Below, in pieces: positions 1 to 64,000 of a DNA stretch of 64,000 bases. The stretch is taken from positions 124,001 through 188,000 of the forward strand of contig JAIXWR010000034.1 in NCBI GenBank assembly GCA_027491155.1, read 5' to 3'. The DNA is from Verrucomicrobiaceae bacterium. Lineage in GTDB: Bacteria; Verrucomicrobiota; Verrucomicrobiia; Verrucomicrobiales; Akkermansiaceae. Numbering within the stretch: the stretch's first letter is position 1; each line of letters begins with the position of its first letter. The notes under the pieces are model-generated. The model was given only the letters and a program-made list of their open reading frames with translations, did not search any database and was not told the origin of the DNA. The position numbers and the translations under genes were made by a program.

Positions 1-1445
1 TCCCGCGGCTGCCCCCGACCGCCGGCCCGCCGCCAATGCACCGGCACCGAACGCCCGGGCACAAGGCGCCCTTCACCGAGTTTCATTTCGTAACGCGGCG
101 AGAACAGGGCCACGAAGCAGTAGAGCGCGCCACAGGCGAGCCCGATGCCGATCACCACGAACGGGATCATGAACAGCCCCAGCCCGCCGCCGAAAATCCG
201 GCCCATCCCCGAGCCGTCGGACAGCCCCGACCAGGCATCCCGCACGCCGAACGAGATGATGCCGTTCCAGAACAGGGCGAAGATCGTGAGGAAAATGAAC
301 GCCGCCCAGCGCGAGCCGCCGACCTTGATCCATTCGCCGCCCACCGCCGGCGCAGGTTGGCCGGGCACCCGCGCCGCCGCCGCACGCCTGGCCAGCGGGC
401 GCGACACGGAATTCCCCTCGCGGCGCTTCTTGAAATACCACCACAGCCCGCCGAAACCGATCGACATGAACGGCAGCGGGAACAGGAAGAACAGCCCCCA
501 CCAGCCCGGATTCCGCTGCACCACCGCGCGCCACGGTTCCTCCGGATCGACGAACACCGTCAAGGCCGACCCGGGCGGATAGCCGCGGACCACCTCCCGC
601 TTGCCCGCGGAGCCGGACGAACTGCCGCCGATCAGATCGTAGCGGTTCGAGCGATACTCGCGGCCGTCGAAGTTGTAGCGGTAGAAAAGATCCACCGCAT
701 ACGTGGAGCCATCGTCGCCGTCCTTCTCGACCACGCGCGACCAGATCACCGTGGCCGGCGTTTCCTGCCAGCCGCGCATCGACACCCACTCGATCGCCTT
801 CGGCAGCATCAGCCCGCCGAACATCCCGAGCCCGGCCAGGCCGAACATCACGAAAAGCACCACGACCACGCAGCCCGAGGCTCCGTCTCCGCCCTTCTCC
901 GATCGCGGCGTCCGCGTCTGCTTGCCGGAAAACCCGCCGAAAACCATCGCCAGCCCGATCAGCACGAAAAACCCGCCGAACAGGGCGAAGATCCCGCCGA
1001 ACACGACCTGGCCCATGCCGCTTCCCAACAGCGAGGCATCGGCCGGATCCGCGGGATTCACCCGGCATTCCGCCGCCACGCCCTGGATCCGCTCCAGCGG
1101 ACCCTCGGGCCCCTGCCCCAACTCCTCGCGGATCTCCGCGAGATCTTCGTAATCGTCCACTCCCTTCTTCTCCGGCCACAAGCGGGTGCCCGTGTATTCC
1201 CGGCCGTCGACCACGTAGCGGAAGACCAGATCCGGCTGGAACGGCGGCTTGCTCCCTTGGTCGGCTCGGATCTCGAAGCGGTCGATCAGGCAAGGCACGC
1301 GGTCCCGCTTCCACGTCGAGAATTCCTTCCCGACCGAACTCAACCCGACCCCGACGAAGATCGAGCTGAAGGCGGTCCACACGATCCCGAACAGCACCAG
1401 GCTCCACGAGCGCCGGCCGCTTGCATCGGTAATCTTCAGGGACAC
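1..1445 (-). CDS. DUF3592 domain membrane protein, C-terminus cut by window edge
   Basis: Reading the minus strand from a GTG at 1445 gives an open frame to the window edge (about 481 codons). The in-frame stop TAG lies only four codons upstream, so this GTG is the only plausible start. The protein has an N-terminal membrane segment (about residues 13-33), further hydrophobic segments near 150-210, 310-330 and 370-425, and two soluble parts with the DUF3592 pattern: a RYxVDGREYTG stretch followed later by RYNFDGREYRSNRY and YPPGSALTVFVDPEEP. The repeated module is typical of DUF3592 proteins, whose function is unknown. It lies 43 bp downstream of rdgB on the same strand and is probably cotranscribed. 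Other frames here are also open because of the high GC content, but only this one gives a coherent membrane protein. Confidence 0.8.
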   Translation of the reverse strand, partial: MSLKITDASGRRSWSLVLFGIVWTAFSSIFVGVGLSSVGKEFSTWKRDRVPCLIDRFEIRADQGSKPPFQPDLVFRYVVDGREYTGTRLWPEKKGVDDYEDLAEIREELGQGPEGPLERIQGVAAECRVNPADPADASLLGSGMGQVVFGGIFALFGGFFVLIGLAMVFGGFSGKQTRTPRSEKGGDGASGCVVVVLFVMFGLAGLGMFGGLMLPKAIEWVSMRGWQETPATVIWSRVVEKDGDDGSTYAVDLFYRYNFDGREYRSNRYDLIGGSSSGSAGKREVVRGYPPGSALTVFVDPEEPWRAVVQRNPGWWGLFFLFPLPFMSIGFGGLWWYFKKRREGNSVSRPLARRAAAARVPGQPAPAVGGEWIKVGGSRWAAFIFLTIFALFWNGIISFGVRDAWSGLSDGSGMGRIFGGGLGLFMIPFVVIGIGLACGALYCFVALFSPRYEMKLGEGRLVPGRSVPVHWRRAGGRGQPR

Positions 1446-1488
1446 GCGCGGTCTCTAGCAGATCCGGCCGCGCCGATCCCCTCCAAAA

Positions 1489-2085
1489 TCAGCCCGCGCT
1501 TTCCAGCCACGCCACCACCTTCGCCAGCGCCCGGCCGCGGTGGCTCAGCGCGTTCTTCACCTCCGCCCCCAGCTCCGCGAAACTCTTCTCATGCCCCTCC
1601 GGCGCGAACAGCGGATCGTAGCCGAAGCCGCCCGCCCCGTAAGGCGCCTCCAGGATCCGGCCCTCCACCGTCCCGCTGAAATCCGCCAGCACCTCGCCAC
1701 CCTCCGCCAGCACCATCGTGCAGCGGAAACGCGCCGCGCGATCCTGCTTCCCCGCCATTTCCGCCAGCAGCCGCGAGTTGTTCTTCGGGTGGTTCCCCTC
1801 CTCGCCGCCATAGCTGCTCGACCACACGCCCGGCGCGCCGCCCAGCGCATCGACCTCCAGCCCGGAGTCGTCCGAAAGCACCTTCCCCGCCACCTCGCGG
1901 CTGATCGCCACCGCCTTCAAGGTCGCGTTCTCCAGGAAGGTCGTGCCCGTCTCCTCGACCGCCGGCAGGCCCGGGAAATCGTTCGCGTCGCGCACCTCGA
2001 AACGGTCCCCGATCATCTCGCGGATCTCCTGCGTCTTGTGGGCGTTGCGGGTGGCGATGACTAGAAGCGGCAGTCCGGAAGGCAT
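1489..2085 (-). CDS. rdgB: Non-canonical purine NTP pyrophosphatase (XTP/dITP diphosphatase)
   Basis: The 198-residue protein is a normal-length HAM1/RdgB enzyme. It hydrolyses dITP, ITP and XTP to the monophosphates in the cytoplasm and so keeps deaminated purines out of DNA and RNA. Family motifs are present in order: the N-terminal nucleotide-binding ATRNAHKTQEI, the DDSGLEVDALGGAPGVWSS block with the catalytic/metal aspartates, FRCTMVLA, GAGGFGYDPLF, and the C-terminal SHRGRAL. It is divergent from the thioredoxin gene at 2165 (79 bp between starts) and lies just upstream of the DUF3592 gene. Assignment is secure; the pathway role is taken from the family. Confidence 0.95.
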   Translation of the reverse strand: MPSGLPLLVIATRNAHKTQEIREMIGDRFEVRDANDFPGLPAVEETGTTFLENATLKAVAISREVAGKVLSDDSGLEVDALGGAPGVWSSSYGGEEGNHPKNNSRLLAEMAGKQDRAARFRCTMVLAEGGEVLADFSGTVEGRILEAPYGAGGFGYDPLFAPEGHEKSFAELGAEVKNALSHRGRALAKVVAWLESAG

Positions 2086-2164
2086 GCCGCAGGCTGCCCG
2101 CCGCCGCCATGCCCGCCAAGAAATTTGAAATATTCGCCTCCCGTGCGACGCCTATTGGGCAGCA

Positions 2165-2623
2165 ATGAAAGCCATCACCTACCTCGCCGCCTTCACCCTC
2201 GGCGCCGCCGCCATGGTCAGCTCCGCCTTCTCCAAGGAGTTGGAAGGCTGGTCCACCGATCTCGAAAAAGCCTTCGCCCAGGCGAAGAAGGATAAAAAGC
2301 CCGTACTCGTCGAGTTCACCGGCTCCGACTGGTGCGCGCCCTGCATCGCGATGCGCAAGAACGTCTTCTCGAAAAAGGAGTTCGTGGACGCCGCCAGCAA
2401 GAAATTCATCCTCGTCGAACTCGACTTCCCGAACGGCGACAAGGAGCTGAAAAAGAAGAACGAACCCTACGCCGAGAAATACAAGATCGAGGGCTTCCCG
2501 ACCGTCATCCTGTTCGACGAGAAGGGCAAGGAGTTCACCCGTTTCTCCGCCTCGGACTATCCCAAGGTCGACGCTTTCCTGAAGCACCTCGACGAAGCCC
2601 TCGCCAAGAAGGATCTCGATTGA
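2165..2623 (+). CDS. Exported thioredoxin-fold protein (CAPC active site)
   Basis: The 152-residue protein starts with a hydrophobic signal sequence (about residues 1-23) followed by a thioredoxin fold. The redox motif WCAPC (Cys57 and Cys60) lies in the stretch VLVEFTGSDWCAPC, and the cis-Pro region GFPTVILFD follows. It probably acts as a thiol-disulfide oxidoreductase outside the cytoplasm. The gene at 2733 is a paralogue with the same layout but a different active-site dipeptide. A strong intrinsic terminator follows at 2659, so the two are probably separate transcription units. The physiological partner cannot be told from sequence. Confidence 0.88.
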   Translation: MKAITYLAAFTLGAAAMVSSAFSKELEGWSTDLEKAFAQAKKDKKPVLVEFTGSDWCAPCIAMRKNVFSKKEFVDAASKKFILVELDFPNGDKELKKKNEPYAEKYKIEGFPTVILFDEKGKEFTRFSASDYPKVDAFLKHLDEALAKKDLD

Positions 2624-2658
2624 CGGTTTTCACCGGAGTGCTGTTCATGGCAGCCCCG

Positions 2659-2692
2659 CCCCGCCCGGCATCCGTGCCGCGGCGGGGTTTTT
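2659..2692 (+). terminator. Intrinsic terminator after first thioredoxin gene
   Basis: A GC-rich hairpin pairs CCCCGCC (2659-2665) with GGCGGGG (2681-2687), with an inner CGGCA/TGCCG extension and one bulged base, followed directly by five T residues. It lies 36 bp after the stop codon of the gene ending at 2623. Confidence 0.85.
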
Positions 2693-2732
2693 CGTTGGAA
2701 TATCCGCCGCGTTCCGATCGTCCTAGTCCCCG

Positions 2733-3185
2733 ATGAAAACCATCTTCCGCACCTTCGTCGTCCTCGTCGCCAGCGCCTCCTTCGCCTTCGCCGCCGAAGG
2801 CTGGGGCACCGACTGGGAAGCCGCCAAAGCCAAGGCGAAAGCCGAGAACAAGCCGATCCTGATCAACCTCACCGGCTCCGACTGGTGCACCTGGTGCATC
2901 AAGATCGAGAAGGAGGTCTTTGCGAGCAAGGAGTTCAAGGAGTTCGCCGCCCAGCATCTGATCCTGATGGAAGCCGACTTCCCGAAGAAGAAGAAGCTTC
3001 CCGACGACCTGAAAAAGCAGAACGAGGCGCTCAAGAAACAATATCTCAACGGCGGCTACCCGACCGTTTACCTGCTCGATGCCGAAGGCAAGAAGCTCTC
3101 CGAGGACCTCGGCGAACTGAAGGGCGGCACGCCGGAATACATCAAGACGCTCACCGCCCTGATCGAGAAGTCGAAGGCGAAGTAA
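2733..3185 (+). CDS. Exported thioredoxin-fold protein (CTWC active site)
   Basis: The 150-residue protein has a signal peptide (residues 1-20, ending AFA-A) and a thioredoxin fold with the redox motif WCTWC (Cys52, Cys55) inside INLTGSDWCTWC. The GYPTVYLLD segment supplies the cis-Pro loop. It is clearly a paralogue of the gene at 2165: both have a short G-W-x-TD-x(2)-AxAxAK lead-in and the shared TGSDWC block. The changed dipeptide between the cysteines (TW instead of AP) usually alters redox potential, so the two may do different jobs. A repeat element and an intrinsic terminator lie downstream. Confidence 0.88.
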   Translation: MKTIFRTFVVLVASASFAFAAEGWGTDWEAAKAKAKAENKPILINLTGSDWCTWCIKIEKEVFASKEFKEFAAQHLILMEADFPKKKKLPDDLKKQNEALKKQYLNGGYPTVYLLDAEGKKLSEDLGELKGGTPEYIKTLTALIEKSKAK

Positions 3186-3196
3186 GCCGGGTTCCA

Positions 3197-3343
3197 TGGA
3201 CTGCGATGGCACGACATCGCTTTGGCTCGGGGTGAGTTCCGGCCCACCCCGCCGCCTGCGGATCGGCCGGCCAGTCGATCCGTGACCGGCAGGGCGAACA
3301 GGCCGCCCCCGCAGCGAAAGCTGCGTCATGCCGCAGCAATCCA
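3197..3343. repeat. 147-bp palindromic element, copy 1
   Basis: The ends are inverted (TGGA at 3197, TCCA at 3340). Each arm carries a small hairpin with a conserved six-base loop: GCGATG-gcacga-CATCGC at 3203-3220 on the left, and on the right (read on the minus strand) CTGCG-gcatga-CGCAG at 3321-3336. Next to each hairpin is CTTTGGCT or CTTTCGCT. A second copy lies at 19978-20123 with the two stem types in swapped arms. It resembles a REP-doublet or MITE without coding capacity. Confidence 0.8.
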
Positions 3344-3346
3344 CAG

Positions 3347-3378
3347 CCCCGCCCCGGCTCCGTCCGCGGCGGGGTTTT
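3347..3378 (+). terminator. Intrinsic terminator after second thioredoxin gene
   Basis: CCCCGCC (3347-3353) pairs with GGCGGGG (3368-3374), followed by TTTT. The stem is identical to that of the terminator at 2659. It lies just beyond the palindromic element. Confidence 0.8.
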
Positions 3379-3574
3379 CCGACTTCGCATCCCGCTTGCA
3401 CCCGCGCCTGCCGATGCCACCCGCCTTCCCCTGGCACTTGGCACTTTCCCCCCTTGGCACTTCGCCGCCCGCGGCCGGGGTTTTTCTTTTCAAGGTCAGC
3501 CGCTTCCGCCAATTTCCGCGCCCCGCCGGCGGCCCTCCGCCGCTTGGAAATCCGATCTCCGTCCTTCCACGACC

Positions 3575-6115
3575 ATGTCCGACGTCCGCAAGCCCTTCCC
3601 CTTCAGCTCCTTCGAGCCCGCCTGGCAGGCCCGCTGGGATGCCGAGAAGACCTTCCGCACCCCGAACCCGGGCGATGCGGACTTCGATGCCTCCAAGCCG
3701 AAGTTCTACGTCCTCGACATGTTCCCCTACCCCTCCGGCAGCGGCCTCCACGTCGGCCACCCCGAGGGCTACACCGCCACCGACATCATCGGCCGCGCCA
3801 AGCGCCGCCAAGGCTACAACGTCCTCCACCCGATGGGCTGGGACTCCTTCGGCCTGCCCGCCGAGCAATACGCGATAAAGACCGGCCAGCACCCGTCCAT
3901 CACCACCGTCGCCAACATCGCCACCTTCAAGCGCCAGCTCAAGGCGCTCGGCTTCGGCTACGACTGGGACCGCGAGATCGCCACCACCGATCCCGAATAC
4001 GTCCGCTGGACCCAGTGGATCTTCCTGCAACTGTATTCGTCGTACTTCGACGAGGAAGCCGGCAAGGCCAGGCCCGTCGCCGAGCTGGAAGCGAAAGGCT
4101 GGACCCGCGAGCAGATCGACGCCGTCCGCCTCGCCTTCGTCCACGAAGCCCCCGTCAACTGGTCGCCCGACCTCGGCACCGTCCTCGCCAACGAGGAAGT
4201 CGAGGAGTGGCGCAGCAAGGGCCACACCGTCGAACGCCGCCCGCTGCGCCAGTGGATGCTGCGGATCACGAAATACGCCCAGCGCCTGATCGACGAGCTC
4301 GACCCGCTCGACTGGCCGGAAGGCATCAAGTTGCTCCAGAAGAACTGGATCGGCCGCAGCGAAGGCGCGGAGGTCGATTTCCAGATCGACGGCCACACCG
4401 TCACGGTATTCACCACCCGTCCCGACACCTTGTTCGGCGCCACCTACATGGTGCTCGCGCCGGAGCATCACTACGTCGCCGAGATCACCAGCGCCGACCA
4501 AAAGGAAGCCGTCGAAGCCTACATCAAAGCCTGCGCCGCCAAGTCCGACCTCGAACGTGGCGACATGAACAAGGACAAGACCGGCGTCTTCACCGGTGCC
4601 TTTGCGACGAATCCCGTCAACGGCGAGCAGATCCCCGTGTGGATCGCCGACTACGTCATGATGGGCTACGGCACCGGCGCGATCATGGCCGTCCCGGCGC
4701 ACGACGAGCGGGACTTCGAATTCGCGAAGAAATTCGAGCTGCCGATCGTTCAGGTCGTCCAGCCGAACGGCGACTCCGATTGGCAAGGCTACACCGATCC
4801 CGGCACCGCGGTGAACTCGGGCTTCCTCGACGGCCTGCCCACCGCCGAAGCCAAAGCCAAAATGATCGACTGGCTCGAGCAGAACTCCAAAGGCAAGCGC
4901 CGCATCCAGTATAAGCTCCGCGACTGGCTGTTCTCCCGCCAGCGCTACTGGGGCGAGCCCTTCCCGCTGACTTGGAAAGACGGCCAGCACCACGCCGTGC
5001 CGGATTCCGAACTCCCGCTGCTCGCCCCGCCGCTCGACGACTACAAGCCGACCGGCACGCCCGAGCCCTTGCTCAGCAAGGCCCGCGAATGGGTCGAACT
5101 GCCCGACGGCTCGATCCGCGAAACCAACACCATGCCCCAGTGGGCCGGCTCCTGCTGGTACTACCTGCGCTACTGCGATCCTCGTAACAGCGACCGCTTC
5201 ATCTCCAAGGAAGCCGAAAGCTACTGGGGCGGCGGCGACAAGCCCGGCATGGTCGACCTCTACGTCGGCGGCACCGAACACGCCGTCCTTCACCTCCTCT
5301 ACGCCCGCTTCTGGCACAAGGTCCTCCACGACCTCGGCCACGTCGGCACCAACGAACCGTTCCAGAAACTCGTCAACCAGGGCCTGATCCTCGGCGAGGA
5401 CGGACAGAAGATGTCCAAGTCCCGCGGCAACGTGGTCAACCCCGACGACGTCGTGAAGGAATATGGCGCCGACGCCCTGCGCCTCTACGAGATGTTCATG
5501 GGCCCGCTGGAACAGGTGAAGCCGTGGCAGATGAAAGGCGTCGAAGGCGTCTCGCGCTTCCTCGCCCGCGTCTGGCGCGTCGCCTTCGAGGAAAACCAGG
5601 CCGGGGAATGGGCCGTCTCCTCCAAGATCCAGGACGTCCCCTGCACCGACAAGGCCCTGCTCAAGGTCGTCCACGAGACCGTGAAGAAGGTCACCGAGGA
5701 CATCGCGAAGATGTCCTTCAACACCGGCATCTCGCAGATGATGGTCTGCACCAACGCCTTCACCGCGGCCGAGGTCGTGCCGTTGAACGAGTTCCGCCTG
5801 CTGCTCCACGTGCTGAACCCCTACGCGCCGCACCTGACCGAGGAAATCCACGCCCGCCTCGGCGGCACCGTGATGCTCGCGGACATGGAGTGGCCCGCCC
5901 ACGACGAAGCCGCGCTGGTCACCGACGAGCTCGAACTCGTCGTCCAGGTCAACGGCAAGCTGCGCGACAAGATCACCGTGTCCAAGGACGCCGACGCCGC
6001 GACGGTCGAAGCCGCCGCGCTGGCCGCGCCGAAGGTCAAGGAGCAGCTCGACGGCAAGACCGTGCGCAAGGTCATCGTGGTCCCCGGCCGCCTGGTGAAC
6101 ATCGTAGCGAACTGA
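3575..6115 (+). CDS. leuS: Leucyl-tRNA synthetase
   Basis: The 846-residue class I aminoacyl-tRNA synthetase charges tRNA-Leu in the cytoplasm. The bacterial LeuS layout is complete: the HIGH-type motif in [12 protein letters not shown] (HVGH at 59-62), the CP1 editing domain with [21 protein letters not shown] and [17 protein letters not shown], the leucine-specific and catalytic core with RYWGEPFP, the KMSKS loop at 612-616, the anticodon-binding domain, and the C-terminal [11 protein letters not shown]. Length is normal. The start ATG at 3575 gives the usual short lead to the first conserved block. It is flanked by terminators on both sides and is probably monocistronic. Confidence 0.98.
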
Positions 6116-6146
6116 GCGCCGCCGTGGCAGGCCGGTGAGGCGCTCC

Positions 6147-6173
6147 CCGGCAAGGCCACCGCGGCCTTGCCGG
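6147..6173 (+). terminator. Hairpin after leuS, probable terminator
   Basis: A perfect 11-bp inverted repeat, CCGGCAAGGCC (6147-6157) and GGCCTTGCCGG (6163-6173) with a five-base loop, lies 31 bp after the leuS stop. Only a weak T-rich tract follows (GTTTCCTT near 6181), so termination may be inefficient. Confidence 0.6.
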
Positions 6174-6201
6174 ACGGCCCGTTTCCTTCATCCTCCCCGC
6201 C

Positions 6202-7338
6202 ATGCGCTTTCCCCACGGCCACCTCGCCTACTGCACGAACATCCACCCCGCCGAGGACTGGGCCAGCACCTTCCGCGCGCTGGACACCCATGCGATGAAG
6301 GTCCGCGACCTGGTCGCGCCCGGCCAGCCCTTCGCCATCGGCCTCCGCCTCTCCGCCAAGGCCGCCGCCGAACTGCTGCGCGGCGAGGAACTGAACGAGT
6401 TCAAAACCTGGCTCGGCGAGGAGAACGCCTACGTTTTCACCATCAACGGCTTCCCCTACGGCGACTTCCACGGCACCCGCGTGAAGCGCAATGTCTTCCG
6501 CCCCGACTGGAGCGACCCCGCCCGCCTCGAATACACCAAGGAGCTCTTCACCATCGTCTCCGAACTGGTGCCGGAAGGCATCGACGGCTCCGTCTCCACC
6601 CTGCCCGGCTCCTTCAAGGAATTCGGCGCGAACGAGTCGATGATCCACGACCACCTGATCGAGCTCGCCGCTTTCCTCGATTCGCTGAGCGAGGTCTCCG
6701 GCCGCGACCTCCACCTCGGCATGGAGCCCGAACCGCGCGGCCACTTCGAGAACACCGAGGAGACCCTGCGCTTCTTCGACCGCTTGCTGAACGCCGCTCC
6801 GGACCACGAACAGATCAAGCGCCGCATCGGCATCAACTACGACTGCTGCCACTTCGCGCTCCAGTACGAGGAAGCCCGTAGTTCGCTGACCGCCCTCCGC
6901 AACGAAGGTTTGCGCCTTTCAAAGATCCACCTCTCCTCCGCCCTCGCCCTCGACCCGCGGGTGCCGCACGCGATCGAGTCCGTCCGCGCCTTCGACGAGC
7001 CGACCTACCTCCACCAGGTGCTCGCCCGTCACCCCGACGGTCGGATCGAGCGCTTCACCGACCTCCCCGACGGTCTCGCCTCGCTCGACACCGCCGACGG
7101 CCGCGATGCCGAGCAATGGCGCGTCCACTTCCACATCCCGCTCGACGCCGCCCCCGCCGAGCCGCTGCGCAGCACCCGCCAGCACGCCCGCGACGCGCTT
7201 CAGCTCGCCGAGGAGATCCCCGGCCTCTGCTCGCACTGGGAAATCGAAACCTACACCTGGGGCGTGCTTCCCACCGAGATGCAGCGCCCGGTGGAAGAAC
7301 AGATCGCCGCGGAATACCGGTGGGTGTTGGGCGGCTGA
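6202..7338 (+). CDS. eboE: EboE-like metabolite traffic protein (TIM-barrel, sugar isomerase-like)
   Basis: The 378-residue protein matches the EboE family by its hallmark segment ENAYVFTINGFPYGDFHG followed by VKRNVFRPDWSDP, and by an N-terminal GHLAYCTNIHPAEDW. EboE proteins have an AP-endonuclease-2/xylose isomerase-like TIM barrel; LGMEPEPRGHFENT and GINYDCCHFALQYE supply the expected acidic and histidine residues near the barrel mouth. In cyanobacteria and Pseudomonas the ebo genes are linked to export or processing of secondary metabolites such as a scytonemin precursor, but the reaction is not established. Here it lies 48 bp upstream of an EboC-like gene and next to a type III polyketide synthase trio. 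No eboA, B, D or F was seen in the window. Confidence 0.82.
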   Translation: MRFPHGHLAYCTNIHPAEDWASTFRALDTHAMKVRDLVAPGQPFAIGLRLSAKAAAELLRGEELNEFKTWLGEENAYVFTINGFPYGDFHGTRVKRNVFRPDWSDPARLEYTKELFTIVSELVPEGIDGSVSTLPGSFKEFGANESMIHDHLIELAAFLDSLSEVSGRDLHLGMEPEPRGHFENTEETLRFFDRLLNAAPDHEQIKRRIGINYDCCHFALQYEEARSSLTALRNEGLRLSKIHLSSALALDPRVPHAIESVRAFDEPTYLHQVLARHPDGRIERFTDLPDGLASLDTADGRDAEQWRVHFHIPLDAAPAEPLRSTRQHARDALQLAEEIPGLCSHWEIETYTWGVLPTEMQRPVEEQIAAEYRWVLGG

Positions 7339-7386
7339 AACTCCCTCTTTCAGCATTTCAGTTTTCAGCCTTTCAGCCTTTCAAAG

Positions 7387-8397
7387 ATGTCCCGCGTCCG
7401 CGCCCTCCTCGCCACCCTCCGCATCGCCAACGCGCCGAGCGTGGTGAGCAATGTGTTACTGGGCTACCTGATTGGCCCTCTCACTCTGATCGTTGACTGG
7501 ACGCGTTTCGGAACTGTGACCCTGCCTTGGCTCGTTATCGCGGATCTCATAACCGACTGGCCGCAAGCCGCAACTTTGGCCGGGTCCGGGCTTTGCCTCT
7601 ATTTTTCTGGTAACCTGGCCAACGACTGGTTCGACCGCGGTTGGGATCAGTCCAAGCGTCCCGAACGGGCATTGCCTTCCGGTCTCTTCAGGCCGAGCAG
7701 CTATCTGTTCGCATCCATCGTCACTTCGGCTTTGGGCATTGCGTCGGCGTTTTCAGTCGGGCCGTATTGTGGGTTGTGTGCATTGGCAGTCACCGGACTG
7801 ATTGCCCTCTATACTTGGCTGCACAAGCGGACTCTTTGGTCCATAATACCCATGGGACTTTGTCGCTCGGGACTCTATTTTCTCGGCTTCATGGCGTTTT
7901 TCCCACGGCCAGAGTTTGGCCTCGGAACGAACAAACTTGCCTCGTTCGCATTGATTGGAACGCTGGCTACCGGACTTTTCGCTTACATTGCCGGTCTGAC
8001 GCTTTCAGCTCGATATGAAGGAAAGGACAATCCTCCACCTGGTCCAATTGCCGTTTCCAAAGCGCTCTTGGGATTGCCAGTTCTCGCAATGTCCTGCTGG
8101 TTCTTTGCCCAATTCCCCGTTGCCGGGCTGATCGGGATATTACCATACGTCGTCTGGCTTGTTCTCTGTCTCACTCGTTTCCGGAAACCGATCCCGAAAT
8201 ACGTATCAGCGCTCCTCGCCGGAATCCCATTGGTCGATTTCATCGCTGCCGCACCACTCGCGATCGGATTGCCCAGGATATTATGGGGGGACTATCAGAC
8301 GATTCTGATGTTTCCCAACTTGATGACCCTCCTCCTCATCCCTCTCATCGCCTTCATCCTCGGCCGCCTGCTCCAGAAAGTCGCCCCGGCGACGTGA
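7387..8397 (+). CDS. eboC: EboC-like UbiA-family membrane prenyltransferase homologue
   Basis: The 336-residue polytopic membrane protein has about eight or nine hydrophobic helices. The UbiA first aspartate-rich motif is present as NDWFDRGWDQ (Asn79, Asp80, Asp83, Asp87) followed by SKRPERALPSG. UbiA proteins transfer prenyl or similar lipid groups to aromatic or other acceptors. The EboC branch accompanies EboE, which is the gene directly upstream. Base composition is odd: the first 20 codons and the last 20-25 codons are GC-rich like the neighbours, while the middle (about 7446-8320) is visibly AT-richer and uses codons such as ATA, TTA and AGG that its neighbours avoid. This suggests gene conversion or transfer. 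The gene converges on the polyketide synthase gene across a palindromic repeat. Confidence 0.78.
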   Translation: MSRVRALLATLRIANAPSVVSNVLLGYLIGPLTLIVDWTRFGTVTLPWLVIADLITDWPQAATLAGSGLCLYFSGNLANDWFDRGWDQSKRPERALPSGLFRPSSYLFASIVTSALGIASAFSVGPYCGLCALAVTGLIALYTWLHKRTLWSIIPMGLCRSGLYFLGFMAFFPRPEFGLGTNKLASFALIGTLATGLFAYIAGLTLSARYEGKDNPPPGPIAVSKALLGLPVLAMSCWFFAQFPVAGLIGILPYVVWLVLCLTRFRKPIPKYVSALLAGIPLVDFIAAAPLAIGLPRILWGDYQTILMFPNLMTLLLIPLIAFILGRLLQKVAPAT

Positions 8398-8402
8398 CTG
8401 CT

Positions 8403-8521
8403 CCGGGAGCGCCGGTCTGCGACCGGCCGAAGCCAGTGGAAGGCAGGCTTAGAAGCTACGGGTCGGAGCGAGTGGCAGGCAGTGGAGGACCGTTCTGCCG
8501 GTCGCAGACCGGCGCTCCCGG
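8403..8521. repeat. Inverted palindromic repeat pair (REP-like), GGGAGCGCCGGTC type
   Basis: Two perfect 25-bp inverted copies (8403-8427 and 8497-8521) flank about 70 bp. Each copy is itself a hairpin: a GGGAGC head followed by GCCGGTC-tgc-GACCGGC. A single half copy occurs at 57135-57159. The element lies between the convergent eboC and polyketide synthase genes and could act as a bidirectional terminator. Confidence 0.85.
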
Positions 8522-8526
8522 TAAAA

Positions 8527-9549
8527 TCACCGCCACACCTCGCAGGCATGAGCGGCAAATCCCGCGCCGAAGGCCGTCAGCCACCAGCGGCGATCCCCTT
8601 CCGCCGCCGCCACCGCCTGCTCCAGCGCGAACATCACCGAGGGGCTGCTCATGTTCCCGTGGTCGCGCAGCACCCCGCGCGTCTCTTCCAGCGTGAAGGG
8701 CAGCACCGCCTCCAGGGCATCGATCACGTCCCGCCCGCCGGAATGCGCCAGCACCCGGTCCGGCTCGCCCTGCCGCTGCGCCCACAGCTCCGCCACCGCT
8801 TCCGCCGCCAGCCCCGGCACCGCCTTGTCGAGCTGGTTGCGCAGCTTGCCGCCGGCATTGACGAAGCGGATCTTCTCCCGCTGCTCCGGCCGGTGGACGG
8901 TGGTGAAATGCCCGGCCTGCCATTTGCCCTCGCCCGGGACATCCGACCACACCGCCGCCGCGGCGCCGTCGCCGAAGAGGCAGAGGGAAATCAACACGCC
9001 CGGATCGTCGTCGGCAAAGAAGGCCGCGGAGCACACCTCCACCGCCACCGTCGCGACCTTCGCCCCGGGATTCAGCGCGAGAAAGCCGGCGGCCGAGCGC
9101 AGCATCGGGATCGCCGCGCCGCAGCCGAGGCCCACCAGATCCTGCAAGTACGCCGTTTCCCGTAGTCCGAGCGACTCCGCGACATGGCTGGTCACGCCGG
9201 GGCAGAGGTAGCCGGTGCAGGTGCAGATGAAGAGCGCGTCCAGATCCGCCGCCGCGATCCCCGCCTTTTCCAAGGCCGGCACCAGCGCCGCCGCCGCCAG
9301 CCGCGGGGCCTCGCGCTCGAAGGTCTCGTTGAGCTGCTGCGCGTCGCGGCCGACCACCGGCGCGATTTCGGGCAGGCAGAAGCTCCGCGTGGCGATGCCC
9401 GACGCGCCGTTGCCCAGGATCTTCTCCATCATCGTCCGCGAGCGCGGCTTCAACGCCGCGAAGGCCGGGGTGGAAGCCAGCGCTTCGAGGCACTCCGGCT
9501 GGGTGAAACGGTGCGGCGGGACGGCGGAGGCGATCGATTCGAGGAACAT
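8527..9549 (-). CDS. Type III polyketide synthase (chalcone/alkylresorcinol synthase family)
   Basis: From the ATG at 9549 the protein is 340 residues, normal for bacterial type III PKS. The catalytic triad is visible: Cys143 in [12 protein letters not shown], His269 in [13 protein letters not shown] and Asn299 in [12 protein letters not shown]. Such enzymes condense an acyl-CoA or acyl-ACP starter with malonyl units and cyclise the chain to resorcinol, pyrone or related rings. The start overlaps the stop of the upstream FAD oxidoreductase by one base (TGATG), so the two are translationally coupled. With the methyltransferase and FAD enzyme it forms the same trio as the Streptomyces srsA-srsC-srsB phenolic lipid locus. 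A fatty acyl starter is therefore likely but not shown. Confidence 0.93.
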
Positions 9550-10565
9550 CAGCGGACAAGGGAAAGCAAAGGACGGAAAGGCAGCGCGCCGGAACGCGCC
9601 AGCACTTCGAGAAAGGTCCGGCCGCCGCGGCGCAGCAGCACCGGATGCATCGCCGAGGCCACCCGCAGGCGGCGGTGGAAGCGCTGCCGCAAGCCGCGGC
9701 GGATTTCCGCGACGCAGGCTTCCCACGGATGCGAGCCACGGCTCCAGCGCTCCAAGGGATCCAGCGCGACCTCCGCCGACTGGAAGGCCATGCTCATGCC
9801 GTTGCCGGTGAAAGGCGGGATCATGCTCTCGGCATCGCCGATCGCGCAAAAGTCATCCTCGATCTCCTGCCGCCCCAGCTCGAAGCCCGCGACCGCACTG
9901 AACGACACCTCGTCCGCCCGCGCCGCCTTCAAGCGCTCGACCAGCTTGTGGTTCCCGCCGGCCGAAAGGTAGTCGAGCAGCAGTTCCGGCCCCGGCGCGC
10001 GACGGCTGCGGTCGACCTTGAAGAGCCCGCAGACATTCACCCCGCCGTCCTCGATGCCCGCGAGTCCCGCGTAACCGTTGGCCCCCAGATGCATCTCCAG
10101 GTCGGCCACCATTTCCAGATCGTGAAAGTGGCACTTCAGCCCGATCCACGGACCGCGCTGCGGGATCCGCCCCGCCGCCCAGACCAGGCCTTCGCGCGGC
10201 TCCCGGAGCTGCCGGGATCGCTCGTGGACGATTCCCCCCGCCGCGATCGCCCGGTCGCGCAGCCGCAGGTCCAGCCGGTGCCGCGAAATCCCCAGTGCCG
10301 GCGCGGGCAGGACGTCCTCGTGGATCTTCCGGCCCTCGCGGAACCACGCCACGCCGCTATGCAGCAGGGCGTCGCCGAAGTCCGCGCGAATCCCCAGCGC
10401 ATCGAGCGTCGACGCTTCCACCCCGGAGATGAACTCCCCGCAGACCCGGTGCCGCGGATAGCTCCCGGCTTCGTGGACCTCCACCGCCACGCCGCGCGAA
10501 CGCAAGCCGCAGGCCAGGGAAAGCCCCGCCAATCCGCCGCCCGCGATGGTCACCGTCCCGTTCAA
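9549..10565 (-). CDS. FAD-dependent oxidoreductase (geranylgeranyl reductase/hydroxylase type)
   Basis: The protein begins with a Rossmann FAD-binding motif, [19 protein letters not shown], then the [11 protein letters not shown] segment characteristic of the geranylgeranyl reductase/aromatic hydroxylase flavoprotein group. The later [23 protein letters not shown] stretch is the second FAD-contacting motif. I place the start at a TTG (10565) because it overlaps the methyltransferase stop as TTGA, the usual four-base coupling arrangement, and puts the Rossmann motif at residues 4-22 (338 residues total). Upstream in-frame codons would reach far into the methyltransferase gene. By analogy with SrsC it may hydroxylate the resorcinol ring; a reductase acting on polyprenyl or acyl chains is the alternative. 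Confidence 0.88.
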
Positions 10566-11203
10566 GTCCGGGACGCTAGCACGCGCAGCCCGCCGCGCCA
10601 GCTGGTTTCCTCGCGAACCCGCCACTCCGGGGACGCAAGACCTAACAACTCCGGCAGTTCGCCCGGCACGAACCCGGCGCGGATGCTGACGACCATGTCG
10701 TGCTTGGTCGCCCGGCCGACAAAAGGCAGCATGATCCTCGCATCCATCAGCGTCTGCGCGGTGCGGAAGGGCTCGTTGATGCAGATCACCTCGAAGTTCC
10801 GCATCAGCGGGGCGAAGCGCCTCAGCTCCGGCTCTTCGAAATGATGGAGGAACAGGTTCGCCGCGAGGATCCCGCCGGACTCACCCGCCAGGCACTCGAA
10901 GACATCGCGCTGGTCCCAAGCGATCCGCTCCTCCAGCCACGGCGGCCGCGGCGCGAGGTCGCAGGCTTTCAGCGGGATCCCGGGATGCGCCTTCGCCAGC
11001 TTCTCGAGCAGGGTTCCCTCGCCCGCGCCGATCTCCAACACGCCCTTCGCCCGGGCTTCGGGGAACTCGCGCACCTGCCGGGCGATCCAGCGTTCGTTCC
11101 CCATCAGGAAATTGATCACCTTGAGGTCGATACGGCTGCGGGCCACGTCGGGATGATCCGGCGGCAGTTGATCGATGATTTCGGGCTCTACAACTCGCTG
11201 CAT
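10562..11203 (-). CDS. Class I SAM-dependent methyltransferase
   Basis: The 213-residue protein carries the SAM-binding motif VLEIGAGEGTLLEKL (about residues 55-69) and a plausible motif II/post-I acidic residue in LKACDLAPRP. It is first in the operon methyltransferase, FAD oxidoreductase, type III PKS, overlapping the FAD gene by four bases. By position it corresponds to SrsB-type O/C-methyltransferases of phenolic lipid loci. The start ATG at 11203 leaves only 30 bp to the divergent lipoprotein gene start, so promoters for both directions must be very compact or overlap the coding sequences. Confidence 0.88.
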   Translation of the reverse strand: MQRVVEPEIIDQLPPDHPDVARSRIDLKVINFLMGNERWIARQVREFPEARAKGVLEIGAGEGTLLEKLAKAHPGIPLKACDLAPRPPWLEERIAWDQRDVFECLAGESGGILAANLFLHHFEEPELRRFAPLMRNFEVICINEPFRTAQTLMDARIMLPFVGRATKHDMVVSIRAGFVPGELPELLGLASPEWRVREETSWRGGLRVLASRT

Positions 11204-11233
11204 CGCGGTTAGAGCGTGGCCCCGGCTTCCCCG

Positions 11234-11986
11234 ATGCGCAAGCTTCCCGCCATTTTCTCCCGACTGCTCGCGGCGCTCGCCTGCCTCCTGCTGGGCGCCT
11301 GCTTCGACATCCGCGAGGAAGTCTGGATCCATCGCGACGGCTCCGGCCGCGCGGAGCTGAACTACACCATCCCCGAGTCCGCCCTGCTGCTCGGCGGCGG
11401 AATCGCGGGTCTGGAGCAAAAGGTGCGCGAGCTGGTCGCCACCGAGCCGAAGGTCCGCCTCGATGACGTGAAGGTGAGCACCGCCGCCGGCGAGGCGAGG
11501 ATCGCGGTGAAGCTTTCCACCGACTCCATGCTCTCGCTGCTCGAGTTGCAGGAAAGCGAGGCCTTCCAGGAGCTGCCCGACGCCGCCGGGAACATCGCCG
11601 GGACCGTGGTCGTGAAGCTGCGCGGACTGGACATCGACTTCACCCGCACCGTGAAGGTCCGCGAGGCGCTCGGACTGGCCAGCCTGGCGATCGGTGCCGA
11701 GGACCGGCGGGACCGCAGCTTGGAATACATCATCCACCTGCCGAAAGCGCCGAAGGAATCCAACGCGACCCGCACCGAGAACGGCGGCAAGACCCTTGTG
11801 TGGAAGGCGACCCTCGGCGAGGCCCTGAAGCGGCCCTTGGTCACCCGCTTCCGAGCCGCGCTGCCGATCCCGTGGTATGCCCACGCCGCGGCCGGCTTGT
11901 TGCTGGCCGGCATCGTCGCGCTGGTCCTGCGCCTCCGCCGCAAACGCCGCCAGCGCCGCGAGGACGCCTGCATGGTGGATCTCTGA
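11234..11986 (+). CDS. Lipoprotein with C-terminal membrane helix, unknown function
   Basis: From the ATG at 11234 the protein is 250 residues, starting with a lipoprotein signal (MRKLPAIFSR then a hydrophobic stretch ending LLLGAC, Cys23). A GTG 18 bp upstream is possible but would put extra residues before the signal. The body resembles the LppM/YidC-anchored-type lipoproteins seen near membrane assembly genes, with ACFDIREEVWIHRDGSGRAELNY at the mature N-terminus. Near the C-terminus is one transmembrane helix (about residues 215-233) followed by a basic tail RLRRKRRQRR. It is divergent from the methyltransferase operon and converges on the patatin gene. I cannot give a function. Confidence 0.75.
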   Translation: MRKLPAIFSRLLAALACLLLGACFDIREEVWIHRDGSGRAELNYTIPESALLLGGGIAGLEQKVRELVATEPKVRLDDVKVSTAAGEARIAVKLSTDSMLSLLELQESEAFQELPDAAGNIAGTVVVKLRGLDIDFTRTVKVREALGLASLAIGAEDRRDRSLEYIIHLPKAPKESNATRTENGGKTLVWKATLGEALKRPLVTRFRAALPIPWYAHAAAGLLLAGIVALVLRLRRKRRQRREDACMVDL

Positions 11987-12013
11987 GTCCGAGAAGGGCG
12001 CAGCCCTCCGGCT

Positions 12014-12856
12014 TCAATCCAACCCGCCCCACTCCCGCCCCGTCTTCTCCCCGGCAGCGAAATACCCCCGCGCCTTCCCGCGGTGCAGCAAGCCCGGACA
12101 TTCATGCCCGGTCTCCAGAAACACCAGCCGCTTGCCCGAAGCCTCCGCCTGCTCGCAGCGCCGGCGGTGCAGCTCGCTCGCCGCAACGCCATGGCAGGCC
12201 CCGAGGATCGCGCCCGGCGTCCGCCACGGCAGCCCGCCCATCTCCGAGGTGTGGCGAATGCGGTGCACCACGATGGTGTGGACCGTCGGGTCGTCCAGCC
12301 ATTGATCAAAAGGACTCTCGTTCGCCACGCCGCCGTCCAGGAATTCCTCGCCGCCGATCCGCTGCGGCTGGAACAGCACCGGCATCGAACAGCTCGCGAT
12401 CATGAACTCGTTCAGCGGCCCGTGGTCGCGGACCTCCGGGCATTGCCGCGTCAGGTTCGACACCGCGATCTCCAAACGCGGGCTCTTCAGGTCCTCGATC
12501 CGCCGTTCGCCGATGCAGCGCGAAAGGTAGCGCCGCATCCGCACGCCCGACAGCAACCCGGCCCCCGCGATGCCGGTGACGATGCCCGGCAGCCGGAAAA
12601 AGGCCCCGAGGTCGAAGAAGGCGCGCAGGAAGTGGAAGTCGTAGATGATCTTCGCCAACTCCTCGCCACGCAGCCCCGCCGCCCACAAGCCGCCGGCCAA
12701 GGCTCCCGCCGAAGCTCCCGCAAGCCGCCCCGGCCGCAAGCCCCGCTTCTCCATCGCGCTGAGCAGGCCGAGATGCGCGTAGTAGCCGAAGAACGACGAG
12801 GACAGGCAAAGCGCCAGCCCGGGATCGGACGGTGGAAGTGCGGACTCCTCGCTCAT
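12014..12856 (-). CDS. Patatin-like phospholipase family protein
   Basis: The 280-residue protein has the patatin Ser-Asp dyad: the nucleophile elbow GASAG (Ser49) and the DGG motif (Asp174, in EFLDGGVANESPF). The oxyanion region near residues 18-32 (LSSSFFGYYAHLGLLSAM) deviates from the usual GGGxRG. Patatins hydrolyse acyl esters of lipids. It is the last gene of the reductase-ACP-membrane protein-lipase operon, and its ATG overlaps the upstream stop (ATGA). It may release or trim an acyl chain from the operon's product, which is an inference. Confidence 0.87.
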   Translation of the reverse strand: MSEESALPPSDPGLALCLSSSFFGYYAHLGLLSAMEKRGLRPGRLAGASAGALAGGLWAAGLRGEELAKIIYDFHFLRAFFDLGAFFRLPGIVTGIAGAGLLSGVRMRRYLSRCIGERRIEDLKSPRLEIAVSNLTRQCPEVRDHGPLNEFMIASCSMPVLFQPQRIGGEEFLDGGVANESPFDQWLDDPTVHTIVVHRIRHTSEMGGLPWRTPGAILGACHGVAASELHRRRCEQAEASGKRLVFLETGHECPGLLHRGKARGYFAAGEKTGREWGGLD

Positions 12857-13857
12857 GGCTCCTCGTGGGTGGTTTCCTCGATCGCCTTGATCGAGGTCCG
12901 GTCGGACGGGCGTAGGAACAGCAGGCCGCCGACCAGCGACCAGACCAGGTTCCGGCAGGCGAAGCCGATCAGCGAACCGCCGACCGCCACTTCCGCCGGC
13001 ATGCCCGCGAGGTCCTTCATCAGGACCTCGAAGGTCTTTTCCCGCACCCCGATCCCCGAAACCGAGAGCGGCAGCGCGCTGATCGCCTCGACCACCGGCG
13101 TGGTGCAGATCACCGTCCAAAGGTTCTCCGCGTGGCCGATCGCATGGAAGCCGCACCAGAAGATGGAATACTCCACCGGCAGCATGGCCACGCTCGCCAG
13201 CAGGGCGAGCAGGGCGTGCCCCCATTTCTTACGATAGACATCGTAGATCTCGGGCACCCGCCGCAGGACGTCCCACTTCATCTCCCGGCCCGGCTTGTGG
13301 ATCCGCCCGTGGACCCAGGGGCTGGCCATCACGAACATCAGCGCGATCAGCGCCAGGCCGCCGCCGAAGAACACCCAGCCGAAATGGATCGCCCCCTTGC
13401 CCATCGCGCTCTGGTTTTCCAGGGCGTCGAAGCGTCCGGCGGTCACCGCGAAGAAGAGCAGCGACATCGCGACCAGCCCGACCAGGTGATCGACCATCAG
13501 GGACATCGTCACCGCCAGCTTGCGTTCGGGATGCTGGCGGTTGAGGAGAAAGACCTTGGCCGCGTCCCCGCCGACGCCGCCGACCGTGACCAGGTTGAAG
13601 ATCTCGCCCATCAGGGTCAGCTCGAAGCCCCGCGCTAGCGAAACCCGGATGCCCTGGGCGCGCAGGAGGATCCACCAGCGCACCGCCGAGATGAAATAGG
13701 TGAGCCCGCCGAGCGCGATCCCGGCGGCGATCCATTCCCAGCGGAGTTCCGACGGCCGCAGCAGCGGCGACTTGCTGAAGTCCTGCCCCGAAAAGGCCCA
13801 CCACAGGCAAGCCGCGGTGAAGAGCAGTTTCGCGGCAAACAGCAGCCACTTCTTCAT
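12853..13857 (-). CDS. LPG synthase N-terminal/UPF0104 (YbhN-like) flippase-type membrane protein
   Basis: The 334-residue integral membrane protein has about seven or eight helices and the family hallmark GEIFNLVTVGGVGGDAAKVFLLNR, followed by VDHLVGLVAM and ISALPLSVSGIGVREKTFEVL. This is the domain fused to lysylphosphatidylglycerol synthetases and also found alone, where it is thought to flip lipids or prenyl-linked molecules. It overlaps the ACP gene upstream and the patatin gene downstream by four bases each. Its place between an acyl carrier protein and a lipase suggests that it moves the lipid made here across the membrane. Confidence 0.85.
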   Translation of the reverse strand: MKKWLLFAAKLLFTAACLWWAFSGQDFSKSPLLRPSELRWEWIAAGIALGGLTYFISAVRWWILLRAQGIRVSLARGFELTLMGEIFNLVTVGGVGGDAAKVFLLNRQHPERKLAVTMSLMVDHLVGLVAMSLLFFAVTAGRFDALENQSAMGKGAIHFGWVFFGGGLALIALMFVMASPWVHGRIHKPGREMKWDVLRRVPEIYDVYRKKWGHALLALLASVAMLPVEYSIFWCGFHAIGHAENLWTVICTTPVVEAISALPLSVSGIGVREKTFEVLMKDLAGMPAEVAVGGSLIGFACRNLVWSLVGGLLFLRPSDRTSIKAIEETTHEEP

Positions 13858-14114
13858 CCCTTCTCCTCGATCGCCTTGGCGATGGTCTCGACGCTCTGGA
13901 GCACGCCCTTCGCCTTCTCGGCATCGGCGATCTTCAGGCCGAAATGCTTCTCGATCGCGACGACCAGCTGCAAGGCATCCACCGAATCCAGCCCGAGGCC
14001 GCCAGCCCCGAAGATCGGCGTTTCATCGGCGATCTCCGACGCATCGAAGTCGAGCATCAGCTCCTCGACCATCGTTTCCTTGATCTTCTGCCGGAGTTCC
14101 GCGCCTTGTGCCAT
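13854..14114 (-). CDS. Acyl carrier protein
   Basis: The 86-residue acidic protein has the phosphopantetheine attachment motif GLDSVDALQLV (Ser44), preceded by an unusual double-glycine GAGGLGLDS loop. Size and helix pattern fit a standalone ACP. It sits 13 bp after the FabG-like reductase gene and overlaps the flippase-like gene. It is a specialised ACP rather than housekeeping AcpP, because the usual fabD-fabG-acpP-fabF neighbours are absent; it probably carries the acyl chain used by this operon or by the nearby polyketide synthase. Confidence 0.92.
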   Translation of the reverse strand: MAQGAELRQKIKETMVEELMLDFDASEIADETPIFGAGGLGLDSVDALQLVVAIEKHFGLKIADAEKAKGVLQSVETIAKAIEEKG

Positions 14115-14127
14115 GATGGTGAGCTTG

Positions 14128-14853
14128 TTAGAAAATGCCGCCGTCGATTTTCAGGGCGGAACCTGTGACGTAGGCGGCATCGTGGCAAGCCAGAAACCGC
14201 ACCGCGCAGGCCACTTCGGCCGGGGTGCCGAAGCGCCGCATCGGGATGCCCGCCTTGGCCCGCTTGGCCGCTTCCTCGTCCATGTGGGACAGCGCCTCGG
14301 TGGCGATGTAGCCGGGCAGCACGGCGTTCACCGTGATGCCGGCGCGGGCGACCTCCTTGGCCAGCGTCTGCGTCAGCGCGACCACACCGGCCTTGGCGGC
14401 GGCGTAGTTCGTCTGGCCGAGCGGCGGCAGGATGGCGCTGAGCGAGGCGATGTTGACGATGCGGCCGAAGCGCTGCGCCATCATCGGGCGGATCACCGCG
14501 CGGCAGCCGAGGAAGACGGAGTCGAGGTTGGTGGAAATCACCGACGACCAGGCCTCGTCGGGCATCGAGGCGAGCAAGTGGTCTTGGTGGAGGCCGGCGT
14601 TGTTGACCAGCACGTCGAGGCGGCCGTCGGTGTCGAGGATGGTTTTGACCGCGGCTTCCCAGCTCTCGTTGGAAGTGACTTCGAGATCGACGGTCTCGCA
14701 GCGACCGGGGAACTCCGCCGCGAGGGCGTCGGCATTCGCCCGGTTCGACCGCACGCCGAGCCAGACCTTCGCGTCCGGCTCGTTTTCCAGAAAATAGCGG
14801 CCGATCCCGAGGCCGAGGCCGCCGTTCCCGCCGGTGATGAGGATGCTTCGCAC
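14128..14853 (-). CDS. FabG-like 3-oxoacyl-ACP reductase (SDR family)
   Basis: The 241-residue short-chain dehydrogenase has the cofactor motif TGGNGGLGLG (7-16), NNAG (84-87), the catalytic serine in NIASLSA (about 137-139) and the YxxxK pair Tyr150/Lys154. C-terminal NAVLPGYIATEA and GSALKIDGGIF match FabG-type reductases, which reduce 3-oxoacyl-ACP with NADPH. It is the first gene of the four-gene operon and is directly followed by an ACP gene, which supports an ACP-linked substrate. Confidence 0.9.
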   Translation of the reverse strand: MRSILITGGNGGLGLGIGRYFLENEPDAKVWLGVRSNRANADALAAEFPGRCETVDLEVTSNESWEAAVKTILDTDGRLDVLVNNAGLHQDHLLASMPDEAWSSVISTNLDSVFLGCRAVIRPMMAQRFGRIVNIASLSAILPPLGQTNYAAAKAGVVALTQTLAKEVARAGITVNAVLPGYIATEALSHMDEEAAKRAKAGIPMRRFGTPAEVACAVRFLACHDAAYVTGSALKIDGGIF

Positions 14854-14895
14854 GGGAGGAGCTTCGCCAGCCGCCGCGGGCCGCGCAACCCCCGA

Positions 14896-15921
14896 TCAAC
14901 CGCCTTCGAGGATCTCCCGGACCTCCGGCTCCGGAATGCCGTCGGCGTAAGGGCTGCTGGTGATCGCGCTTTCCCACTGCACCGGCCCCGCCGGCGCGTA
15001 GCCGAGCTTCCGCAGCCGCCGCTCCAGGTCGGCATGATGGCCGGATCCGTAGAACACCGCGATCCGCCGGCGGCCGGGCTCCTTGCGCAGGATCGACGCC
15101 AGCTCGCGGATCACGTGCTCGTTGCGGTCCTCGTTGATCAAGCGCCTCAGCCGCGGGGCGATCTCCTCCTCGCCGCTCGCGCTGTTGCCGACGCCCACCA
15201 TTTCGAGCTTCACCCGCGCCCGGATTGGAGGGCTGACCTTCACCAGCCCGAGGGCGGAATTCATCAGCAGCGATCCGCCGCCGAGCATCTTCTTGATCGA
15301 CTGCATCTGCCGCTTCGCCGCGGCAGCTTCCTCCCCGGTGCGGCCCCCGCGGGCGATGTCCTCGTCCAGCAGCCGCATCATTTCCTGGACGGTCAGGTCG
15401 CAGCGCCGGAAGCGCGGGCGTTCGTAGCGGATGTTCTCACCCTGCGAGGACAGGCCGACGCTTCGGGCAAGCCGGGCGTAGCCGGACTTCGACTGGGCCT
15501 TGACCAGCGCGTCCGGACCGAAGTCGAGCGGATCCGGACCTTCGGCATCGGTCACGCCTTCGAACAGCACCAGATCGGCCTGGGCCAGCCGGCGGTTGAC
15601 CCGCTGGTAATAGTCCGCGCTCCCGATGTGGGCCACGCCGACCAGATCCACCGCCGGAGCGCCCGACTTGCGGAACAGGCGGCTGCCGGTCTGCATCGCG
15701 AAGACATCCGGCGCGGTCTGGGCCGTGCGGGTGTAGGGGTCGGGCTTGCCGGTGGAGATCACCCGTGGCAAGGGCCCGCTGACGGGCGGCGGCTCGACCG
15801 GCCGGACGGCGCAGGAGGAAAGACCGAGCACGCCGGCCAAAGCCGCGATCTGGAATCCACCGCGGAACCTCCGCGGACTAACGAGGAGACGGAGAAAAAG
15901 GCGAACGCGTGCGGTGATCAT
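14896..15921 (-). CDS. TraB/GumN (Tiki superfamily) lipoprotein
   Basis: From the ATG at 15921 the protein is 341 residues, with a lipoprotein signal ending in GLSSC (Cys37). The TraB/GumN/Tiki signature is visible in DLVGVAHIGSADYY and DLVLFEGVT, with a later conserved AVFYGSGHHADLERRL. Tiki-family members are metal-dependent proteases or degraded relatives; the paired GxxH and E residues here agree with an active fold. The longer frame upstream would bury the signal peptide, so the internal ATG is preferred. It is 42 bp from the FabG-like gene and could head that operon or be independent. Confidence 0.83.
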   Translation of the reverse strand: MITARVRLFLRLLVSPRRFRGGFQIAALAGVLGLSSCAVRPVEPPPVSGPLPRVISTGKPDPYTRTAQTAPDVFAMQTGSRLFRKSGAPAVDLVGVAHIGSADYYQRVNRRLAQADLVLFEGVTDAEGPDPLDFGPDALVKAQSKSGYARLARSVGLSSQGENIRYERPRFRRCDLTVQEMMRLLDEDIARGGRTGEEAAAAKRQMQSIKKMLGGGSLLMNSALGLVKVSPPIRARVKLEMVGVGNSASGEEEIAPRLRRLINEDRNEHVIRELASILRKEPGRRRIAVFYGSGHHADLERRLRKLGYAPAGPVQWESAITSSPYADGIPEPEVREILEGG

Positions 15922-15988
15922 CGGGGCTACAGGGAATCGCTTCCGCCTCCGGTTCCAACTCGAAAATCCCCGCCACGCGTGAGGCACT

Positions 15989-17446
15989 TCACCGAAAAAA
16001 AGGCGTCACCACGAAAATTTTGGCGCTGCTCACCACGCTCCCTCCGGGGACTCCGGCATGGAGGAATACACTGTAGGTGCCGACCTCGGCCGGCTTGCCC
16101 GTGATGACGCCGGTGGTCGGGTGTATCTCCAGTCCTGCAGGGAGACCGACGGCGGAGAAGGCGGTCGCGTTGAAGTTCGTGGTGACCGCGTATTGCACCG
16201 ACTTGCCCTTCCTGACGCTCAGGCTCGTCAGATCGCTGGTGATGGCATGGGCCGGCGGTTGCTCCGCGGCGATCTCGGCGAGGACGGTCCGGACCGTCTG
16301 GGGGGTCATGCCGGCGAGTGCCGTGATGTCGGCCTGCGTGGAAAGCCCGTAGTGGCCGGTCTTCGAAATGATCTCGTTGGCGAGCTTCGTGACAAAGGCC
16401 GGGTTGTTGGCCAGATTGTTGGCAATGCCCGTGATCAGCGCGTCGGTGGCGATTTGAGCGTTGTAGTCCAGGCCGAGGTTCGCCAGGGAAGCGAGGAAGC
16501 GGTCCGGAATGCTCAAGCTGGTAACGCTCTGGCAACCCCAGAACGCCCCGTCGCCGATCTGGGTCACCGATTCAGGCACCACTAGGGAGGTGAACCCGGT
16601 GCAATTCTGGAATGCCGACGCGCCGATCGTTTTCAGGCTGGCCGGGAATGCCAGTTCTGTGAGGCCGCTGCAGTTGAGAAAGGCACCGTCGCGGATGGTG
16701 AGCAGGCCCTCCGGAAGGAAATCGATGTTCAGCAAACCCGTGCAGCCGGCGAAGACCTGGATCCCGACTTCAGTGAGACCGGCGGGCAGGGTCACGGATG
16801 TGAGGCTGGTGCAGCCGGTAAAGGTCCGGTAGAGGGTCGTCGCACTGTCCGGGATCTCGATGGCCACGAGGCTGGTGCAATCCCGGAACGTTCCCCAGAG
16901 CGTGGTGACGCTCTGCGGCAGGACGACCGTGGAGAGACTGGTGCACCCCGAGAACGTGGAATCGAGGGTGGTCACTCCGCCGGGGAGTGCAACGCTGGTC
17001 AAAGCCGTGCATCCCGAGAAGGTGGAATTGAGGACGGTGAGCCCGTTGGAAAGCACCGCGGAAGTCAGGGCCGTGCATCCGGAAAGCGCGCCGGATTCCA
17101 GACTCGTCACGGAGTGGGGAATGGTGATGCTCGTGAGCAATTTGAAATTCCTCAACGCATTGCCGCTGATGGTCGTGACGCCTTCCGGGATGGTGATGGA
17201 CGTCACGGTGGATCGCGGCGGACTGAAGGTAGAACCCGAGCCGAGGCCGGAAATGGTTTTCACCGGCAAGCCCTCGATCTGGGCGGGAATGACGAGGGCC
17301 GTGGGTGCCCCGGAGAAACTCGTGATCGTCACCGACGTGCCGTCCGTGGTGTAGGAAAAGCCTTGGAAGGTCTGGGCACGGGCCGAGCCAAGAAAGAGGG
17401 CCGGGATCAGGAAAAGAACCAGGCGGAGGAATTGGAAGGTTTTCAC
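15989..17446 (-). CDS. Secreted BspA-type leucine-rich-repeat protein
   Basis: About 485 residues from the GTG at 17446; a TTG six bases upstream is the alternative. A clear signal peptide (VKTFQFLRLVLFLIPALFLGSARAQ) is followed by some eleven LRR_5 repeats of the form GCTSLTSVTLPxGLTxLxxxF (about residues 60-330). Then comes a helical linker, and a C-terminal putative-Ig (He_PIG-like) module containing AVGLPAGLEIHPTTGVITGKP. BspA-type repeats are common in surface-exposed or secreted binding proteins. No sorting or PEP-CTERM tail is visible. It is followed only by the TraB/GumN gene, and its ligand is unknown. Confidence 0.87.
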   Translation of the reverse strand: MKTFQFLRLVLFLIPALFLGSARAQTFQGFSYTTDGTSVTITSFSGAPTALVIPAQIEGLPVKTISGLGSGSTFSPPRSTVTSITIPEGVTTISGNALRNFKLLTSITIPHSVTSLESGALSGCTALTSAVLSNGLTVLNSTFSGCTALTSVALPGGVTTLDSTFSGCTSLSTVVLPQSVTTLWGTFRDCTSLVAIEIPDSATTLYRTFTGCTSLTSVTLPAGLTEVGIQVFAGCTGLLNIDFLPEGLLTIRDGAFLNCSGLTELAFPASLKTIGASAFQNCTGFTSLVVPESVTQIGDGAFWGCQSVTSLSIPDRFLASLANLGLDYNAQIATDALITGIANNLANNPAFVTKLANEIISKTGHYGLSTQADITALAGMTPQTVRTVLAEIAAEQPPAHAITSDLTSLSVRKGKSVQYAVTTNFNATAFSAVGLPAGLEIHPTTGVITGKPAEVGTYSVFLHAGVPGGSVVSSAKIFVVTPFFR

Positions 17447-17594
17447 GGGCAAGTTAGCATATGACTATGTCATTTCCCGGAGGGCTTGCGAGAACTCTCC
17501 ACCGGCACCGGGTGCGACTTGTCGTTGCCCCCAAGCGAAGGAAGCGGGTTGCTGCATGGAAGGTTTCAAGCCGGATTCCACCGCGGGACCACTG

Positions 17595-18059
17595 CTAAAC
17601 CCCTCCCGACAGCAGGTCTGCCACTTCCGCGACGCGACCTGTGTTCGGAACGATCGTCACGTCATCGCCCAGTTCCAACGTGGCAAGTTGCGAGTCGAGC
17701 AAGCTGGCGGGCATGAAGTGCTGCCGCGATTTCATTCGCTGCAAAAGCAAGTCCCTATCGAGGGTGAGGACGAAGAACCGCAGCGGCCCGGCCAGTTCGC
17801 GCAGGCGGTCGCGGTAGATCTTTTTCAAGGCCGAGCAGGCGAGGACGATGTTTTCGCGGCTCGCGAGATGCTTGCCGAGGGCCTCCAGCCAGCCGGCGCG
17901 GTCGGCGTCGTCGAGCGGGATCCCCGCCTTCATCTTCGCGATGTTTTCCGGCGGATGAAAATCGTCGGCGTCGGCGAACTCGCAGCCGAGCCGCTCCGCC
18001 AGCAGCTTGCCGACGGTGCTTTTGCCGCTGCCGCTGACGCCGGCGATGATGATCTTCAT
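17595..18059 (-). CDS. gntK: Gluconokinase
   Basis: The 154-residue kinase matches thermoresistant/GntK-type gluconokinases: Walker A GVSGSGKST (7-15), DADDFHPPENIAKMKAGIPLDDADR, and ACSALKKIYRDRLRE. It phosphorylates D-gluconate to 6-phosphogluconate. It follows the dehydrogenase gene by 40 bp and is probably the last gene of the sugar operon, which suggests that the sugar is oxidised to gluconate or a related hexonate and then enters the pentose phosphate or Entner-Doudoroff route. Confidence 0.92.
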   Translation of the reverse strand: MKIIIAGVSGSGKSTVGKLLAERLGCEFADADDFHPPENIAKMKAGIPLDDADRAGWLEALGKHLASRENIVLACSALKKIYRDRLRELAGPLRFFVLTLDRDLLLQRMKSRQHFMPASLLDSQLATLELGDDVTIVPNTGRVAEVADLLSGGV

Positions 18060-18099
18060 GACGGTGGAAGGCTTGCGGCAGGGATGCCGCAGCCACTTT

Positions 18100-19125
18100 T
18101 CAAAGATCGATGATCACCTTGATCGCGCCCAGCTTCGGATCGGTAAAGCGGGCGAAGCCGGTCGGCACGTCGGCGAAGGCGAGGCGGTGGGTGATCCACG
18201 CGTCGGTATCGATCTTGCCTTCCCCGATCAGCCCGATGATCTCGCCGAAGTCCTTCGGCAAGGCGTTGCGCGACGCCAGCAGCGTCAGCTCGCGGCGGTG
18301 GAAAACCGGGGCGTGCGGGAATTTCAGCTCCTGGGTGGTGATGCCGACATAGACCACGCGGCCGGTGAAGGCGGCGAACTGGAAGCAGGTGGACATCGAC
18401 ACCGCGGAGCCGGTGGCGTCGATGATCACGTCGGCAAGCTGGCCGCCGGTGAGCTGCTCCAGCGCCGCGAGTTCGGAACCGTCGCCCTTCACGAGGATCC
18501 CGTTGCCGAGACCGAGCCGGTCGCGGCAGAAATCGAGGCGGCCCTGGACCATGTCCATGATGACGACCTTCACGTCCATCAGCTTGAGGAACTCCAGGCA
18601 AGCCAGGCCGATCGGACCGGCACCGATCACCAGCACGGTCTCGCCGGGCTTGGGATTGCCGCGTTGCACCGCGTGGTAGCCGATGGCCAGGGTTTCGACG
18701 AGCGCGAGCTGGTCGTAGGAAAGATCGTTGCCCGGGTGGAGCTTGCGCGCCGGAACGATCCACGAATCGCGCAAGCCGCCGTCCTGGTGGACGCCGAGGA
18801 CCTGCACGCCGGGGCAGCAGTTGGAGGAGCCCTTGAGGCTGGTCGGCGACGTGGGGTCGTTGACGTAAGGCTCGAGCGAGCACTTGTCGCCGGCCTTCAC
18901 GTTCGTCACGCCTTCACCGGTCGCCAGCACCTCCAGCCCGAGCTCGTGGCCGGGGATCCGCGGGTAAGAGAAGAACGGCATCTTGCCGAGATAGCCGGAG
19001 AGATCGGTCCCGCAGATGCCCATGCGGTGGGTGCGGACCAGCGCCTCGCCGGGGCCGGGCGCGGGAGGTTCGGGGAGGTCGATGACGTTGATCTCCTCGG
19101 GACGGGTGAACTGGATGGCTTTCAT
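18100..19125 (-). CDS. Zinc-dependent alcohol/polyol dehydrogenase (MDR superfamily)
   Basis: The 341-residue protein has the MDR catalytic zinc ligands Cys38 (in GICGTD) and His60-Glu61 (GHE), and the NAD-binding motif VLVIGAGPIGLACLEFLK (around 165-182). The usual structural-zinc loop with four cysteines is reduced to SNCCPGVQVLG, as in gulonate/idonate 5-dehydrogenase-like and some sugar dehydrogenases. The start overlaps the upstream isomerase stop by four bases. The context (mutarotase, isomerase, gluconokinase, GntR regulator) points to oxidation of a sugar or sugar acid; the exact substrate is not determined. Confidence 0.85.
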   Translation of the reverse strand: MKAIQFTRPEEINVIDLPEPPAPGPGEALVRTHRMGICGTDLSGYLGKMPFFSYPRIPGHELGLEVLATGEGVTNVKAGDKCSLEPYVNDPTSPTSLKGSSNCCPGVQVLGVHQDGGLRDSWIVPARKLHPGNDLSYDQLALVETLAIGYHAVQRGNPKPGETVLVIGAGPIGLACLEFLKLMDVKVVIMDMVQGRLDFCRDRLGLGNGILVKGDGSELAALEQLTGGQLADVIIDATGSAVSMSTCFQFAAFTGRVVYVGITTQELKFPHAPVFHRRELTLLASRNALPKDFGEIIGLIGEGKIDTDAWITHRLAFADVPTGFARFTDPKLGAIKVIIDL

Positions 19126-19931
19126 GGGGAAGTGGAAAGTGATTTGAGCGTTTGGCTCGCGGCGGTATCCGAGTCGGGCAGCGGGAAAATCTCGGCGGAG
19201 AGATAGCCGGAGTACGAGATCTCCCGTAGTGCGGCGAAAATCGGGGCGGGATCGGTATGGCCGAGGCCCATCGCCTGGCGGTTGGAATCGGCCCAGTGGA
19301 CATGGCCGACGTGGCGGGAGGCCTCGCGCAGTGCGGCGGCGATGTCGCGCTCCTCGATGTTCATGTGGAACAAGTCGGCGAGAAGGACGATGTTCGTGAG
19401 GCCGCGTTGATCGAGGTAGTCCGCGGCGGGAGCGAGTCGGTTGAAGAGGTTCGTCTCGTAGCGGTTGAGCGGCTCGTAGATGAAGGGGACGCCGTGATGT
19501 GCCGCGGCCTCGCCGGCGGACTTCAGCGCGGCTGTTAGAAAATCCAGCGCCTGGTCGCGGGTCACCGGGCCGCCCCACTTCCCCTGCATCGAGCCGAGGA
19601 TGGCGGGAGCGCCCAGACGGCCGCCGAAATCGATCATCCGGAGCACGAAATCGAGCGCCGCCGCGCGTTTCTCCGGCGAGGGATCGGTGAGGGACAGCCC
19701 GTGCTTCACCATGCCCGCGCCGGTGCCGACGGCGGCGATGGCGAGGCCGTGCTGCTTTTGAAGCGCCTGGATTTCCTCCACCGGCAGCGCGTCCGGGCCT
19801 TCGAGGAAAAGTTCGACGGCATCGTAGCCCAGCGCCGCGGCCTTCGCGAAGCCGGCGTCGAGAGGATCATGGAACACGAAAGGCCCGGCGGCCGACTCCG
19901 GCACGCGGCAGAGGGTGACGGCGGTTTTCAT
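19122..19931 (-). CDS. TIM-barrel sugar phosphate isomerase/epimerase
   Basis: The 269-residue AP-endonuclease-2-type TIM-barrel protein has ELFLEGPDALPVEE, a conserved PFIYEPLNRYET (metal-binding Glu), LLADLFHMNIEE (Asp/His) and GHVHWADSNRQAMGLGH, the order expected in hydroxypyruvate isomerase/tagatose epimerase-like enzymes. It is the second gene of the sugar operon and is coupled to the dehydrogenase by ATGA. It contains one copy of the GCTGTTAGA word (19531-19539), which makes the codon pair CTA-ACA here. Confidence 0.87.
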   Translation of the reverse strand: MKTAVTLCRVPESAAGPFVFHDPLDAGFAKAAALGYDAVELFLEGPDALPVEEIQALQKQHGLAIAAVGTGAGMVKHGLSLTDPSPEKRAAALDFVLRMIDFGGRLGAPAILGSMQGKWGGPVTRDQALDFLTAALKSAGEAAAHHGVPFIYEPLNRYETNLFNRLAPAADYLDQRGLTNIVLLADLFHMNIEERDIAAALREASRHVGHVHWADSNRQAMGLGHTDPAPIFAALREISYSGYLSAEIFPLPDSDTAASQTLKSLSTSP

Positions 19932-19977
19932 CGTGGCACTAGAGAATGAACGAGTGTGGCTGCGCAGCGGAAAAATA

Positions 19978-20123
19978 TGGAGTGCTGCGGCACGACGCAG
20001 CTTTGGCTCCGGGGGCGGGTCGCCTCAAGTGTTGGCCCCGGACTGCCGTTGAGGCCGATCCGCGGCTGGCGAGAGTGGCGGACCGCACCCCCAGCCAAAG
20101 CGATGTCATGCCATCGCACTCCA
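19978..20123. repeat. 146-bp palindromic element, copy 2
   Basis: Inverted ends TGGA/TCCA as in the copy at 3197-3343. The left arm hairpin is CTGCG-gcacga-CGCAG (19985-20000); the right, read on the minus strand, is CGATG-gcatga-CATCG (20101-20116). The arms continue with CTTTGGCT. An inner pair, GCCTCAA (20022-20028) and TTGAGGC (20049-20055), adds structure to the core. The element lies between the mutarotase and isomerase genes inside the sugar operon. Confidence 0.8.
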
Positions 20124-20154
20124 CATGCCGTGTGATCTCCAGCGGCGGTCTTCA

Positions 20155-20556
20155 TCACTCGGATTCCAGGATGAGATTGCCGTAGGCGGTCGGGTCGCCG
20201 GTGCGGATCAGGCCGATCGCTTTCGGCACGCGCTTCTTGAACTCGAGGTGCGGCTCGCGGGTCAGCGGGATGCTGCCGAAGGACTTCGCGAACGCGTCCA
20301 CCGTCTCCTGCGGGTTGGTGGTCAGGAACTCCTCCGCCTGCCAGATGCGGCCGATCTTGAAGTTCGGCTTCAGCAGTTCGAGCACGTCGAGGACGTTCGG
20401 AATGCCCTTGGTCAGCGAGATGTCGACCGTTTCGATCTCCGGCCAGTAGGGGAAGGCCCAGTCGGCGATGACCAGGGTGTTGGTATGGCGGATCCGCGCG
20501 ATCAGGTGGAGAAGCTGGGGATTGAGAATGCCGGTCTGGAGCATGGGGCGGATCAT
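20155..20556 (-). CDS. RbsD/FucU-family sugar mutarotase
   Basis: The 133-residue protein has the compact RbsD/FucU fold markers: N-terminal NPQLLHLIARIRHTNTLVIADWAFPYWP, the DISLTKGIP block and a C-terminal IRTGDPTAYGNLIL. The family interconverts anomers of sugars such as ribose or fucose, often speeding uptake or the first catabolic step. The ATG at 20556 lies 83 bp from the divergent GntR gene, so it is probably the first gene of the operon. The palindromic element separates it from the isomerase gene. Confidence 0.9.
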   Translation of the reverse strand: MIRPMLQTGILNPQLLHLIARIRHTNTLVIADWAFPYWPEIETVDISLTKGIPNVLDVLELLKPNFKIGRIWQAEEFLTTNPQETVDAFAKSFGSIPLTREPHLEFKKRVPKAIGLIRTGDPTAYGNLILESE

Positions 20557-20639
20557 GCACAGCGGGCGGCGGACGTCATCCGGGAATGTCGTCAGGTTTC
20601 CACTGGCAGCGAGCGCGGCGACCGGCCTAGGCTTGCCGC

Positions 20640-21317
20640 GTGCAACGACGAAGCGCCCAGATCGCCGGTGAACTCGAACAGGAAATCCTGGCCGGCAAGC
20701 TGCCGCCGGGCGAGCGCCTGCCCTCGGAGGAGAAATACTGCGAGCGTTTCGGCGTCAGCCGCACGGTGATCCGCGAGGCGATCCAGCAGCTCCGCGGCCG
20801 GGGACTGCTGCGCACTTTGAAAGGGTCCGGCACCTACATCGCCGACCCCAGCCTCGAGTCGCTCGGCAACGCGGTGGAGAGCTACTCCGCGCTGGTCGAG
20901 GACAGCGATTTCCTGGAGCTGATCGATTTCCGCATCCTGATCGAGACCGAGTGCGCCCGCCTCGCCGCGAAGAATGCGGGCGAACAGGTGATCAAGGAGT
21001 TGAAGCGTATTCTCGACAGCATGGAGAAGCTCCGCGGCACCAAGGACAAGTTCAGCAAGGCGGACATCGCCTTCCATCTCGCCATCGCCCGTGGTTCGGG
21101 CAACGGGATCTACTCGATCCTGCTGGGAGCCTTGGAGAAGCGCTGCATCGCCTACGCCCAGGCCAACCGCGGCGACGGCGACTGGTCGAGCCCCGTGATT
21201 TCCGGCCACCGCGAGATCCTCGACGCGATCGAAGCCGGCCTGCCCGACAAGGCGGCCGACGCGATGAGGAAGCACCTGCTCTCCTCGCGCCGCCACTTTG
21301 TCGATCTTGCGGGCTAG
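20640..21317 (+). CDS. GntR family (FadR subfamily) transcriptional regulator
   Basis: The 225-residue protein has an N-terminal winged helix-turn-helix with GKLPPGERLPSEEKYCERFGVSRTVIREAIQQLRGRGLL, then a helical FCD effector domain with metal-site residues in DFRILIETE, DIAFHLAIA and SGHREILDAIEAG. The start is a GTG at 20640; no ATG fits. FadR/GntR proteins bind sugar acids or carboxylates and usually repress adjacent divergent operons, here the mutarotase-isomerase-dehydrogenase-gluconokinase genes. I found no convincing operator in the 83-bp intergenic region. Confidence 0.92.
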   Translation: MQRRSAQIAGELEQEILAGKLPPGERLPSEEKYCERFGVSRTVIREAIQQLRGRGLLRTLKGSGTYIADPSLESLGNAVESYSALVEDSDFLELIDFRILIETECARLAAKNAGEQVIKELKRILDSMEKLRGTKDKFSKADIAFHLAIARGSGNGIYSILLGALEKRCIAYAQANRGDGDWSSPVISGHREILDAIEAGLPDKAADAMRKHLLSSRRHFVDLAG

Positions 21318-21327
21318 GCGGAGTCCC

Positions 21328-24300
21328 TCACTGGGGAACCTCGCCGCCGCCGCCGCCACCACCGTAGGGCACGATGTTGAAGCGGAAGAACTCCCGCGGC
21401 TCGCTCATCGGCAGGACAAAGGTCTCCACGCCTCCGTCCCCCTCGAAGAACCAGTAGTCATCCCACAGGTCGAGCCCGGTGGAACGCTGGAGCACGTAAC
21501 TCACGCCGGGGATGGTATCGATTCCCAGGCTGAGCTCGTCGTTGACTTCATCGACGACGAACGACGCGAGCGTCAGGCAGCCGCCGGCCATGACCGCGGT
21601 CATGCTCGGAGCCTCGTTGTTGAAGCCGTTGCCATCGATGCCGCTGGCCGTGAGGAGAGGCTCGACCAGGATCGCGGCCTCGGTGGCCGGTGCGGTGAAC
21701 TGCACGGTGACCGTGGTGGTGGCCGAAAGGGCGACGGCCGGCACCGGAATGGTGAGCGTCCCGGCATTCACGGTGCCGGCCGGCGTGGAGCCGACGAAGA
21801 CCGCGTTCCCCGGCAAGGGGATGTTCAGGGTGCTCCCGGTCGAGTTGGCCGGGCCGAGGTTCTCGACCGTGTAGGTCACCGTGAAGTTCGACAGGAAATC
21901 CACCGCCAGCGGGGCATCGACGCTCAAGGCCAGGTCGGTGCTGAAGGTGTCCGGCACCACGGTCACCCCGAAATCGTTGCCGACCGCGCCGCCGTCGCCG
22001 TTGGCCAGGTAGGTGACTTGCAAGGCCAGGCCGTTGCCGATCGGGATGCCCGCGCCTTCCGGCAAGCCGGCGAAGGTGCCGGTGATGGGGTCGCTGCCGT
22101 CGTTGAGGATCAGCACCGCGGAGTCGTTCTCCACCAGCGTGGGGTCCACCGAGATGAAGAGCTCACCCGCGAGATTCACCGTCCCGCCGACCCGCATGCG
22201 GTTGAAGCCGGTCTGCGGCACCAGGCTGTCGAGGTAGAAATCCATGAAAGCCGTGGCATCCAGGGTGAAATCGCCGGTGACTTGGAGGAGGCCGTCGAAA
22301 TCGGGGTAAACATAGGCCCCGGCCTGGGCGTGGACGTTGCCGTCGACCAACCCGTTGCCCTCGAAGTAGCCCGGCGTGGCGACGTCGCCGAGCAGGCTGC
22401 CGTAGATGCTGATGAACTCGTCCGCCGCGATGGTGATGGGCGTGGTCATCGCCGAGGCGTCGAGCGTGGCGCCGGTTTCGACATAAACATATTGGGGCGT
22501 CCCCCAGCTCGCGTTGCCGGCGATCCGCAGCGTGCCTTCGTAGACCGCGCGGTCACCGAAGAAGGTGTTGGTGCCGCTGAGGATCACGGTGCCGGTGCCG
22601 AGCTTGTCGATCCCGATCTCGCCGCTCATCGGCCCGCTGATGTCGAGGGTTCCGGTCACTTCGAAATCCAGCGAGGTGAAGGTCAGGTTCGGATCGGCCG
22701 ACTGGCTGATGCCGCCGGAAATCCGGGCGTCGATCGCGGCCGGTCCATCGTTCACGACGAGGTCGCGGAAGAACGAGGTCGCGCCGTTGTTGAGCTCGAT
22801 CGGATTCTGGAAGTCCACCGTGTGGGTGCCGGTCGCGCTGCCCAGCACCAGGTCGCCGGTGCTGGAGCCGACGGCGAGGAAGGGCGGCGACTGCGTTCCC
22901 CAGACGACGGCCACGCCGGTGCCGCCGAGATTGACCGAGCGGTCGGCGCCATGGGCCGCCCAGCCGCCGGCGGCGGAAGTCGGAAGCTGCACCTCGCCCG
23001 GGCCGGTGCCGAGGGCGCGGGTGAAGTTGCCGCTGCCGAGTTCCAGCACGCCGAAGTTCGTGATGCTCAGGTTGCCGGCCGGCAAGGCGCTGCTGCCGCG
23101 CAGCGAGAGCACGTGGCGAAGGCCGACATTGCTCGAGAAAGGCACGGTGGCAAAGGCCGTGGGAGAGCCCAGGAGCAGATCGCCGCCGGTGCCCGCGGTC
23201 GTGCCGGAAAGCACGGTGCTGCCGGAGCCGAAGAACGCGGCCGTGCCGCTGTTCCAGGTGACATCGCCGGCCACTTCCAGCAGCGCCGGGCTGTCCACCC
23301 GGACGCTGCCGCCGCCCGTTCCGAACAGCAGGTCGCGCGGCGTGCTGAACGAGGCCGCGGTCTGGAGGCAGCCGCCGTTGAGGGTCAGCGCGGCATCGGT
23401 GTCGCCCAGCGCGCTGTCTGCCGCGACCGAGAGGATGCCCTTCTGGATCGTGGTCGATCCGCTGAAGGTGTTGCCTGCCGCGAGCTTCAGGGTGCCGTTT
23501 CCGATCTTCGTAACCCCGGCGGTCCCGGTGCCGTCGTCGAGCAAGCCGGTGACGTCCAGCACCGCGCTGTCGCCCGGATTGGTGCCGCCGTTGACCACGT
23601 CGAAGATCAGGTTTCCGGTCATCGACATCCCGCCGCTCAAGACGAGCGAATTCGGGGCAAGGGCCGAGTAGGTGATGGTCACGTCGCCGGCCCCGTCGAG
23701 GTCGAGGGCGTCGGCGACGGTGCCGGTGAGCGTCCCGAAGTCGAGCCCCGCCGCGACGCCCGCGCCGTTGGTGAAGGTCACCGGGCCGAGCCCGAGCGAG
23801 CTGCCGCCGCCGGATTTCACCGTGCCGCCGGCGATCTGCAGGCCGCCGGCGAAGGTGTTGTTGGGATTGGTCAGGTTGAGCGTGCGCGGGCCGGTCTTGA
23901 GGATGCCGCCGTTGATGATCCGCGTCTCGATGGTCGCGTTCGACCGCGGCTCGTTGGCCCCGACGGTGGTGGTGGCGACGTGGATCGTGCGGGTGACGCC
24001 GCCGAGGTCGAGCGTGCCGTCGGTGGCCGGCGTGAACTCGCTGCCGGTGCCGGTGATGAGCACCTCGCGGCCATCGGTGCCGGTGCTGTTGGCGTTGTTG
24101 TTGAAGGTCAGGTTGCCGTTCAACACGAGCGTGCCGGTCGCGCCGGTCTTCACGCCGCTGAAGTCGTTGGCATCGCTCTGGGTGATGGTGAGCGGACCGA
24201 CGGTTTCGGTGAAACTCGCCAGTTCGAGGAAGGACTCGTCGGCGGCACCGATGGAGACTGCCGCGGAGTTGGAGATCTGTTCCGATGCGGCGAGCCGGAC

Positions 24301-27300
24301 GATACCGGTGGAAGAAGTCGCAAGCCCGCCGGCGCCGATGGCGTCGCCGCTGGACTTCGCGAGTTCCAGCACCCCGGCGGTGACGGAGACCAGGCCAGGC
24401 TGGGTATTTCCCGCGCCGGCCAGACGCAGGGTTCCGGCACCGGATTTCAGGATCGCGGCACCGGGGCTGCCGCCGATGGGACCATCGATGGTGAAGTCGG
24501 CCGCGGCGGTGGCATTGTTCTCGATGTTGAAATTGCGGGACGCGGCACCGAGGTCGAGGTTCCCGCTCAACAGTGCGCCGGCCTGGCCGGTGGTGATGGC
24601 GTCGAAGAACACGTCGCCCCCGAGGACCAGCGAGCCGGACGCGCCGGTGACGATGGTCGCGCCGGACACCGAGGCCAATCCGCCGAGGTTCAAATCGCTG
24701 ACCGGATAGGTCAGGCCGTTGAGATCGAGCGTGCCGTCCTGGATCGTGGCGAAGCGGCCGAACTCCGTGACCGAGCTGCCGAAGCGCAAGGTGCCGGGGC
24801 CGTTCTTGCCGATGCCGTAGTTGCCTGTGCCGGCTCCTTCGGTGATAGCCCCGGTGATCTCGATGTCGCCGCTCCCGGCGAAAGTCACAAAGAGGTTGCT
24901 GCTGCCGGGATTGCCGGTGAAGGAGGCGATGCGAAGAGCGCCGGGAGCGTTGTTGGTGATGGTGTTGTTCGAGGAAACGGTGGCCGCGCCGAAGCTCAGG
25001 CCGTAGCCGTTGGCACCGGTGACGGTGAGAGTTCCCGATACCATGCCGAGCGTGCCCAGCGTGTGGCGGCCGTTGCTTGCCACGCCGCCGATGGCGCGGT
25101 CGACATGCAGCGTGCCGGTGCCGTCCGCGGTGACCGGGTGAGGAAAGACGGTGTCGGCATCGAGCAGGAACTCGATGGTGCCGGAGCTGCCATTGAGCGT
25201 GAGGATCCCGGTGTCGCTGAGGTTTTTCACGCCCTGGACGCGCAGGGTGCCGCCGGTGACGCCGCTGGTCGCCCCGCTGCGGGCGCTGCTGTCGACGCCG
25301 GGGGCAATGGTCAGGATGCCGGTGCCGCTTTTGATGAAACTACCGGCTCCGCCGAGCGGGGAATTCACGGTGAACTCGTTCGCGCCGCTCACGCTGACGC
25401 TGTTGGTGGTGCCACCGGAGGTGATCGTGCGGGAAGTGGCGAAAGTGGAGTCGATCTTCAACACGGCATCGCCCGCCAGCGTCACGCCGTTCGCGGGGTC
25501 GCCCAGCGCGCCGTCGGAGGCCACGGAAAGCGTGCCGTCGTTAATCGCGAGGGTGCCGGTGAAAGAGTTCGCCGCGTTCCCCAGGACGATCTCGCCGGCG
25601 CTGATCTTGGTGATCGTGCCGGTGCCGGAGATCACGCCGTTGAAGGTGGATGGGACGGATGCGCTGCCGTTGTCCACGGTCACGCCTTTCTGAAGCGAAA
25701 GGCCACCATTCCAGGTCACGCCGCCGGCCGGGGCGTCGAAAGTCAGCGTGCCCGAGCCGCCGCTGCGGACGACAAGGTTGTTAGGGACGGTCAGGCTGGA
25801 ATTGAACTGAGCGGTGGCGGTCGCCGTTCCGCTGGTCGCCCCCAGGGTCAACGCGCCGCTGCCCAGTGCGCCGGCGTTCTCGACGAGCAGGATGCCGGCG
25901 GTCACTTCCGTGCCGCCGCTGTGGCTGCTGGCGGCCTCCATTTCCAACGTCCCGATGCCCGCCTTGATCAAGGTCCGCGGGAAGGCATCCTCGGTGATCG
26001 TCTGGACACGGGCGGTGTTCGTGTTGGAAAGGGTCAGGTTTCCGGCAAGGTCGATGCTCAGGAAATTCGGCACGAAGGACGTGGTCACCGGCGTGACCGT
26101 GAGGACCGTGTCGCCCGAGACATCGAGCTGCGGGAAATCGAAAGTCTGGGACGATCCGCTGCCGTTGTTGCCGATGGAAATGCCGCTGGTCCCGCTGACA
26201 GTCAGCGTGCCGGTGGTGATGGTCGCGGTGGTGTTGTTGCGGAAGTCCAGGGTGCCCCCGTTCAAGGTGACCGGGTTGGCGGCCAGCGCGTTGGTGTCGT
26301 TCACGCGAAGGGTTCCGCCCGTCACGGTGACGGTGCCGTTCAGAGCGCCGTCGGTGTTCACGACCAGCGAGCCGCCGTTGAGCGTGGTGGGACCGGTGCC
26401 GAAGGCGCTGGCGGCGTTGAGCGTCACGTTGCCGGCATTCATCACGGTGCCGCCGCCGTAGGTGGAGCTGGCGGCGATGGTGAGATTGATCGGGCTGGTG
26501 CCGCCGTTGACGGTGAGATCGTCGCCCACGCCGCCGGCGATCCCGCCGTTCAGGGTGAGCAGGCCGTCTTTCGACGCGGTGTCGACGCCTTTCAGGATGG
26601 CATCGCCGGAAAGCGCGAGCGGGCCGGTGAGGCGGACGCCGTGGGTATTGTCGCCGGCCATTTCCAGCGTGGTGCCCGCGGCGAGGGTGATGCCCGGAAG
26701 CTCGAAGGTCTTGCTGGTGTTGGAGCCCGAGCGGCGGTCGGGATCGAGGGAAACGGTGCCGCCGAGGGTGATGGCGGCAGGCACCTGATAGGTCTGCACG
26801 GCCGTGGTTCCCGAGCCATCGGCGAGCAGGCGGAGCGAACCGCCGGTGACCGAGATCGAGGCCTCGCCGAAGGGATTCTGCGCCGCGGAGACGGCGACCG
26901 TGGCGGCCGCGCCGAGATTGGGGAACAGCATTTCGATCGTGCCGCCGCCACTGGAAGTGAAGGTGGAACCGGAGGGCAGGTCGGTGGAGCCGCCGGTGAT
27001 GGAAAGATCGCCCGCGCCGGTTTTGGTGATCGTCCGTGCCACCGCGCCGCCGACCAGCGAACCGGTGGTCAGCTTGCCGTTGGTCGCGCCGCTGTCGTTG
27101 ACCGCGAAGGTCGGATTGCCCGTCAGCGTGACATTTCCCAGGACGATCCCGGCGGTGACGCTGGTCGCGTTCGCGCCGGGCGCCACGGTCAGCGCGTTGG
27201 AGCCCATCGAAAGCACGCCCAAGGTGTGTGTGACTCCCGCGCCGACCGTACTGCGGTCGCTGATCAGCGCGCTGTCCGCCGTCACGATCAGGTTCCCCGC

Positions 27301-28221
27301 CGGACCGGTGAACGTCGTCGCGGTGGCAAGCCGGGCCGAAAGGGTGCCGCCGGACAGCGTCACCGACGATCCCGCCTGGTCGCCCAAGGCGGCGGCCGCG
27401 CCGAGTTCGAGCCGCCCCGACGGGATGCTCCACGACCCGTCGAAATCGCTGGCAGCACCAAGCCGCACCGCGCCCGGTCCGGCGATGCCGATGACCGTGG
27501 TTCCAGCGACCAGCGATCCGCCGGTCAAATCGTTCGCGCCGTTTCCGACCGAGAAAACGTCGCTCGCCTGGTCTGTCGACAGCGTGACCGAAGTCGCCGC
27601 GGCATTGATGGTGATCTTGCCGTTGCTGGTCGCCGTGCCGAGGCCCGCGACCGTGCCGCCGTGCATCAGGGTGATCGGGCGGTCGAGGGTGATACCGCTC
27701 GCGACTTCCAGAATCGTGCCGCCGTTGACGGTGGTCACGATGCCGGTCGTTCCCAGCGCCCCGGCATTCGCCGCGCGGATCTTTCCGGCGGAAATCACGG
27801 TGCCGCCGGGATTGGTATTGGACCCGCCGAGCACCAGCGTGCCGGTGCCGGTTTTCGAAAGCCCGCCGGTGATGTTGAGCGCGTTGTTGATCGTCGCCGT
27901 CACCCCGTCCGCGACGCTGATGCTATTGCCGGTGGCCAGGGCGAGCGTTCCCCCGGAGAGGGTGTAAGCATCGTTGAAAGTCAGGCTCAGCGCGTTCTCG
28001 GTCGTCGTGGTCGTGATCGTCCCCCCGAGGCCGAGCGGAAAGGTCACATCATCGGCTGCGGTCGGCTCGACATTGGTGTCCCAGTTCGCCCCGGTGGACC
28101 AGGCCCCGGTGGCGTTGGAATTGTCCCAGACGACCGGCGCGGAGGAGAGCGGGGAAACGAATGCGACCAAGGTCGGAATACCGACAACGAGGCCGCCCCG
28201 GGAGGGGTAGGAGGGCTTCAT
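21328..28221 (-). CDS. Giant autotransporter-associated beta-strand-repeat surface protein
   Basis: From the ATG at 28221 the protein is 2,297 residues. A signal-like N-terminus (about 1-32) leads to VVWDNSNATGAWSTGANWDTN, the usual entry to such passengers. Some forty or more repeats follow of the type SGTGTLTLxGxNTFxGxTxxxxGTL, which are PATR/autotransporter-associated repeats that build a beta-helix. Around residues 2095-2195 is a DUF11-like immunoglobulin module (VDFLSNFTVTYTVENLGPAN). The C-terminus has SYVLQRSTGLDLWDDYW and FFRFNI, a tail common in Verrucomicrobiota surface proteins, then seven glycines and EVPQ. No outer-membrane beta-barrel domain follows, so export must differ from classical autotransporters. 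The opposite strand is also open for nearly the same length, but its translation is low-complexity and family-less. Confidence 0.88.
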   Translation of the reverse strand: MKPSYPSRGGLVVGIPTLVAFVSPLSSAPVVWDNSNATGAWSTGANWDTNVEPTAADDVTFPLGLGGTITTTTTENALSLTFNDAYTLSGGTLALATGNSISVADGVTATINNALNITGGLSKTGTGTLVLGGSNTNPGGTVISAGKIRAANAGALGTTGIVTTVNGGTILEVASGITLDRPITLMHGGTVAGLGTATSNGKITINAAATSVTLSTDQASDVFSVGNGANDLTGGSLVAGTTVIGIAGPGAVRLGAASDFDGSWSIPSGRLELGAAAALGDQAGSSVTLSGGTLSARLATATTFTGPAGNLIVTADSALISDRSTVGAGVTHTLGVLSMGSNALTVAPGANATSVTAGIVLGNVTLTGNPTFAVNDSGATNGKLTTGSLVGGAVARTITKTGAGDLSITGGSTDLPSGSTFTSSGGGTIEMLFPNLGAAATVAVSAAQNPFGEASISVTGGSLRLLADGSGTTAVQTYQVPAAITLGGTVSLDPDRRSGSNTSKTFELPGITLAAGTTLEMAGDNTHGVRLTGPLALSGDAILKGVDTASKDGLLTLNGGIAGGVGDDLTVNGGTSPINLTIAASSTYGGGTVMNAGNVTLNAASAFGTGPTTLNGGSLVVNTDGALNGTVTVTGGTLRVNDTNALAANPVTLNGGTLDFRNNTTATITTGTLTVSGTSGISIGNNGSGSSQTFDFPQLDVSGDTVLTVTPVTTSFVPNFLSIDLAGNLTLSNTNTARVQTITEDAFPRTLIKAGIGTLEMEAASSHSGGTEVTAGILLVENAGALGSGALTLGATSGTATATAQFNSSLTVPNNLVVRSGGSGTLTFDAPAGGVTWNGGLSLQKGVTVDNGSASVPSTFNGVISGTGTITKISAGEIVLGNAANSFTGTLAINDGTLSVASDGALGDPANGVTLAGDAVLKIDSTFATSRTITSGGTTNSVSVSGANEFTVNSPLGGAGSFIKSGTGILTIAPGVDSSARSGATSGVTGGTLRVQGVKNLSDTGILTLNGSSGTIEFLLDADTVFPHPVTADGTGTLHVDRAIGGVASNGRHTLGTLGMVSGTLTVTGANGYGLSFGAATVSSNNTITNNAPGALRIASFTGNPGSSNLFVTFAGSGDIEITGAITEGAGTGNYGIGKNGPGTLRFGSSVTEFGRFATIQDGTLDLNGLTYPVSDLNLGGLASVSGATIVTGASGSLVLGGDVFFDAITTGQAGALLSGNLDLGAASRNFNIENNATAAADFTIDGPIGGSPGAAILKSGAGTLRLAGAGNTQPGLVSVTAGVLELAKSSGDAIGAGGLATSSTGIVRLAASEQISNSAAVSIGAADESFLELASFTETVGPLTITQSDANDFSGVKTGATGTLVLNGNLTFNNNANSTGTDGREVLITGTGSEFTPATDGTLDLGGVTRTIHVATTTVGANEPRSNATIETRIINGGILKTGPRTLNLTNPNNTFAGGLQIAGGTVKSGGGSSLGLGPVTFTNGAGVAAGLDFGTLTGTVADALDLDGAGDVTITYSALAPNSLVLSGGMSMTGNLIFDVVNGGTNPGDSAVLDVTGLLDDGTGTAGVTKIGNGTLKLAAGNTFSGSTTIQKGILSVAADSALGDTDAALTLNGGCLQTAASFSTPRDLLFGTGGGSVRVDSPALLEVAGDVTWNSGTAAFFGSGSTVLSGTTAGTGGDLLLGSPTAFATVPFSSNVGLRHVLSLRGSSALPAGNLSITNFGVLELGSGNFTRALGTGPGEVQLPTSAAGGWAAHGADRSVNLGGTGVAVVWGTQSPPFLAVGSSTGDLVLGSATGTHTVDFQNPIELNNGATSFFRDLVVNDGPAAIDARISGGISQSADPNLTFTSLDFEVTGTLDISGPMSGEIGIDKLGTGTVILSGTNTFFGDRAVYEGTLRIAGNASWGTPQYVYVETGATLDASAMTTPITIAADEFISIYGSLLGDVATPGYFEGNGLVDGNVHAQAGAYVYPDFDGLLQVTGDFTLDATAFMDFYLDSLVPQTGFNRMRVGGTVNLAGELFISVDPTLVENDSAVLILNDGSDPITGTFAGLPEGAGIPIGNGLALQVTYLANGDGGAVGNDFGVTVVPDTFSTDLALSVDAPLAVDFLSNFTVTYTVENLGPANSTGSTLNIPLPGNAVFVGSTPAGTVNAGTLTIPVPAVALSATTTVTVQFTAPATEAAILVEPLLTASGIDGNGFNNEAPSMTAVMAGGCLTLASFVVDEVNDELSLGIDTIPGVSYVLQRSTGLDLWDDYWFFEGDGGVETFVLPMSEPREFFRFNIVPYGGGGGGGEVPQ

Positions 28222-28386
28222 GGCAACGGTCGCGTCTACCCGTCCCCTCCACGGCGGAAAAGCCGAAATTTTCAGCGGATGTGACAATCGCAAACCAACC
28301 GGAAATCCGGGGCGGCCGCGACTCATGCCCCTGCAGGCGGCTTGGAAATCCGCTGCGGGTCGCCACCGAGTCTCAGGCGGAGGATC

Positions 28387-29007
28387 TCACTCCTTCAGCC
28401 GGATCCTCAACTTCCCGGGCTCGACCTTCATCTCCTCGATGCCCGCGACCTGGCCACCCTTGCCGCCGCCGAGGATCTCGCCGAGCAAATCCTTCCCTTT
28501 CAACTGCGCCAGCCAGTCGTTCGGCAGCGAGACGCCCCACACGGTCAAATCCTCGAGCACCAGGCTGGGCACGCCGCCTTCGGTCTTCACCGTGAAGCGT
28601 GCCCGCGCCTTCAGTTTCTTGCCGCCGACCACCGGCAGGTCGGGATCGAGGTCGCTTTCAAGCCGGGCGTTGATCGCATCGGTGCCGAGTTCGAACTTCA
28701 ACTTGTCGCCCAAGGTCGTGTGCTCGTTGAGCAGGCCGTTGAGCTCGCGGTCGGTCAGCACGATCTCCCGGCTGCCCTTCTCGTAGCTCGGTTCCGCCGG
28801 CGTCGCGGGCGCCTCGACCTGCAAGGCCTCCACCTTCGCCTCCACCGCCGCCTTTTCCTCGGCGCTGAGCTGCACCGGCTTGATCGCGCGGTTGTTCCAC
28901 CAGATCAGCCCGATGACCACCAGCAGCACGGCGATGATGCCGATGAGCACCGGCACGAGGCAGGACTTGCGGCGCGGAAGATCGGGCGGTGCGGGATTCT
29001 CGGACAT
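28387..29007 (-). CDS. Membrane-anchored protein of unknown function
   Basis: The 206-residue protein from the ATG at 29007 has a short proline-rich cytoplasmic tail, one transmembrane helix (about residues 17-39, LVPVLIGIIAVLLVVIGLIW) and a soluble domain with EIVLTDRELNGLLNEHTTLGDKLKFEL, DLDPDLPVVGGKKLKARARF and a basic end. The ELNGLL block and layout recall the DUF2140/YpmS type of anchored proteins, but I would not assign the family. The longer in-frame extension upstream is low complexity and runs through the palindromic repeat, so it was rejected. Confidence 0.75.
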   Translation of the reverse strand: MSENPAPPDLPRRKSCLVPVLIGIIAVLLVVIGLIWWNNRAIKPVQLSAEEKAAVEAKVEALQVEAPATPAEPSYEKGSREIVLTDRELNGLLNEHTTLGDKLKFELGTDAINARLESDLDPDLPVVGGKKLKARARFTVKTEGGVPSLVLEDLTVWGVSLPNDWLAQLKGKDLLGEILGGGKGGQVAGIEEMKVEPGKLRIRLKE

Positions 29008-29227
29008 GGCGATGGGGACCACGTTAGCCGCGAAGTCGCTGTCCGGGCAATGGAAATGGTGATCGGGAAGGGGTGACGGGGAGATTGAGAAAGAGTCGAA
29101 CGAACCCTTCTTCGCCGCCTTCTTCGCCAAGGCTAGGAAGGCCAGGAAAGCTACGAAGGGCAGGCCGCCGGGGCGCGGGGATCGCGGAGGGAGCGCGAAG
29201 GATGAACGGCGACAGCTTGCCGGAGGC

Positions 29228-29319
29228 GGAGCGCCGGCTTCAGCCGGCTTGGCTTGGTCGGGGATGCTTCCCGGACGCCTCCCGCCCTTTCCACGATGCC
29301 GGCTGAAGCCGGCGCTCCC
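29228..29319. repeat. Inverted palindromic repeat pair, GGGAGCGCCGGCTTCAG type
   Basis: About 20-bp inverted copies at 29228-29248 and 29298-29319. Each has a GGAGC head and a hairpin GCCGGCT-tc-AGCCGGC. The same family forms the pair at 61324-61387. It shares its GGGAGCGCCGG head with the 8403 family but has a different stem. Confidence 0.82.
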
Positions 29320-29331
29320 GAATCCAGCCGC

Positions 29332-29369
29332 AAAAAAATCCCGGACCAAGCACTGGCTCGATCCGGGAT
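29332..29369 (-). terminator. Intrinsic terminator of tmRNA gene
   Basis: Read on the minus strand, an eight-base stem ATCCCGGA (29369-29362) pairs with TCCGGGAT (29345-29338), directly followed by seven T residues (29338-29332 region). It begins 10 bp beyond the mature tmRNA 3' end. Confidence 0.92.
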
Positions 29370-29378
29370 GGGAAAGAA

Positions 29379-29734
29379 TGGAGGCGAGGGGAGTTGAACC
29401 CCTGTCCGAGACATCTTCCACGCGGGCATCTACACGTTTATCCGACGGTCTGGTGTTTCGGAGAGCTTCGGCCCGTCGGCGGCGTCCGCTTTCCTAGGAT
29501 CCTGTTGAATCTCGCCAAGGTCTCCGGTTCCCCGATCCCAAGGCCAGCCTGTTAAGTGTTCGCCGTTCCCCTCAACAGGCGTCGGGGTTCAGGCGTGGCT
29601 GTCAATTAAGCAGCCAGTGCGAGCTCGTTAGAGTCTGCATTTATTGTTTTGAGCGGCTTTTTAGGAGGCCAGCCGATCAACCTCCACGTGCAGCCAGCAC
29701 TTCGAACATCCCGTCGAAACCGGTACGCCCCCTG
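29379..29734 (-). ncRNA. ssrA: Transfer-messenger RNA (tmRNA)
   Basis: The RNA runs from GGGGGCG at 29734 to a discriminator A at 29379. The acceptor stem pairs 5' GGGGGCG with 3' CGCCTCC (one G-U), and the 3' part has the T-arm GGGGTTCAACTCCCC. The 5' part has the conserved CCGGTTTCGACGGG. The CCA tail is not encoded. The tag frame starts at the resume codon GCA (29638) and ends at TAA (29606), giving ADSNELALAA, a typical degradation tag ending in ALAA. tmRNA with SmpB rescues stalled ribosomes and marks incomplete proteins for proteolysis. Length (356 nt) is normal, and the gene is in one piece, not permuted. Confidence 0.97.
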
Positions 29735-29818
29735 TGACTGACGGCCGGACCATGCCCGCGGAAGACCCGGGGTGCAAATGGAATTTCCACGGGCGAATCC
29801 AGCGGCCATGCTCAACCC

Positions 29819-30328
29819 GTGAAGAAGGTGCAGCATTACCAGGTTCAGGAAGGATTGTTCGCCGGCGAATACCCGGGGAGCTTCGCGGCGGAAATCACCG
29901 CGGACCGCCTGGAAGAACTGATCGCGAAAGGCGTGCGGAGCTTCATCGATCTGACCACCCCGGTCGACCGACTCGAACCCTACGAACCCGCGTTCGCCGA
30001 ATTCGAAACCCACGAACTCCGGCGCTTTGCCCATGAGATCCCGGACATGAGCATTCCTGCCGCACCCGCCGTGATGCGGGGGATCCTCGACCGGATCCGC
30101 ACCGAGCTTGAGGCCGGACGGGTCTGCTATGTCCACTGCTGGGGCGGCATCGGCCGCACCGGCACGGTGATCGGCTGCTGGCTGAGAGAAAAAGGCCTGA
30201 GCGACCGCGAGGCGCTCGACGAGGTGCAGCGGCGCTACTTCCAAAACATGGAAAAGTCCTCGCGGCATCCCAGGTCGCCGCAGACTCCGGCGCAGCACCG
30301 CTACGTGCGGGACTGGCCGGACGTCTGA
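29819..30328 (+). CDS. Dual-specificity/tyrosine-type protein phosphatase
   Basis: The 169-residue protein has the cysteine phosphatase loop HCWGGIGRTG (106-115) with catalytic Cys107 and Arg113. The upstream segment GVRSFIDLTTPVDRLEPYE fits the general-acid region. The start is a GTG at 29819, giving the conserved QVQEGLFAGEYPGS lead. Family members dephosphorylate proteins, sugars or phosphoinositide-like substrates; the target is unknown. It is divergent from ssrA and 112 bp upstream of the PSCyt1 gene. Confidence 0.9.
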   Translation: MKKVQHYQVQEGLFAGEYPGSFAAEITADRLEELIAKGVRSFIDLTTPVDRLEPYEPAFAEFETHELRRFAHEIPDMSIPAAPAVMRGILDRIRTELEAGRVCYVHCWGGIGRTGTVIGCWLREKGLSDREALDEVQRRYFQNMEKSSRHPRSPQTPAQHRYVRDWPDV

Positions 30329-30440
30329 AGCCGGGCCGATCACCGGTTTGCAAGGAAGCCGCCCGGTTCCGCGTTTTTCGTCGTGCGGTTCCCGGCAGGA
30401 TTGCGCAGATTTCCCGATCAATCCGGATCCCACCCGACTC

Positions 30441-33400
30441 ATGACGCGCCGCTCTTGCGACTCCGCTGCCCTTGTTACCCTCCTGGCAGGTCTGCCCGCC
30501 TTGCTCCCGGCGGAAGAACCGTCGATCAACTTCGCCCGCGACATCCGGCCCATCCTTTCGAATGCCTGCTTCAAATGCCACGGCCCGGACGAAGCCGAGC
30601 GCAAGGGCGGCCCGCGCGACGGCACCGGCCTGCGCCTCGACACCGAGGAAGGCGCGCTCGAGGACATGGGCGGCCGCTCGGCCGTGGTCCCCGGTCATCC
30701 GGATCAAAGCGAACTGATCGCCCGGATCATCGCCACCGAGGAAGACGAGATCATGCCGCCGCCGAAATCCGGCAGCCCGCTCACTCCCGAGGAGGTCAAA
30801 CTGCTCAAGGACTGGATCAAAAGCGGCGCGAAATACTCCAAACACTGGTCCTACGAGCCGCCGGTCGCCGTCGACCCGCCGAAGCCGGGCGTCCACCCGA
30901 TCGACGCCTTCGTCCGCGACCGCCTCGAAAAGGAGAAGCTGCAGCCCCAGCCGGAAGCCGACCGCGCCACCCTCGCCCGCCGCTTGTCCTTCGATCTCAC
31001 CGGCCTGCCGCCGGAGCCGGCGGACGTCGATGCCTTCGTGAATGACAAGGCGCCCGACGCCTACGAGCGCCTCGTCGACCGCCTGCTTGCCTCCCCCGCC
31101 TACGGCGAACACTGGGGACGCCAGTGGCTCGACCTCGCCCGATACGCCGACTCCGCGGGCTACGCCGACGACCCGTCGCGCTCGATCTGGGCTTTCCGCG
31201 ACTACGTCATCCGCTCCTTCAACGCGAACAAGCCCTTCGACCAGTTCACCATCGAACAGATCGCCGGCGACCTGCTGCCGAACCCCACCGAGGAACAGCT
31301 CATCGCCACCGCCTTCCACCGGAACACGATGACCAACAGCGAAGGCGGCACCAACGACGAGGAATTCCGCACCGCCGCCGTGGTCGACCGCGTGAACACC
31401 ACGATGGCCGTCTGGATGGGCACCTCGATGGCCTGCGCGCAGTGCCATACCCACAAGTACGACCCGCTCACGCACACCGAGTATTTCAGGATGTTCGCCT
31501 TCCTGAACAACACCGCCGACGCCGACCGCCGCGACGAAGCGCCGGTGCTTAGCTTCTTCAGCGACGAGCAAAAAGCGCAGCGCGCCAAGCTCGAAGCCGG
31601 CATCGCCGAAGTGGAGGCCCGCTTCAAGAATCCAGCGCCCGCCCTGCAAGCCGCCGCCGACCAGTGGGCGAACCAGTTCCCGCTGTCGCTCGAATGGGAA
31701 ACGCTGACGCCCTCGACCCTGAAATCCCAAGCCGGCCTCGCGATGACCCGCGAAGCGGACGGCACCGTCTCCGTCGCCACCTCGGCCGCGAAAGACAGCT
31801 ACGTCATCGAGATCCCCTCGCCCGCCGCGCAAAGCCTCACCGCGCTCCGCCTCGAAGCACTGCCCCACGATTCGCTCCCGAACAAAGGCCCCGGCCACGC
31901 CGCGGGCAACTTCGTGATCAGCGGCATCAAGGCGGAACTCACGCCGCCCGAAAGCGCGAAGGAACCGCAGGTCCGCTTCGTCCGCATCGAACTGCCGGGC
32001 AAGGACAAGTTGCTCCAGCTCGCCGAAGTCCAGGTCTTCAGCCAAGGCGTCAACGTGGCGGCCCAAGGCACCGCCTCCCAGAAATCCACCTACGCCGACG
32101 CCACCGCATCCCGTGCCAACGACGGCAACACGGCGGGTGCCTACGACAAGGGATCGGTCGCCCACACCGGCATCGGCACCGAGGATCCGTGGTGGGAAGT
32201 CGACCTGAAATCCGGGCACCCGGTGAGCCGGATCGTCGTCTGGAACCGCAGCGAAGCCGCCGAGCGCCTCGCCGGTTTCCGCATCGTCGCGCTTGATGCC
32301 CAGCGCCGGCCGGTCTGGGAAAAGTCCGGCAATCCCGCCGCCGCGGAGATCCCCTTCGGCCTCGATGGCACCCGCGAGATTCCGTTCGCCGCCGCCTCCG
32401 CGGACTTCGTGCAGCCCGACTTCGATGAGAGCCGCGTGCTTTCTAACAGCACCGCCAAACCCCGCGGCTCGCAAGCCGGCTGGGCGATCGGCGGCGGCCA
32501 CGGCGTCGCCCGTTCGCTGGTCCTCGCCACCGCCGCGCCGGTCGAGATCCCGGCCGGCTCCACGCTGCGGATCACGATCGAACAGCAATCGCCCCACACC
32601 AACCACACGCTCGGCCGCTTTCGCCTCAGCGCCACCGGCCATCCCGCCGCCGCACGCCTGACCGAGATCCCGCGCGAACTCGCCGGCATCCTCGCCTTGC
32701 CCGCGGAGAAGCGCGATGCCGCCCAAAAGGCCCGCGTCACCGAGCACTACCTCCGCGAACTCGCCCCGGAAAGCGCCGCCGACCGCAAGTCTCTAACAGA
32801 CCTCCGGCAGCAGCTCGCCGCGATCCAACCGGGCACCGTGCCGATCCTCCGCGAGCTGCCGGAAGGCAAGCGCCGCAAAACCCACGTCCACCTCCGCGGC
32901 AACTACCTGACCCATGGCGACGAGGTCACCGAAGGCACGCCCATGGCGATTCTCCCGCTGCCGGAAGAAGGCGCGAAGAACCGACTGACTCTCGCCCGCT
33001 GGCTGGTCGATCCCGCCAACCCGCTGACCGCCCGCGTCATCGCCAACCGCTACTGGGAATCGCTGTTCGGCATCGGCATCGTGCGGACCAGCGAGGAATT
33101 CGGCGCGCAAGGCGACGCGCCCACCCACCCCGAACTGCTCGATTGGCTCGCGGTCGATCTCGTACGCAGCGGCTGGGACATCAAGCGCTTCATCCGGCTC
33201 ATCGTAACGTCGGAGACCTACCGCCAGTCGTCGAAGATCGAGTCCGGCATGGCCGAGCGCGATCCCGACAACCGCCTGCTCGCCCGTGGTCCCCGCGTCC
33301 GCCTCACCGCCGAAATGGTGCGCGACCAGGCGCTCGCCGCCAGCGGCCTGCTGTCGCCGGTGATGTTCGGCCCCTCGGTCCGCCCGGTCCGCCCCGCGCT

Positions 33401-33917
33401 CGGTCTTTCCGCGGCCTTCGGCGGCGGGCTCGACTGGCAAACCAGCACGGGCGGCGACCAGTACCGCCGCGCGCTCTACACCGAGTGGCGGCGCACCAGC
33501 CCCTACCCGTCGATGACCACCTTCGATGCCCCGAGCCGCGAGGTCTGCACGGTCCGCCGCGACCGCTCGAACACGCCGCTCCAGGCGCTCGTCCTGCTCA
33601 ACGACCCGGTCTACGTTGAAGCCGCCCAGGCGCTCGCCCGCCGCCTCACCGCCCAGGCTTCGCCGCCGGACCAGGTGATCCGCGAAGGCTTCCGCCGCGT
33701 GCTTTCAAGGCCGCCGTCCGACACGGAGCTGAAGCGGCTGTTAGATCTGCGCGAGGAGTTGCTCGCCGACTACCGCAAGGATCCCAAGAAGGCCGCCGAG
33801 ATGGCGACCGTTCCGATCGGCCCTCTGCCGGCCGGTGCCGATCCCGCCGAACTCGCGGCGTGGACCGCGGTCGCCGGTGTGCTTTTCAACCTCGACGAAA
33901 CCCTGCTCAAACGGTGA
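30441..33917 (+). CDS. PSCyt1-DUF1549-DUF1553 secreted protein with discoidin-like insert
   Basis: From the ATG at 30441 the protein is 1,158 residues. After a signal peptide comes a Planctomycete cytochrome C domain (PSCyt1) with a CxxCH-like haem site CFKCH (43-47) and DIMPPPKSGSPLT-type distal segment. DUF1549 follows (about 150-360, with HWGRQWLDLARYADSAGY), then a region including a F5/8 type C-like module (about 510-650, QKSTYADATASRANDGNTAG and DPWWEVDL), and DUF1553 at the C-terminus (about 850-1130, NRYWESLFGIGIVRTSEEFG). Such proteins are abundant in Verrucomicrobiota and Planctomycetota and are tied to degradation of complex sulfated polysaccharides, though the reaction is unproven. 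It is five bases ahead of its usual partner, DUF1501. Confidence 0.92.
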   Translation: MTRRSCDSAALVTLLAGLPALLPAEEPSINFARDIRPILSNACFKCHGPDEAERKGGPRDGTGLRLDTEEGALEDMGGRSAVVPGHPDQSELIARIIATEEDEIMPPPKSGSPLTPEEVKLLKDWIKSGAKYSKHWSYEPPVAVDPPKPGVHPIDAFVRDRLEKEKLQPQPEADRATLARRLSFDLTGLPPEPADVDAFVNDKAPDAYERLVDRLLASPAYGEHWGRQWLDLARYADSAGYADDPSRSIWAFRDYVIRSFNANKPFDQFTIEQIAGDLLPNPTEEQLIATAFHRNTMTNSEGGTNDEEFRTAAVVDRVNTTMAVWMGTSMACAQCHTHKYDPLTHTEYFRMFAFLNNTADADRRDEAPVLSFFSDEQKAQRAKLEAGIAEVEARFKNPAPALQAAADQWANQFPLSLEWETLTPSTLKSQAGLAMTREADGTVSVATSAAKDSYVIEIPSPAAQSLTALRLEALPHDSLPNKGPGHAAGNFVISGIKAELTPPESAKEPQVRFVRIELPGKDKLLQLAEVQVFSQGVNVAAQGTASQKSTYADATASRANDGNTAGAYDKGSVAHTGIGTEDPWWEVDLKSGHPVSRIVVWNRSEAAERLAGFRIVALDAQRRPVWEKSGNPAAAEIPFGLDGTREIPFAAASADFVQPDFDESRVLSNSTAKPRGSQAGWAIGGGHGVARSLVLATAAPVEIPAGSTLRITIEQQSPHTNHTLGRFRLSATGHPAAARLTEIPRELAGILALPAEKRDAAQKARVTEHYLRELAPESAADRKSLTDLRQQLAAIQPGTVPILRELPEGKRRKTHVHLRGNYLTHGDEVTEGTPMAILPLPEEGAKNRLTLARWLVDPANPLTARVIANRYWESLFGIGIVRTSEEFGAQGDAPTHPELLDWLAVDLVRSGWDIKRFIRLIVTSETYRQSSKIESGMAERDPDNRLLARGPRVRLTAEMVRDQALAASGLLSPVMFGPSVRPVRPALGLSAAFGGGLDWQTSTGGDQYRRALYTEWRRTSPYPSMTTFDAPSREVCTVRRDRSNTPLQALVLLNDPVYVEAAQALARRLTAQASPPDQVIREGFRRVLSRPPSDTELKRLLDLREELLADYRKDPKKAAEMATVPIGPLPAGADPAELAAWTAVAGVLFNLDETLLKR

Positions 33918-33922
33918 CGCCC

Positions 33923-35359
33923 ATGAACCCTCGCTTCGACCATCTCCAGCACCTGACCCGCCGCCATTTCCTGCGCGATGCCGGGCAGTTCAGCCTCGGT
34001 GCCATCGCCCTGCAGGCCCTCGCCCAAGGCAAACCGAGCGAAAATCCCCTCGCCGCCCGTCCCGCGCCCGGACCGGCCAAGGTGAAGCGCGTGATCTACC
34101 TCCACATGTCGGGCGGACCGCCGCACCTCGATCTCTTCGACTACAAGCCGGAGTTGGTGAAGCGCGACGGCCAGGACTCGCCCGACCAGTTCGTCAAAGG
34201 CAAGACCTTCGCCTTCACCGCCGGCACGCCGAAGCTGATGGGCACGCCTCGCACCTTCAAGCAGCACGGCAAAGGCGGCATCTGGATGTCCGACGCGATC
34301 CCGAACTTCCACGGCATCGCCGACGAGATGTGCGTGATCAAGTCGATGTATACCGACCAGTTCAACCACGCCCCCGCCGAGCTGCTGCTCTACACCGGTT
34401 CGCCGCGCCAGGGCCGGCCGTCGATGGGTTCGTGGGTGACCTACGGCCTCGGTTCGGAAAACGAGAACCTGCCCGGCTTCGTCGTGCTGATCAGCAGCGG
34501 CGTGCAACCGAGCGGCGGCCAGAGCTGCTGGGGCACCGGATTCATCCCCTCGGTCTTCCAAGGCGTGCAATGCCGCTCGAAGGGCGACCCGGTCCTTTAC
34601 GTCGGCGACCCTCCGGGGATGGACCGAGCGCTGCGCCGCAAGACGCTCGACGCCCTGCGCGACCTCAACCAGGAGCAAGCAAGCCAGCTCGGCCACCCCG
34701 AGACCGCCACCCGCATCGCCCAGTACGAACTCGCCTTCCGCATGCAAGCCAGCGTGCCGGAAGTCATGGACATCTCGCGTGAATCGAAAGCCACGCTGGA
34801 GGAATACGGCGCGGTCCCCGGCGACTCCAGCTTCGCCAACAACTGCCTGCTCGGCCGCCGCCTGCTCGAGCAAGGCGTGCGCTTCGTCCACCTTTTCGAC
34901 TGGGGCTGGGACTTCCACGGCACCAACGGCAACGAGGACATCCGCGGTGGCCTTACCGAGAAAATGAAGCGCACCGACAAGCCGGTCGCCGCCTTGATCC
35001 GCGACCTCAAGCAGCGCGGCTTGCTCGACGACACGCTCATCGTCTGGGGCGGCGAATTCGGCCGCACGCCCTTCCGCGAAGGCCGCACCGCCGGCAGCAC
35101 CATCCTCGGCCGCGACCACTTCCCGGATGCCTTCTCGATCTTCCTCGCCGGCGGCGGCGTGAAGGGCGGCTTCACCTATGGCGAGACCGACGAACTCGGC
35201 TTCAGCGTCACCGCCGACAAGGTCCACGTCCACGATCTCCAGGCCACCATCCTCCACCTGTTAGGCCTCGACCACGAACGCCTCACCTACCGCTTCCAAG
35301 GCCGCGACTTCCGCCTGACGGATGTCCATGGCAAGGTGGTGAAGGGGATTTTGGGGTGA
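33923..35359 (+). CDS. DUF1501 domain protein, Tat-exported
   Basis: From the ATG at 33923 the protein is 478 residues, with a twin-arginine signal TRRHFLRDAG (Arg13-Arg14). The DUF1501 fold is related to alkaline phosphatases/sulfatases: YLHMSGGPPHLDLFDYKPEL near the start, FDWGWDFHGTNGNEDI, VWGGEFGRTPFRE and GRDHFPDAFSIFLAGGGVKGG with metal-ligand-like Asp/His residues. It almost always follows a PSCyt1-DUF1549-DUF1553 gene, as here, and the pair is probably cotranscribed and acts outside the cytoplasm. It converges on the ECF sigma gene across a double hairpin. Confidence 0.93.
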   Translation: MNPRFDHLQHLTRRHFLRDAGQFSLGAIALQALAQGKPSENPLAARPAPGPAKVKRVIYLHMSGGPPHLDLFDYKPELVKRDGQDSPDQFVKGKTFAFTAGTPKLMGTPRTFKQHGKGGIWMSDAIPNFHGIADEMCVIKSMYTDQFNHAPAELLLYTGSPRQGRPSMGSWVTYGLGSENENLPGFVVLISSGVQPSGGQSCWGTGFIPSVFQGVQCRSKGDPVLYVGDPPGMDRALRRKTLDALRDLNQEQASQLGHPETATRIAQYELAFRMQASVPEVMDISRESKATLEEYGAVPGDSSFANNCLLGRRLLEQGVRFVHLFDWGWDFHGTNGNEDIRGGLTEKMKRTDKPVAALIRDLKQRGLLDDTLIVWGGEFGRTPFREGRTAGSTILGRDHFPDAFSIFLAGGGVKGGFTYGETDELGFSVTADKVHVHDLQATILHLLGLDHERLTYRFQGRDFRLTDVHGKVVKGILG

Positions 35360-35400
35360 CTTTGAAAGGGAATTGGGAGATCAGGAGATTAGAAGATTGA

Positions 35401-35454
35401 GGCTGCGGAGCTTGAGCCGCAGCCGGCCGGTCAATGCCTCCGGCTCGACCGGCC
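35401..35454. terminator. Double hairpin between convergent genes, probable bidirectional terminator
   Basis: Two adjacent 8-bp stems: GGCTGCGG/CCGCAGCC (35401-35424) and GGCCGGTC/GACCGGCC (35425-35454). A TGCTTTCTC tract follows on the plus strand. It lies between the DUF1501 stop (35359) and the sigma factor stop (35462). Confidence 0.6.
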
Positions 35455-35461
35455 TGCTTTC

Positions 35462-36727
35462 TCATGATATGGAATCGCTTGCCCTTCCCTGTAGAAACTC
35501 CCGCTCGGCCTCGCAGGGCGCGAGGTCGGCGGCGCGCTGGTAAGCGGCGCGGGCTTCGGCGGGCTGGCCGAGCTTTTCGATGAAGCTGGCGCGGATGGCG
35601 TGGTAGAGATGCTGCGCCTCCAGCGAGTGCCGGTTGGGAATGCCTTCGAGCGCATCGAGCGCTTCGCGGGGACCTTGGACGCGGGCAAGGGCCACGCAGC
35701 GGTTCATGGCGACGACCGGGGTGGGCTTCAGAACCAGGAGCTGGTCGTAAAGCCCGAGGATGCGCGGCCAGTCGGTGCCGGCATCATCCGGGGCGAGGCA
35801 ATGGCAGGCGGCGATGCCGGCTTCGAGGTGATAGGGACTGACGATGTCGCCCGTCGCCGCCGCACCGAGGGCAAGAATCCCTTCCTCGATCAGGCGGAGG
35901 TCCCAGCGGCTCCGGTCCTGATGATGGAGCCGGACGATCTCCCCCGATTCGTTGACCCGCGCGCCGAGACGGGCGGCGTTGAGACACATCAGCGCGAGAA
36001 GGGCCTTCGCCGCAGGCTGCGACGTGGCGGGATGGGCGCCCAACAGCCGCGCGAGGCGGATGGCTTCATGGCACAATTCCTCGCGGATGAGGCGGTCGCC
36101 GGACGAGGCCTTGTAGCCTTCGTTGAAAAGCAGATAGAGCGCCGCAAGCACGCCGTCGAGCCGCCCTGGAAGCTCGCCGGCGTCGGGCACGGCAAAGGGC
36201 AGCCGCAGGTCGCGGATGAGTTGCCGGGCCCGCACGAGACGCTTGGCGATGGCCGCCTCACTGGTGAGGAAGGCCGCGCCGATCTCCGCAGGGCTCATGC
36301 CGCAGACGGTACGCAGGGCCAGCGCGAGCTGCGCCTCGATGGAGAGCTGCGGGTGAAAGCAGACGAAGAGCATGCGCAGCGTGTCATCGGGGATGGGTTG
36401 CTCTACGGCAGGCTCGTCCTGCGTGAGCCAGCGCTCCTGCTCGGCGGTGATCCGGGCTTCCTTTCGCTGCCATGTCTGTTCGCGGCGCAACGCGTCGAGC
36501 GTCAGGTTCTTCGCCGCCTGCGTGAGCCATGCGGCGGGATTGTCCGGGATGCCGCGGTAGGGCCAGCTTTGCAAGGCTCGCACCAGCGCTTCCTGGACGG
36601 CGTCCTCGGCGAGCTGCAAGCGGTGCGTGCCGAGATGTCCGGCCAGGGCGGCAACCAGCCGGGCACCTTCGCGGCGGAACAAATCGTCCGCCACCCGACC
36701 GGCATTGCGCTCGCCCGACGAACTCAT
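35462..36727 (-). CDS. ECF sigma factor with C-terminal TPR-like extension (ECF42 type)
   Basis: The 421-residue protein has sigma-70 region 2 (about 25-95, AEDAVQEALVRALQSWPYRGIPDNPAAWL), region 4 (about 130-185, GMSPAEIGAAFLTSEAAIAKRLVRARQ) and then a long conserved extension (DUF6596) with FNEGYKASSGDRLIREELCHEAIRLARLL, ending in TPR-like helices. This architecture is that of ECF42 sigma factors, which lack a classical anti-sigma factor and are encoded with DGPF/YciI proteins. Those proteins are directly upstream here (38005-38819). The gene is the last of an eight-gene operon. The start ATG at 36727 follows the SRPBCC gene by 31 bp. Confidence 0.93.
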   Translation of the reverse strand: MSSSGERNAGRVADDLFRREGARLVAALAGHLGTHRLQLAEDAVQEALVRALQSWPYRGIPDNPAAWLTQAAKNLTLDALRREQTWQRKEARITAEQERWLTQDEPAVEQPIPDDTLRMLFVCFHPQLSIEAQLALALRTVCGMSPAEIGAAFLTSEAAIAKRLVRARQLIRDLRLPFAVPDAGELPGRLDGVLAALYLLFNEGYKASSGDRLIREELCHEAIRLARLLGAHPATSQPAAKALLALMCLNAARLGARVNESGEIVRLHHQDRSRWDLRLIEEGILALGAAATGDIVSPYHLEAGIAACHCLAPDDAGTDWPRILGLYDQLLVLKPTPVVAMNRCVALARVQGPREALDALEGIPNRHSLEAQHLYHAIRASFIEKLGQPAEARAAYQRAADLAPCEAEREFLQGRASDSIS

Positions 36728-36758
36728 GAGTCTCTCTTTCTTCAACCTCGCACGGCTC

Positions 36759-37214
36759 TCATGCTTGCTCCGCGGGCGGGCCGCCTTCAACCAGTTGCGC
36801 CAGGTATCCCAGCGATTCCTGCCAGCCGAGGTAGCACATCTCCGCAGGGATCACTCCGGGCACGCCGGCCTGCGTGACGCGGAGTTCGGTTCCGCAGGAG
36901 ACCGCGTTCAATTCCACCGTCACCTCCATCGTGCCGGGAAGGTTCGGATCGTCGAAGACATCGGAGTAGCGGATCCGCTCGTGGGGCACTAGCTCCAGGT
37001 ATTCCCCGCCGAAGGAATGGCTCTGGCCGTTGCTGAACTGCGTGAACGCCATCTTGAAGGTGCCGCCGACCTCGGGCTCGAGATGGAACACCTTGCACAG
37101 GAATCCGTGCGGCGGGAGCCAGCGGCTGAGGGCATCGGGATCAAGGAACGCCTTGTAAATCCGTTCCGGGCCGGCCTTGAGCACGCGATGGAGCGTGATG
37201 GTGTGGGTGTTCAT
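36759..37214 (-). CDS. SRPBCC (AHSA1/START-like) family protein
   Basis: The 151-residue protein has the AHSA1 pattern HRVLKAGPERIYKAFLDPDALSRWLPP at the N-terminus, GGTFKMAF, and a C-terminal helix CYLGWQESLGYLAQLVEGG. It probably binds a hydrophobic ligand in its central cavity; genes of this kind commonly accompany ECF42 systems together with YciI and VOC proteins. An ATG four codons upstream (37226) is possible but overlaps the previous stop. No catalytic residue can be assigned. Confidence 0.87.
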   Translation of the reverse strand: MNTHTITLHRVLKAGPERIYKAFLDPDALSRWLPPHGFLCKVFHLEPEVGGTFKMAFTQFSNGQSHSFGGEYLELVPHERIRYSDVFDDPNLPGTMEVTVELNAVSCGTELRVTQAGVPGVIPAEMCYLGWQESLGYLAQLVEGGPPAEQA

Positions 37215-37222
37215 GGACGGAA

Positions 37223-37621
37223 TCATTTCATGGAATGCAGCCCGACCATGTTTCCTTCGGTGTCGAGGATCAGGGCCATGAAGCCGTAGGGGGCGATGGA
37301 GGTCTTGTCCTTGAAGACCTGCCCGCCCGCGCCCGCGACCCGGGATGCCTCGACGCCGCAGTCTTCGCAGGAAAAGTAGATGAGCGTGCCGCCCGCTCCG
37401 GGCGTGAAGCCTTCCATGCGACAAAGGGTGCCACCACAGCCCGGGGCCTGGTTCTCCATGTCGGAGGGGAACATCAGCATCTCGAAGCCGCCCTCCATGC
37501 CATCGGGGTTCGGGAGCGGCTGCATCTGGATGCCCAGCACGGTTTCGTAGAAGGCACGGGCACGGGCCATGTCGGATGCATAGATCTCGAACCAGCCGAC
37601 GGGATTGCGTTTTGCGTTCAT
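37223..37621 (-). CDS. VOC (glyoxalase/bleomycin resistance) family protein
   Basis: The 132-residue protein is a single-domain-pair VOC protein of the ECF42-linked type: VGWFEIYASDMARARAFYETVLG at the start, TLIYFSCEDCGVEASRVAGAGGQVFKDKTSIAPYGFMALILDTEGNMVGLHS at the end. VOC proteins may be metal-dependent lyases, isomerases or binding proteins. The operon position suggests a role in the same stress response as its neighbours. Confidence 0.88.
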   Translation of the reverse strand: MNAKRNPVGWFEIYASDMARARAFYETVLGIQMQPLPNPDGMEGGFEMLMFPSDMENQAPGCGGTLCRMEGFTPGAGGTLIYFSCEDCGVEASRVAGAGGQVFKDKTSIAPYGFMALILDTEGNMVGLHSMK

Positions 37622-37636
37622 GATGAGGTCGGGTTG

Positions 37637-38008
37637 TTAGTGGGAAACGATGACTTGAAAGCCGCCAAAGGCCATACGTTTGCAGTCGAAGAGCGGATCC
37701 GTCTTCACTCCCAGCTCCTGGATGCGCGGATCGGCCATGATCTTCGCGTTAGCGGCATCGCGCGATTCGCGATCCGCAAAGACCGCCCAGGCGAAGACGA
37801 CCGTCTCCTCGGCGCCGGCACCCGCCGTCTCCTGGAATGAGCGGCAAAAATCGGTGGCGAGATCGTCCGCGGCACATTCGGTGTATTGGAGCGCACCATG
37901 CTCCATCCACACGCTGGCAGCCCGTTCGGCGACCTCGTGGTAAGCGGAGAGATTGGCGGGGGAAATCGGAAGCAGGAAGCCGTCAACGTATTGTCCGGGT
38001 GTTTTCAT
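37637..38008 (-). CDS. DUF1428 family protein (YbaA-like)
   Basis: The 123-residue protein matches DUF1428: YVDGFLLPISPANLSAYHEVAERAA, then WMEHGALQYTECAADDL, VVFAWAVFADRESRDAANAKIMADPR and MAFGGFQVIV. The family has a dimeric alpha/beta ferredoxin-like fold and unknown function. It overlaps the upstream YciI gene by four bases and is part of the ECF42 operon. Confidence 0.9.
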   Translation of the reverse strand: MKTPGQYVDGFLLPISPANLSAYHEVAERAASVWMEHGALQYTECAADDLATDFCRSFQETAGAGAEETVVFAWAVFADRESRDAANAKIMADPRIQELGVKTDPLFDCKRMAFGGFQVIVSH

Positions 38009-38433
38009 GTCGAGGGGTCGGTTGGGTTACGAGAGGTTTCGGCCGATGCCTTCACGTCCGCCATCGGGCGGCAGAGGTCGGCGACGGGGCGCACTTCGAT
38101 CTGCGCACCGTAGGCGAGAATCGGGCAAGCGCGGGCCAGGTTCACGGCTTCATCGGTGGAAGAAACGGCGAGCAGGAAATAGCCCGCGATGGCCTCCTTC
38201 GACTCGGCGAAGACGCCATCGGTGACCAGGCGCTGAGCGCCGGTGACCAGTTGTCCCTCCTCCATGAGAGGCTGCGCGGCGCGCAGGATTCCCCCGGTCT
38301 GCAGGCCTTCCACCCAGCCGTAGAAATCGGTCATGACGCGCTGGAGGTCGGCCGGGGAAAGACTGCTGTTCCAGTGCGTTCCGCGGATCAGAAGCAGGTG
38401 CTCCCCGGTCGACTGCTGGTGGTTCGGATTCAT
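38005..38433 (-). CDS. YciI family protein (variant DGVF motif)
   Basis: The 142-residue protein has the YciI/YCII fold found next to ECF42 sigma factors. Its signature reads TDGVFAESKEAIAGYFLLAV, where most members have DGPF; the phenylalanine and surrounding residues are kept. It overlaps both neighbours by four bases (ATGA), so its translation is coupled. ECF42-linked DGPF proteins are thought to take part in signalling or catalysis in oxidative stress, but this is not established here. Confidence 0.9.
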   Translation of the reverse strand: MNPNHQQSTGEHLLLIRGTHWNSSLSPADLQRVMTDFYGWVEGLQTGGILRAAQPLMEEGQLVTGAQRLVTDGVFAESKEAIAGYFLLAVSSTDEAVNLARACPILAYGAQIEVRPVADLCRPMADVKASAETSRNPTDPST

Positions 38434-38819
38434 GCGTCGGGTGTTTCGTTCGTATGACGGTAGGCGGATCCGCGCTCGGACTCCAGCGGCCGGATCTCAT
38501 AGCGGATGCCATACGCCAGGACCGCACTTTCCGCCGCGAGGGCGGCCGCGGCGGCGAGGCTTTCCGCGACGATGATCCAGTATCCGCCGATGACCTCCTT
38601 GCCCTCCGCGAAGGGTCCGTCGGTGCGGATGCCCTCGCGGGTGACGAGCGCGGCATCCATCGTGAGACGCGAACCCGGCTTGAAGCGGCCGGCTTCAAGG
38701 TTGGCCTCGTACCAAGCATAGAACTTCCCGATCGCGGTCTCGATCTCGGCCTTGTTGCAATTCTTGTCCCACTGCCCGCGGGAGAGCAGTAGGAAATCGG
38801 AGGTGTTGGGTGGGTTCAT
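38430..38819 (-). CDS. YciI family protein (DGPF motif)
   Basis: The 129-residue protein carries the classical TDGPFAEGKEVIGGYWIIVAES signature and C-terminal AYGIRYEIRPLES. It is the second, canonical copy of the pair of YciI proteins in this operon and is coupled at both ends by ATGA overlaps. The start ATG at 38819 gives the expected NPPNTSDFLLLSRG lead. A longer frame upstream lies within the SRPBCC gene and was rejected. Confidence 0.9.
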   Translation of the reverse strand: MNPPNTSDFLLLSRGQWDKNCNKAEIETAIGKFYAWYEANLEAGRFKPGSRLTMDAALVTREGIRTDGPFAEGKEVIGGYWIIVAESLAAAAALAAESAVLAYGIRYEIRPLESERGSAYRHTNETPDA

Positions 38820-39349
38820 GGGTTTGCTGCGAGTTTTGCGACATCGGCGAGACCTTTCTCGAACTCCGGACCGCACATCGATTCACAGTCCATGAAGAGG
38901 CTCGCCACCTTGGCCATCAGGCCCTCGTTCCTGCCATACATGGCCCAGGTGACCTCTGTCCTGCCTTCGCCTTCCTGCCGGAAGGTGAACTCGACGGTGC
39001 TGACGCCGGCCATCGGCTCCAGCCAGTCCATGCGCTCGACGATCCGCTCGTTCGGCTTGCTCTCGATGATGGTGGCGGAACCCTTGCCGACTTTGCTGCC
39101 GTCCCAGCTCGCCACGGCACCCGTTCCCGATTCGGGGCCGGTGTAAGTGTTCTTCGCTTCGGGATCCATCTTCGCCCACGGGTTCCACTCGTTGAACTTC
39201 CGGTGGTTGTCGAACCAGGGAAAGAGCCTTTCGGCAGGCGCGTCGATGACCAGGCTTCGTTCGACCCGGAATTCGGGCGACTTCAGCAACGCGGCGGCGA
39301 TGATGCCGGCAACAAGGGCGCAGAGTCCGATGAGAATCTTCTTCAGCAT
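38816..39349 (-). CDS. Membrane-anchored SRPBCC family protein
   Basis: The 177-residue protein starts with a hydrophobic helix (LKKILIGLCALVAGIIAAALL) and then a polyketide cyclase/SRPBCC domain: RVERSLVIDAPAERLFPWFDNHRKFNEWNPWAKMDP, followed by GTGAVASWDGSKVGKGSATI and a C-terminal helix FEKGLADVAKLA. It likely binds a hydrophobic ligand at the outer face of the membrane. It overlaps the following YciI gene by four bases. Confidence 0.88.
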   Translation of the reverse strand: MLKKILIGLCALVAGIIAAALLKSPEFRVERSLVIDAPAERLFPWFDNHRKFNEWNPWAKMDPEAKNTYTGPESGTGAVASWDGSKVGKGSATIIESKPNERIVERMDWLEPMAGVSTVEFTFRQEGEGRTEVTWAMYGRNEGLMAKVASLFMDCESMCGPEFEKGLADVAKLAANP

Positions 39350-39385
39350 GGCGGCGGGTGGTTCAAGGGTTCGGGTTCCGCGGAT

Positions 39386-39916
39386 TTACTGGCGCGTGAA
39401 GACGACCGGCGGGCCACAAGGCGTGCTTTTCCCGTTCTCCCACGACACGCCTTCGAGCTTGAAGTGGTTCTCGTCCAGAAAGGTGTAAGTCGCGCCGTGC
39501 ATGTGCTTGTCCTTCGCGGCATCCAGGCCGGGCGTCGGCGCCAGGTCGAAGGTCAGCGAGTCCGCGGTGCTTTTCACCAGCTTCATGCGCGGCTGGTTCC
39601 GCAGCATGCAGTAGTGGGTCATCGTGAGCTTGCCGTTCACGTCATGATACACGCTCAGCATTTCCATCGGCGTGCCGCCGGCGAAGCGCTCCTCGATCAC
39701 GGAGTCCCCGGCGATGAGGCGGAATTCGGTGTTCATTTTGCCCATCATCGGCGATTCCCCCTGCCACTTGCCCACCAGGGTCTTCATCCGTTCAAAAGCG
39801 GCGGAGCCCCGGTAGGGCGGCATGTCGGCACAGGCGGCGTGCTGGTTGCTGGTGGTCTGGCAGGAAACGAGTGACGCGAAAGCGGCAAGACACAGGAGGA
39901 ACGTGGGTTGATTCAT
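39386..39916 (-). CDS. DUF1579 family lipoprotein
   Basis: The 176-residue protein has a lipoprotein signal ending SLVSC (Cys19). The body fits DUF1579-like proteins: FERMKTLVGKWQGES, IEERFAGGTPMEMLSVYHDVNGKLTMTHYC and a calycin-like beta-rich end with TYTFLDENHFKLEGVSWENGK. It is the first gene of the ECF42 operon, so the operon promoter should lie within 39917-40194. Function is unknown. Confidence 0.85.
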   Translation of the reverse strand: MNQPTFLLCLAAFASLVSCQTTSNQHAACADMPPYRGSAAFERMKTLVGKWQGESPMMGKMNTEFRLIAGDSVIEERFAGGTPMEMLSVYHDVNGKLTMTHYCMLRNQPRMKLVKSTADSLTFDLAPTPGLDAAKDKHMHGATYTFLDENHFKLEGVSWENGKSTPCGPPVVFTRQ

Positions 39917-40194
39917 GGAAGTGCGGTTCGAGTGGCGGTGGAATGGACCCGGTAGAGATGAAGAATCCCTTCCTATCTACGACGAACGGTATCGAGTGAC
40001 GAGGACACCCGATCCAGAGAATTTCCTCGAGGGCCTGAAATCATGCTCCGTCAGACCACGGGAAATGTCGTCCATGCTTGCGGGACGCTTCGGCGATGCG
40101 GACTCGAAGGGCCGGCGGAGGCTTTGCAACCGTTCGGAGGACCGCCCTATTCGCTAAAGCTACGAAGGCCCGGGAAAGACCCGCGGTCCGGGTT
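39917..40194. promoter_or_regulatory. Intergenic region with the presumed ECF42 operon promoter
   Basis: This 278-bp region separates the DUF1579 gene (minus) from the stop of the VWA gene (minus). Because the DUF1579 gene heads the operon, its promoter should be here. On the minus strand near 40008-39980 there is TGTCC followed about 18 bases later by CGTTCGTCG, which has the look of an ECF-type -35/-10 pair, but I do not know the element of this sigma group well enough to assign it. A short plus-strand frame at 39915-40157 was not accepted. Confidence 0.3.
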
Positions 40195-42702
40195 CTAGAC
40201 TCTTCGCAGCACGATCCCTGCGATCATGAACACGATCGCCGCAAGGCCAGCCCAAGGCAGCGCGCTGCTGCGGACCCGCACCACCGGGATGCCTGCCCGC
40301 GGCGCGGCTGCGTCGAAGCCCGCGACCTTGGCCAGCGCCGGATCCGGCTCCCCGGAAAGCCGGTATTCCGCCGGATAACCGCGCTCCCAGCGCAGCGTCT
40401 TGACCTTGCCCCGCTCGGGATCGTGCAACCGCAGCGTGAGCCGCGGGGCGTCGCCGGGATCGACACGAACGCGATACCTTCCGATCCCGCTTTCCTCGAT
40501 CTTCACCGGAAACTCCTTGCCGCTGTCATCCAGCGCGTTGCCGGTCCAGGGCACCGCCGCCAGCGGCCGGCCGGCATCGTCGGTGGCGCGGACGTCGATG
40601 TCCCAGCGACCGCGCTCGCGCTCCGAGCGGGCCTCGATGCCCACCGACTCCTCCTTGCGCAGGATCCCGCGGAAGACCTGCGCCCAGAATTTCCCGCAAC
40701 CCTGCCAGGCCAGCCACTCGCTGCCCCAGCGCTCGGTGAGGTCGCCGGTGAACGCGACGCCGGTGCCGAGGCCGAACTTGCCGACCGCCAGCAGCGGGTC
40801 GCCGGACTCGACGGCCAGCAGCACCTGCGCGGTCGGCTTCGGCCGCGCCATGACGTAGCCGAGCACCGGCGGGAAGGCGGCGTTCTCGAAGCCCGCCATG
40901 ATCGGATGCTCGGTTACGCCGGCCGGTTCGTAAAGGTCTTCTTTGATCGCCGAGCGCGAGGCCTGCATCGTCTCGCGGGTGAAGATCTGCGGCACGTTCT
41001 CGATCGCGTCCGCCTGATAGAAGCGGCCGCGGCCGGCATCGGCCATCGCGGACAGGAGCTCGCCCGCCGCGCTGCCGCCCATCGCCACGGTGGACACGGT
41101 CATGCCGGAGTCCGCCATCTCCCGCGACAGCTCGACCAGATTCGAAGGATCGGTCTGGCCGTCGGTCATGCCGATCACGTGCTTCAGTTTCGCGTTCGCA
41201 CCCTTCAGGATGTCGCGCGCCTGCACCATTCCCGGCTGCATGTTGGTGCCGCCACCTTCCGCGATGGAGTCGATCGCCGCGGCGACCTGCGCGCGGTTCG
41301 CGGCGGAAGTCAGGTCGAGCACGAGCTGCGGCTGGTCGTCGAAAGCGATCACCGCGATCTGGTCCTGATTCCCTAACAGCTCCGCCGCGCTCTTGGCGGC
41401 CTGCCGTGCGAGTTCGAGCGGCTGGCCTGACATCGAGCCGGACTTGTCGAGCACCAGCACCATCGCCAGCGAGGGCTTCTCCTTGTCCTTCTCGAAGCGC
41501 GAAACGAGCGGCAGCACTTCCTCCACCGGCGTTTTGAAATAGCCGCCGATGCCGAAGGTGTTCTCGGAGCCGGTCATGATCAGCCCGCCGCCGAAGTCGG
41601 TGACATAGCGTTTCAAGGCGGCCATCTGCTTCGGCGAGACCGCAGTGGCGGGCACGTCGGCCAGCATGATGGCATCGAAGGCGAGGATCTCCTCGAAGGA
41701 ATCCGGCAGGCCGCGCGCGCCGCGGGTTTCCAGCGTGACGTCCTGCTCGCGCATCAGCCGCTCGAAGGGCCGCATCTGCGCGGGCTTCTCATGGATCACC
41801 AGGATGCGCGGCTTGCCGCGGACCGGCAGGGTCATCGAAAGCTGGTTGTTCGCCGGGAACCAGTCGTCGTCCGGCACCAGCTCGGCCTCCCACACGGTGT
41901 CGCCGGAAGTGACCATGCGGACTTCGGTGTGGCAGGCGGTTTCCTCCTTCGCCTTCAGGGTGATCGCCTGCTCGGCGACCGCCACGCCGCGGTGGACCAG
42001 CCGCAGCTTCGCGTTCATGTCGCGGTTCGAGGAGACCTTCACCGTGAAGCGCACCATCTCGCCTTCGAAAGCCAGCGGCGTGCCGGCTTCGATCGAGGTG
42101 ACCGCGGCTTCCGGCTTGTCGAGCGAGCCGAGTTTCACGAAGCGCAGGTCGGTCTTCTCCGCGGCGAGCCGTTCGGCGGCGGCACCGACCGGAGTTTCTA
42201 ACAGCCCATCGGAAAGCACCACCAGCCGCCGCCCGCGATTCGCCGGAAGATCGAAGCGCGCGCCGGCCAGCGCGCCGTCGAGGTCGGTGGCGGAGCGGAA
42301 GGCGGCATCCCCGCGGCCGGCCTCGCATTCGGCGATGAATTTCTCCGCCTGCTCGAAGTCGCTGCGCTTCAACTCGCGGGCGAAAAGGAACAGCGACCAG
42401 GTGTCGCCGGACTTCAGGGCCTCGACCGACCTTTTGATCTCCGCGATCCCGCGGCGCATCTCGCCGGGATCGACCGACTCGGAGCCGTCGAGCAGGAAGG
42501 CCACGTGGACATCGTCGCTTTTCCGCGTGAAGAAGGGCCGGCACAGCGCGAGCAGCAGGAAGAGCAACGCGAGCAAGCGGCAGACCGCCGCGGCGAGCTT
42601 CATCGCCGGCGGGCGATCCACCAGCGAGCGCCGGTAGATCCAATAGAACAGCGGCAAGGCAATCGCCAGGCCGAGAAGGGGCATCCAGGTGAGGAGTTCC
42701 AT
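40195..42702 (-). CDS. Membrane protein with two von Willebrand A domains and a GATase1-like region
   Basis: The 835-residue protein has two N-terminal helices (about 4-24 and 36-56) and one at the C-terminus (about 812-832). It has a first VWA-like domain with MIDAS DGSES (72-76), a middle glutamine amidotransferase-like part (RILVIHEKPAQMRPFERLMREQDV, YVTDFGGGLIMTGSENTFGIGGYF), and a second VWA domain with an intact MIDAS DKSGSM near residue 420 and threonine/aspartate partners (GGTNMQPG, MTDGQTD). Such proteins accompany MoxR-DUF58-BatA genes and are thought to help assemble or fold periplasmic and membrane complexes. It is the last gene of the large Bat-type operon. Confidence 0.9.
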   Translation of the reverse strand: MELLTWMPLLGLAIALPLFYWIYRRSLVDRPPAMKLAAAVCRLLALLFLLLALCRPFFTRKSDDVHVAFLLDGSESVDPGEMRRGIAEIKRSVEALKSGDTWSLFLFARELKRSDFEQAEKFIAECEAGRGDAAFRSATDLDGALAGARFDLPANRGRRLVVLSDGLLETPVGAAAERLAAEKTDLRFVKLGSLDKPEAAVTSIEAGTPLAFEGEMVRFTVKVSSNRDMNAKLRLVHRGVAVAEQAITLKAKEETACHTEVRMVTSGDTVWEAELVPDDDWFPANNQLSMTLPVRGKPRILVIHEKPAQMRPFERLMREQDVTLETRGARGLPDSFEEILAFDAIMLADVPATAVSPKQMAALKRYVTDFGGGLIMTGSENTFGIGGYFKTPVEEVLPLVSRFEKDKEKPSLAMVLVLDKSGSMSGQPLELARQAAKSAAELLGNQDQIAVIAFDDQPQLVLDLTSAANRAQVAAAIDSIAEGGGTNMQPGMVQARDILKGANAKLKHVIGMTDGQTDPSNLVELSREMADSGMTVSTVAMGGSAAGELLSAMADAGRGRFYQADAIENVPQIFTRETMQASRSAIKEDLYEPAGVTEHPIMAGFENAAFPPVLGYVMARPKPTAQVLLAVESGDPLLAVGKFGLGTGVAFTGDLTERWGSEWLAWQGCGKFWAQVFRGILRKEESVGIEARSERERGRWDIDVRATDDAGRPLAAVPWTGNALDDSGKEFPVKIEESGIGRYRVRVDPGDAPRLTLRLHDPERGKVKTLRWERGYPAEYRLSGEPDPALAKVAGFDAAAPRAGIPVVRVRSSALPWAGLAAIVFMIAGIVLRRV

Positions 42703-42714
42703 CAGAAATCGTAA

Positions 42715-42783
42715 TGTAGCGGCGGTCTATGACCGTCGCATTTCGTTCGCCGCAGCCAGCGACGGTCATAGACCGCCGCTACA
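42715..42783. repeat. Inverted palindromic repeat pair, TAGCGGCGGTCTATGACCG type
   Basis: Perfect 24-bp inverted copies (42715-42738 and 42760-42783), each containing the small hairpin CGGTC-tat-GACCG. They lie between two VWA genes that belong to the same operon and could create a stable stem of over 20 bp in the message. Confidence 0.85.
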
Positions 42784-42799
42784 CTTGAGGGAGTCTTCA

Positions 42800-44536
42800 T
42801 CATCCCGCCTTCCTCCGGTGATATAGGAAAAACTCCGCCGCCAGCAGCGCGATCGCCACGATCAGCAGCCAGAACGCGAACGGATGCCCACGCTCGACCG
42901 CCGCGCCCGAATCCACGGGTCCGGAACCATCGAGCACCGTTTCGGAGCGCTCGAACAAAGCCCCACCGAACCAACGCGAACCCGCCGGGGTCTCCGCAAG
43001 ATAGTGGCCGATCTTCGCCACGGTGAAATCGCCGGCCGCGAGCTTGTTGCCATCCGGCCCGGTCACCGCACCGCCGGCATTCAAGCGCGAACCTGTCGGA
43101 TGCGCCGAGCGCAAGGCCGGCCCGCGGCCGCTGAGATCCAGCGCCGCGCCGTGGACCAGCGCGGGGAAGGCCGGGGAAAAGAAGAAGTCGCCCTTTGCCG
43201 GATCCAGGTTCACCACCAGCGCGTCCCGGCCTTCGGCGCGGGCTTTCCAGATGAGAGGCTTGCCCGACTCCGAAACGGCGAGCACCAGCGCCCCGGCCAC
43301 CGGCGTGACGTCGCGCGCGCCTTCGAAACGCATCGCCTCGAGCGCGAGGTGTTTGACCGCCGGATGATCCGGAATCCGCGACTCCGCCGCGAGCACCTCA
43401 ATCTCCCCCGCACCGCCGCTCCAGAACGGCGACTCGCCGGCCGGCGCGAAGACGATCTGCCGGGCATCGGGCGAGGGACTGCCCTGCGCGATGGTCACGT
43501 CGGCGTCCTTCTCCGCCAGCGCGAGCAGCCCGCCTGTTAGAGAGAAGGCTTCGACGCAGCGCTGGAAGAAGTAGGCCTCCGGCGCGGAGATCTTCACCGT
43601 CACCGGCTTCGATTCCGCCAGGCCGAGCGCGACGCTGTTGTCGGTGGCCAGGGCGTCCGGGAACTTCAACTCCGCGGTCCAGCGGCCGGGCGCGGCGTCG
43701 TCGATGTCCAGCGTGTCGCTGGTTTCCTCGCCGGGCTTCAAGGTCACCGGCACCAAGCGTGCGAGCCCCATTTCCTCGTGCCGCAATTCCAGTTCGGCGC
43801 TGCTTTCCTGGGTCACCGAGGAAGCGATGCGATAGAAGAACACCGCGCCGCGGGTGGTGCCCGGCTTGCGGTCGAGATCGGCGGCGATGAAACCGGCATT
43901 CGGCGGCGCGGGGGTGAGGCGCATCACTTCCACGGAAGGATCGAGCCCGTCCCAGCCGGGATTGCCGTCGGTGATCAGCAGCACCCGCCCGGCGCTGCCG
44001 GCCCCGCGGGCGCAGGAGTTGAGGGCGGCGACGGTGGCCGGACCGACGGGAGTGTCGGAAGCGGAAAGCCGCGCGATGGCATCGGTGAGATCCTTCGGCG
44101 AGTCGCTGGCGTGGCTGAGGAAATCGAGTTCGCCCGAGGCCGTCGCCAGCGCGGCGCGGCGGGTGCCGTTGAGGGCGCGGACGATGTCGCGGGCGCGGTC
44201 CTTCGCGGCTTCGATGCCATCCTTGTTGCCGGACTTCGCCTTCATCGACGGTGAGGTGTCGATCACCACCAGCAGGTCGCGCTTGTCCTGCTTGGCGGGC
44301 CGCGGGCCGGCGGCGGCGAGGGCGATCGCCCCGAGCGCGAGGGCCATCATCAGCAGAGAGAACAGGTCGCGCAGGCGTTGGAAAAGGGACGAGGCCTTCT
44401 TCTCCTGGAAGATCTTTTCCCACAGGAACAGCGCGTTCACCGGAAAGCGCCGCGGCCGGACCTTCAGGAAATACGCCGCAGCCAGCGGTGCCAGGGCCGC
44501 GAGCATCCAGAGGAAGGCTGGGCTGGTGAAGTTCAT
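42800..44536 (-). CDS. BatA-type membrane protein with VWA domain
   Basis: The 578-residue protein starts with the BatA N-terminal segment (TSPAFLWMLAALAPLAAAYFL, then RFPVNALFLWEKIFQEKK), a second helix (about 58-76) and a VWA domain with MIDAS DTSPS (93-97) and LITDGNPGWDG. A long extracytoplasmic beta-rich part follows and a final helix sits near 551-570 before a basic tail. BatA-like proteins work with MoxR ATPases. The gene lies between a DUF58 gene upstream and the double-VWA gene downstream, separated from each by palindromic repeats. Confidence 0.9.
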   Translation of the reverse strand: MNFTSPAFLWMLAALAPLAAAYFLKVRPRRFPVNALFLWEKIFQEKKASSLFQRLRDLFSLLMMALALGAIALAAAGPRPAKQDKRDLLVVIDTSPSMKAKSGNKDGIEAAKDRARDIVRALNGTRRAALATASGELDFLSHASDSPKDLTDAIARLSASDTPVGPATVAALNSCARGAGSAGRVLLITDGNPGWDGLDPSVEVMRLTPAPPNAGFIAADLDRKPGTTRGAVFFYRIASSVTQESSAELELRHEEMGLARLVPVTLKPGEETSDTLDIDDAAPGRWTAELKFPDALATDNSVALGLAESKPVTVKISAPEAYFFQRCVEAFSLTGGLLALAEKDADVTIAQGSPSPDARQIVFAPAGESPFWSGGAGEIEVLAAESRIPDHPAVKHLALEAMRFEGARDVTPVAGALVLAVSESGKPLIWKARAEGRDALVVNLDPAKGDFFFSPAFPALVHGAALDLSGRGPALRSAHPTGSRLNAGGAVTGPDGNKLAAGDFTVAKIGHYLAETPAGSRWFGGALFERSETVLDGSGPVDSGAAVERGHPFAFWLLIVAIALLAAEFFLYHRRKAG

Positions 44537-44551
44537 GGCGCGACGGCGAGT

Positions 44552-44688
44552 GGAGTGTCGCCTTCAAGGCGACATGACGATGGTCGGGCGGCATCCTGCC
44601 GCTCGAAAAATGCCTGCCGTGCATCCGGCCGCGAGGCGCTTGGAAAGCGCCTGTCCGTAGTCATGTCGAGCAAGGAGCTCGACACTCC
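44552..44688. repeat. Inverted palindromic repeat pair, GGAGTGTCG...CGACATGAC type
   Basis: The left copy (44552-44578) has the hairpin GTCGCCTT-c-AAGGCGAC; the right copy (44660-44688, minus strand) has GTCGAGC-tcctt-GCTCGAC. The flanks GGAGT and ATGAC are shared, while the stems differ but still pair, so structure is kept while sequence changes. Further small stems (GCGGC/GCCGC; AGGCGCTT/AAAGCGCCT) lie between them. Confidence 0.82.
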
Positions 44689-44702
44689 CCTCCGTGGAGC
44701 TC

Positions 44703-45599
44703 TCACGCCGCCAGCCCTCCCCTCTGCAAGATCGCGCGGATCACCTCATCGAAGGCCTCGGTGTCCAAGGTCCGCGTGAAACCGATCCCCCGCCGCGCGC
44801 ATTCCACCCGCAGCTTCTCGTTCCACTCCGCGACCGCCGCCGCGTAGGCATCGAGCTCGCGGCTGGTCACCGTCACCTTGCGCCGCTTGCCGGACTCGAC
44901 GCATTCCAATTCGAGGTCACCCTTGCGCTCGCATTTCAGATCCTCCTCCGACAGCACCTGGATCGCATGCACGTCGTGACCGAGGCCGGAAAGGCGCTTC
45001 AGCCCTTCCTCGAAACCGGCGGGATAGAAAAAGTCCGAGATCACGACCACCAGCCCCTTCTTGCGATGCCGGGCTTCCAGAGTGCGGACGCAAGTCGAGA
45101 AATCCGTATCCTTGCCGAAACAGGGAGCGCTTTCCAGGGAGCGCAGTAAGGTCAGCACCTTGCCGCGGCCGCGGGTCACTTCCAGCAGCGGCCGCAACTC
45201 GTCCGCCATGCCGTAGCAGGCGACGCGGTCCTGGCAATTCAGCCCGATGTAGCCCAGCGCCGCCGCCAGCTTGCGCGCCATCGCGGTCTTGGTCTGCATC
45301 GAGCGGCTGAGGTCTAACAGCAGGTAAACCGTCGCATCTTCCTCCAGCTCGAAGAGCTTGATCACGAGCTCGTCGAAGCGCGCATAGACCCGCCAGTCGA
45401 TTGCCCGGTAGTCGTCGCCCATGCGGTACTCCGCGTAGTCGGCGAAGGTGATGCCAGTGCCCTTGCGGGTGGACTTGCGGTCCGCCTGCATCGACCCGCC
45501 GAGCACGCGGCGGACGAGAAGGAACAGCGTCTCCAGGCGACGGATGAAACCGGCACCGGTCAGTTCGCCGGGCGGGAGGGATTCGAGGGGTTCGGGCAT
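44703..45599 (-). CDS. DUF58 domain protein
   Basis: About 298 residues from the ATG at 45599. The DUF58 signature DYRAIDWRVYAR (63-74) is intact and is followed by a VWA-like core with DLSRS (96-100). DUF58 proteins are encoded next to MoxR ATPases and are thought to be partners in protein maturation. A TTG at 45611 overlaps the MoxR stop as TTGA and would add four residues; both starts imply coupling to moxR. A palindromic repeat follows. Confidence 0.93.
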   Translation of the reverse strand: MPEPLESLPPGELTGAGFIRRLETLFLLVRRVLGGSMQADRKSTRKGTGITFADYAEYRMGDDYRAIDWRVYARFDELVIKLFELEEDATVYLLLDLSRSMQTKTAMARKLAAALGYIGLNCQDRVACYGMADELRPLLEVTRGRGKVLTLLRSLESAPCFGKDTDFSTCVRTLEARHRKKGLVVVISDFFYPAGFEEGLKRLSGLGHDVHAIQVLSEEDLKCERKGDLELECVESGKRRKVTVTSRELDAYAAAVAEWNEKLRVECARRGIGFTRTLDTEAFDEVIRAILQRGGLAA

Positions 45600-45607
45600 A
45601 ATTGAAA

Positions 45608-46600
<993 letters not shown>

Positions 46601-46655
46601 GGTGGGGAAAAGTGCCGGGTGAGCAGGGATCGGGGATCTGTGGAAAGGCAGGTGC

Positions 46656-48278
46656 TTATTTGTCGGGAGTCTCTCCGGTTTCGTGGACTCGTTCGAAGTA
46701 TTCGCGGACGCCGAGCTTGAGCTCTTCCGGGATGTCGTCGCGGCGGACGAGGGACTCCATCTGGCGCTGGAACTCGCGCTTGTTGTCGACCGCGGCGCGC
46801 CCGGCGATGCCGGTGCCGCTTTCGGCGGACTCGACCGAATTGGAAGACGGGCCGTCGGGGTTCGCCTGGCCTTTGAGCTGGGCGAGATTGCCGTTGTCCT
46901 TGAGCTCGTCGCGCTCCTTGCGGCGGCTTTCGACGCTGCCCTGGCCGGGCTTGAGACCGCCGGGCTGCTGGCCCTGCGCCATCGACTGCGCCAAGCCTAA
47001 CATCTGTGCCTGGCCCTGCGAGAACTGGCGGGCCTCACCCATCCCGGCGCGGAGCTTGGCCAGCTTGTCCTTGGCCTTCTGGCGGGCACCCATCTGGCCG
47101 AGCCGCTTGCCGAGTTCGTCCATCTTGCCATCCATCCGCCCGGCCATCGCCTCGGCGTCGGGATCAAATTCGCCCTGCTCCATCTTCTGGCCGAGCTGGC
47201 GCGCTTCGGCATCCATTTCATCGAGCATCTCCTGCATCGGCTTCTGGTCACCCTCGGCCATCGGCATTTCGGCGGCATCCTGATGGTTGCCGGGCTTCGG
47301 TGCCTTGCCGAAGTCGCGCTTGCGGGCGCCGTCGGCCATCCGCTTCGCCATGTCCTTCGCCTTGGCCGCGTTCTTCTTGAGCTTCTCGAGCTCCTCCGGC
47401 GTCATCTTCGGCTTCGCGCCGGGCTTCATGTCCTGAAGCTCCTGCTTGGCCATTTCGAAATCCTTCGCGTCGAGCTGCTTGCCGAGCTGGCGGACATCGG
47501 CCAGCGACGACTTCGCCAATTCCTCGGCGGCAAGCTTCAGCACCGCCTCGTCCTGCCGCGCCTCCAGCCCCTGCATCGCCTTCGCCAGTTCCTGCTCGAA
47601 CTTCGCGATCTGCTTTTCCGCCTCGCGCTGGTCCTTGGTCTCCTCCAGCTGCTTCGCCAGTTCGCGCAGCTTCGCGGGATCGATCACCTGCTTCTCTTCC
47701 TCGCTGAGCTGGTCGATCAATTCCTCCACCGCCTCCTCGACCTGCTTCTTCACCTCGGCGCTGCGCTCGGCGGTCATCTGCTCGCGGGCCAACCGGTCGC
47801 GCACGGCCTGGCTGTGGGGAAGAAATGCCAGACCGCCGGCGATCACCGCCAGCAGCAGCCCGATCCCGTATTGACGACGCGGCCGCGGAACGGGAACCGC
47901 CGCCACATCCAAGCCCGCGACCTTTGCTGCCATGCTCCGCTCGTGAAGATCGAACACCTCGCCTTCGCTGCCTTTCGCCTGGAAACCGAGCCACGACAGC
48001 AGCCCGTCCTTGAGCCCGAAGACCTCGTCCGCCGCCGCGGCCGCCTGGGTGGCAGTCCGCTTCGACATCAGGGTGGCGATGACGAAAGCCATCAGGCCCG
48101 CACCGCCCGCGACGGCATAGCCGGGCCAAGGCGCGGCGTAGCCGAAGATCCGCCATGCCAGCGCCCACAGCACGCAGGCACCCGCCGCGGCGAGCAGACA
48201 ACGCGCCCCGACGACGGAGGCAACTCCGCGGTCGAGCCGCCGGCGGACGGCATCGAGGAAGGAAGGGATCGGGTTCAT
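46656..48278 (-). CDS. Membrane-anchored coiled-coil protein (DUF4175-like)
   Basis: The 540-residue protein from the ATG at 48278 has three N-terminal helices (about 25-42, 48-66 and 125-143). A very long charged alpha-helical part follows (about 150-480, rich in E, K, Q, A and M, for example AEVKKQVEEAVEELIDQLSEEEKQV), then a low-complexity GQ-rich segment and a C-terminal block RDDIPEELKLGVREYFERVH. This resembles the BatD/DUF4175 type proteins in MoxR operons. It overlaps the TPR gene upstream by four bases. Its role is probably structural. Confidence 0.8.
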   Translation of the reverse strand: MNPIPSFLDAVRRRLDRGVASVVGARCLLAAAGACVLWALAWRIFGYAAPWPGYAVAGGAGLMAFVIATLMSKRTATQAAAAADEVFGLKDGLLSWLGFQAKGSEGEVFDLHERSMAAKVAGLDVAAVPVPRPRRQYGIGLLLAVIAGGLAFLPHSQAVRDRLAREQMTAERSAEVKKQVEEAVEELIDQLSEEEKQVIDPAKLRELAKQLEETKDQREAEKQIAKFEQELAKAMQGLEARQDEAVLKLAAEELAKSSLADVRQLGKQLDAKDFEMAKQELQDMKPGAKPKMTPEELEKLKKNAAKAKDMAKRMADGARKRDFGKAPKPGNHQDAAEMPMAEGDQKPMQEMLDEMDAEARQLGQKMEQGEFDPDAEAMAGRMDGKMDELGKRLGQMGARQKAKDKLAKLRAGMGEARQFSQGQAQMLGLAQSMAQGQQPGGLKPGQGSVESRRKERDELKDNGNLAQLKGQANPDGPSSNSVESAESGTGIAGRAAVDNKREFQRQMESLVRRDDIPEELKLGVREYFERVHETGETPDK

Positions 48279-51200
48279 TTCTTCGAGGCGGCTTTCTTCA
48301 CGAGTTCCTCCATCCACTTGCGCTCCTTCTCACCGAGATCATCCGGCTTGAGTTCTTTGGCAATCGCCGCGGCTTCGGCAAGCTTTCCCTGCCGGTCGTC
48401 GAGATACTTCGCACGATAGGCCTTGGCGTTGGCGATGGATTTCGGATCGCCCTTCGCCGCCGCGGCGGCATCGGCGGCGTCGTAGGCCTTGATTGCGGCC
48501 TCCTTGTCGTCGGTCCGCCAGCCGATGATCCCCGCCTTTTCGGTGAGGAATTCCACCTTCTGCGGATGGTCCGCCGGCAGGGCGTCGATCACCGCGAACA
48601 GGTCGTCCCGGGTGAAAGCCTGCGAGTCCATCAGGCCGGAAAGGTCGGTCGGATGCTTGATCTCGCGGGCCACCGTGACCGGATCGGTCAGCAGCGCGGT
48701 CAACAGCGCGCGCCGGGGTTTCAAGAAGGCCTCGCCGCCGAGCGACGTCTCGTGGATGGTCGCGTAGGCCAGCTTCAAGGTGGTCTCCTTGCGGATCTTC
48801 CCGTAGCGGGCTCTCTTCTCTTCATCGAGCCCCGCCAGCCAGCGGTCGAAGCCCGCGCCGTCCCCGGCCACCGCATGCACGACCGGGCCGAGCGGGATCA
48901 CGTCGCGGTGCATCTCCGTGTTCTTGAACGCAAGCAGCGCCTCGCAAAGCTTCATCATCCGCTCGCTCGCCTTCTTCCTGGCATCGCCCTCGAGTTCGGC
49001 GATCCGCCGCAGGAGCAGCGCGGCATGCCAGTCGAAGAACTCGTTCATCGTTTCCCGCATGTAGTACTCGCTGTTGCCGTCACCCGCTTCGGAAAGCTGC
49101 ATCAGCTCGACCTGCCGCAGGAACTCCGAGGCGTCGCCTGCCGACTCGATCTCGATCCGGACGGCGGTGCGGATCAGGAAGGTCATCAGCGTGCTTTCAT
49201 CGGCCGGCCGCGGCGGGTTGGAATGGCTATCGTAGCGATCCATCGCGAGCGCCGCGAGGTCCTCGTTCTGAATCGCCGTCTTGTACTCCGCGGCCAGCAC
49301 GGCGGCGGGTCCCGGCTCCATGCCGAGCGCCGCCAGGGTTTCCAGTCGCGAGGCTTTCGGCTTCGGCGCCTCGGCGGCGAAGCGCTTCACCAGCGCGGCG
49401 ATGCGCTCCGCCCGCTTGACCGACGGCGCCCTCTCGCCGTCGAAATCGCGGCCGCAGGAAAGCAGGCACTCGATCCGGAAGCGCTGGCCCGGGTCCTCGA
49501 TGCCGGCCAGCCAGCCGGGCATCGCGGCTTCGAGTTCCTTGTCGAAGAAGGCCGGCGCGCCGCCGTCGCCTTTGCTGCCGAAGAACAGCTCGCGGGTCCC
49601 GAGGTGGAACTCGCCGGGCCTCGCCAGCAGGAGCTTCGCCGGATCCATCCGGCCGCCCTTCCACAGCTTCACCGTCAGGTCGAGCCTGCCGCGGATCGAC
49701 GCACCGCCGTCGCGCACCGCCTTGGCGATCGCCGCCTCGTCCTTCGCGCGCATCGCCAGGTCCAGCGTCAGCCGGGCGACCTGGCCGCGCGCACCTTCGT
49801 CGTTGCCGGAGGCGTAGCGGATCGGAGCGGCCGCGAGTCGGTCGAGCATGAGCTTCGACTGTTCCGGCGACACCGAGTTCCATCCGGCGACCCGCGAGGC
49901 GAGGGCCATGGAAGAAGCATTCGCCCACTGGCGCTCCGGCGTCATGAAGGAAGCCAGCAAGGCGGACATCGCCGCCGCGCATTCCGGGGTGTCGAGCACG
50001 GGGCCCACCTTGTCCCGGGACAGCAGCGGACGCAGCGCCATGAGCCGCCAGCTCTCCGGGATCGAAGCGTTCGACGCAAAGGACACGAAGCGCTCGCGCA
50101 GGTCCTTCTTCGCGGCGTCGTCGAGGTTTTCCACATCGTGGACGAGGATCACCAGCACGGCGCTGTCGGAAAGGGCGGGGTCGATCTTCTTCAACTCCTC
50201 CTTCGCCCAGGCCAGTGCGCCGGCGCGGTGCCTCTTGCCGTCGAACGAATCGTGGAAGTAGGAATACATCGTGATCGCCGACAGCAGCGGCCGCGCCTCC
50301 TTCGGCGTCTCCTTGCCCACCACGCCGTAGATGCCGGCGAAGTTGCGGACGTTCTCCGGCAGTGCGGCCAGCGTCTTGTCCTTCGCGAACGCGGCGATCC
50401 GCGGGGCCATCTCGTTGCTGATGCGGTTGCTCGCATAGTAGAGGAGGTTGCCCTCCTGCAATCCGACGATGCGGGACGAGTCGAGCTTGGCGAACTCGGT
50501 GAGGAATCCGCACATCCCGGCCAGCGGAACCTTGCTGTTCAGCAGGGCCTCCAGCATCTCGCCGTGCACGTAGCTGTCCGGCGTCGTCGGGAAGCCGCCG
50601 CTGCTCGATCCCCAGCCGCTGTTGTTCTTGCGGCAGGCCTCGAGCGCCTTGTCCCAGAGCTTCGCCGCGAGCGCCGGATCCTCCGCCAGCAGCCGGATTA
50701 CCAGCGGCTGGATGGTCTGCTCCACGGTCCAGGGCTGGAAGTTCGGCGGGAAGCCGTCCTTGAGGTAGCCCTCGACCAGCTTGCGCGCCTCCTCGTCGCC
50801 CTTCTTGAGGCTTTCCGAAAGCATCTTGCGGGTCGCTCCGGAGGACTTCTCCTCCGCATCCGGGAACCAGCCCTGCACCAGCTTGGCAAAGCCGGCGCGC
50901 TCCTTCGGCGACCACTTCGCCCAGGCCGCGGAAGCACGGTCGATCTCCTTCAGCGCGGCGGCCGTGTTGCCGGTGATCGCGGCACCGGTGATCCTCGCCC
51001 AGAAGGCCCGCGGCCCTTCGACCTTCATCAGGATCTCGGCCTGTTTCTTGGACTCGCCGCCCTGGCTTTTCAGGCGGTTGACCATGTCGCCTAGCATCGA
51101 CTCGCTTTCCTGGGGATCGATGCTGCCGACGATCTCCGGCCCCGGATCGAAGAACCCGCTCTCGAGCAGATCCCCGGCCGAAGGCTGGTAGCTCATCGAC

Positions 51201-54200
51201 TGGAAGAGATAACTTTCATCCATCCCGATGCTCCCGGCCAGCCCGTGCCGCAGCACGAAGCGGGCACCCGCCACCGCCGCCCCCTGGTCCTGGCTGAGCC
51301 CCTGGATGAAGGACTGGAAGGCCTGGCGGCGGTTGCCGATCCCGGAGACGTAAACGTTCTCGTCGATGGCGGCGAAAAGCGGCCATGCCTCCTCCGGGCC
51401 GAGCAGCACCTTGGTCACCCTTCCGATCGCCGCGGTCCGCGCCGCGAGGTCGCGGGCACCCGTGACCGCCTGGACGAGCACCTCCGGCATCTCGGATCCC
51501 CGATGGTCGTTCTGCAACATGCCCTTGGCCGCATGCTCCTCCGCCATTACCAGCAGATCGGTCCGCCGGCGGGACTCCGCGAGGCGGGCGATCCACGGCA
51601 GCTCCCGCGCCATCGCCGCGCCGCGCTCCTCCGACTCCGAGGCCCACTCCTTGAAGGCGGTCGTGCCTTCGCCGTTCACGACCTTCAGGCATCGTTCGAC
51701 CAGCGCCGCCTCTTCCTTGCCGGACTCCGACAGCTCCTTGAGGAAAGCATCGTCCAGCAGCTGGAACTCGAGCCCTTCCACCGCGCGGCGCCCCAGATAG
51801 GCGGCGGGAGACAGGCCGCCCGACGGCGGCCCGCCGCTGGTAGAGCTGCCGTTGCCGCTGATCCAGGCCCACAGGTAGTTCGAGCGGGAGAAATGCCGGA
51901 ACATGCCGCTGTCGCCATGAATTCTCAGCACCGCCCGGCTCGCGGAAAGCGCCGCGCGGTCGAGTTCCTCCTGCTTGGCCCCGAGCCGGTCGCGGGTGGC
52001 ATGGAGCAGGACGAATCCCTGCTCCGCGGTCTGCGGATGGCGCAGCATCGCGAGGTAGATCCGCCGGAACGCGGCGTCGCGCTTCTTCGTGGCCTCCTCG
52101 TCGTACTTGGTGTCCCGGTCGGCGTCCGGGAGCAGCGGGCGCACCGACACGTCGGAGCTGCCCCCTTCGGTGACGTCCTTCACCAGATAGTTCACCCAGG
52201 AAAGGTTGCGGTTCCTGTCATAGACCGGCTTGAGGTTCTCGAGGAACATCGCCATCGCACCCAGCGATTCGAGCTGGCGCTCCAGCTTGTCCTCGTTCAG
52301 CCACTCCCGGAACATCTGCCCCAGCGCCTCGGAGTCGAAATCCTCCCCGGCGAGAGCCTCGAGGCTCGCCTTCTGTTCCTCCTTGGGGAGCACCGAGAAC
52401 AGCGCGGTCCGGACCACCGTATCCTGCGGCTTTTCCTTCGCCAGCTCGCGCAGGATCGGCAGCGCGGCTTCCTTGCGGTCGAGACGCATCAGCATCAGCG
52501 CGTGTTCCTTCCGGCGATTGAAGCCGGCACCCGGCTGCGGCGCCCCCAGGCGCAGCATCTCTTCGGCCAGCTTCAAGGCCGTGGCGCTCTTGTAAACCTG
52601 GGCCAGCTCGTAGTTGTTGTCGTCGTCCGCCGAAAGCCGGCGCACTTCCTGCAGCAGCAGGCGGGCGGCCGCTTCGCGCTTGCCGTCGCGCACCAGCACC
52701 GGGATCTCGGTCAGCTTCTGGCCCCGCGAGGAGCCCCGCATGCCGCGCCACATCGACCCGTAGGGGTTCCTGCCGGAAACGAAGGTCGCCGGTGCCGCCG
52801 TGAAGCGCCGGCTTTCCTCCTCCATCCCGAGCTTGGTCATGAGCCCCGCCAGCACGCCCTTCTGGTCCGGATCGTAGCCCATCGACTTGCGCATCCGCAG
52901 CGCCGCGCGCTTGGCCGGCTCCAGGTCGACGCCCTCGGTCTTGGCCTCGGCCAGCCTGGCACCCGCCGCCAGCAGCTCCGCGTCGATCCTTTCGCGCAGC
53001 ACCGCATCCACCGGAAGCTCCCTCGCCTTGACCAGCAGCGCGTAGGCCTCGGCCGGCGCCTTGGCCACCGTCGCGCGGTAGGCCGCCGCCAGCATCAGGT
53101 CCTGGGCCGTGGCCTCCGGTGACTTCGCCAGCGCCTCGATCTCCCGCTCGAGTTCCTTCTCCTTGCCCGCCACCTGATAGAAAAAGATCCGCAGCACGGG
53201 ATCCTTCAGCTCCGGCGTGATCGCGGCCAGCTTCTCCGGGTCCACCGGCGGCTCCCCGCTCTCTTCCTCCACGGCGTCTTCGCCGAGCAGCTTGAGCAGC
53301 TTCTTCTCGTTCTCCCCGATCTTGCGGGAGGAGTTGCGGTTGCCCGCCAGCTCCTGGTATCCGTAGGGGACCATCGTCATCAGGACCGGCACGAAGCCCT
53401 GGCTCTCGCCGCCCATCGTCTGGCGCAGCATGTAATGCATCGGCATCCCGCTGTTCTGCAGCGGCCGCGGCTTGCCGGCCCTCTCCGCGGTGGTGCGGTT
53501 GATCCATTCCACCGCCTCCTTGAAGCGGCCCTGCTTCAACCACTCGACCCCGATGCCATCGATGATCCAGTGGCGCGACGACTTCTCGTCCATCCCGCGG
53601 GCCGTTTCGACCAGCAGCTTCTCCGCGCGCTGCCGGACTTCCAGCGGCAGCTCGTCCGTTTCGAAAGCGATTCCCGACAGCAGCCCCATCCACGACTTCC
53701 GCTTCTTGCCGTCGAGCTTCTCGTAAAGACCGAGCACTTCGGCGGCGGTGTCGGCCCCCGCCCCTTTCTCGCCGCCGTAACCGATGCGCCCCGCCACCGC
53801 GAGGGCCAGGTCGGTGTCCTTGGCGAGGGCCACCCGGAAGCAGTGCTTCATCAGCTCCATGTCGCGCCCGTCTTCCTGGTAGTTCAGGTTTTCCAGATGC
53901 CAGCGGATCAGACCGGGATCGGCATCCTCCTTCATCAGCTCCGCCTTGAATTCGTCCTGTTTGAGGAACCAGACGAGCTTGAGGGTGTCGAGGTCGTCGA
54001 GGTGCGGCGACTGCAGCCGCGCGAGCCGTGCTTCCCGCCGCTCTTCATCGGCCTTGCAGATCGCAAGCGCGTGATGGAGCGCGAGCGTCCGCAACTCGTG
54101 CAGCGATCCGGGCATCGCCACTTCGCCGTTGCCGCCCATCGAGTAGGAGGAAAACGGATCATCTTCCCCGCGATAGGAGAAAGCCGCCCCCTGCATCCGA

Positions 54201-57067
54201 CGGAAGCCGGGAATCGCCTGCCGGGTGGGCTCGGGCTTGTAGGCCGCCGGGTTGGACATGTTGCGCGCCATCAAGGGCGTCACCCCCTTGATCTCCCCGT
54301 CCGCCGCCAGCAGGGCCGCGAACTTCGCGAAGGCCTCCTCGGTCCGCTCCGACTCCACCAGGGCCACCGCGTGGAAATAGCCGAGCCGCCAGTCCTCCGG
54401 CCGCGCCGCGCTTTCCCGCTCCAGCACCTCCGCCGCGCTCTCCCACTCCCCGGCGGCGACCAACGCCATGACCAGCCGCTCGAGCACCCGCGGGTCGCTG
54501 TTCTTGCCGCCTTCCAAAAGCTCGCGCAGCCCGCGCTCGGTCTCGCCCTGGCGGACCCAGAACGCCGCCAGGCGACGCCGGGCCTCCGCCGCGTCCGCTC
54601 CGGAAAGCATGCCGCGCAGGATGCCCTCGGCCTTCGCCGTGTTGCCCGCGGCCTCTTCCAGATCGGCCAGCCGCAGTTTCAACGCGCCGTCCTCCGGCTT
54701 GCGGCGCAGCGCCTCCTCCACGCACTTGCGCTCCTCCTCCGGGTTCATCCACTCCTTGAACATCTCCGCCAGCGCGAGCAGCGGGACCACCGACGACGGG
54801 TTGTCGCGCGAACGGCGGCGGAAGTCCTTCACCAGCTCGTCCTCCTTGCCCTCCACCGCCGCCATCCGGGCGAGCGAGGCCGTCCACTTGAGCTTCGACG
54901 CCGGCGACTCCGCCTCGTCGTAAAGCGCGGTGTAGCTCCGCCACGCCTCGTCCGCCATCCCGGCCTCGCGCTGCGCGTCCGCCAGCTTCGCCCGCAATTC
55001 CTCGTCGCCGCCGAACTTCGCCAGCGCCCGGCGCAGCTCCGCCACCGCTTCCGCCGACCGGCCTTCGCCGAGGAAAAGATCCGCCCGCTTGGTCCACGCC
55101 AGCTTGTCGCCGGGCGCCAGCTTCAGCCACGTCGTCGTCTCCTCCAGCGCGCCGTCGAAATCCCCCGCCCGCTCCAGCAGCTCGACCAGCCGCTTCACGT
55201 GCGCCGTCTTCGCCCCGCCCGGCAGCGCGATCATCTCGCGCATCGCCGCGACCGCTTCCTCCGAATTCCCGCGCATCTCTAACAGCCGAACCCGCTGCGT
55301 CGCGGCGAGCAGCGTGTCGTCGCCGGCCATCGCTTCCTTGAGCACCTTCTCCGCCTCGATGCTGTCGCCCAGCGCCTCGTGCATCTCGGAAAGCAGGCAG
55401 CGTTCCTGCAGCGTGAGCTCCTTTTTCGCCGCGAGTTCATCCAGCCATTTGCGCGGATCCTTCGCCCGCGCCATCAGGCCGGTCGCCATCCGCAACGCCG
55501 CATCCAGATCGGTCGGCGACTTCGCTTGGCGCACCAGTTCCATCGCCTGCGGCACCGCCGCTTCCGGGTCGTCGCCGAGCTGCGCCGCCTGGCACAGCGC
55601 CGCGAGCAGCAGCGGGTCGTCGGGGAAATCCTTCACCCGCGGCTGCAACATCGCGAAAGCCTCCGACGCCTTGCCGTGCGCTGAAAGCGAACGCGCGATC
55701 CGCAGCAGCCCCTCGCGGTCGGCCGTCTTCGCCATCTCCTTCCACATCGCAAGCGCCTCGTCGCCCTTGTCCCGCGCGATCAGGAATCCCGCCAGCGCCT
55801 CGCCGGCCTCGCCCGCCTTGCCGTGCTTCGCCACCGCGTCGGCCAGCACCTTGCCGGCCTCGTCGAACTTCTCGAACCTCTCGAACAGACGGGCCCGCGC
55901 CACGTCGCCGGCCTCGTCCGCCGGCATCAGGGCCAGCGCCCGGTCGAGCGCCTCCTTCAGCCCGGCCTCGTCGCCCAGCAGCTTCTTCAAGCCCGCCAGC
56001 CGTTCCCACAGCGCGGCGTCGTTCTGAGCCGTCTCCAACAAAGCCGCGAGCTCATCCGCCGCATCCTTCGGACGCTCGGCACCTTCCAGCAGGCCGATGA
56101 ATTCCTCCCGCACCTCGCGGTCGCCCGGCAGCACCTTCAGCACCTCGCGGAACATCGCCACCGCCTCGTCGCCCTCGCCCCCCGCCAGCAGGCTCTTCGC
56201 CGCTTCCTTCTTCACCGCCACCCGCCGCGGATAGGCCTCGCGCAGCGCCCCCAGGAACTCCTTCAGGCCCGCCGAATCGTCCTCGCGCCCGAACAAGGCC
56301 GCCGCCCGCGCCAGCACCTCGCGCTCCAGCCAGGAGCCGTCGGCGGAAACGGCGAAGACCTCGCGGTATTCCGCCAGCGATTCGTCCTTCTTGCCCGCCT
56401 GCGCCAGGATCTCGGCCACCTGCAATCGCCGCAGCGCCTTCTTGTAGGGATCCTCGGTCTTCGCCGCCAGATCCCTTGCCGCCGCGACCGCCTCGTCCAG
56501 CATGCCCTCGCCGATCTCCAACTCGATCAAATCCTCTTTCAATCCCTCGTCCGCAGGATTCGCCGCGATCAATTCCTGCCACGCCTTCACCGCCTCCGCC
56601 GGCCGGCCCGCCCGCGCAAGCAGCTTGCCGCGCAAGGTCGAAGCCTCGACCTCGAGCGCCTTGTCCTTCGCCGCCAGCGCCAGGTCTTCCAACGCTCCGT
56701 CGAACCTCAACGCCGCCCCCAGCGCCTTGCCGCGCGCGAGCCTCGTCGCCGCATCCTCCGGTGCCAGCTTCACCGCCTCGTCCAGCGCCTTGAGCGCGGC
56801 TTCCTCGTCGCCCGAGTGCTCGTGGAAAACCGCCAGCAATCGCCAGTCCGCCGCGCCGCCTTCCTTCGCCCGCAGCTCGAGCTCCGGCTTCAGGCTCTCG
56901 AGTTCCTTCTCCTCCAGCCAGGCATCCATCATCCGGCCGAACAGCACCGCGTTCTCCGGCTTCTTCAGCAGCATCGTCCGATACCGCTCCGCCTTCTCCG
57001 GAATCTCACCCGCATGCAGGGGAAACACACAAGCCGCGAGGATGAGAATAACTTTCCGGTTTATCAT
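48275..57067 (-). CDS. Giant exported TPR-repeat protein heading the MoxR/Bat operon
   Basis: The 2,930-residue protein starts at an ATG at 57067 with a short signal peptide (INRKVILILAACVFPLHAGE). The first 1,000 residues or so are tetratricopeptide-type helix pairs (for example ALKALDEAVKLAPEDAATRLARGKALG, LARAGRPAEAVKAWQELIAANPAD). The rest is alpha-helical with more degenerate repeats and no recognisable enzyme domain. The C-terminus again has KAYDAADAAAAAKGDP repeats and ends in basic KKAASKK. It overlaps the coiled-coil gene and is the first gene of the operon. TPR proteins (BatB/BatE-like, usually 200-700 residues) occur in Bat operons; this one is several times larger. It probably forms a periplasmic scaffold. 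Confidence 0.88.
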   Translation of the reverse strand: MINRKVILILAACVFPLHAGEIPEKAERYRTMLLKKPENAVLFGRMMDAWLEEKELESLKPELELRAKEGGAADWRLLAVFHEHSGDEEAALKALDEAVKLAPEDAATRLARGKALGAALRFDGALEDLALAAKDKALEVEASTLRGKLLARAGRPAEAVKAWQELIAANPADEGLKEDLIELEIGEGMLDEAVAAARDLAAKTEDPYKKALRRLQVAEILAQAGKKDESLAEYREVFAVSADGSWLEREVLARAAALFGREDDSAGLKEFLGALREAYPRRVAVKKEAAKSLLAGGEGDEAVAMFREVLKVLPGDREVREEFIGLLEGAERPKDAADELAALLETAQNDAALWERLAGLKKLLGDEAGLKEALDRALALMPADEAGDVARARLFERFEKFDEAGKVLADAVAKHGKAGEAGEALAGFLIARDKGDEALAMWKEMAKTADREGLLRIARSLSAHGKASEAFAMLQPRVKDFPDDPLLLAALCQAAQLGDDPEAAVPQAMELVRQAKSPTDLDAALRMATGLMARAKDPRKWLDELAAKKELTLQERCLLSEMHEALGDSIEAEKVLKEAMAGDDTLLAATQRVRLLEMRGNSEEAVAAMREMIALPGGAKTAHVKRLVELLERAGDFDGALEETTTWLKLAPGDKLAWTKRADLFLGEGRSAEAVAELRRALAKFGGDEELRAKLADAQREAGMADEAWRSYTALYDEAESPASKLKWTASLARMAAVEGKEDELVKDFRRRSRDNPSSVVPLLALAEMFKEWMNPEEERKCVEEALRRKPEDGALKLRLADLEEAAGNTAKAEGILRGMLSGADAAEARRRLAAFWVRQGETERGLRELLEGGKNSDPRVLERLVMALVAAGEWESAAEVLERESAARPEDWRLGYFHAVALVESERTEEAFAKFAALLAADGEIKGVTPLMARNMSNPAAYKPEPTRQAIPGFRRMQGAAFSYRGEDDPFSSYSMGGNGEVAMPGSLHELRTLALHHALAICKADEERREARLARLQSPHLDDLDTLKLVWFLKQDEFKAELMKEDADPGLIRWHLENLNYQEDGRDMELMKHCFRVALAKDTDLALAVAGRIGYGGEKGAGADTAAEVLGLYEKLDGKKRKSWMGLLSGIAFETDELPLEVRQRAEKLLVETARGMDEKSSRHWIIDGIGVEWLKQGRFKEAVEWINRTTAERAGKPRPLQNSGMPMHYMLRQTMGGESQGFVPVLMTMVPYGYQELAGNRNSSRKIGENEKKLLKLLGEDAVEEESGEPPVDPEKLAAITPELKDPVLRIFFYQVAGKEKELEREIEALAKSPEATAQDLMLAAAYRATVAKAPAEAYALLVKARELPVDAVLRERIDAELLAAGARLAEAKTEGVDLEPAKRAALRMRKSMGYDPDQKGVLAGLMTKLGMEEESRRFTAAPATFVSGRNPYGSMWRGMRGSSRGQKLTEIPVLVRDGKREAAARLLLQEVRRLSADDDNNYELAQVYKSATALKLAEEMLRLGAPQPGAGFNRRKEHALMLMRLDRKEAALPILRELAKEKPQDTVVRTALFSVLPKEEQKASLEALAGEDFDSEALGQMFREWLNEDKLERQLESLGAMAMFLENLKPVYDRNRNLSWVNYLVKDVTEGGSSDVSVRPLLPDADRDTKYDEEATKKRDAAFRRIYLAMLRHPQTAEQGFVLLHATRDRLGAKQEELDRAALSASRAVLRIHGDSGMFRHFSRSNYLWAWISGNGSSTSGGPPSGGLSPAAYLGRRAVEGLEFQLLDDAFLKELSESGKEEAALVERCLKVVNGEGTTAFKEWASESEERGAAMARELPWIARLAESRRRTDLLVMAEEHAAKGMLQNDHRGSEMPEVLVQAVTGARDLAARTAAIGRVTKVLLGPEEAWPLFAAIDENVYVSGIGNRRQAFQSFIQGLSQDQGAAVAGARFVLRHGLAGSIGMDESYLFQSMSYQPSAGDLLESGFFDPGPEIVGSIDPQESESMLGDMVNRLKSQGGESKKQAEILMKVEGPRAFWARITGAAITGNTAAALKEIDRASAAWAKWSPKERAGFAKLVQGWFPDAEEKSSGATRKMLSESLKKGDEEARKLVEGYLKDGFPPNFQPWTVEQTIQPLVIRLLAEDPALAAKLWDKALEACRKNNSGWGSSSGGFPTTPDSYVHGEMLEALLNSKVPLAGMCGFLTEFAKLDSSRIVGLQEGNLLYYASNRISNEMAPRIAAFAKDKTLAALPENVRNFAGIYGVVGKETPKEARPLLSAITMYSYFHDSFDGKRHRAGALAWAKEELKKIDPALSDSAVLVILVHDVENLDDAAKKDLRERFVSFASNASIPESWRLMALRPLLSRDKVGPVLDTPECAAAMSALLASFMTPERQWANASSMALASRVAGWNSVSPEQSKLMLDRLAAAPIRYASGNDEGARGQVARLTLDLAMRAKDEAAIAKAVRDGGASIRGRLDLTVKLWKGGRMDPAKLLLARPGEFHLGTRELFFGSKGDGGAPAFFDKELEAAMPGWLAGIEDPGQRFRIECLLSCGRDFDGERAPSVKRAERIAALVKRFAAEAPKPKASRLETLAALGMEPGPAAVLAAEYKTAIQNEDLAALAMDRYDSHSNPPRPADESTLMTFLIRTAVRIEIESAGDASEFLRQVELMQLSEAGDGNSEYYMRETMNEFFDWHAALLLRRIAELEGDARKKASERMMKLCEALLAFKNTEMHRDVIPLGPVVHAVAGDGAGFDRWLAGLDEEKRARYGKIRKETTLKLAYATIHETSLGGEAFLKPRRALLTALLTDPVTVAREIKHPTDLSGLMDSQAFTRDDLFAVIDALPADHPQKVEFLTEKAGIIGWRTDDKEAAIKAYDAADAAAAAKGDPKSIANAKAYRAKYLDDRQGKLAEAAAIAKELKPDDLGEKERKWMEELVKKAASKK

Positions 57068-57608
57068 GGGCGCAGATTGAACGGCCAAAACGTGGAGGCA
57101 ATTCGAATCCTTGGTGAGTTTTTAGAGAAGCCCCCCGGGAGCGCCGGTCTGCGACCGGCCGTTCGGTCCCACCCACCCCGCCTCATCCACCAAGCCATCG
57201 ATTGTCCAAAACCCGCCCCGCATTTCACAAGCGCAACCGCCTCAAACCCCGTCCCCACAAGGATTCCAAGCCCATCGTCCCGCCCTGGCAACCCGTGCAC
57301 CATGCCCATCCCCCGCCATCCGCCCCCGCCTTCAGAGCACCGCACCCCGCGATGCGATGTCCCCACGATGTACCACAATGCCCGGCATGTCGGAACCCTC
57401 ACCAACTTCTCCCGATCTTCCCAAGTGGCAAACTTGTCAAAATCGCAAGCCGCGGATTCATGGCATCAAGATATCGAAAATCTCCCACGATCCTCGACTT
57501 TCCCGCTTTCCGAACCAAATACGATCCGTTTCTCCATCCAAGACCGGACTCTTCCCCGCTCTCTAACAGCCGAGAACTTTCGGCAGGGGCATCGTTTTCA
57601 CGATCCGG
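57068..57608. other. 541-bp non-coding region upstream of the Bat operon
   Basis: Bounded by the TPR gene start (minus) and the hrpA stop (minus), so the Bat operon promoter should lie in the part near 57068-57200. It contains one half copy of the GGGAGCGCCGGTC repeat (57135-57159) and one GCTGTTAGA word (57562-57570). From about 57400 it is noticeably less GC-rich than the surroundings. Small frames here translate into REP-type peptides (AGRRPALPG) or low complexity and were not accepted. Confidence 0.55.
57135..57159 (+). repeat. Single palindromic repeat unit, GGGAGCGCCGGTC type
   Basis: Identical 25 bases to the left arm at 8403-8427 (head GGGAGC plus hairpin GCCGGTC-tgc-GACCGGC). No inverted partner is visible within the gap, so it is a solitary unit, 68 bp upstream of the TPR gene start. 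Confidence 0.8.
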
Positions 57609-60600
57609 CTAAAACCCTTCCCCCAACCTCTTCTCCGAAACCTTCATCTCCAGCGGCACGTCCGGCGCGAACAGGGAAAGCCGGAACTCCTCCAGCAGCC
57701 ATCCGTAGTCCCACAGCGCCGGATCCTCCGGCCGGGCGGTCCAGGCGATGAACCAGGGCTGCCAGTATTTCCGCACCCGCTCCATCTTCTCCAGATCCTT
57801 GACCAGCGGCAGGCTGGCGATCCGCCCGATCCGCGACTTGATGCCGCGCAGGTAGCGGTCGTGACCCTTCAGCCGCGAAAAGCCCGCCCGCCAGGCGAAG
57901 CGCGGCCGCAGCAGCCAGGCGAGCTCCTCCTCGAGGTCGACGGCGACCTGCGACAAATGGCGGTCCCTCGCGTTGTCGTGGATCCACTGCCGCAGCGGGC
58001 CGATCGCGTCGAACGAGGCGTCCAGCGACTTCGAGATCGCCGTCGCCGCCTCGAACCAGCGGCCCTTCGCGTCCTTCGCCCTGTCGGCGAAGTCCTCCGG
58101 CGTGCCCAGCCGCTTCCCGCCGAGCGCGCCTTCGCCGGCCAGCGCGATCAGGTCGTCCAGCGGCGTGCCCAGCCGCGGCAGCTCGACCTTCGCCATCAGC
58201 CCGAGCGGGAACTTCTTCTTCAAGTAGGCCACCTGGTCCGGCTGCGCCAGCATCAGCAACCGCACCTGCCCGGCCCGATGCGATTCCGCCGCCTCCGCCG
58301 CCTTGGAAAAGACCCGCACGCCCACCGTCGCGCCCTCGTCGACCAGCGCCGGAAACGCCGGGCCGGCCGGGGTGTCGATCCGCTCCGGCACTTCGCCCTC
58401 CGTCCACGCCTTCATCCCGCCGCGCTCCCAGCCGGCGTTCGCCGCGACCTCGAAGCGCTTCGTCACCACCTTGCCGAGTTTCGCGCACAAGTCCCGCACG
58501 CTGGTGCCGAAGCCCAGCTCTCGTTCCTCGTCGTCGCAGACCCAGATCTTGGTCACCAGCTCCTCCGGCAGCCGCGCGAGGTCGAAGGCCGACGGCTGGA
58601 CGTCGTAGCGCGAGAACTTCGTCAAGTACTGCGCCAGCCGTACTTCCATCGGCCCGTCCTTCTCGCGGTCGCGCCACTCGTCGGCGAAGCCGCGGGCGGC
58701 GTCGGCCACCGGCTGGCATTCGCGGCGCAGGTCCTTCGGCAGCGAGCGGATCATCCACTCGGCCCGCCATTCGAGATCGCCCGGCACGCCCCATGAGGGC
58801 AGCCACTCGGGCATCCGAGGCAACTGGTCGATGTGGACGCCCAGTGTCACGCCGTCGTCCCGCTCGCCCGGCGTCGCCCGGTAATAGACCGCGTATTCCT
58901 CGCCGCCGTGCCCGATCCAGTCCGGAAAGCCTTCCAAATCCAGCGCGTCGAGATTCTCCAGAACCACGTCCTGCCGCCCGGCGAGGATCCGCTCCTCGTG
59001 CTTGCCGATCCAGTCGTGGAAGGCCTTCGCCGTGCACATCCCGTCCGGCAGCCGGCTTTCGAAAAACTCCAGCACCGCCTCCTCGCTCCACAGCCCGTTC
59101 GGCCGGCGCAGCTTGTGCTCGATCTGTTCGATCTCCTCATTCAGCTCCGCCAGCCGCGCCATCGCCCGCGACTTCCCTTTCACGCCGCCTTGCAAGAGGC
59201 CCTCTCTCACAAAAATCTTCCGCGCGCCCTCGGGATCGATTCGCCCGTAGTGCACGCGCCGCCCCGCCACGATCGGCAGTCCGCCGCAGATCACCGTCTC
59301 CTTGGCATAGACCGCGCCTTGGTGCTCGTCCCAATGCCCGTCGCCGTAACGGCTGCTGCACAGGTGCGGCGCGACCTTCTCGACCCAGGCCGGATCGATC
59401 CGCGCGATCCGCCGCGCCCACAGCCGGGAGGTATCGACCAGCTCCATCGCCATCACCCAATCCCAGCGCTTGCCGCCGAACAGGCCGGAGCCGGGGAACA
59501 CCGCGAAGTGCCCGCCCGACGCGCTGCGGTAGGCCTTCTCCTCGCGATCCCACAGCCCGAACTGCCGCGGCACGCCGGCCAGCAGCGCGCGGTGGAAGGA
59601 GTCGTACGACGCCGACTTCTCGGTCGATTCCGCCAGCGGGTTGATCTGCCATTTCAGCTCGCGCGCGACCAGTTCCTTGAGCTCGTCGTGGACGTTCGCC
59701 CACTCCGTGACGCGGCGGTAGTTGAGGAAGGCATCACCACAGTACTTGCGCAGTTGATTCCGCTTCCAGCCACGGCCCTCGCGGAAGCGCTGGACGTCGA
59801 GCCATAGCCGCAGGATCCCGCGGAAGTCGCTGTCGGCATCCTTCCAGCGGGCATGCGCGGCATCGGCCTCCTTGGTCTTCTCCGCCGGCCGCTCGCGCGG
59901 GTCGTTCGATTCCAGCGCCGACACCACCGGCAGGATCTCCGCCAGGCAGCCTTCGTAGCGCGCTTCCAACAGCATCCGTGCCAGCCGGGGATCGACCGGC
60001 ATCCGCGACATCGTGCGCCCGGCCTCGGTGAGCTGCTTGTGTTTGTCCAGCGCCCCGACCTCTCTCAAAGTACGATATCCCTCGGAGATCGCCTTCGGCG
60101 ACGGCGGGTCGAGAAACGGAAATTCCTCGATGTCCGGCAGGCCCAGCGACTTCATCCGCAGGATCACCCCGGCCAGCGAACTCCGCCGGATCTCCGGGTC
60201 GGTGAATTCAGCCCGCTCCGCCAGATCCTCTTCCGAGTAAAGCCGCACGCAGACGCCCTCGCTGACCCGCCCGCAGCGTCCTTTCCGCTGCCGCGCGCTG
60301 GCCTGCGAGACCGCTTCGATTTGAAGCCGCTGCACCCCGCGCCCCGGACTCCAGCGACTGACCCGCGCCAGGCCGCTGTCGACCACGCTGACGATGCCGG
60401 GAATCGTGAGCGAGGTCTCCGCAACGTTGGTCGCCAGGATGATCCGCCGCTTGTTGCCGGGATTGAAAATCCGCTGCTGGTCGGCCAGCCCGAGCCGCGC
60501 GAAAAGCGGCAAAATCTCGGTGTTCCGGTAGTTCCGCCCGTCCAATGCGTCGGCGCAGTCGCGGATCTCCCGCTCGCCCGGCAGGAAGACCAACACGTCG

Positions 60601-61271
60601 CCGCGCGGATCGACCTCGGTCAGCCAATCGACCGCCCGCGGGACATGGCGCGAGAGCTCTTCATCGTCATAGGACGGCAGGAAAAACTCCTCCACCGGAA
60701 AGGTCCGGCCTTCCGCCTGCAAGACCGGCGCGCCGTCGAAGAAGGCCGCGAACGAACCCGCATCCAGCGTCGCCGAGGAGATCACCAGCTTGAGGTCCTT
60801 CCGTCGCTCTAACAGCCGCTTTAGATAGCCGAGCAGGAAGTCGATGTTCAGCGAGCGCTCGTGGGCCTCGTCGAGGATCAGTGCGTCGTACTGCTTGAGA
60901 TTCGGATCGCCCTGCGTTTCGGCCAGCAGGATCCCGTCGGTCATGAACTTGACCCGCGTCTGCTTGGACGTCTTGTCCTCGAAGCGCACCTGGTAGCCCA
61001 CGAAAGCACCGAGCGGCCCCTTCAGTTCCTCCGCCACCCGCTTCGCCACGCTGGCCGCCGCGATCCGCCGCGGCTGGGTGCAGCCGATCTTCCGCGTGCT
61101 GCCCGCCAGCGCCTCGGCCACCATTTTCGGCAGCTGCGTCGTCTTGCCGGAGCCGGTCTCGCTGACCACGACGATCACCGGATGTTCCCGGATCGCGGCC
61201 ACGATCTCCCCGCGCATGCCAACAACGGGCAAGCCTTCCGGGTAGTTCAGCGGCGGCAGCGCATCCGTCAT
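57609..61271 (-). CDS. hrpA: ATP-dependent RNA helicase HrpA (DEAH/DExH box)
   Basis: From the ATG at 61271 the protein is 1,220 residues. Helicase motifs: Walker A ETGSGKTTQLPK (38-49), DEAH (134-137) in ALILDEAHERSLNIDF, SATLDA, ATNVAETSLTIPGI and the motif VI QRKGRCGRV. A winged-helix/HA2 region and the HrpA-specific C-terminal DUF3418 follow (LPEELVTKIWV, QPDQVAYLKKKFPLGL). E. coli HrpA is about 1,300 residues and rescues stalled or collided ribosomes. A much longer frame upstream runs antisense through the ADP-ribosylglycohydrolase gene and was rejected. A palindromic repeat separates it from that gene. Confidence 0.95.
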   Translation of the reverse strand: MTDALPPLNYPEGLPVVGMRGEIVAAIREHPVIVVVSETGSGKTTQLPKMVAEALAGSTRKIGCTQPRRIAAASVAKRVAEELKGPLGAFVGYQVRFEDKTSKQTRVKFMTDGILLAETQGDPNLKQYDALILDEAHERSLNIDFLLGYLKRLLERRKDLKLVISSATLDAGSFAAFFDGAPVLQAEGRTFPVEEFFLPSYDDEELSRHVPRAVDWLTEVDPRGDVLVFLPGEREIRDCADALDGRNYRNTEILPLFARLGLADQQRIFNPGNKRRIILATNVAETSLTIPGIVSVVDSGLARVSRWSPGRGVQRLQIEAVSQASARQRKGRCGRVSEGVCVRLYSEEDLAERAEFTDPEIRRSSLAGVILRMKSLGLPDIEEFPFLDPPSPKAISEGYRTLREVGALDKHKQLTEAGRTMSRMPVDPRLARMLLEARYEGCLAEILPVVSALESNDPRERPAEKTKEADAAHARWKDADSDFRGILRLWLDVQRFREGRGWKRNQLRKYCGDAFLNYRRVTEWANVHDELKELVARELKWQINPLAESTEKSASYDSFHRALLAGVPRQFGLWDREEKAYRSASGGHFAVFPGSGLFGGKRWDWVMAMELVDTSRLWARRIARIDPAWVEKVAPHLCSSRYGDGHWDEHQGAVYAKETVICGGLPIVAGRRVHYGRIDPEGARKIFVREGLLQGGVKGKSRAMARLAELNEEIEQIEHKLRRPNGLWSEEAVLEFFESRLPDGMCTAKAFHDWIGKHEERILAGRQDVVLENLDALDLEGFPDWIGHGGEEYAVYYRATPGERDDGVTLGVHIDQLPRMPEWLPSWGVPGDLEWRAEWMIRSLPKDLRRECQPVADAARGFADEWRDREKDGPMEVRLAQYLTKFSRYDVQPSAFDLARLPEELVTKIWVCDDEERELGFGTSVRDLCAKLGKVVTKRFEVAANAGWERGGMKAWTEGEVPERIDTPAGPAFPALVDEGATVGVRVFSKAAEAAESHRAGQVRLLMLAQPDQVAYLKKKFPLGLMAKVELPRLGTPLDDLIALAGEGALGGKRLGTPEDFADRAKDAKGRWFEAATAISKSLDASFDAIGPLRQWIHDNARDRHLSQVAVDLEEELAWLLRPRFAWRAGFSRLKGHDRYLRGIKSRIGRIASLPLVKDLEKMERVRKYWQPWFIAWTARPEDPALWDYGWLLEEFRLSLFAPDVPLEMKVSEKRLGEGF

Positions 61272-61323
61272 CGCGCGCGGGAGATAGCCGGGCAGCGCGA
61301 CGGCCTCAAGCGTGGTCTTCCGA

Positions 61324-61387
61324 GGGAGCGCCAGCTTCAGCCGGCCGCCCCCTCCAACCGTCCAAGCCGGCTGAAGCCGGCGCTCCC
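61324..61387. repeat. Inverted palindromic repeat pair overlapping a gene end, GGGAGCGCCGGCTTCAG type
   Basis: Inverted copies at 61324-61345 (GGGAGCGCCAGCTTCAGCCGGC, one mismatch in the stem) and 61366-61387. Family as at 29228-29319. The right arm and part of the left arm encode the last 16 residues and the stop codon of the upstream minus-strand gene (stop at 61337-61339). Confidence 0.83.
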
Positions 61388-62293
61388 ACCCGTCGCCGCA
61401 CCCAACAAGCTCCCCACCACCGCCCCTCGATGGCAGTTGTCGCCGCCGACCATCGCGTTGGCGGTGATGCCCGCGGCGAAGTCGTCGTGATACTTCCACG
61501 CCAGATAGAGCGACGCCGGCATCGCCTCCGCGATGTAGCAGGCCGGGCTGAAACGACGACCAACCACCAGCTCGTCCGGCTGCTCGCGCCAAGACTCCGC
61601 CTTGGTTCCCGACAGCCAGTCGCCCGCTTCCCGCCTCATCGCATCGCGCAAGGTCTCGCCCTCCGCCACCGCCCACAGCACCCGCACCAAGGTATCCGCC
61701 GCGCGCAGCACGTTGGCATGGGCATGGGTCAGCCCGACGTGCTCCTTCACGATCCGCCGCAATTCGTCGCGCGGGGTTCCCTCCAGCGCCGCGACCAGTG
61801 CCGGCACCTGGGCCAGCCCGCCGATGTGCTCGTCGCTGATCCCGCACTTCCGCGGCGGCTTGCCCTGGGCGTAGCGGGTGAAGAAGGCGCGGTGATACTC
61901 CTCGACATAGGTGTCCCGATGCCAGCCCGGCTCCAGCATCCGCGCGATGTAGCGCTCCAGCCACGCATCGGCATCGTAGCCGCCGTTCTCCCGTACCATC
62001 GAGAAAAGCTCCGTCGCCAGTCTGAAGTTTAGCGTGTTCTCCCCGGCTGTTAGAAACTGGTGATAGTGAACGTCCCGCCGCCCCCAGTACTGCGCCTGTT
62101 CCCGCAGGATGTCGCCCTTCTCGTTCAGCGCCGTGTAGCTCGACCGCCACAGGATGCTCCCCGGATGTGGGTTCCGCGGCGCCATGAAATGATCGACGAT
62201 CCCGTAGTCCCGCCGCAGCGCCTCGCGGTCGTAGTACCAGTGCAACGGCATCGCCAGCGCGTCGGCCGCCAGCGAGCCTTCGTAGGCATCCAT
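61337..62293 (-). CDS. ADP-ribosylglycohydrolase-fold protein with altered metal site
   Basis: About 318 residues from the ATG at 62293; a GTG at 62305 would add four. The family fold shows in MDAYEGSLAADALAMPLHWYYD at the N-terminus, VGLTHAHANVLRAADTLVRVLWAV in the middle and GGDNCHRGAVVGSLLGAATGG at the C-terminus. Canonical enzymes remove ADP-ribose with two magnesium ions held by TDDT and DTD aspartates. Here no TDDT is visible and the DTD position reads DNC, so activity may differ. The last 16 codons come from a palindromic repeat. It is the middle gene of three on the minus strand. Confidence 0.83.
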   Translation of the reverse strand: MDAYEGSLAADALAMPLHWYYDREALRRDYGIVDHFMAPRNPHPGSILWRSSYTALNEKGDILREQAQYWGRRDVHYHQFLTAGENTLNFRLATELFSMVRENGGYDADAWLERYIARMLEPGWHRDTYVEEYHRAFFTRYAQGKPPRKCGISDEHIGGLAQVPALVAALEGTPRDELRRIVKEHVGLTHAHANVLRAADTLVRVLWAVAEGETLRDAMRREAGDWLSGTKAESWREQPDELVVGRRFSPACYIAEAMPASLYLAWKYHDDFAAGITANAMVGGDNCHRGAVVGSLLGAATGGSAGFSRLGRLEGAAG

Positions 62294-62454
62294 GAAACTG
62301 CTCACGGGCTCCCCTTAGTCCCGGATTCCCGCCGCGCAAACCGCGATCGCGTGTGAACGATCACGTGATTCCGGTCCGCACCGTTTTCTGCGAGAGTCAT
62401 CCCGTCGCAAGGAACTCCCCCCACCCTCCGCGACACCATCCCCCCCGAAGCCGG

Positions 62455-62494
62455 CAGGCGCCAGGAATCCCCCCACCTGGCGCCTGTGCTTTTT
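62455..62494. terminator. Strong hairpin downstream of the aminopeptidase gene
   Basis: A perfect 11-bp stem, CAGGCGCCAGG (62455-62465) and CCTGGCGCCTG (62476-62486). A TTTTT tract (62490-62494) follows on the plus strand, where there is no gene to terminate; on the minus strand it lies 22 bp after the aminopeptidase stop but lacks a T-run. It probably acts as a transcript end or stability hairpin. Confidence 0.5.
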
Positions 62495-62507
62495 GAATCA
62501 TCCGTCT

Positions 62508-63518
62508 TCAGTCGTCCTCCGGCAGCTCCAGCCGCTTCGCCTCCTTGAAAAAGCGCCCGAAGTCCCCGCCGCAGCGTTCCAACAGCCGGCGGAACGTCGG
62601 CACGTGTTCCTGATAGGTCGCCAGCGAAACGAGGTCCGCGTTGTTGATGTCGCGCGTCAGCCAGCCCTCCAGCCCGCGGCCTCCCCACTTCCGCCGCAGC
62701 TCGCGGAAACGGTCGCGCAGGTCGCCGAACAGGGCCGCCTTCCGCTTCCGCATAACGTCTTCGGGAAGGCCGGAGGCATAGAGTTTCTCCAGCTCCGACC
62801 GGGTCCGCTCGATCCGATCGTAAAACTCCGCCCGCCGGACCAGCCTCGCCTCGTAGGTCCGCAGCTCGGCCAGCCGGCCCTCGTGCCGCAGCCAGCGCTT
62901 GACCCCCTCTTCCGCCACCGCGTTGGCCAGCGACTCGTTGAACATCGTCTCGCCTCCGCGGAACAACTTCCGGTGGGCCAGCTCGTGGAAAATCAACTCC
63001 GCCAGATCGACCTCCGCCGCGTGGACGAAAGTGTTCAGCACCGGATCGTGGAACCAGCCGAGCGTCGAATACGCGTCCACCCCGCCGACCTGCACGTCCA
63101 GCCCTTCCGCCCGCAAGTCGGACGCCAGCTCCTCCGCGTCGCGCTCGTCGAAGAAGCCGCGGTAATCGAGCCGGCCCAAGGTCGGATACCACCAGGCCTT
63201 CGGCTCCAGCGAGAATTCCGGCGCGGCGTAGAGCACCCAGGTGACATGCTCGCGCCCGAGGTCGGCATAGCGGCCGTAACTTTCTTCGCCGGGCAAGGCC
63301 AGGTGATCGCGCGCGAAGGCCCGGATCCGCTCGACCGACTGAAGCTGGCGGCGCAGCCCGGGATCGGTCGCGGGGTCCTCCACGATCGGCCCGATCGGCC
63401 GGCTCTTGCGCAGAATCTCCATCTGCCCGCCGACCGCCTGACCGTAGAAGTGCAGGGTCTGGCAGGATGCCAAGGCGCAGCACAAGACCACCGGCACGAG
63501 CTGTAGCAGGGAAATCAT
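62508..63518 (-). CDS. Putative zinc aminopeptidase lipoprotein
   Basis: From the ATG at 63518 the protein is 336 residues with a lipoprotein signal ending CCALASC (Cys19). The zinc motif HELAH (178-182, in LIFHELAHRKLF) and a following FNESLANAVAEEGVKRWL (third ligand Glu) match the PF10023 aminopeptidase family, as does the N-terminal FYGQAVGGQMEILRKSRPI block. It is probably anchored on the periplasmic side and cleaves N-terminal residues from peptides; the substrate is unknown. Confidence 0.9.
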   Translation of the reverse strand: MISLLQLVPVVLCCALASCQTLHFYGQAVGGQMEILRKSRPIGPIVEDPATDPGLRRQLQSVERIRAFARDHLALPGEESYGRYADLGREHVTWVLYAAPEFSLEPKAWWYPTLGRLDYRGFFDERDAEELASDLRAEGLDVQVGGVDAYSTLGWFHDPVLNTFVHAAEVDLAELIFHELAHRKLFRGGETMFNESLANAVAEEGVKRWLRHEGRLAELRTYEARLVRRAEFYDRIERTRSELEKLYASGLPEDVMRKRKAALFGDLRDRFRELRRKWGGRGLEGWLTRDINNADLVSLATYQEHVPTFRRLLERCGGDFGRFFKEAKRLELPEDD

Positions 63519-63661
63519 CGTCGCACGGCACCATGCACCGCCCCGGGACGGCTGCCGATGCGAATCTCCATTCTCCCAAAATCGCAAAGGCCCGGCGACT
63601 CCCGGGGTTGCCACGCGAAAGACCTTCCGCTACTGGTCGGTATTCCCACGACACCTAAAAG

Positions 63662-64000
63662 ATGAACTCGAACGATAAAGTGACGATTTCCGCCAGCGGC
63701 CGCCGGAATTTCCTGAAAACTCTCGGTGGCGTCGGTGCCGCCCTCGGAGCCACGGCCGGCATCGTGAACGCCCAGGGTGCCCCCGCCCGCGCGGCCGGTG
63801 CCAAATACATGGGCGACTTCGCCGCGCCGAAGCTCGACAAGGTGAAGGTCGCCATCATCGGCGTCGGCGCCCGCGGCTCCGGCCACATTTCCCAGCTCGC
63901 CGTGATCGAGGGCGTCCAGGTCGTCGGCATCTGCGACCTCAACGAAGGCCGGGCCAAAGGTTCCGAGAAGAACGTCAAGGGCAAGGGTCACAGCCCGAAG
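63662..64000 (+). CDS. Gfo/Idh/MocA family oxidoreductase, Tat-exported, C-terminus cut by window edge
   Basis: The first 113 residues are present. A twin-arginine signal (SGRRNFLKTLGGVGAALGATAGIV, Arg14-Arg15) is followed by a Rossmann start KVKVAIIGVGARGSGHISQLAVI and VVGICDLNEGRA, which is the NAD(P)-binding motif of Gfo/Idh/MocA enzymes. Tat-exported members with bound cofactor are abundant in Verrucomicrobiota and Planctomycetota and act on sugars or glycan fragments outside the cytoplasm. The gene is divergent from the aminopeptidase gene (143 bp). Confidence 0.92.
   Translation, partial: MNSNDKVTISASGRRNFLKTLGGVGAALGATAGIVNAQGAPARAAGAKYMGDFAAPKLDKVKVAIIGVGARGSGHISQLAVIEGVQVVGICDLNEGRAKGSEKNVKGKGHSPK

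Follow-up and report, generated by a model that had tools for sequence, protein, structure and literature searches.

The locus described here, from a Verrucomicrobiaceae bacterium, raises the question of whether two gene groups lying tail to tail, an eboE and eboC-like pair and a trio encoding a methyltransferase (MT), an FAD protein and a type III polyketide synthase (PKS), serve one pathway or two. Both lie in a window of 64,000 nucleotides, by which we mean the whole stretch of DNA analysed. The gene identities and positions given in an earlier note on this DNA were confirmed, and the features of the region are as follows.

6202-7338, plus strand: eboE, encoding a TIM-barrel protein (NF035939, 432.8 bits, cut-off 250)
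7387-8397, plus strand: eboC-like gene for a UbiA-family membrane protein (Pfam UbiA, 59.2 bits)
8394-8530, no strand: repeat doublet at the convergent junction (inverted arms 8394-8431 and 8493-8530)
8527-9549, minus strand: type III PKS (Chal_sti_synt_N, 50.2 bits)
9549 to about 10565, minus strand: FAD-dependent oxidoreductase of the geranylgeranyl reductase / aromatic hydroxylase superfamily (FAD_binding_3, 24.2 bits, cut-off 22)
10562-11203, minus strand: SAM methyltransferase (sub-threshold matches only)
11216-11986, likely start 11234, plus strand: small lipoprotein, divergent to the MT gene
12014-14853, minus strand: flanking syntenic block of a patatin-like protein, an LPG-synthase-TM (flippase-like) protein (both by Pfam) and an SDR (NCBIfam, reductase-type)

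Within the trio, the PKS/FAD and FAD/MT gene pairs touch or overlap at their stop and start codons, and about 130 bp separate the facing stop codons of the eboC-like and PKS genes. The PKS carries C143, H269 and N299, which we take to be the catalytic triad, invariant in 25 of 25 aligned sequences, and it matched 127 distinct sequences of solved structures (best 1u0m, E 3.1e-24); the FAD protein gave five weak matches of this kind and the MT one. Judged from its sequence, the MT is probably of the class I (Rossmann) type, with sub-threshold matches to Methyltransf_12 (19.2 bits), Methyltransf_25 (17.7 bits) and PRK06202 (34.4 bits). Comparison of 30 loci, own included, revealed that the FAD gene adjoins the PKS gene in all 30 and the MT gene adjoins the FAD gene in 29, the trio being complete in 29. 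Of another 16 loci, 13 hold the complete trio, with the order PKS-MT-FAD in L175. Ebo genes were found at 0 of 80 named PKS loci (80 of 430 relatives listed, several loci reaching less than 10 kb on one side), a set that may omit records near the window genome and in which a divergent EboC could have escaped the query, EboC being a fast-changing protein. The trio is a widespread operon in its own right, conserved without Ebo genes.

The srsABC phenolic lipid genes of Streptomyces likewise unite a PKS, a methyltransferase and a flavoprotein in one set, and SrsB is a membrane-type methyltransferase, unlike the MT here, which looks class I. The assignment of the trio to a phenolic-lipid type in the earlier note was borne out; the Cys-His-Asn triad of its PKS is intact, and the trio probably makes an oily phenol. 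The closest architecture is not that of srs alone but that of the cyanobacterial hierridin genes hidABC and a planctomycete MT-oxidoreductase-PKS operon, which in the cited passages show three genes in the same order and the PKS triad (PMC10896814, PMC8086630). This likeness is one of architecture, not of HidC or planctomycete enzyme sequences, and differs in that the present operon belongs to another phylum and adjoins a divergent lipoprotein gene; no record titled cyanobacterial or planctomycete was among the 80 of 430 PKS relatives listed. The polyketide quinone operon of mycobacteria and Streptomyces, as presented in the cited excerpt (PMC9927152), was counted among the closest known systems.

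The Ebo cluster is described in the cited passages as a eustigmatophyte and bacterial operon, found in Nostoc, Bacteroidetes and plastids (PMC5133447, PMC6282210), and in Nostoc eboD also lies outside the main cluster (PMC6282210). Like that cluster, the present genome encodes a full-member EboE, an EboD-type sugar phosphate cyclase, a TatD-type EboB and a UbiA-type EboC with an Asp-rich motif; unlike it, the genes lie at three genomic places rather than in a contiguous operon, EboA was not detected, and EboC falls far under the family cut-off. The EboB candidate (C3:86894-87688) matches an EboB-position protein at 75% and TatD at 33.8 bits (cut-off 27); it is named from its position and the TatD family, no EboB-specific model having given a match. 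The cyclase (C3:11299-12471; PRK06203, 497.1 bits, cut-off 333) is assigned to EboD from its position and the family description, not from an EboD model, and is separate from AroB, which is encoded on C26. The idea of a reduced Ebo system of E and C only is therefore wrong, because EboB and EboD are encoded at two other places in the same genome. The EboC-like protein has EboC as its top NCBIfam model, yet scores 71.2 bits against a cut-off of 250, and its NDxxDxxxD motif is invariant in 15 of 15 aligned sequences. EboE had 0 matches among sequences of solved structures. The EboA model gave 0 matches in this genome and in 0 of 14 controls; it matched 4 of 288 genomes of the phylum, so that the model is able to detect EboA, which is rare in the phylum.

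Across the order, EboB, EboC, EboD and EboE were nearly always present in 144 sampled genomes and mostly scattered, with an EboE match in 134 of them, own included. The EboC-like protein fell below the curated EboC cut-off in all 144, so its specificity may differ. EboC and EboE lie within 5 kb of each other in 49, and EboC and EboD in 26, of the 115 genomes with both (EboC matches below 60 bits excluded, except in G001). In G109 the order B-E-C-D is contiguous, the eboC counterpart having been located by tblastn of L273, and EboB, EboC, EboD and EboE are all missing from G019 and G081, both of which are 99% complete.

We then asked how often the two groups meet. The Ebo pair and the trio are adjacent in 7 of 17 PKS-bearing genomes of the window's genus and, in the same tail-to-tail order, in G042 of another genus. 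The genus survey took in as much as 20 kb of sequence surrounding eboE in 16 genomes other than that of the window, less in G005 and at contig ends. Three genomes (G000, G002 and G009) have in common the block SDR-flippase-patatin-lipoprotein-MT-FAD-PKS-EboC-EboE; the PKS|EboC junction is broken in G003, G012 and G015, lipoprotein-MT-FAD-PKS has moved out in G010, and the patatin / LPG-synthase-TM / SDR order is kept beside the trio in G002, G003, G009, G012 and G015. Five adjacency changes are required on the PKS tree and four on the EboE tree. The tail-to-tail order is thus ancestral in the window's genus and not obligatory, inherited and repeatedly broken. Of the 75 genomes with both EboE and PKS genes, 7 have the two no more than 5 kb apart and only 12 have them on the same contig; EboC and PKS genes are that close in 8 of 72, EboB lies near the PKS in 1 of 75, and EboD near the PKS in 0 of 77 and near the lipoprotein in 0 of 59. 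These counts dropped EboB matches of 43-45% identity (16 genomes), EboC below 60 bits except in G001, all second matches, PKS below 250 bits and lipoprotein matches that did not reach E 1e-9 (6 genomes). Since many of the assemblies are drafts, genes on different contigs are not proven far apart. In the window's family, EboE occurs without the PKS in 17 genomes and the PKS without EboE in 5; some of these genomes are incomplete, and in G001 the EboE gap is probably a contig end. Checked by gene order, as the earlier note proposed, the groups were not found together in most relatives, which by that note's own refuting condition weakens its reading, and a conserved Ebo-trio cluster is ruled out by these low contact counts together with the absence of Ebo genes from the 80 PKS loci (of 430 relatives) listed. 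As each group often stands alone, the neighbourhood is a clue and not proof of joint work.

Taken together, these data suggest that two separable envelope-lipid pathways probably share an old neighbourhood, eboE-eboC being a fragment of a scattered Ebo pathway. We favour this because EboB and EboD lie elsewhere in the genome and B-E-C-D is contiguous in G109, because the four Ebo proteins are jointly absent in G019 and G081 and the trio is kept without Ebo, and because the shared block is broken elsewhere with several adjacency changes. From family knowledge, EboD would cyclise a sugar phosphate, EboC, with its prenyltransferase metal-binding motif kept, would act in the membrane to link the cyclised product with an isoprenoid, and EboB and EboE would modify what results. 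Architecture and catalytic residues suggest that the trio would make a long-chain alkylresorcinol, which would then be hydroxylated and methylated to a hierridin-like product, and the divergent lipoprotein probably handles a product of the region in the envelope.

Overlapping with this reading is a genomic accident, in which a rearranging chromosome put two unrelated gene sets together in one ancestor. The repeated loss of adjacency agrees with it, as does the repeat doublet (z -6.5) that fills the junction, whose 21-mer core is dispersed in the genome (33 copies with up to 2 mismatches). We nevertheless regard a pure accident as rather unlikely, given that the order recurs in another genus (G042) and that in five genera the lipoprotein gene lies close to one group or the other, more often than a rough estimate of 0.25% per genome (5 kb, 4-Mb chromosome) would predict.

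The lipoprotein has a lipobox-like cysteine, a folded domain and a C-terminal helix, and its Cys23 is invariant in 28 of 28 aligned sequences (loci L149 and L164, with an inner stop, were excluded from A1). Where both genes of a pair are present, the PKS is no more than 5 kb away from it in 18 of 55 genomes and eboE in 17 of 58; it is near eboE in genera g1, g10 and g16 and near the PKS in g1, g7, g12 and g16. In all 8 genomes of g10 its match follows the eboE match by 21-61 bp on the same strand, in two g12 genomes it follows the PKS by 109-129 bp, and in g1 and in G023 of g7 it is divergent to the MT gene. Of the genomes of the window's family, 55 have both lipoprotein and PKS, 14 the PKS only (in one, G083, a weak lipoprotein match was dropped), 5 the lipoprotein only and 15 neither, a co-distribution above chance (Fisher p 1.2e-5, ignoring phylogeny and assembly gaps). 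This co-distribution, with the lipoprotein also a neighbour of eboE, speaks against separability. The AlphaFold model, built from 3 sequences (mean pLDDT 65.4; helix 214-248), found no PDB match at E <= 0.001, and a second look gave a best Z of no more than 7.6; the protein had no solved-structure sequence match and no Pfam match above cut-off (DUF4381, 13.3 bits, sub-threshold). An LppM-like lipid carrier, a guess at its identity, was not supported.

Functional coupling of the Ebo genes and the trio has in its favour the long-standing, inherited adjacency within the genus, the same order in G042, and a lipoprotein gene that neighbours either group in different genera. Here the alkylresorcinol or hydroquinone would be moved across the inner membrane by the lipoprotein or by an Ebo-made carrier like that proposed for the scytonemin monomer in Nostoc, and gene proximity would be a sign of this. 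We consider such coupling unlikely: the groups occur without each other within the family, EboD and EboB are hardly ever near the PKS, EboD is never near the lipoprotein in the genomes counted, and the Ebo pair and trio are convergent and therefore not co-transcribed. That EboC prenylates the trio's aromatic product to a prenylated alkyl-hydroquinone (meroterpenoid) is highly improbable, for although Ubi-297, a homologue of EboC, adds farnesyl to quinoline acids and to a moderate extent to 1,3-dihydroxynaphthalene, it gave no product with phenols or catechols (PMC9235831), and although a prenyltransferase occurs in one cyanobacterial hierridin-type cluster (PMC8086630), EboC-like matches occur also in genomes without the PKS and the two genes seldom lie close.

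More speculatively, and in our estimate improbably, the Ebo genes and the hierridin-type trio could form one envelope system in the window's family with the lipoprotein, which partners eboE in one genus and the PKS operon in others, as shared hand-over protein, the scattered Ebo genes, lacking EboA, being a core lipid-carrier pathway of most sampled Verrucomicrobiales. The lipoprotein, positionally common to eboE and the phenolic-lipid operon, is a concrete gene for deletion. These data place a supposed secondary-metabolite operon among genes that are broadly retained in a bacterial order, and the joint absence of its genes from two nearly complete genomes offers a natural experiment on Ebo function. 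Among the papers searched, none naming both eboE and Verrucomicrobi- was found, and co-mentions of eboC and Akkermansia seemed unrelated. Such a core pathway would be retained by many members even of a genus with small genomes, g3 (probably Akkermansia), in which EboE was matched in 13 of 22 listed genomes.

The window carries Ebo genes, a trio of methyltransferase (MT), FAD protein and type III polyketide synthase (PKS) genes, and a lipoprotein gene, arranged as follows:

6202-7338, plus strand: eboE (family model 432.8 bits, cut-off 250)
7387-8397, plus strand: UbiA-family membrane protein, EboC-like (best NCBIfam model EboC, 71.2 bits, cut-off 250)
8527-9549, minus strand: type III PKS, facing the EboC-like gene
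9549 to about 10565, minus strand: FAD protein
10562-11203, minus strand: MT
11216-11986, divergent to the MT gene: lipoprotein

All three trio genes are on the minus strand, with neighbours touching or overlapping. Since Cys143, His269 and Asn299 were kept in 25 of 25 aligned sequences, the PKS is predicted to be active. The EboC-like protein diverges far more quickly than the products of neighbouring genes: compared against locus L059, it was 61-64% identical to its counterpart in the relative G010, where EboE and PKS were each 95% identical.

The earlier note had described a reduced Ebo system of E and C only, which is contradicted by EboB-type and EboD-type genes elsewhere in the same genome. 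The EboB candidate, a TatD-family protein (contig C3:86894-87688), matched the EboB-position protein of a relative at 75%. A second DHQ-synthase-like gene (C3:11299-12471) passed PRK06203 (497.1 vs 333 bits) and is apart from the AroB equivalog, which lies on contig C26. We took the PRK06203 gene as EboD because it adjoins eboC in relatives and because the Ebo paper (PMC5133447) presents EboD as a sugar phosphate cyclase resembling AroB. An EboD-type gene lay within 5 kb of eboC in 26 of the 115 genomes with both, and genome G109 has eboB, eboE, eboC and eboD consecutively within about 4.1 kb. The EboA model found no match in the window's genome, nor did any control match; across the phylum it matched 4 of 288 genomes, all four included in the 115 of 288 matched by the EboE model. 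In two loci of family f38 (L269:8295-9835 and L270:6931-8360), an EboA-domain gene directly precedes an EboB-like gene (40-41%), with eboE on a different contig. Two EboB-like genes (contigs C215 and C176) are found in G042, the only genome of another genus with the PKS-EboC-EboE arrangement.

Among 144 genomes of the order (own genome included, mostly from the window's genus and family), matches were found for EboE in 134, for EboB in 137 (16 of these merely 43-45% identical), for UbiA/EboC in 137 (none above cut-off, some weak enough for another UbiA protein) and for the EboD query in 142, part of them at AroB level only; EboD was counted absent from six. G019 and G081, each 99% complete and belonging to genus g3, probably Akkermansia, have none of EboB, C, D and E, and EboE is absent from 9 of 22 listed g3 genomes. 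Co-absence, by P values that ignore phylogeny, was strongest for B-C (9e-7), C-E (1e-5) and B-E (4e-4), followed by B-D and C-D (0.0013 each) and D-E (0.056). Thus EboB, EboC and EboE are lost as a set, and joint loss of EboD is less clear.

The trio is a unit in its own right. The FAD gene adjoins the PKS gene in 30/30 PKS loci and the MT gene adjoins the FAD gene in 29/30, own locus included in both counts; of 16 further loci whose PKS is at least 42% identical, 13 contain the full trio. At 28-31% identity, three of four loci show PKS alone, and the fourth has a weak adjoining FAD match with an MT match about 6 kb off. A collection scan for named PKS loci, covering the best 80 of at least 430 confirmed relatives, found MT in 47, the FAD protein in 45, the lipoprotein in 2 and EboB, C, D or E in none. 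Many Verrucomicrobiota have the order MT-FAD-PKS; others, as well as several Proteobacteria, have PKS-MT-FAD. Both orders have also been reported in hierridin-type clusters, as hidA-hidB-hidC and hidC-hidA-hidB, respectively (PMC8086630), and the former is that of a planctomycete alkylresorcinol-making operon (PMC10896814).

PKS is present in 17 of the 18 genomes of the window's genus and adjoins EboC in seven (G000, G001, G002, G009, G013, G014 and G017); G042 has the identical tail-to-tail order. G000, G002 and G009 have in common the longer block SDR-flippase-patatin-lipoprotein-MT-FAD-PKS-EboC-EboE, and the arrangement therefore looks inherited within the genus. Several members of the genus carry, inside this inherited block adjoining the trio, genes for the patatin-like and LPG-synthase-TM (flippase-like) proteins found at window 12014-13857. 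In G003, G012 and G015 the block is intact up to PKS with EboE-EboC at another place; G010 keeps EboE-EboC-patatin, with lipoprotein-MT-FAD-PKS at another place. On the PKS tree, built from 30 rows, adjacency required five changes (14 of 500 label shuffles as low), and on the EboE tree, from 28 rows, it required four (3 of 500), a clustering above that of most shuffles on both trees. G016 has no PKS match, and an MT-like stretch adjoining its EboC (37%, L065:7181-7702) is possibly a relic of the trio.

The lipoprotein gene, found in 66/144 genomes, lies within 5 kb of PKS in 18 of 55 genomes with both (genera g1, presumably Luteolibacter-like, g7, g12 and g16) and within 5 kb of eboE in 17 of 58 (g1, g10 and g16). 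In all eight g10 genomes it directly follows eboE on the same strand, with 21-61 bp between matched stretches. EboD was within 5 kb of PKS in 0/77 genomes and of the lipoprotein in 0/59, and EboB within 5 kb of PKS in 1/75; the lipoprotein is therefore a positional bridge between the Ebo genes and the trio. It is also co-distributed with PKS within the family (55 genomes with both, 14 and 5 with one, 15 with neither; P = 1.2e-5 without phylogeny). A fold search with the lipoprotein gave no usable match. In "S. ferox", lipoprotein and lipid/isoprenoid-binding genes reportedly adjoin one PKS (PMC10896814), and in Pelagicoccus (L209:11070-13825) a YceI-type gene lies behind PKS with a scramblase-family gene further along.

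In the mechanism we propose, the genes, motifs, distribution and arrangement are the observed part. The Ebo pathway would yield a prenylated cyclitol-type compound, as proposed in PMC5133447 and PMC6282210, the trio would make a hydroxylated, methylated alkylresorcinol, and the lipoprotein may handle a lipid in the envelope. Possibly the Ebo compound helps to move the trio's product, which would fit the inherited Ebo-trio adjacency and the lipoprotein bridge between both groups, but 17 genomes of the family have EboE and lack PKS, and five have PKS and lack EboE.

The EboC-PKS junction (8394-8530) holds an inverted repeat pair (doublet) with strong predicted folding. Its palindromic 21-mer, GAGCGCCGGTCTGCGACCGGC, has 33 copies in the genome at up to two mismatches, 22 of them exact (reversed control, 1), and this repeat, seen in the window's genome, is a plausible site of neighbourhood breaks. 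Another window copy of the dispersed palindromic repeat lies at 57141-57159.
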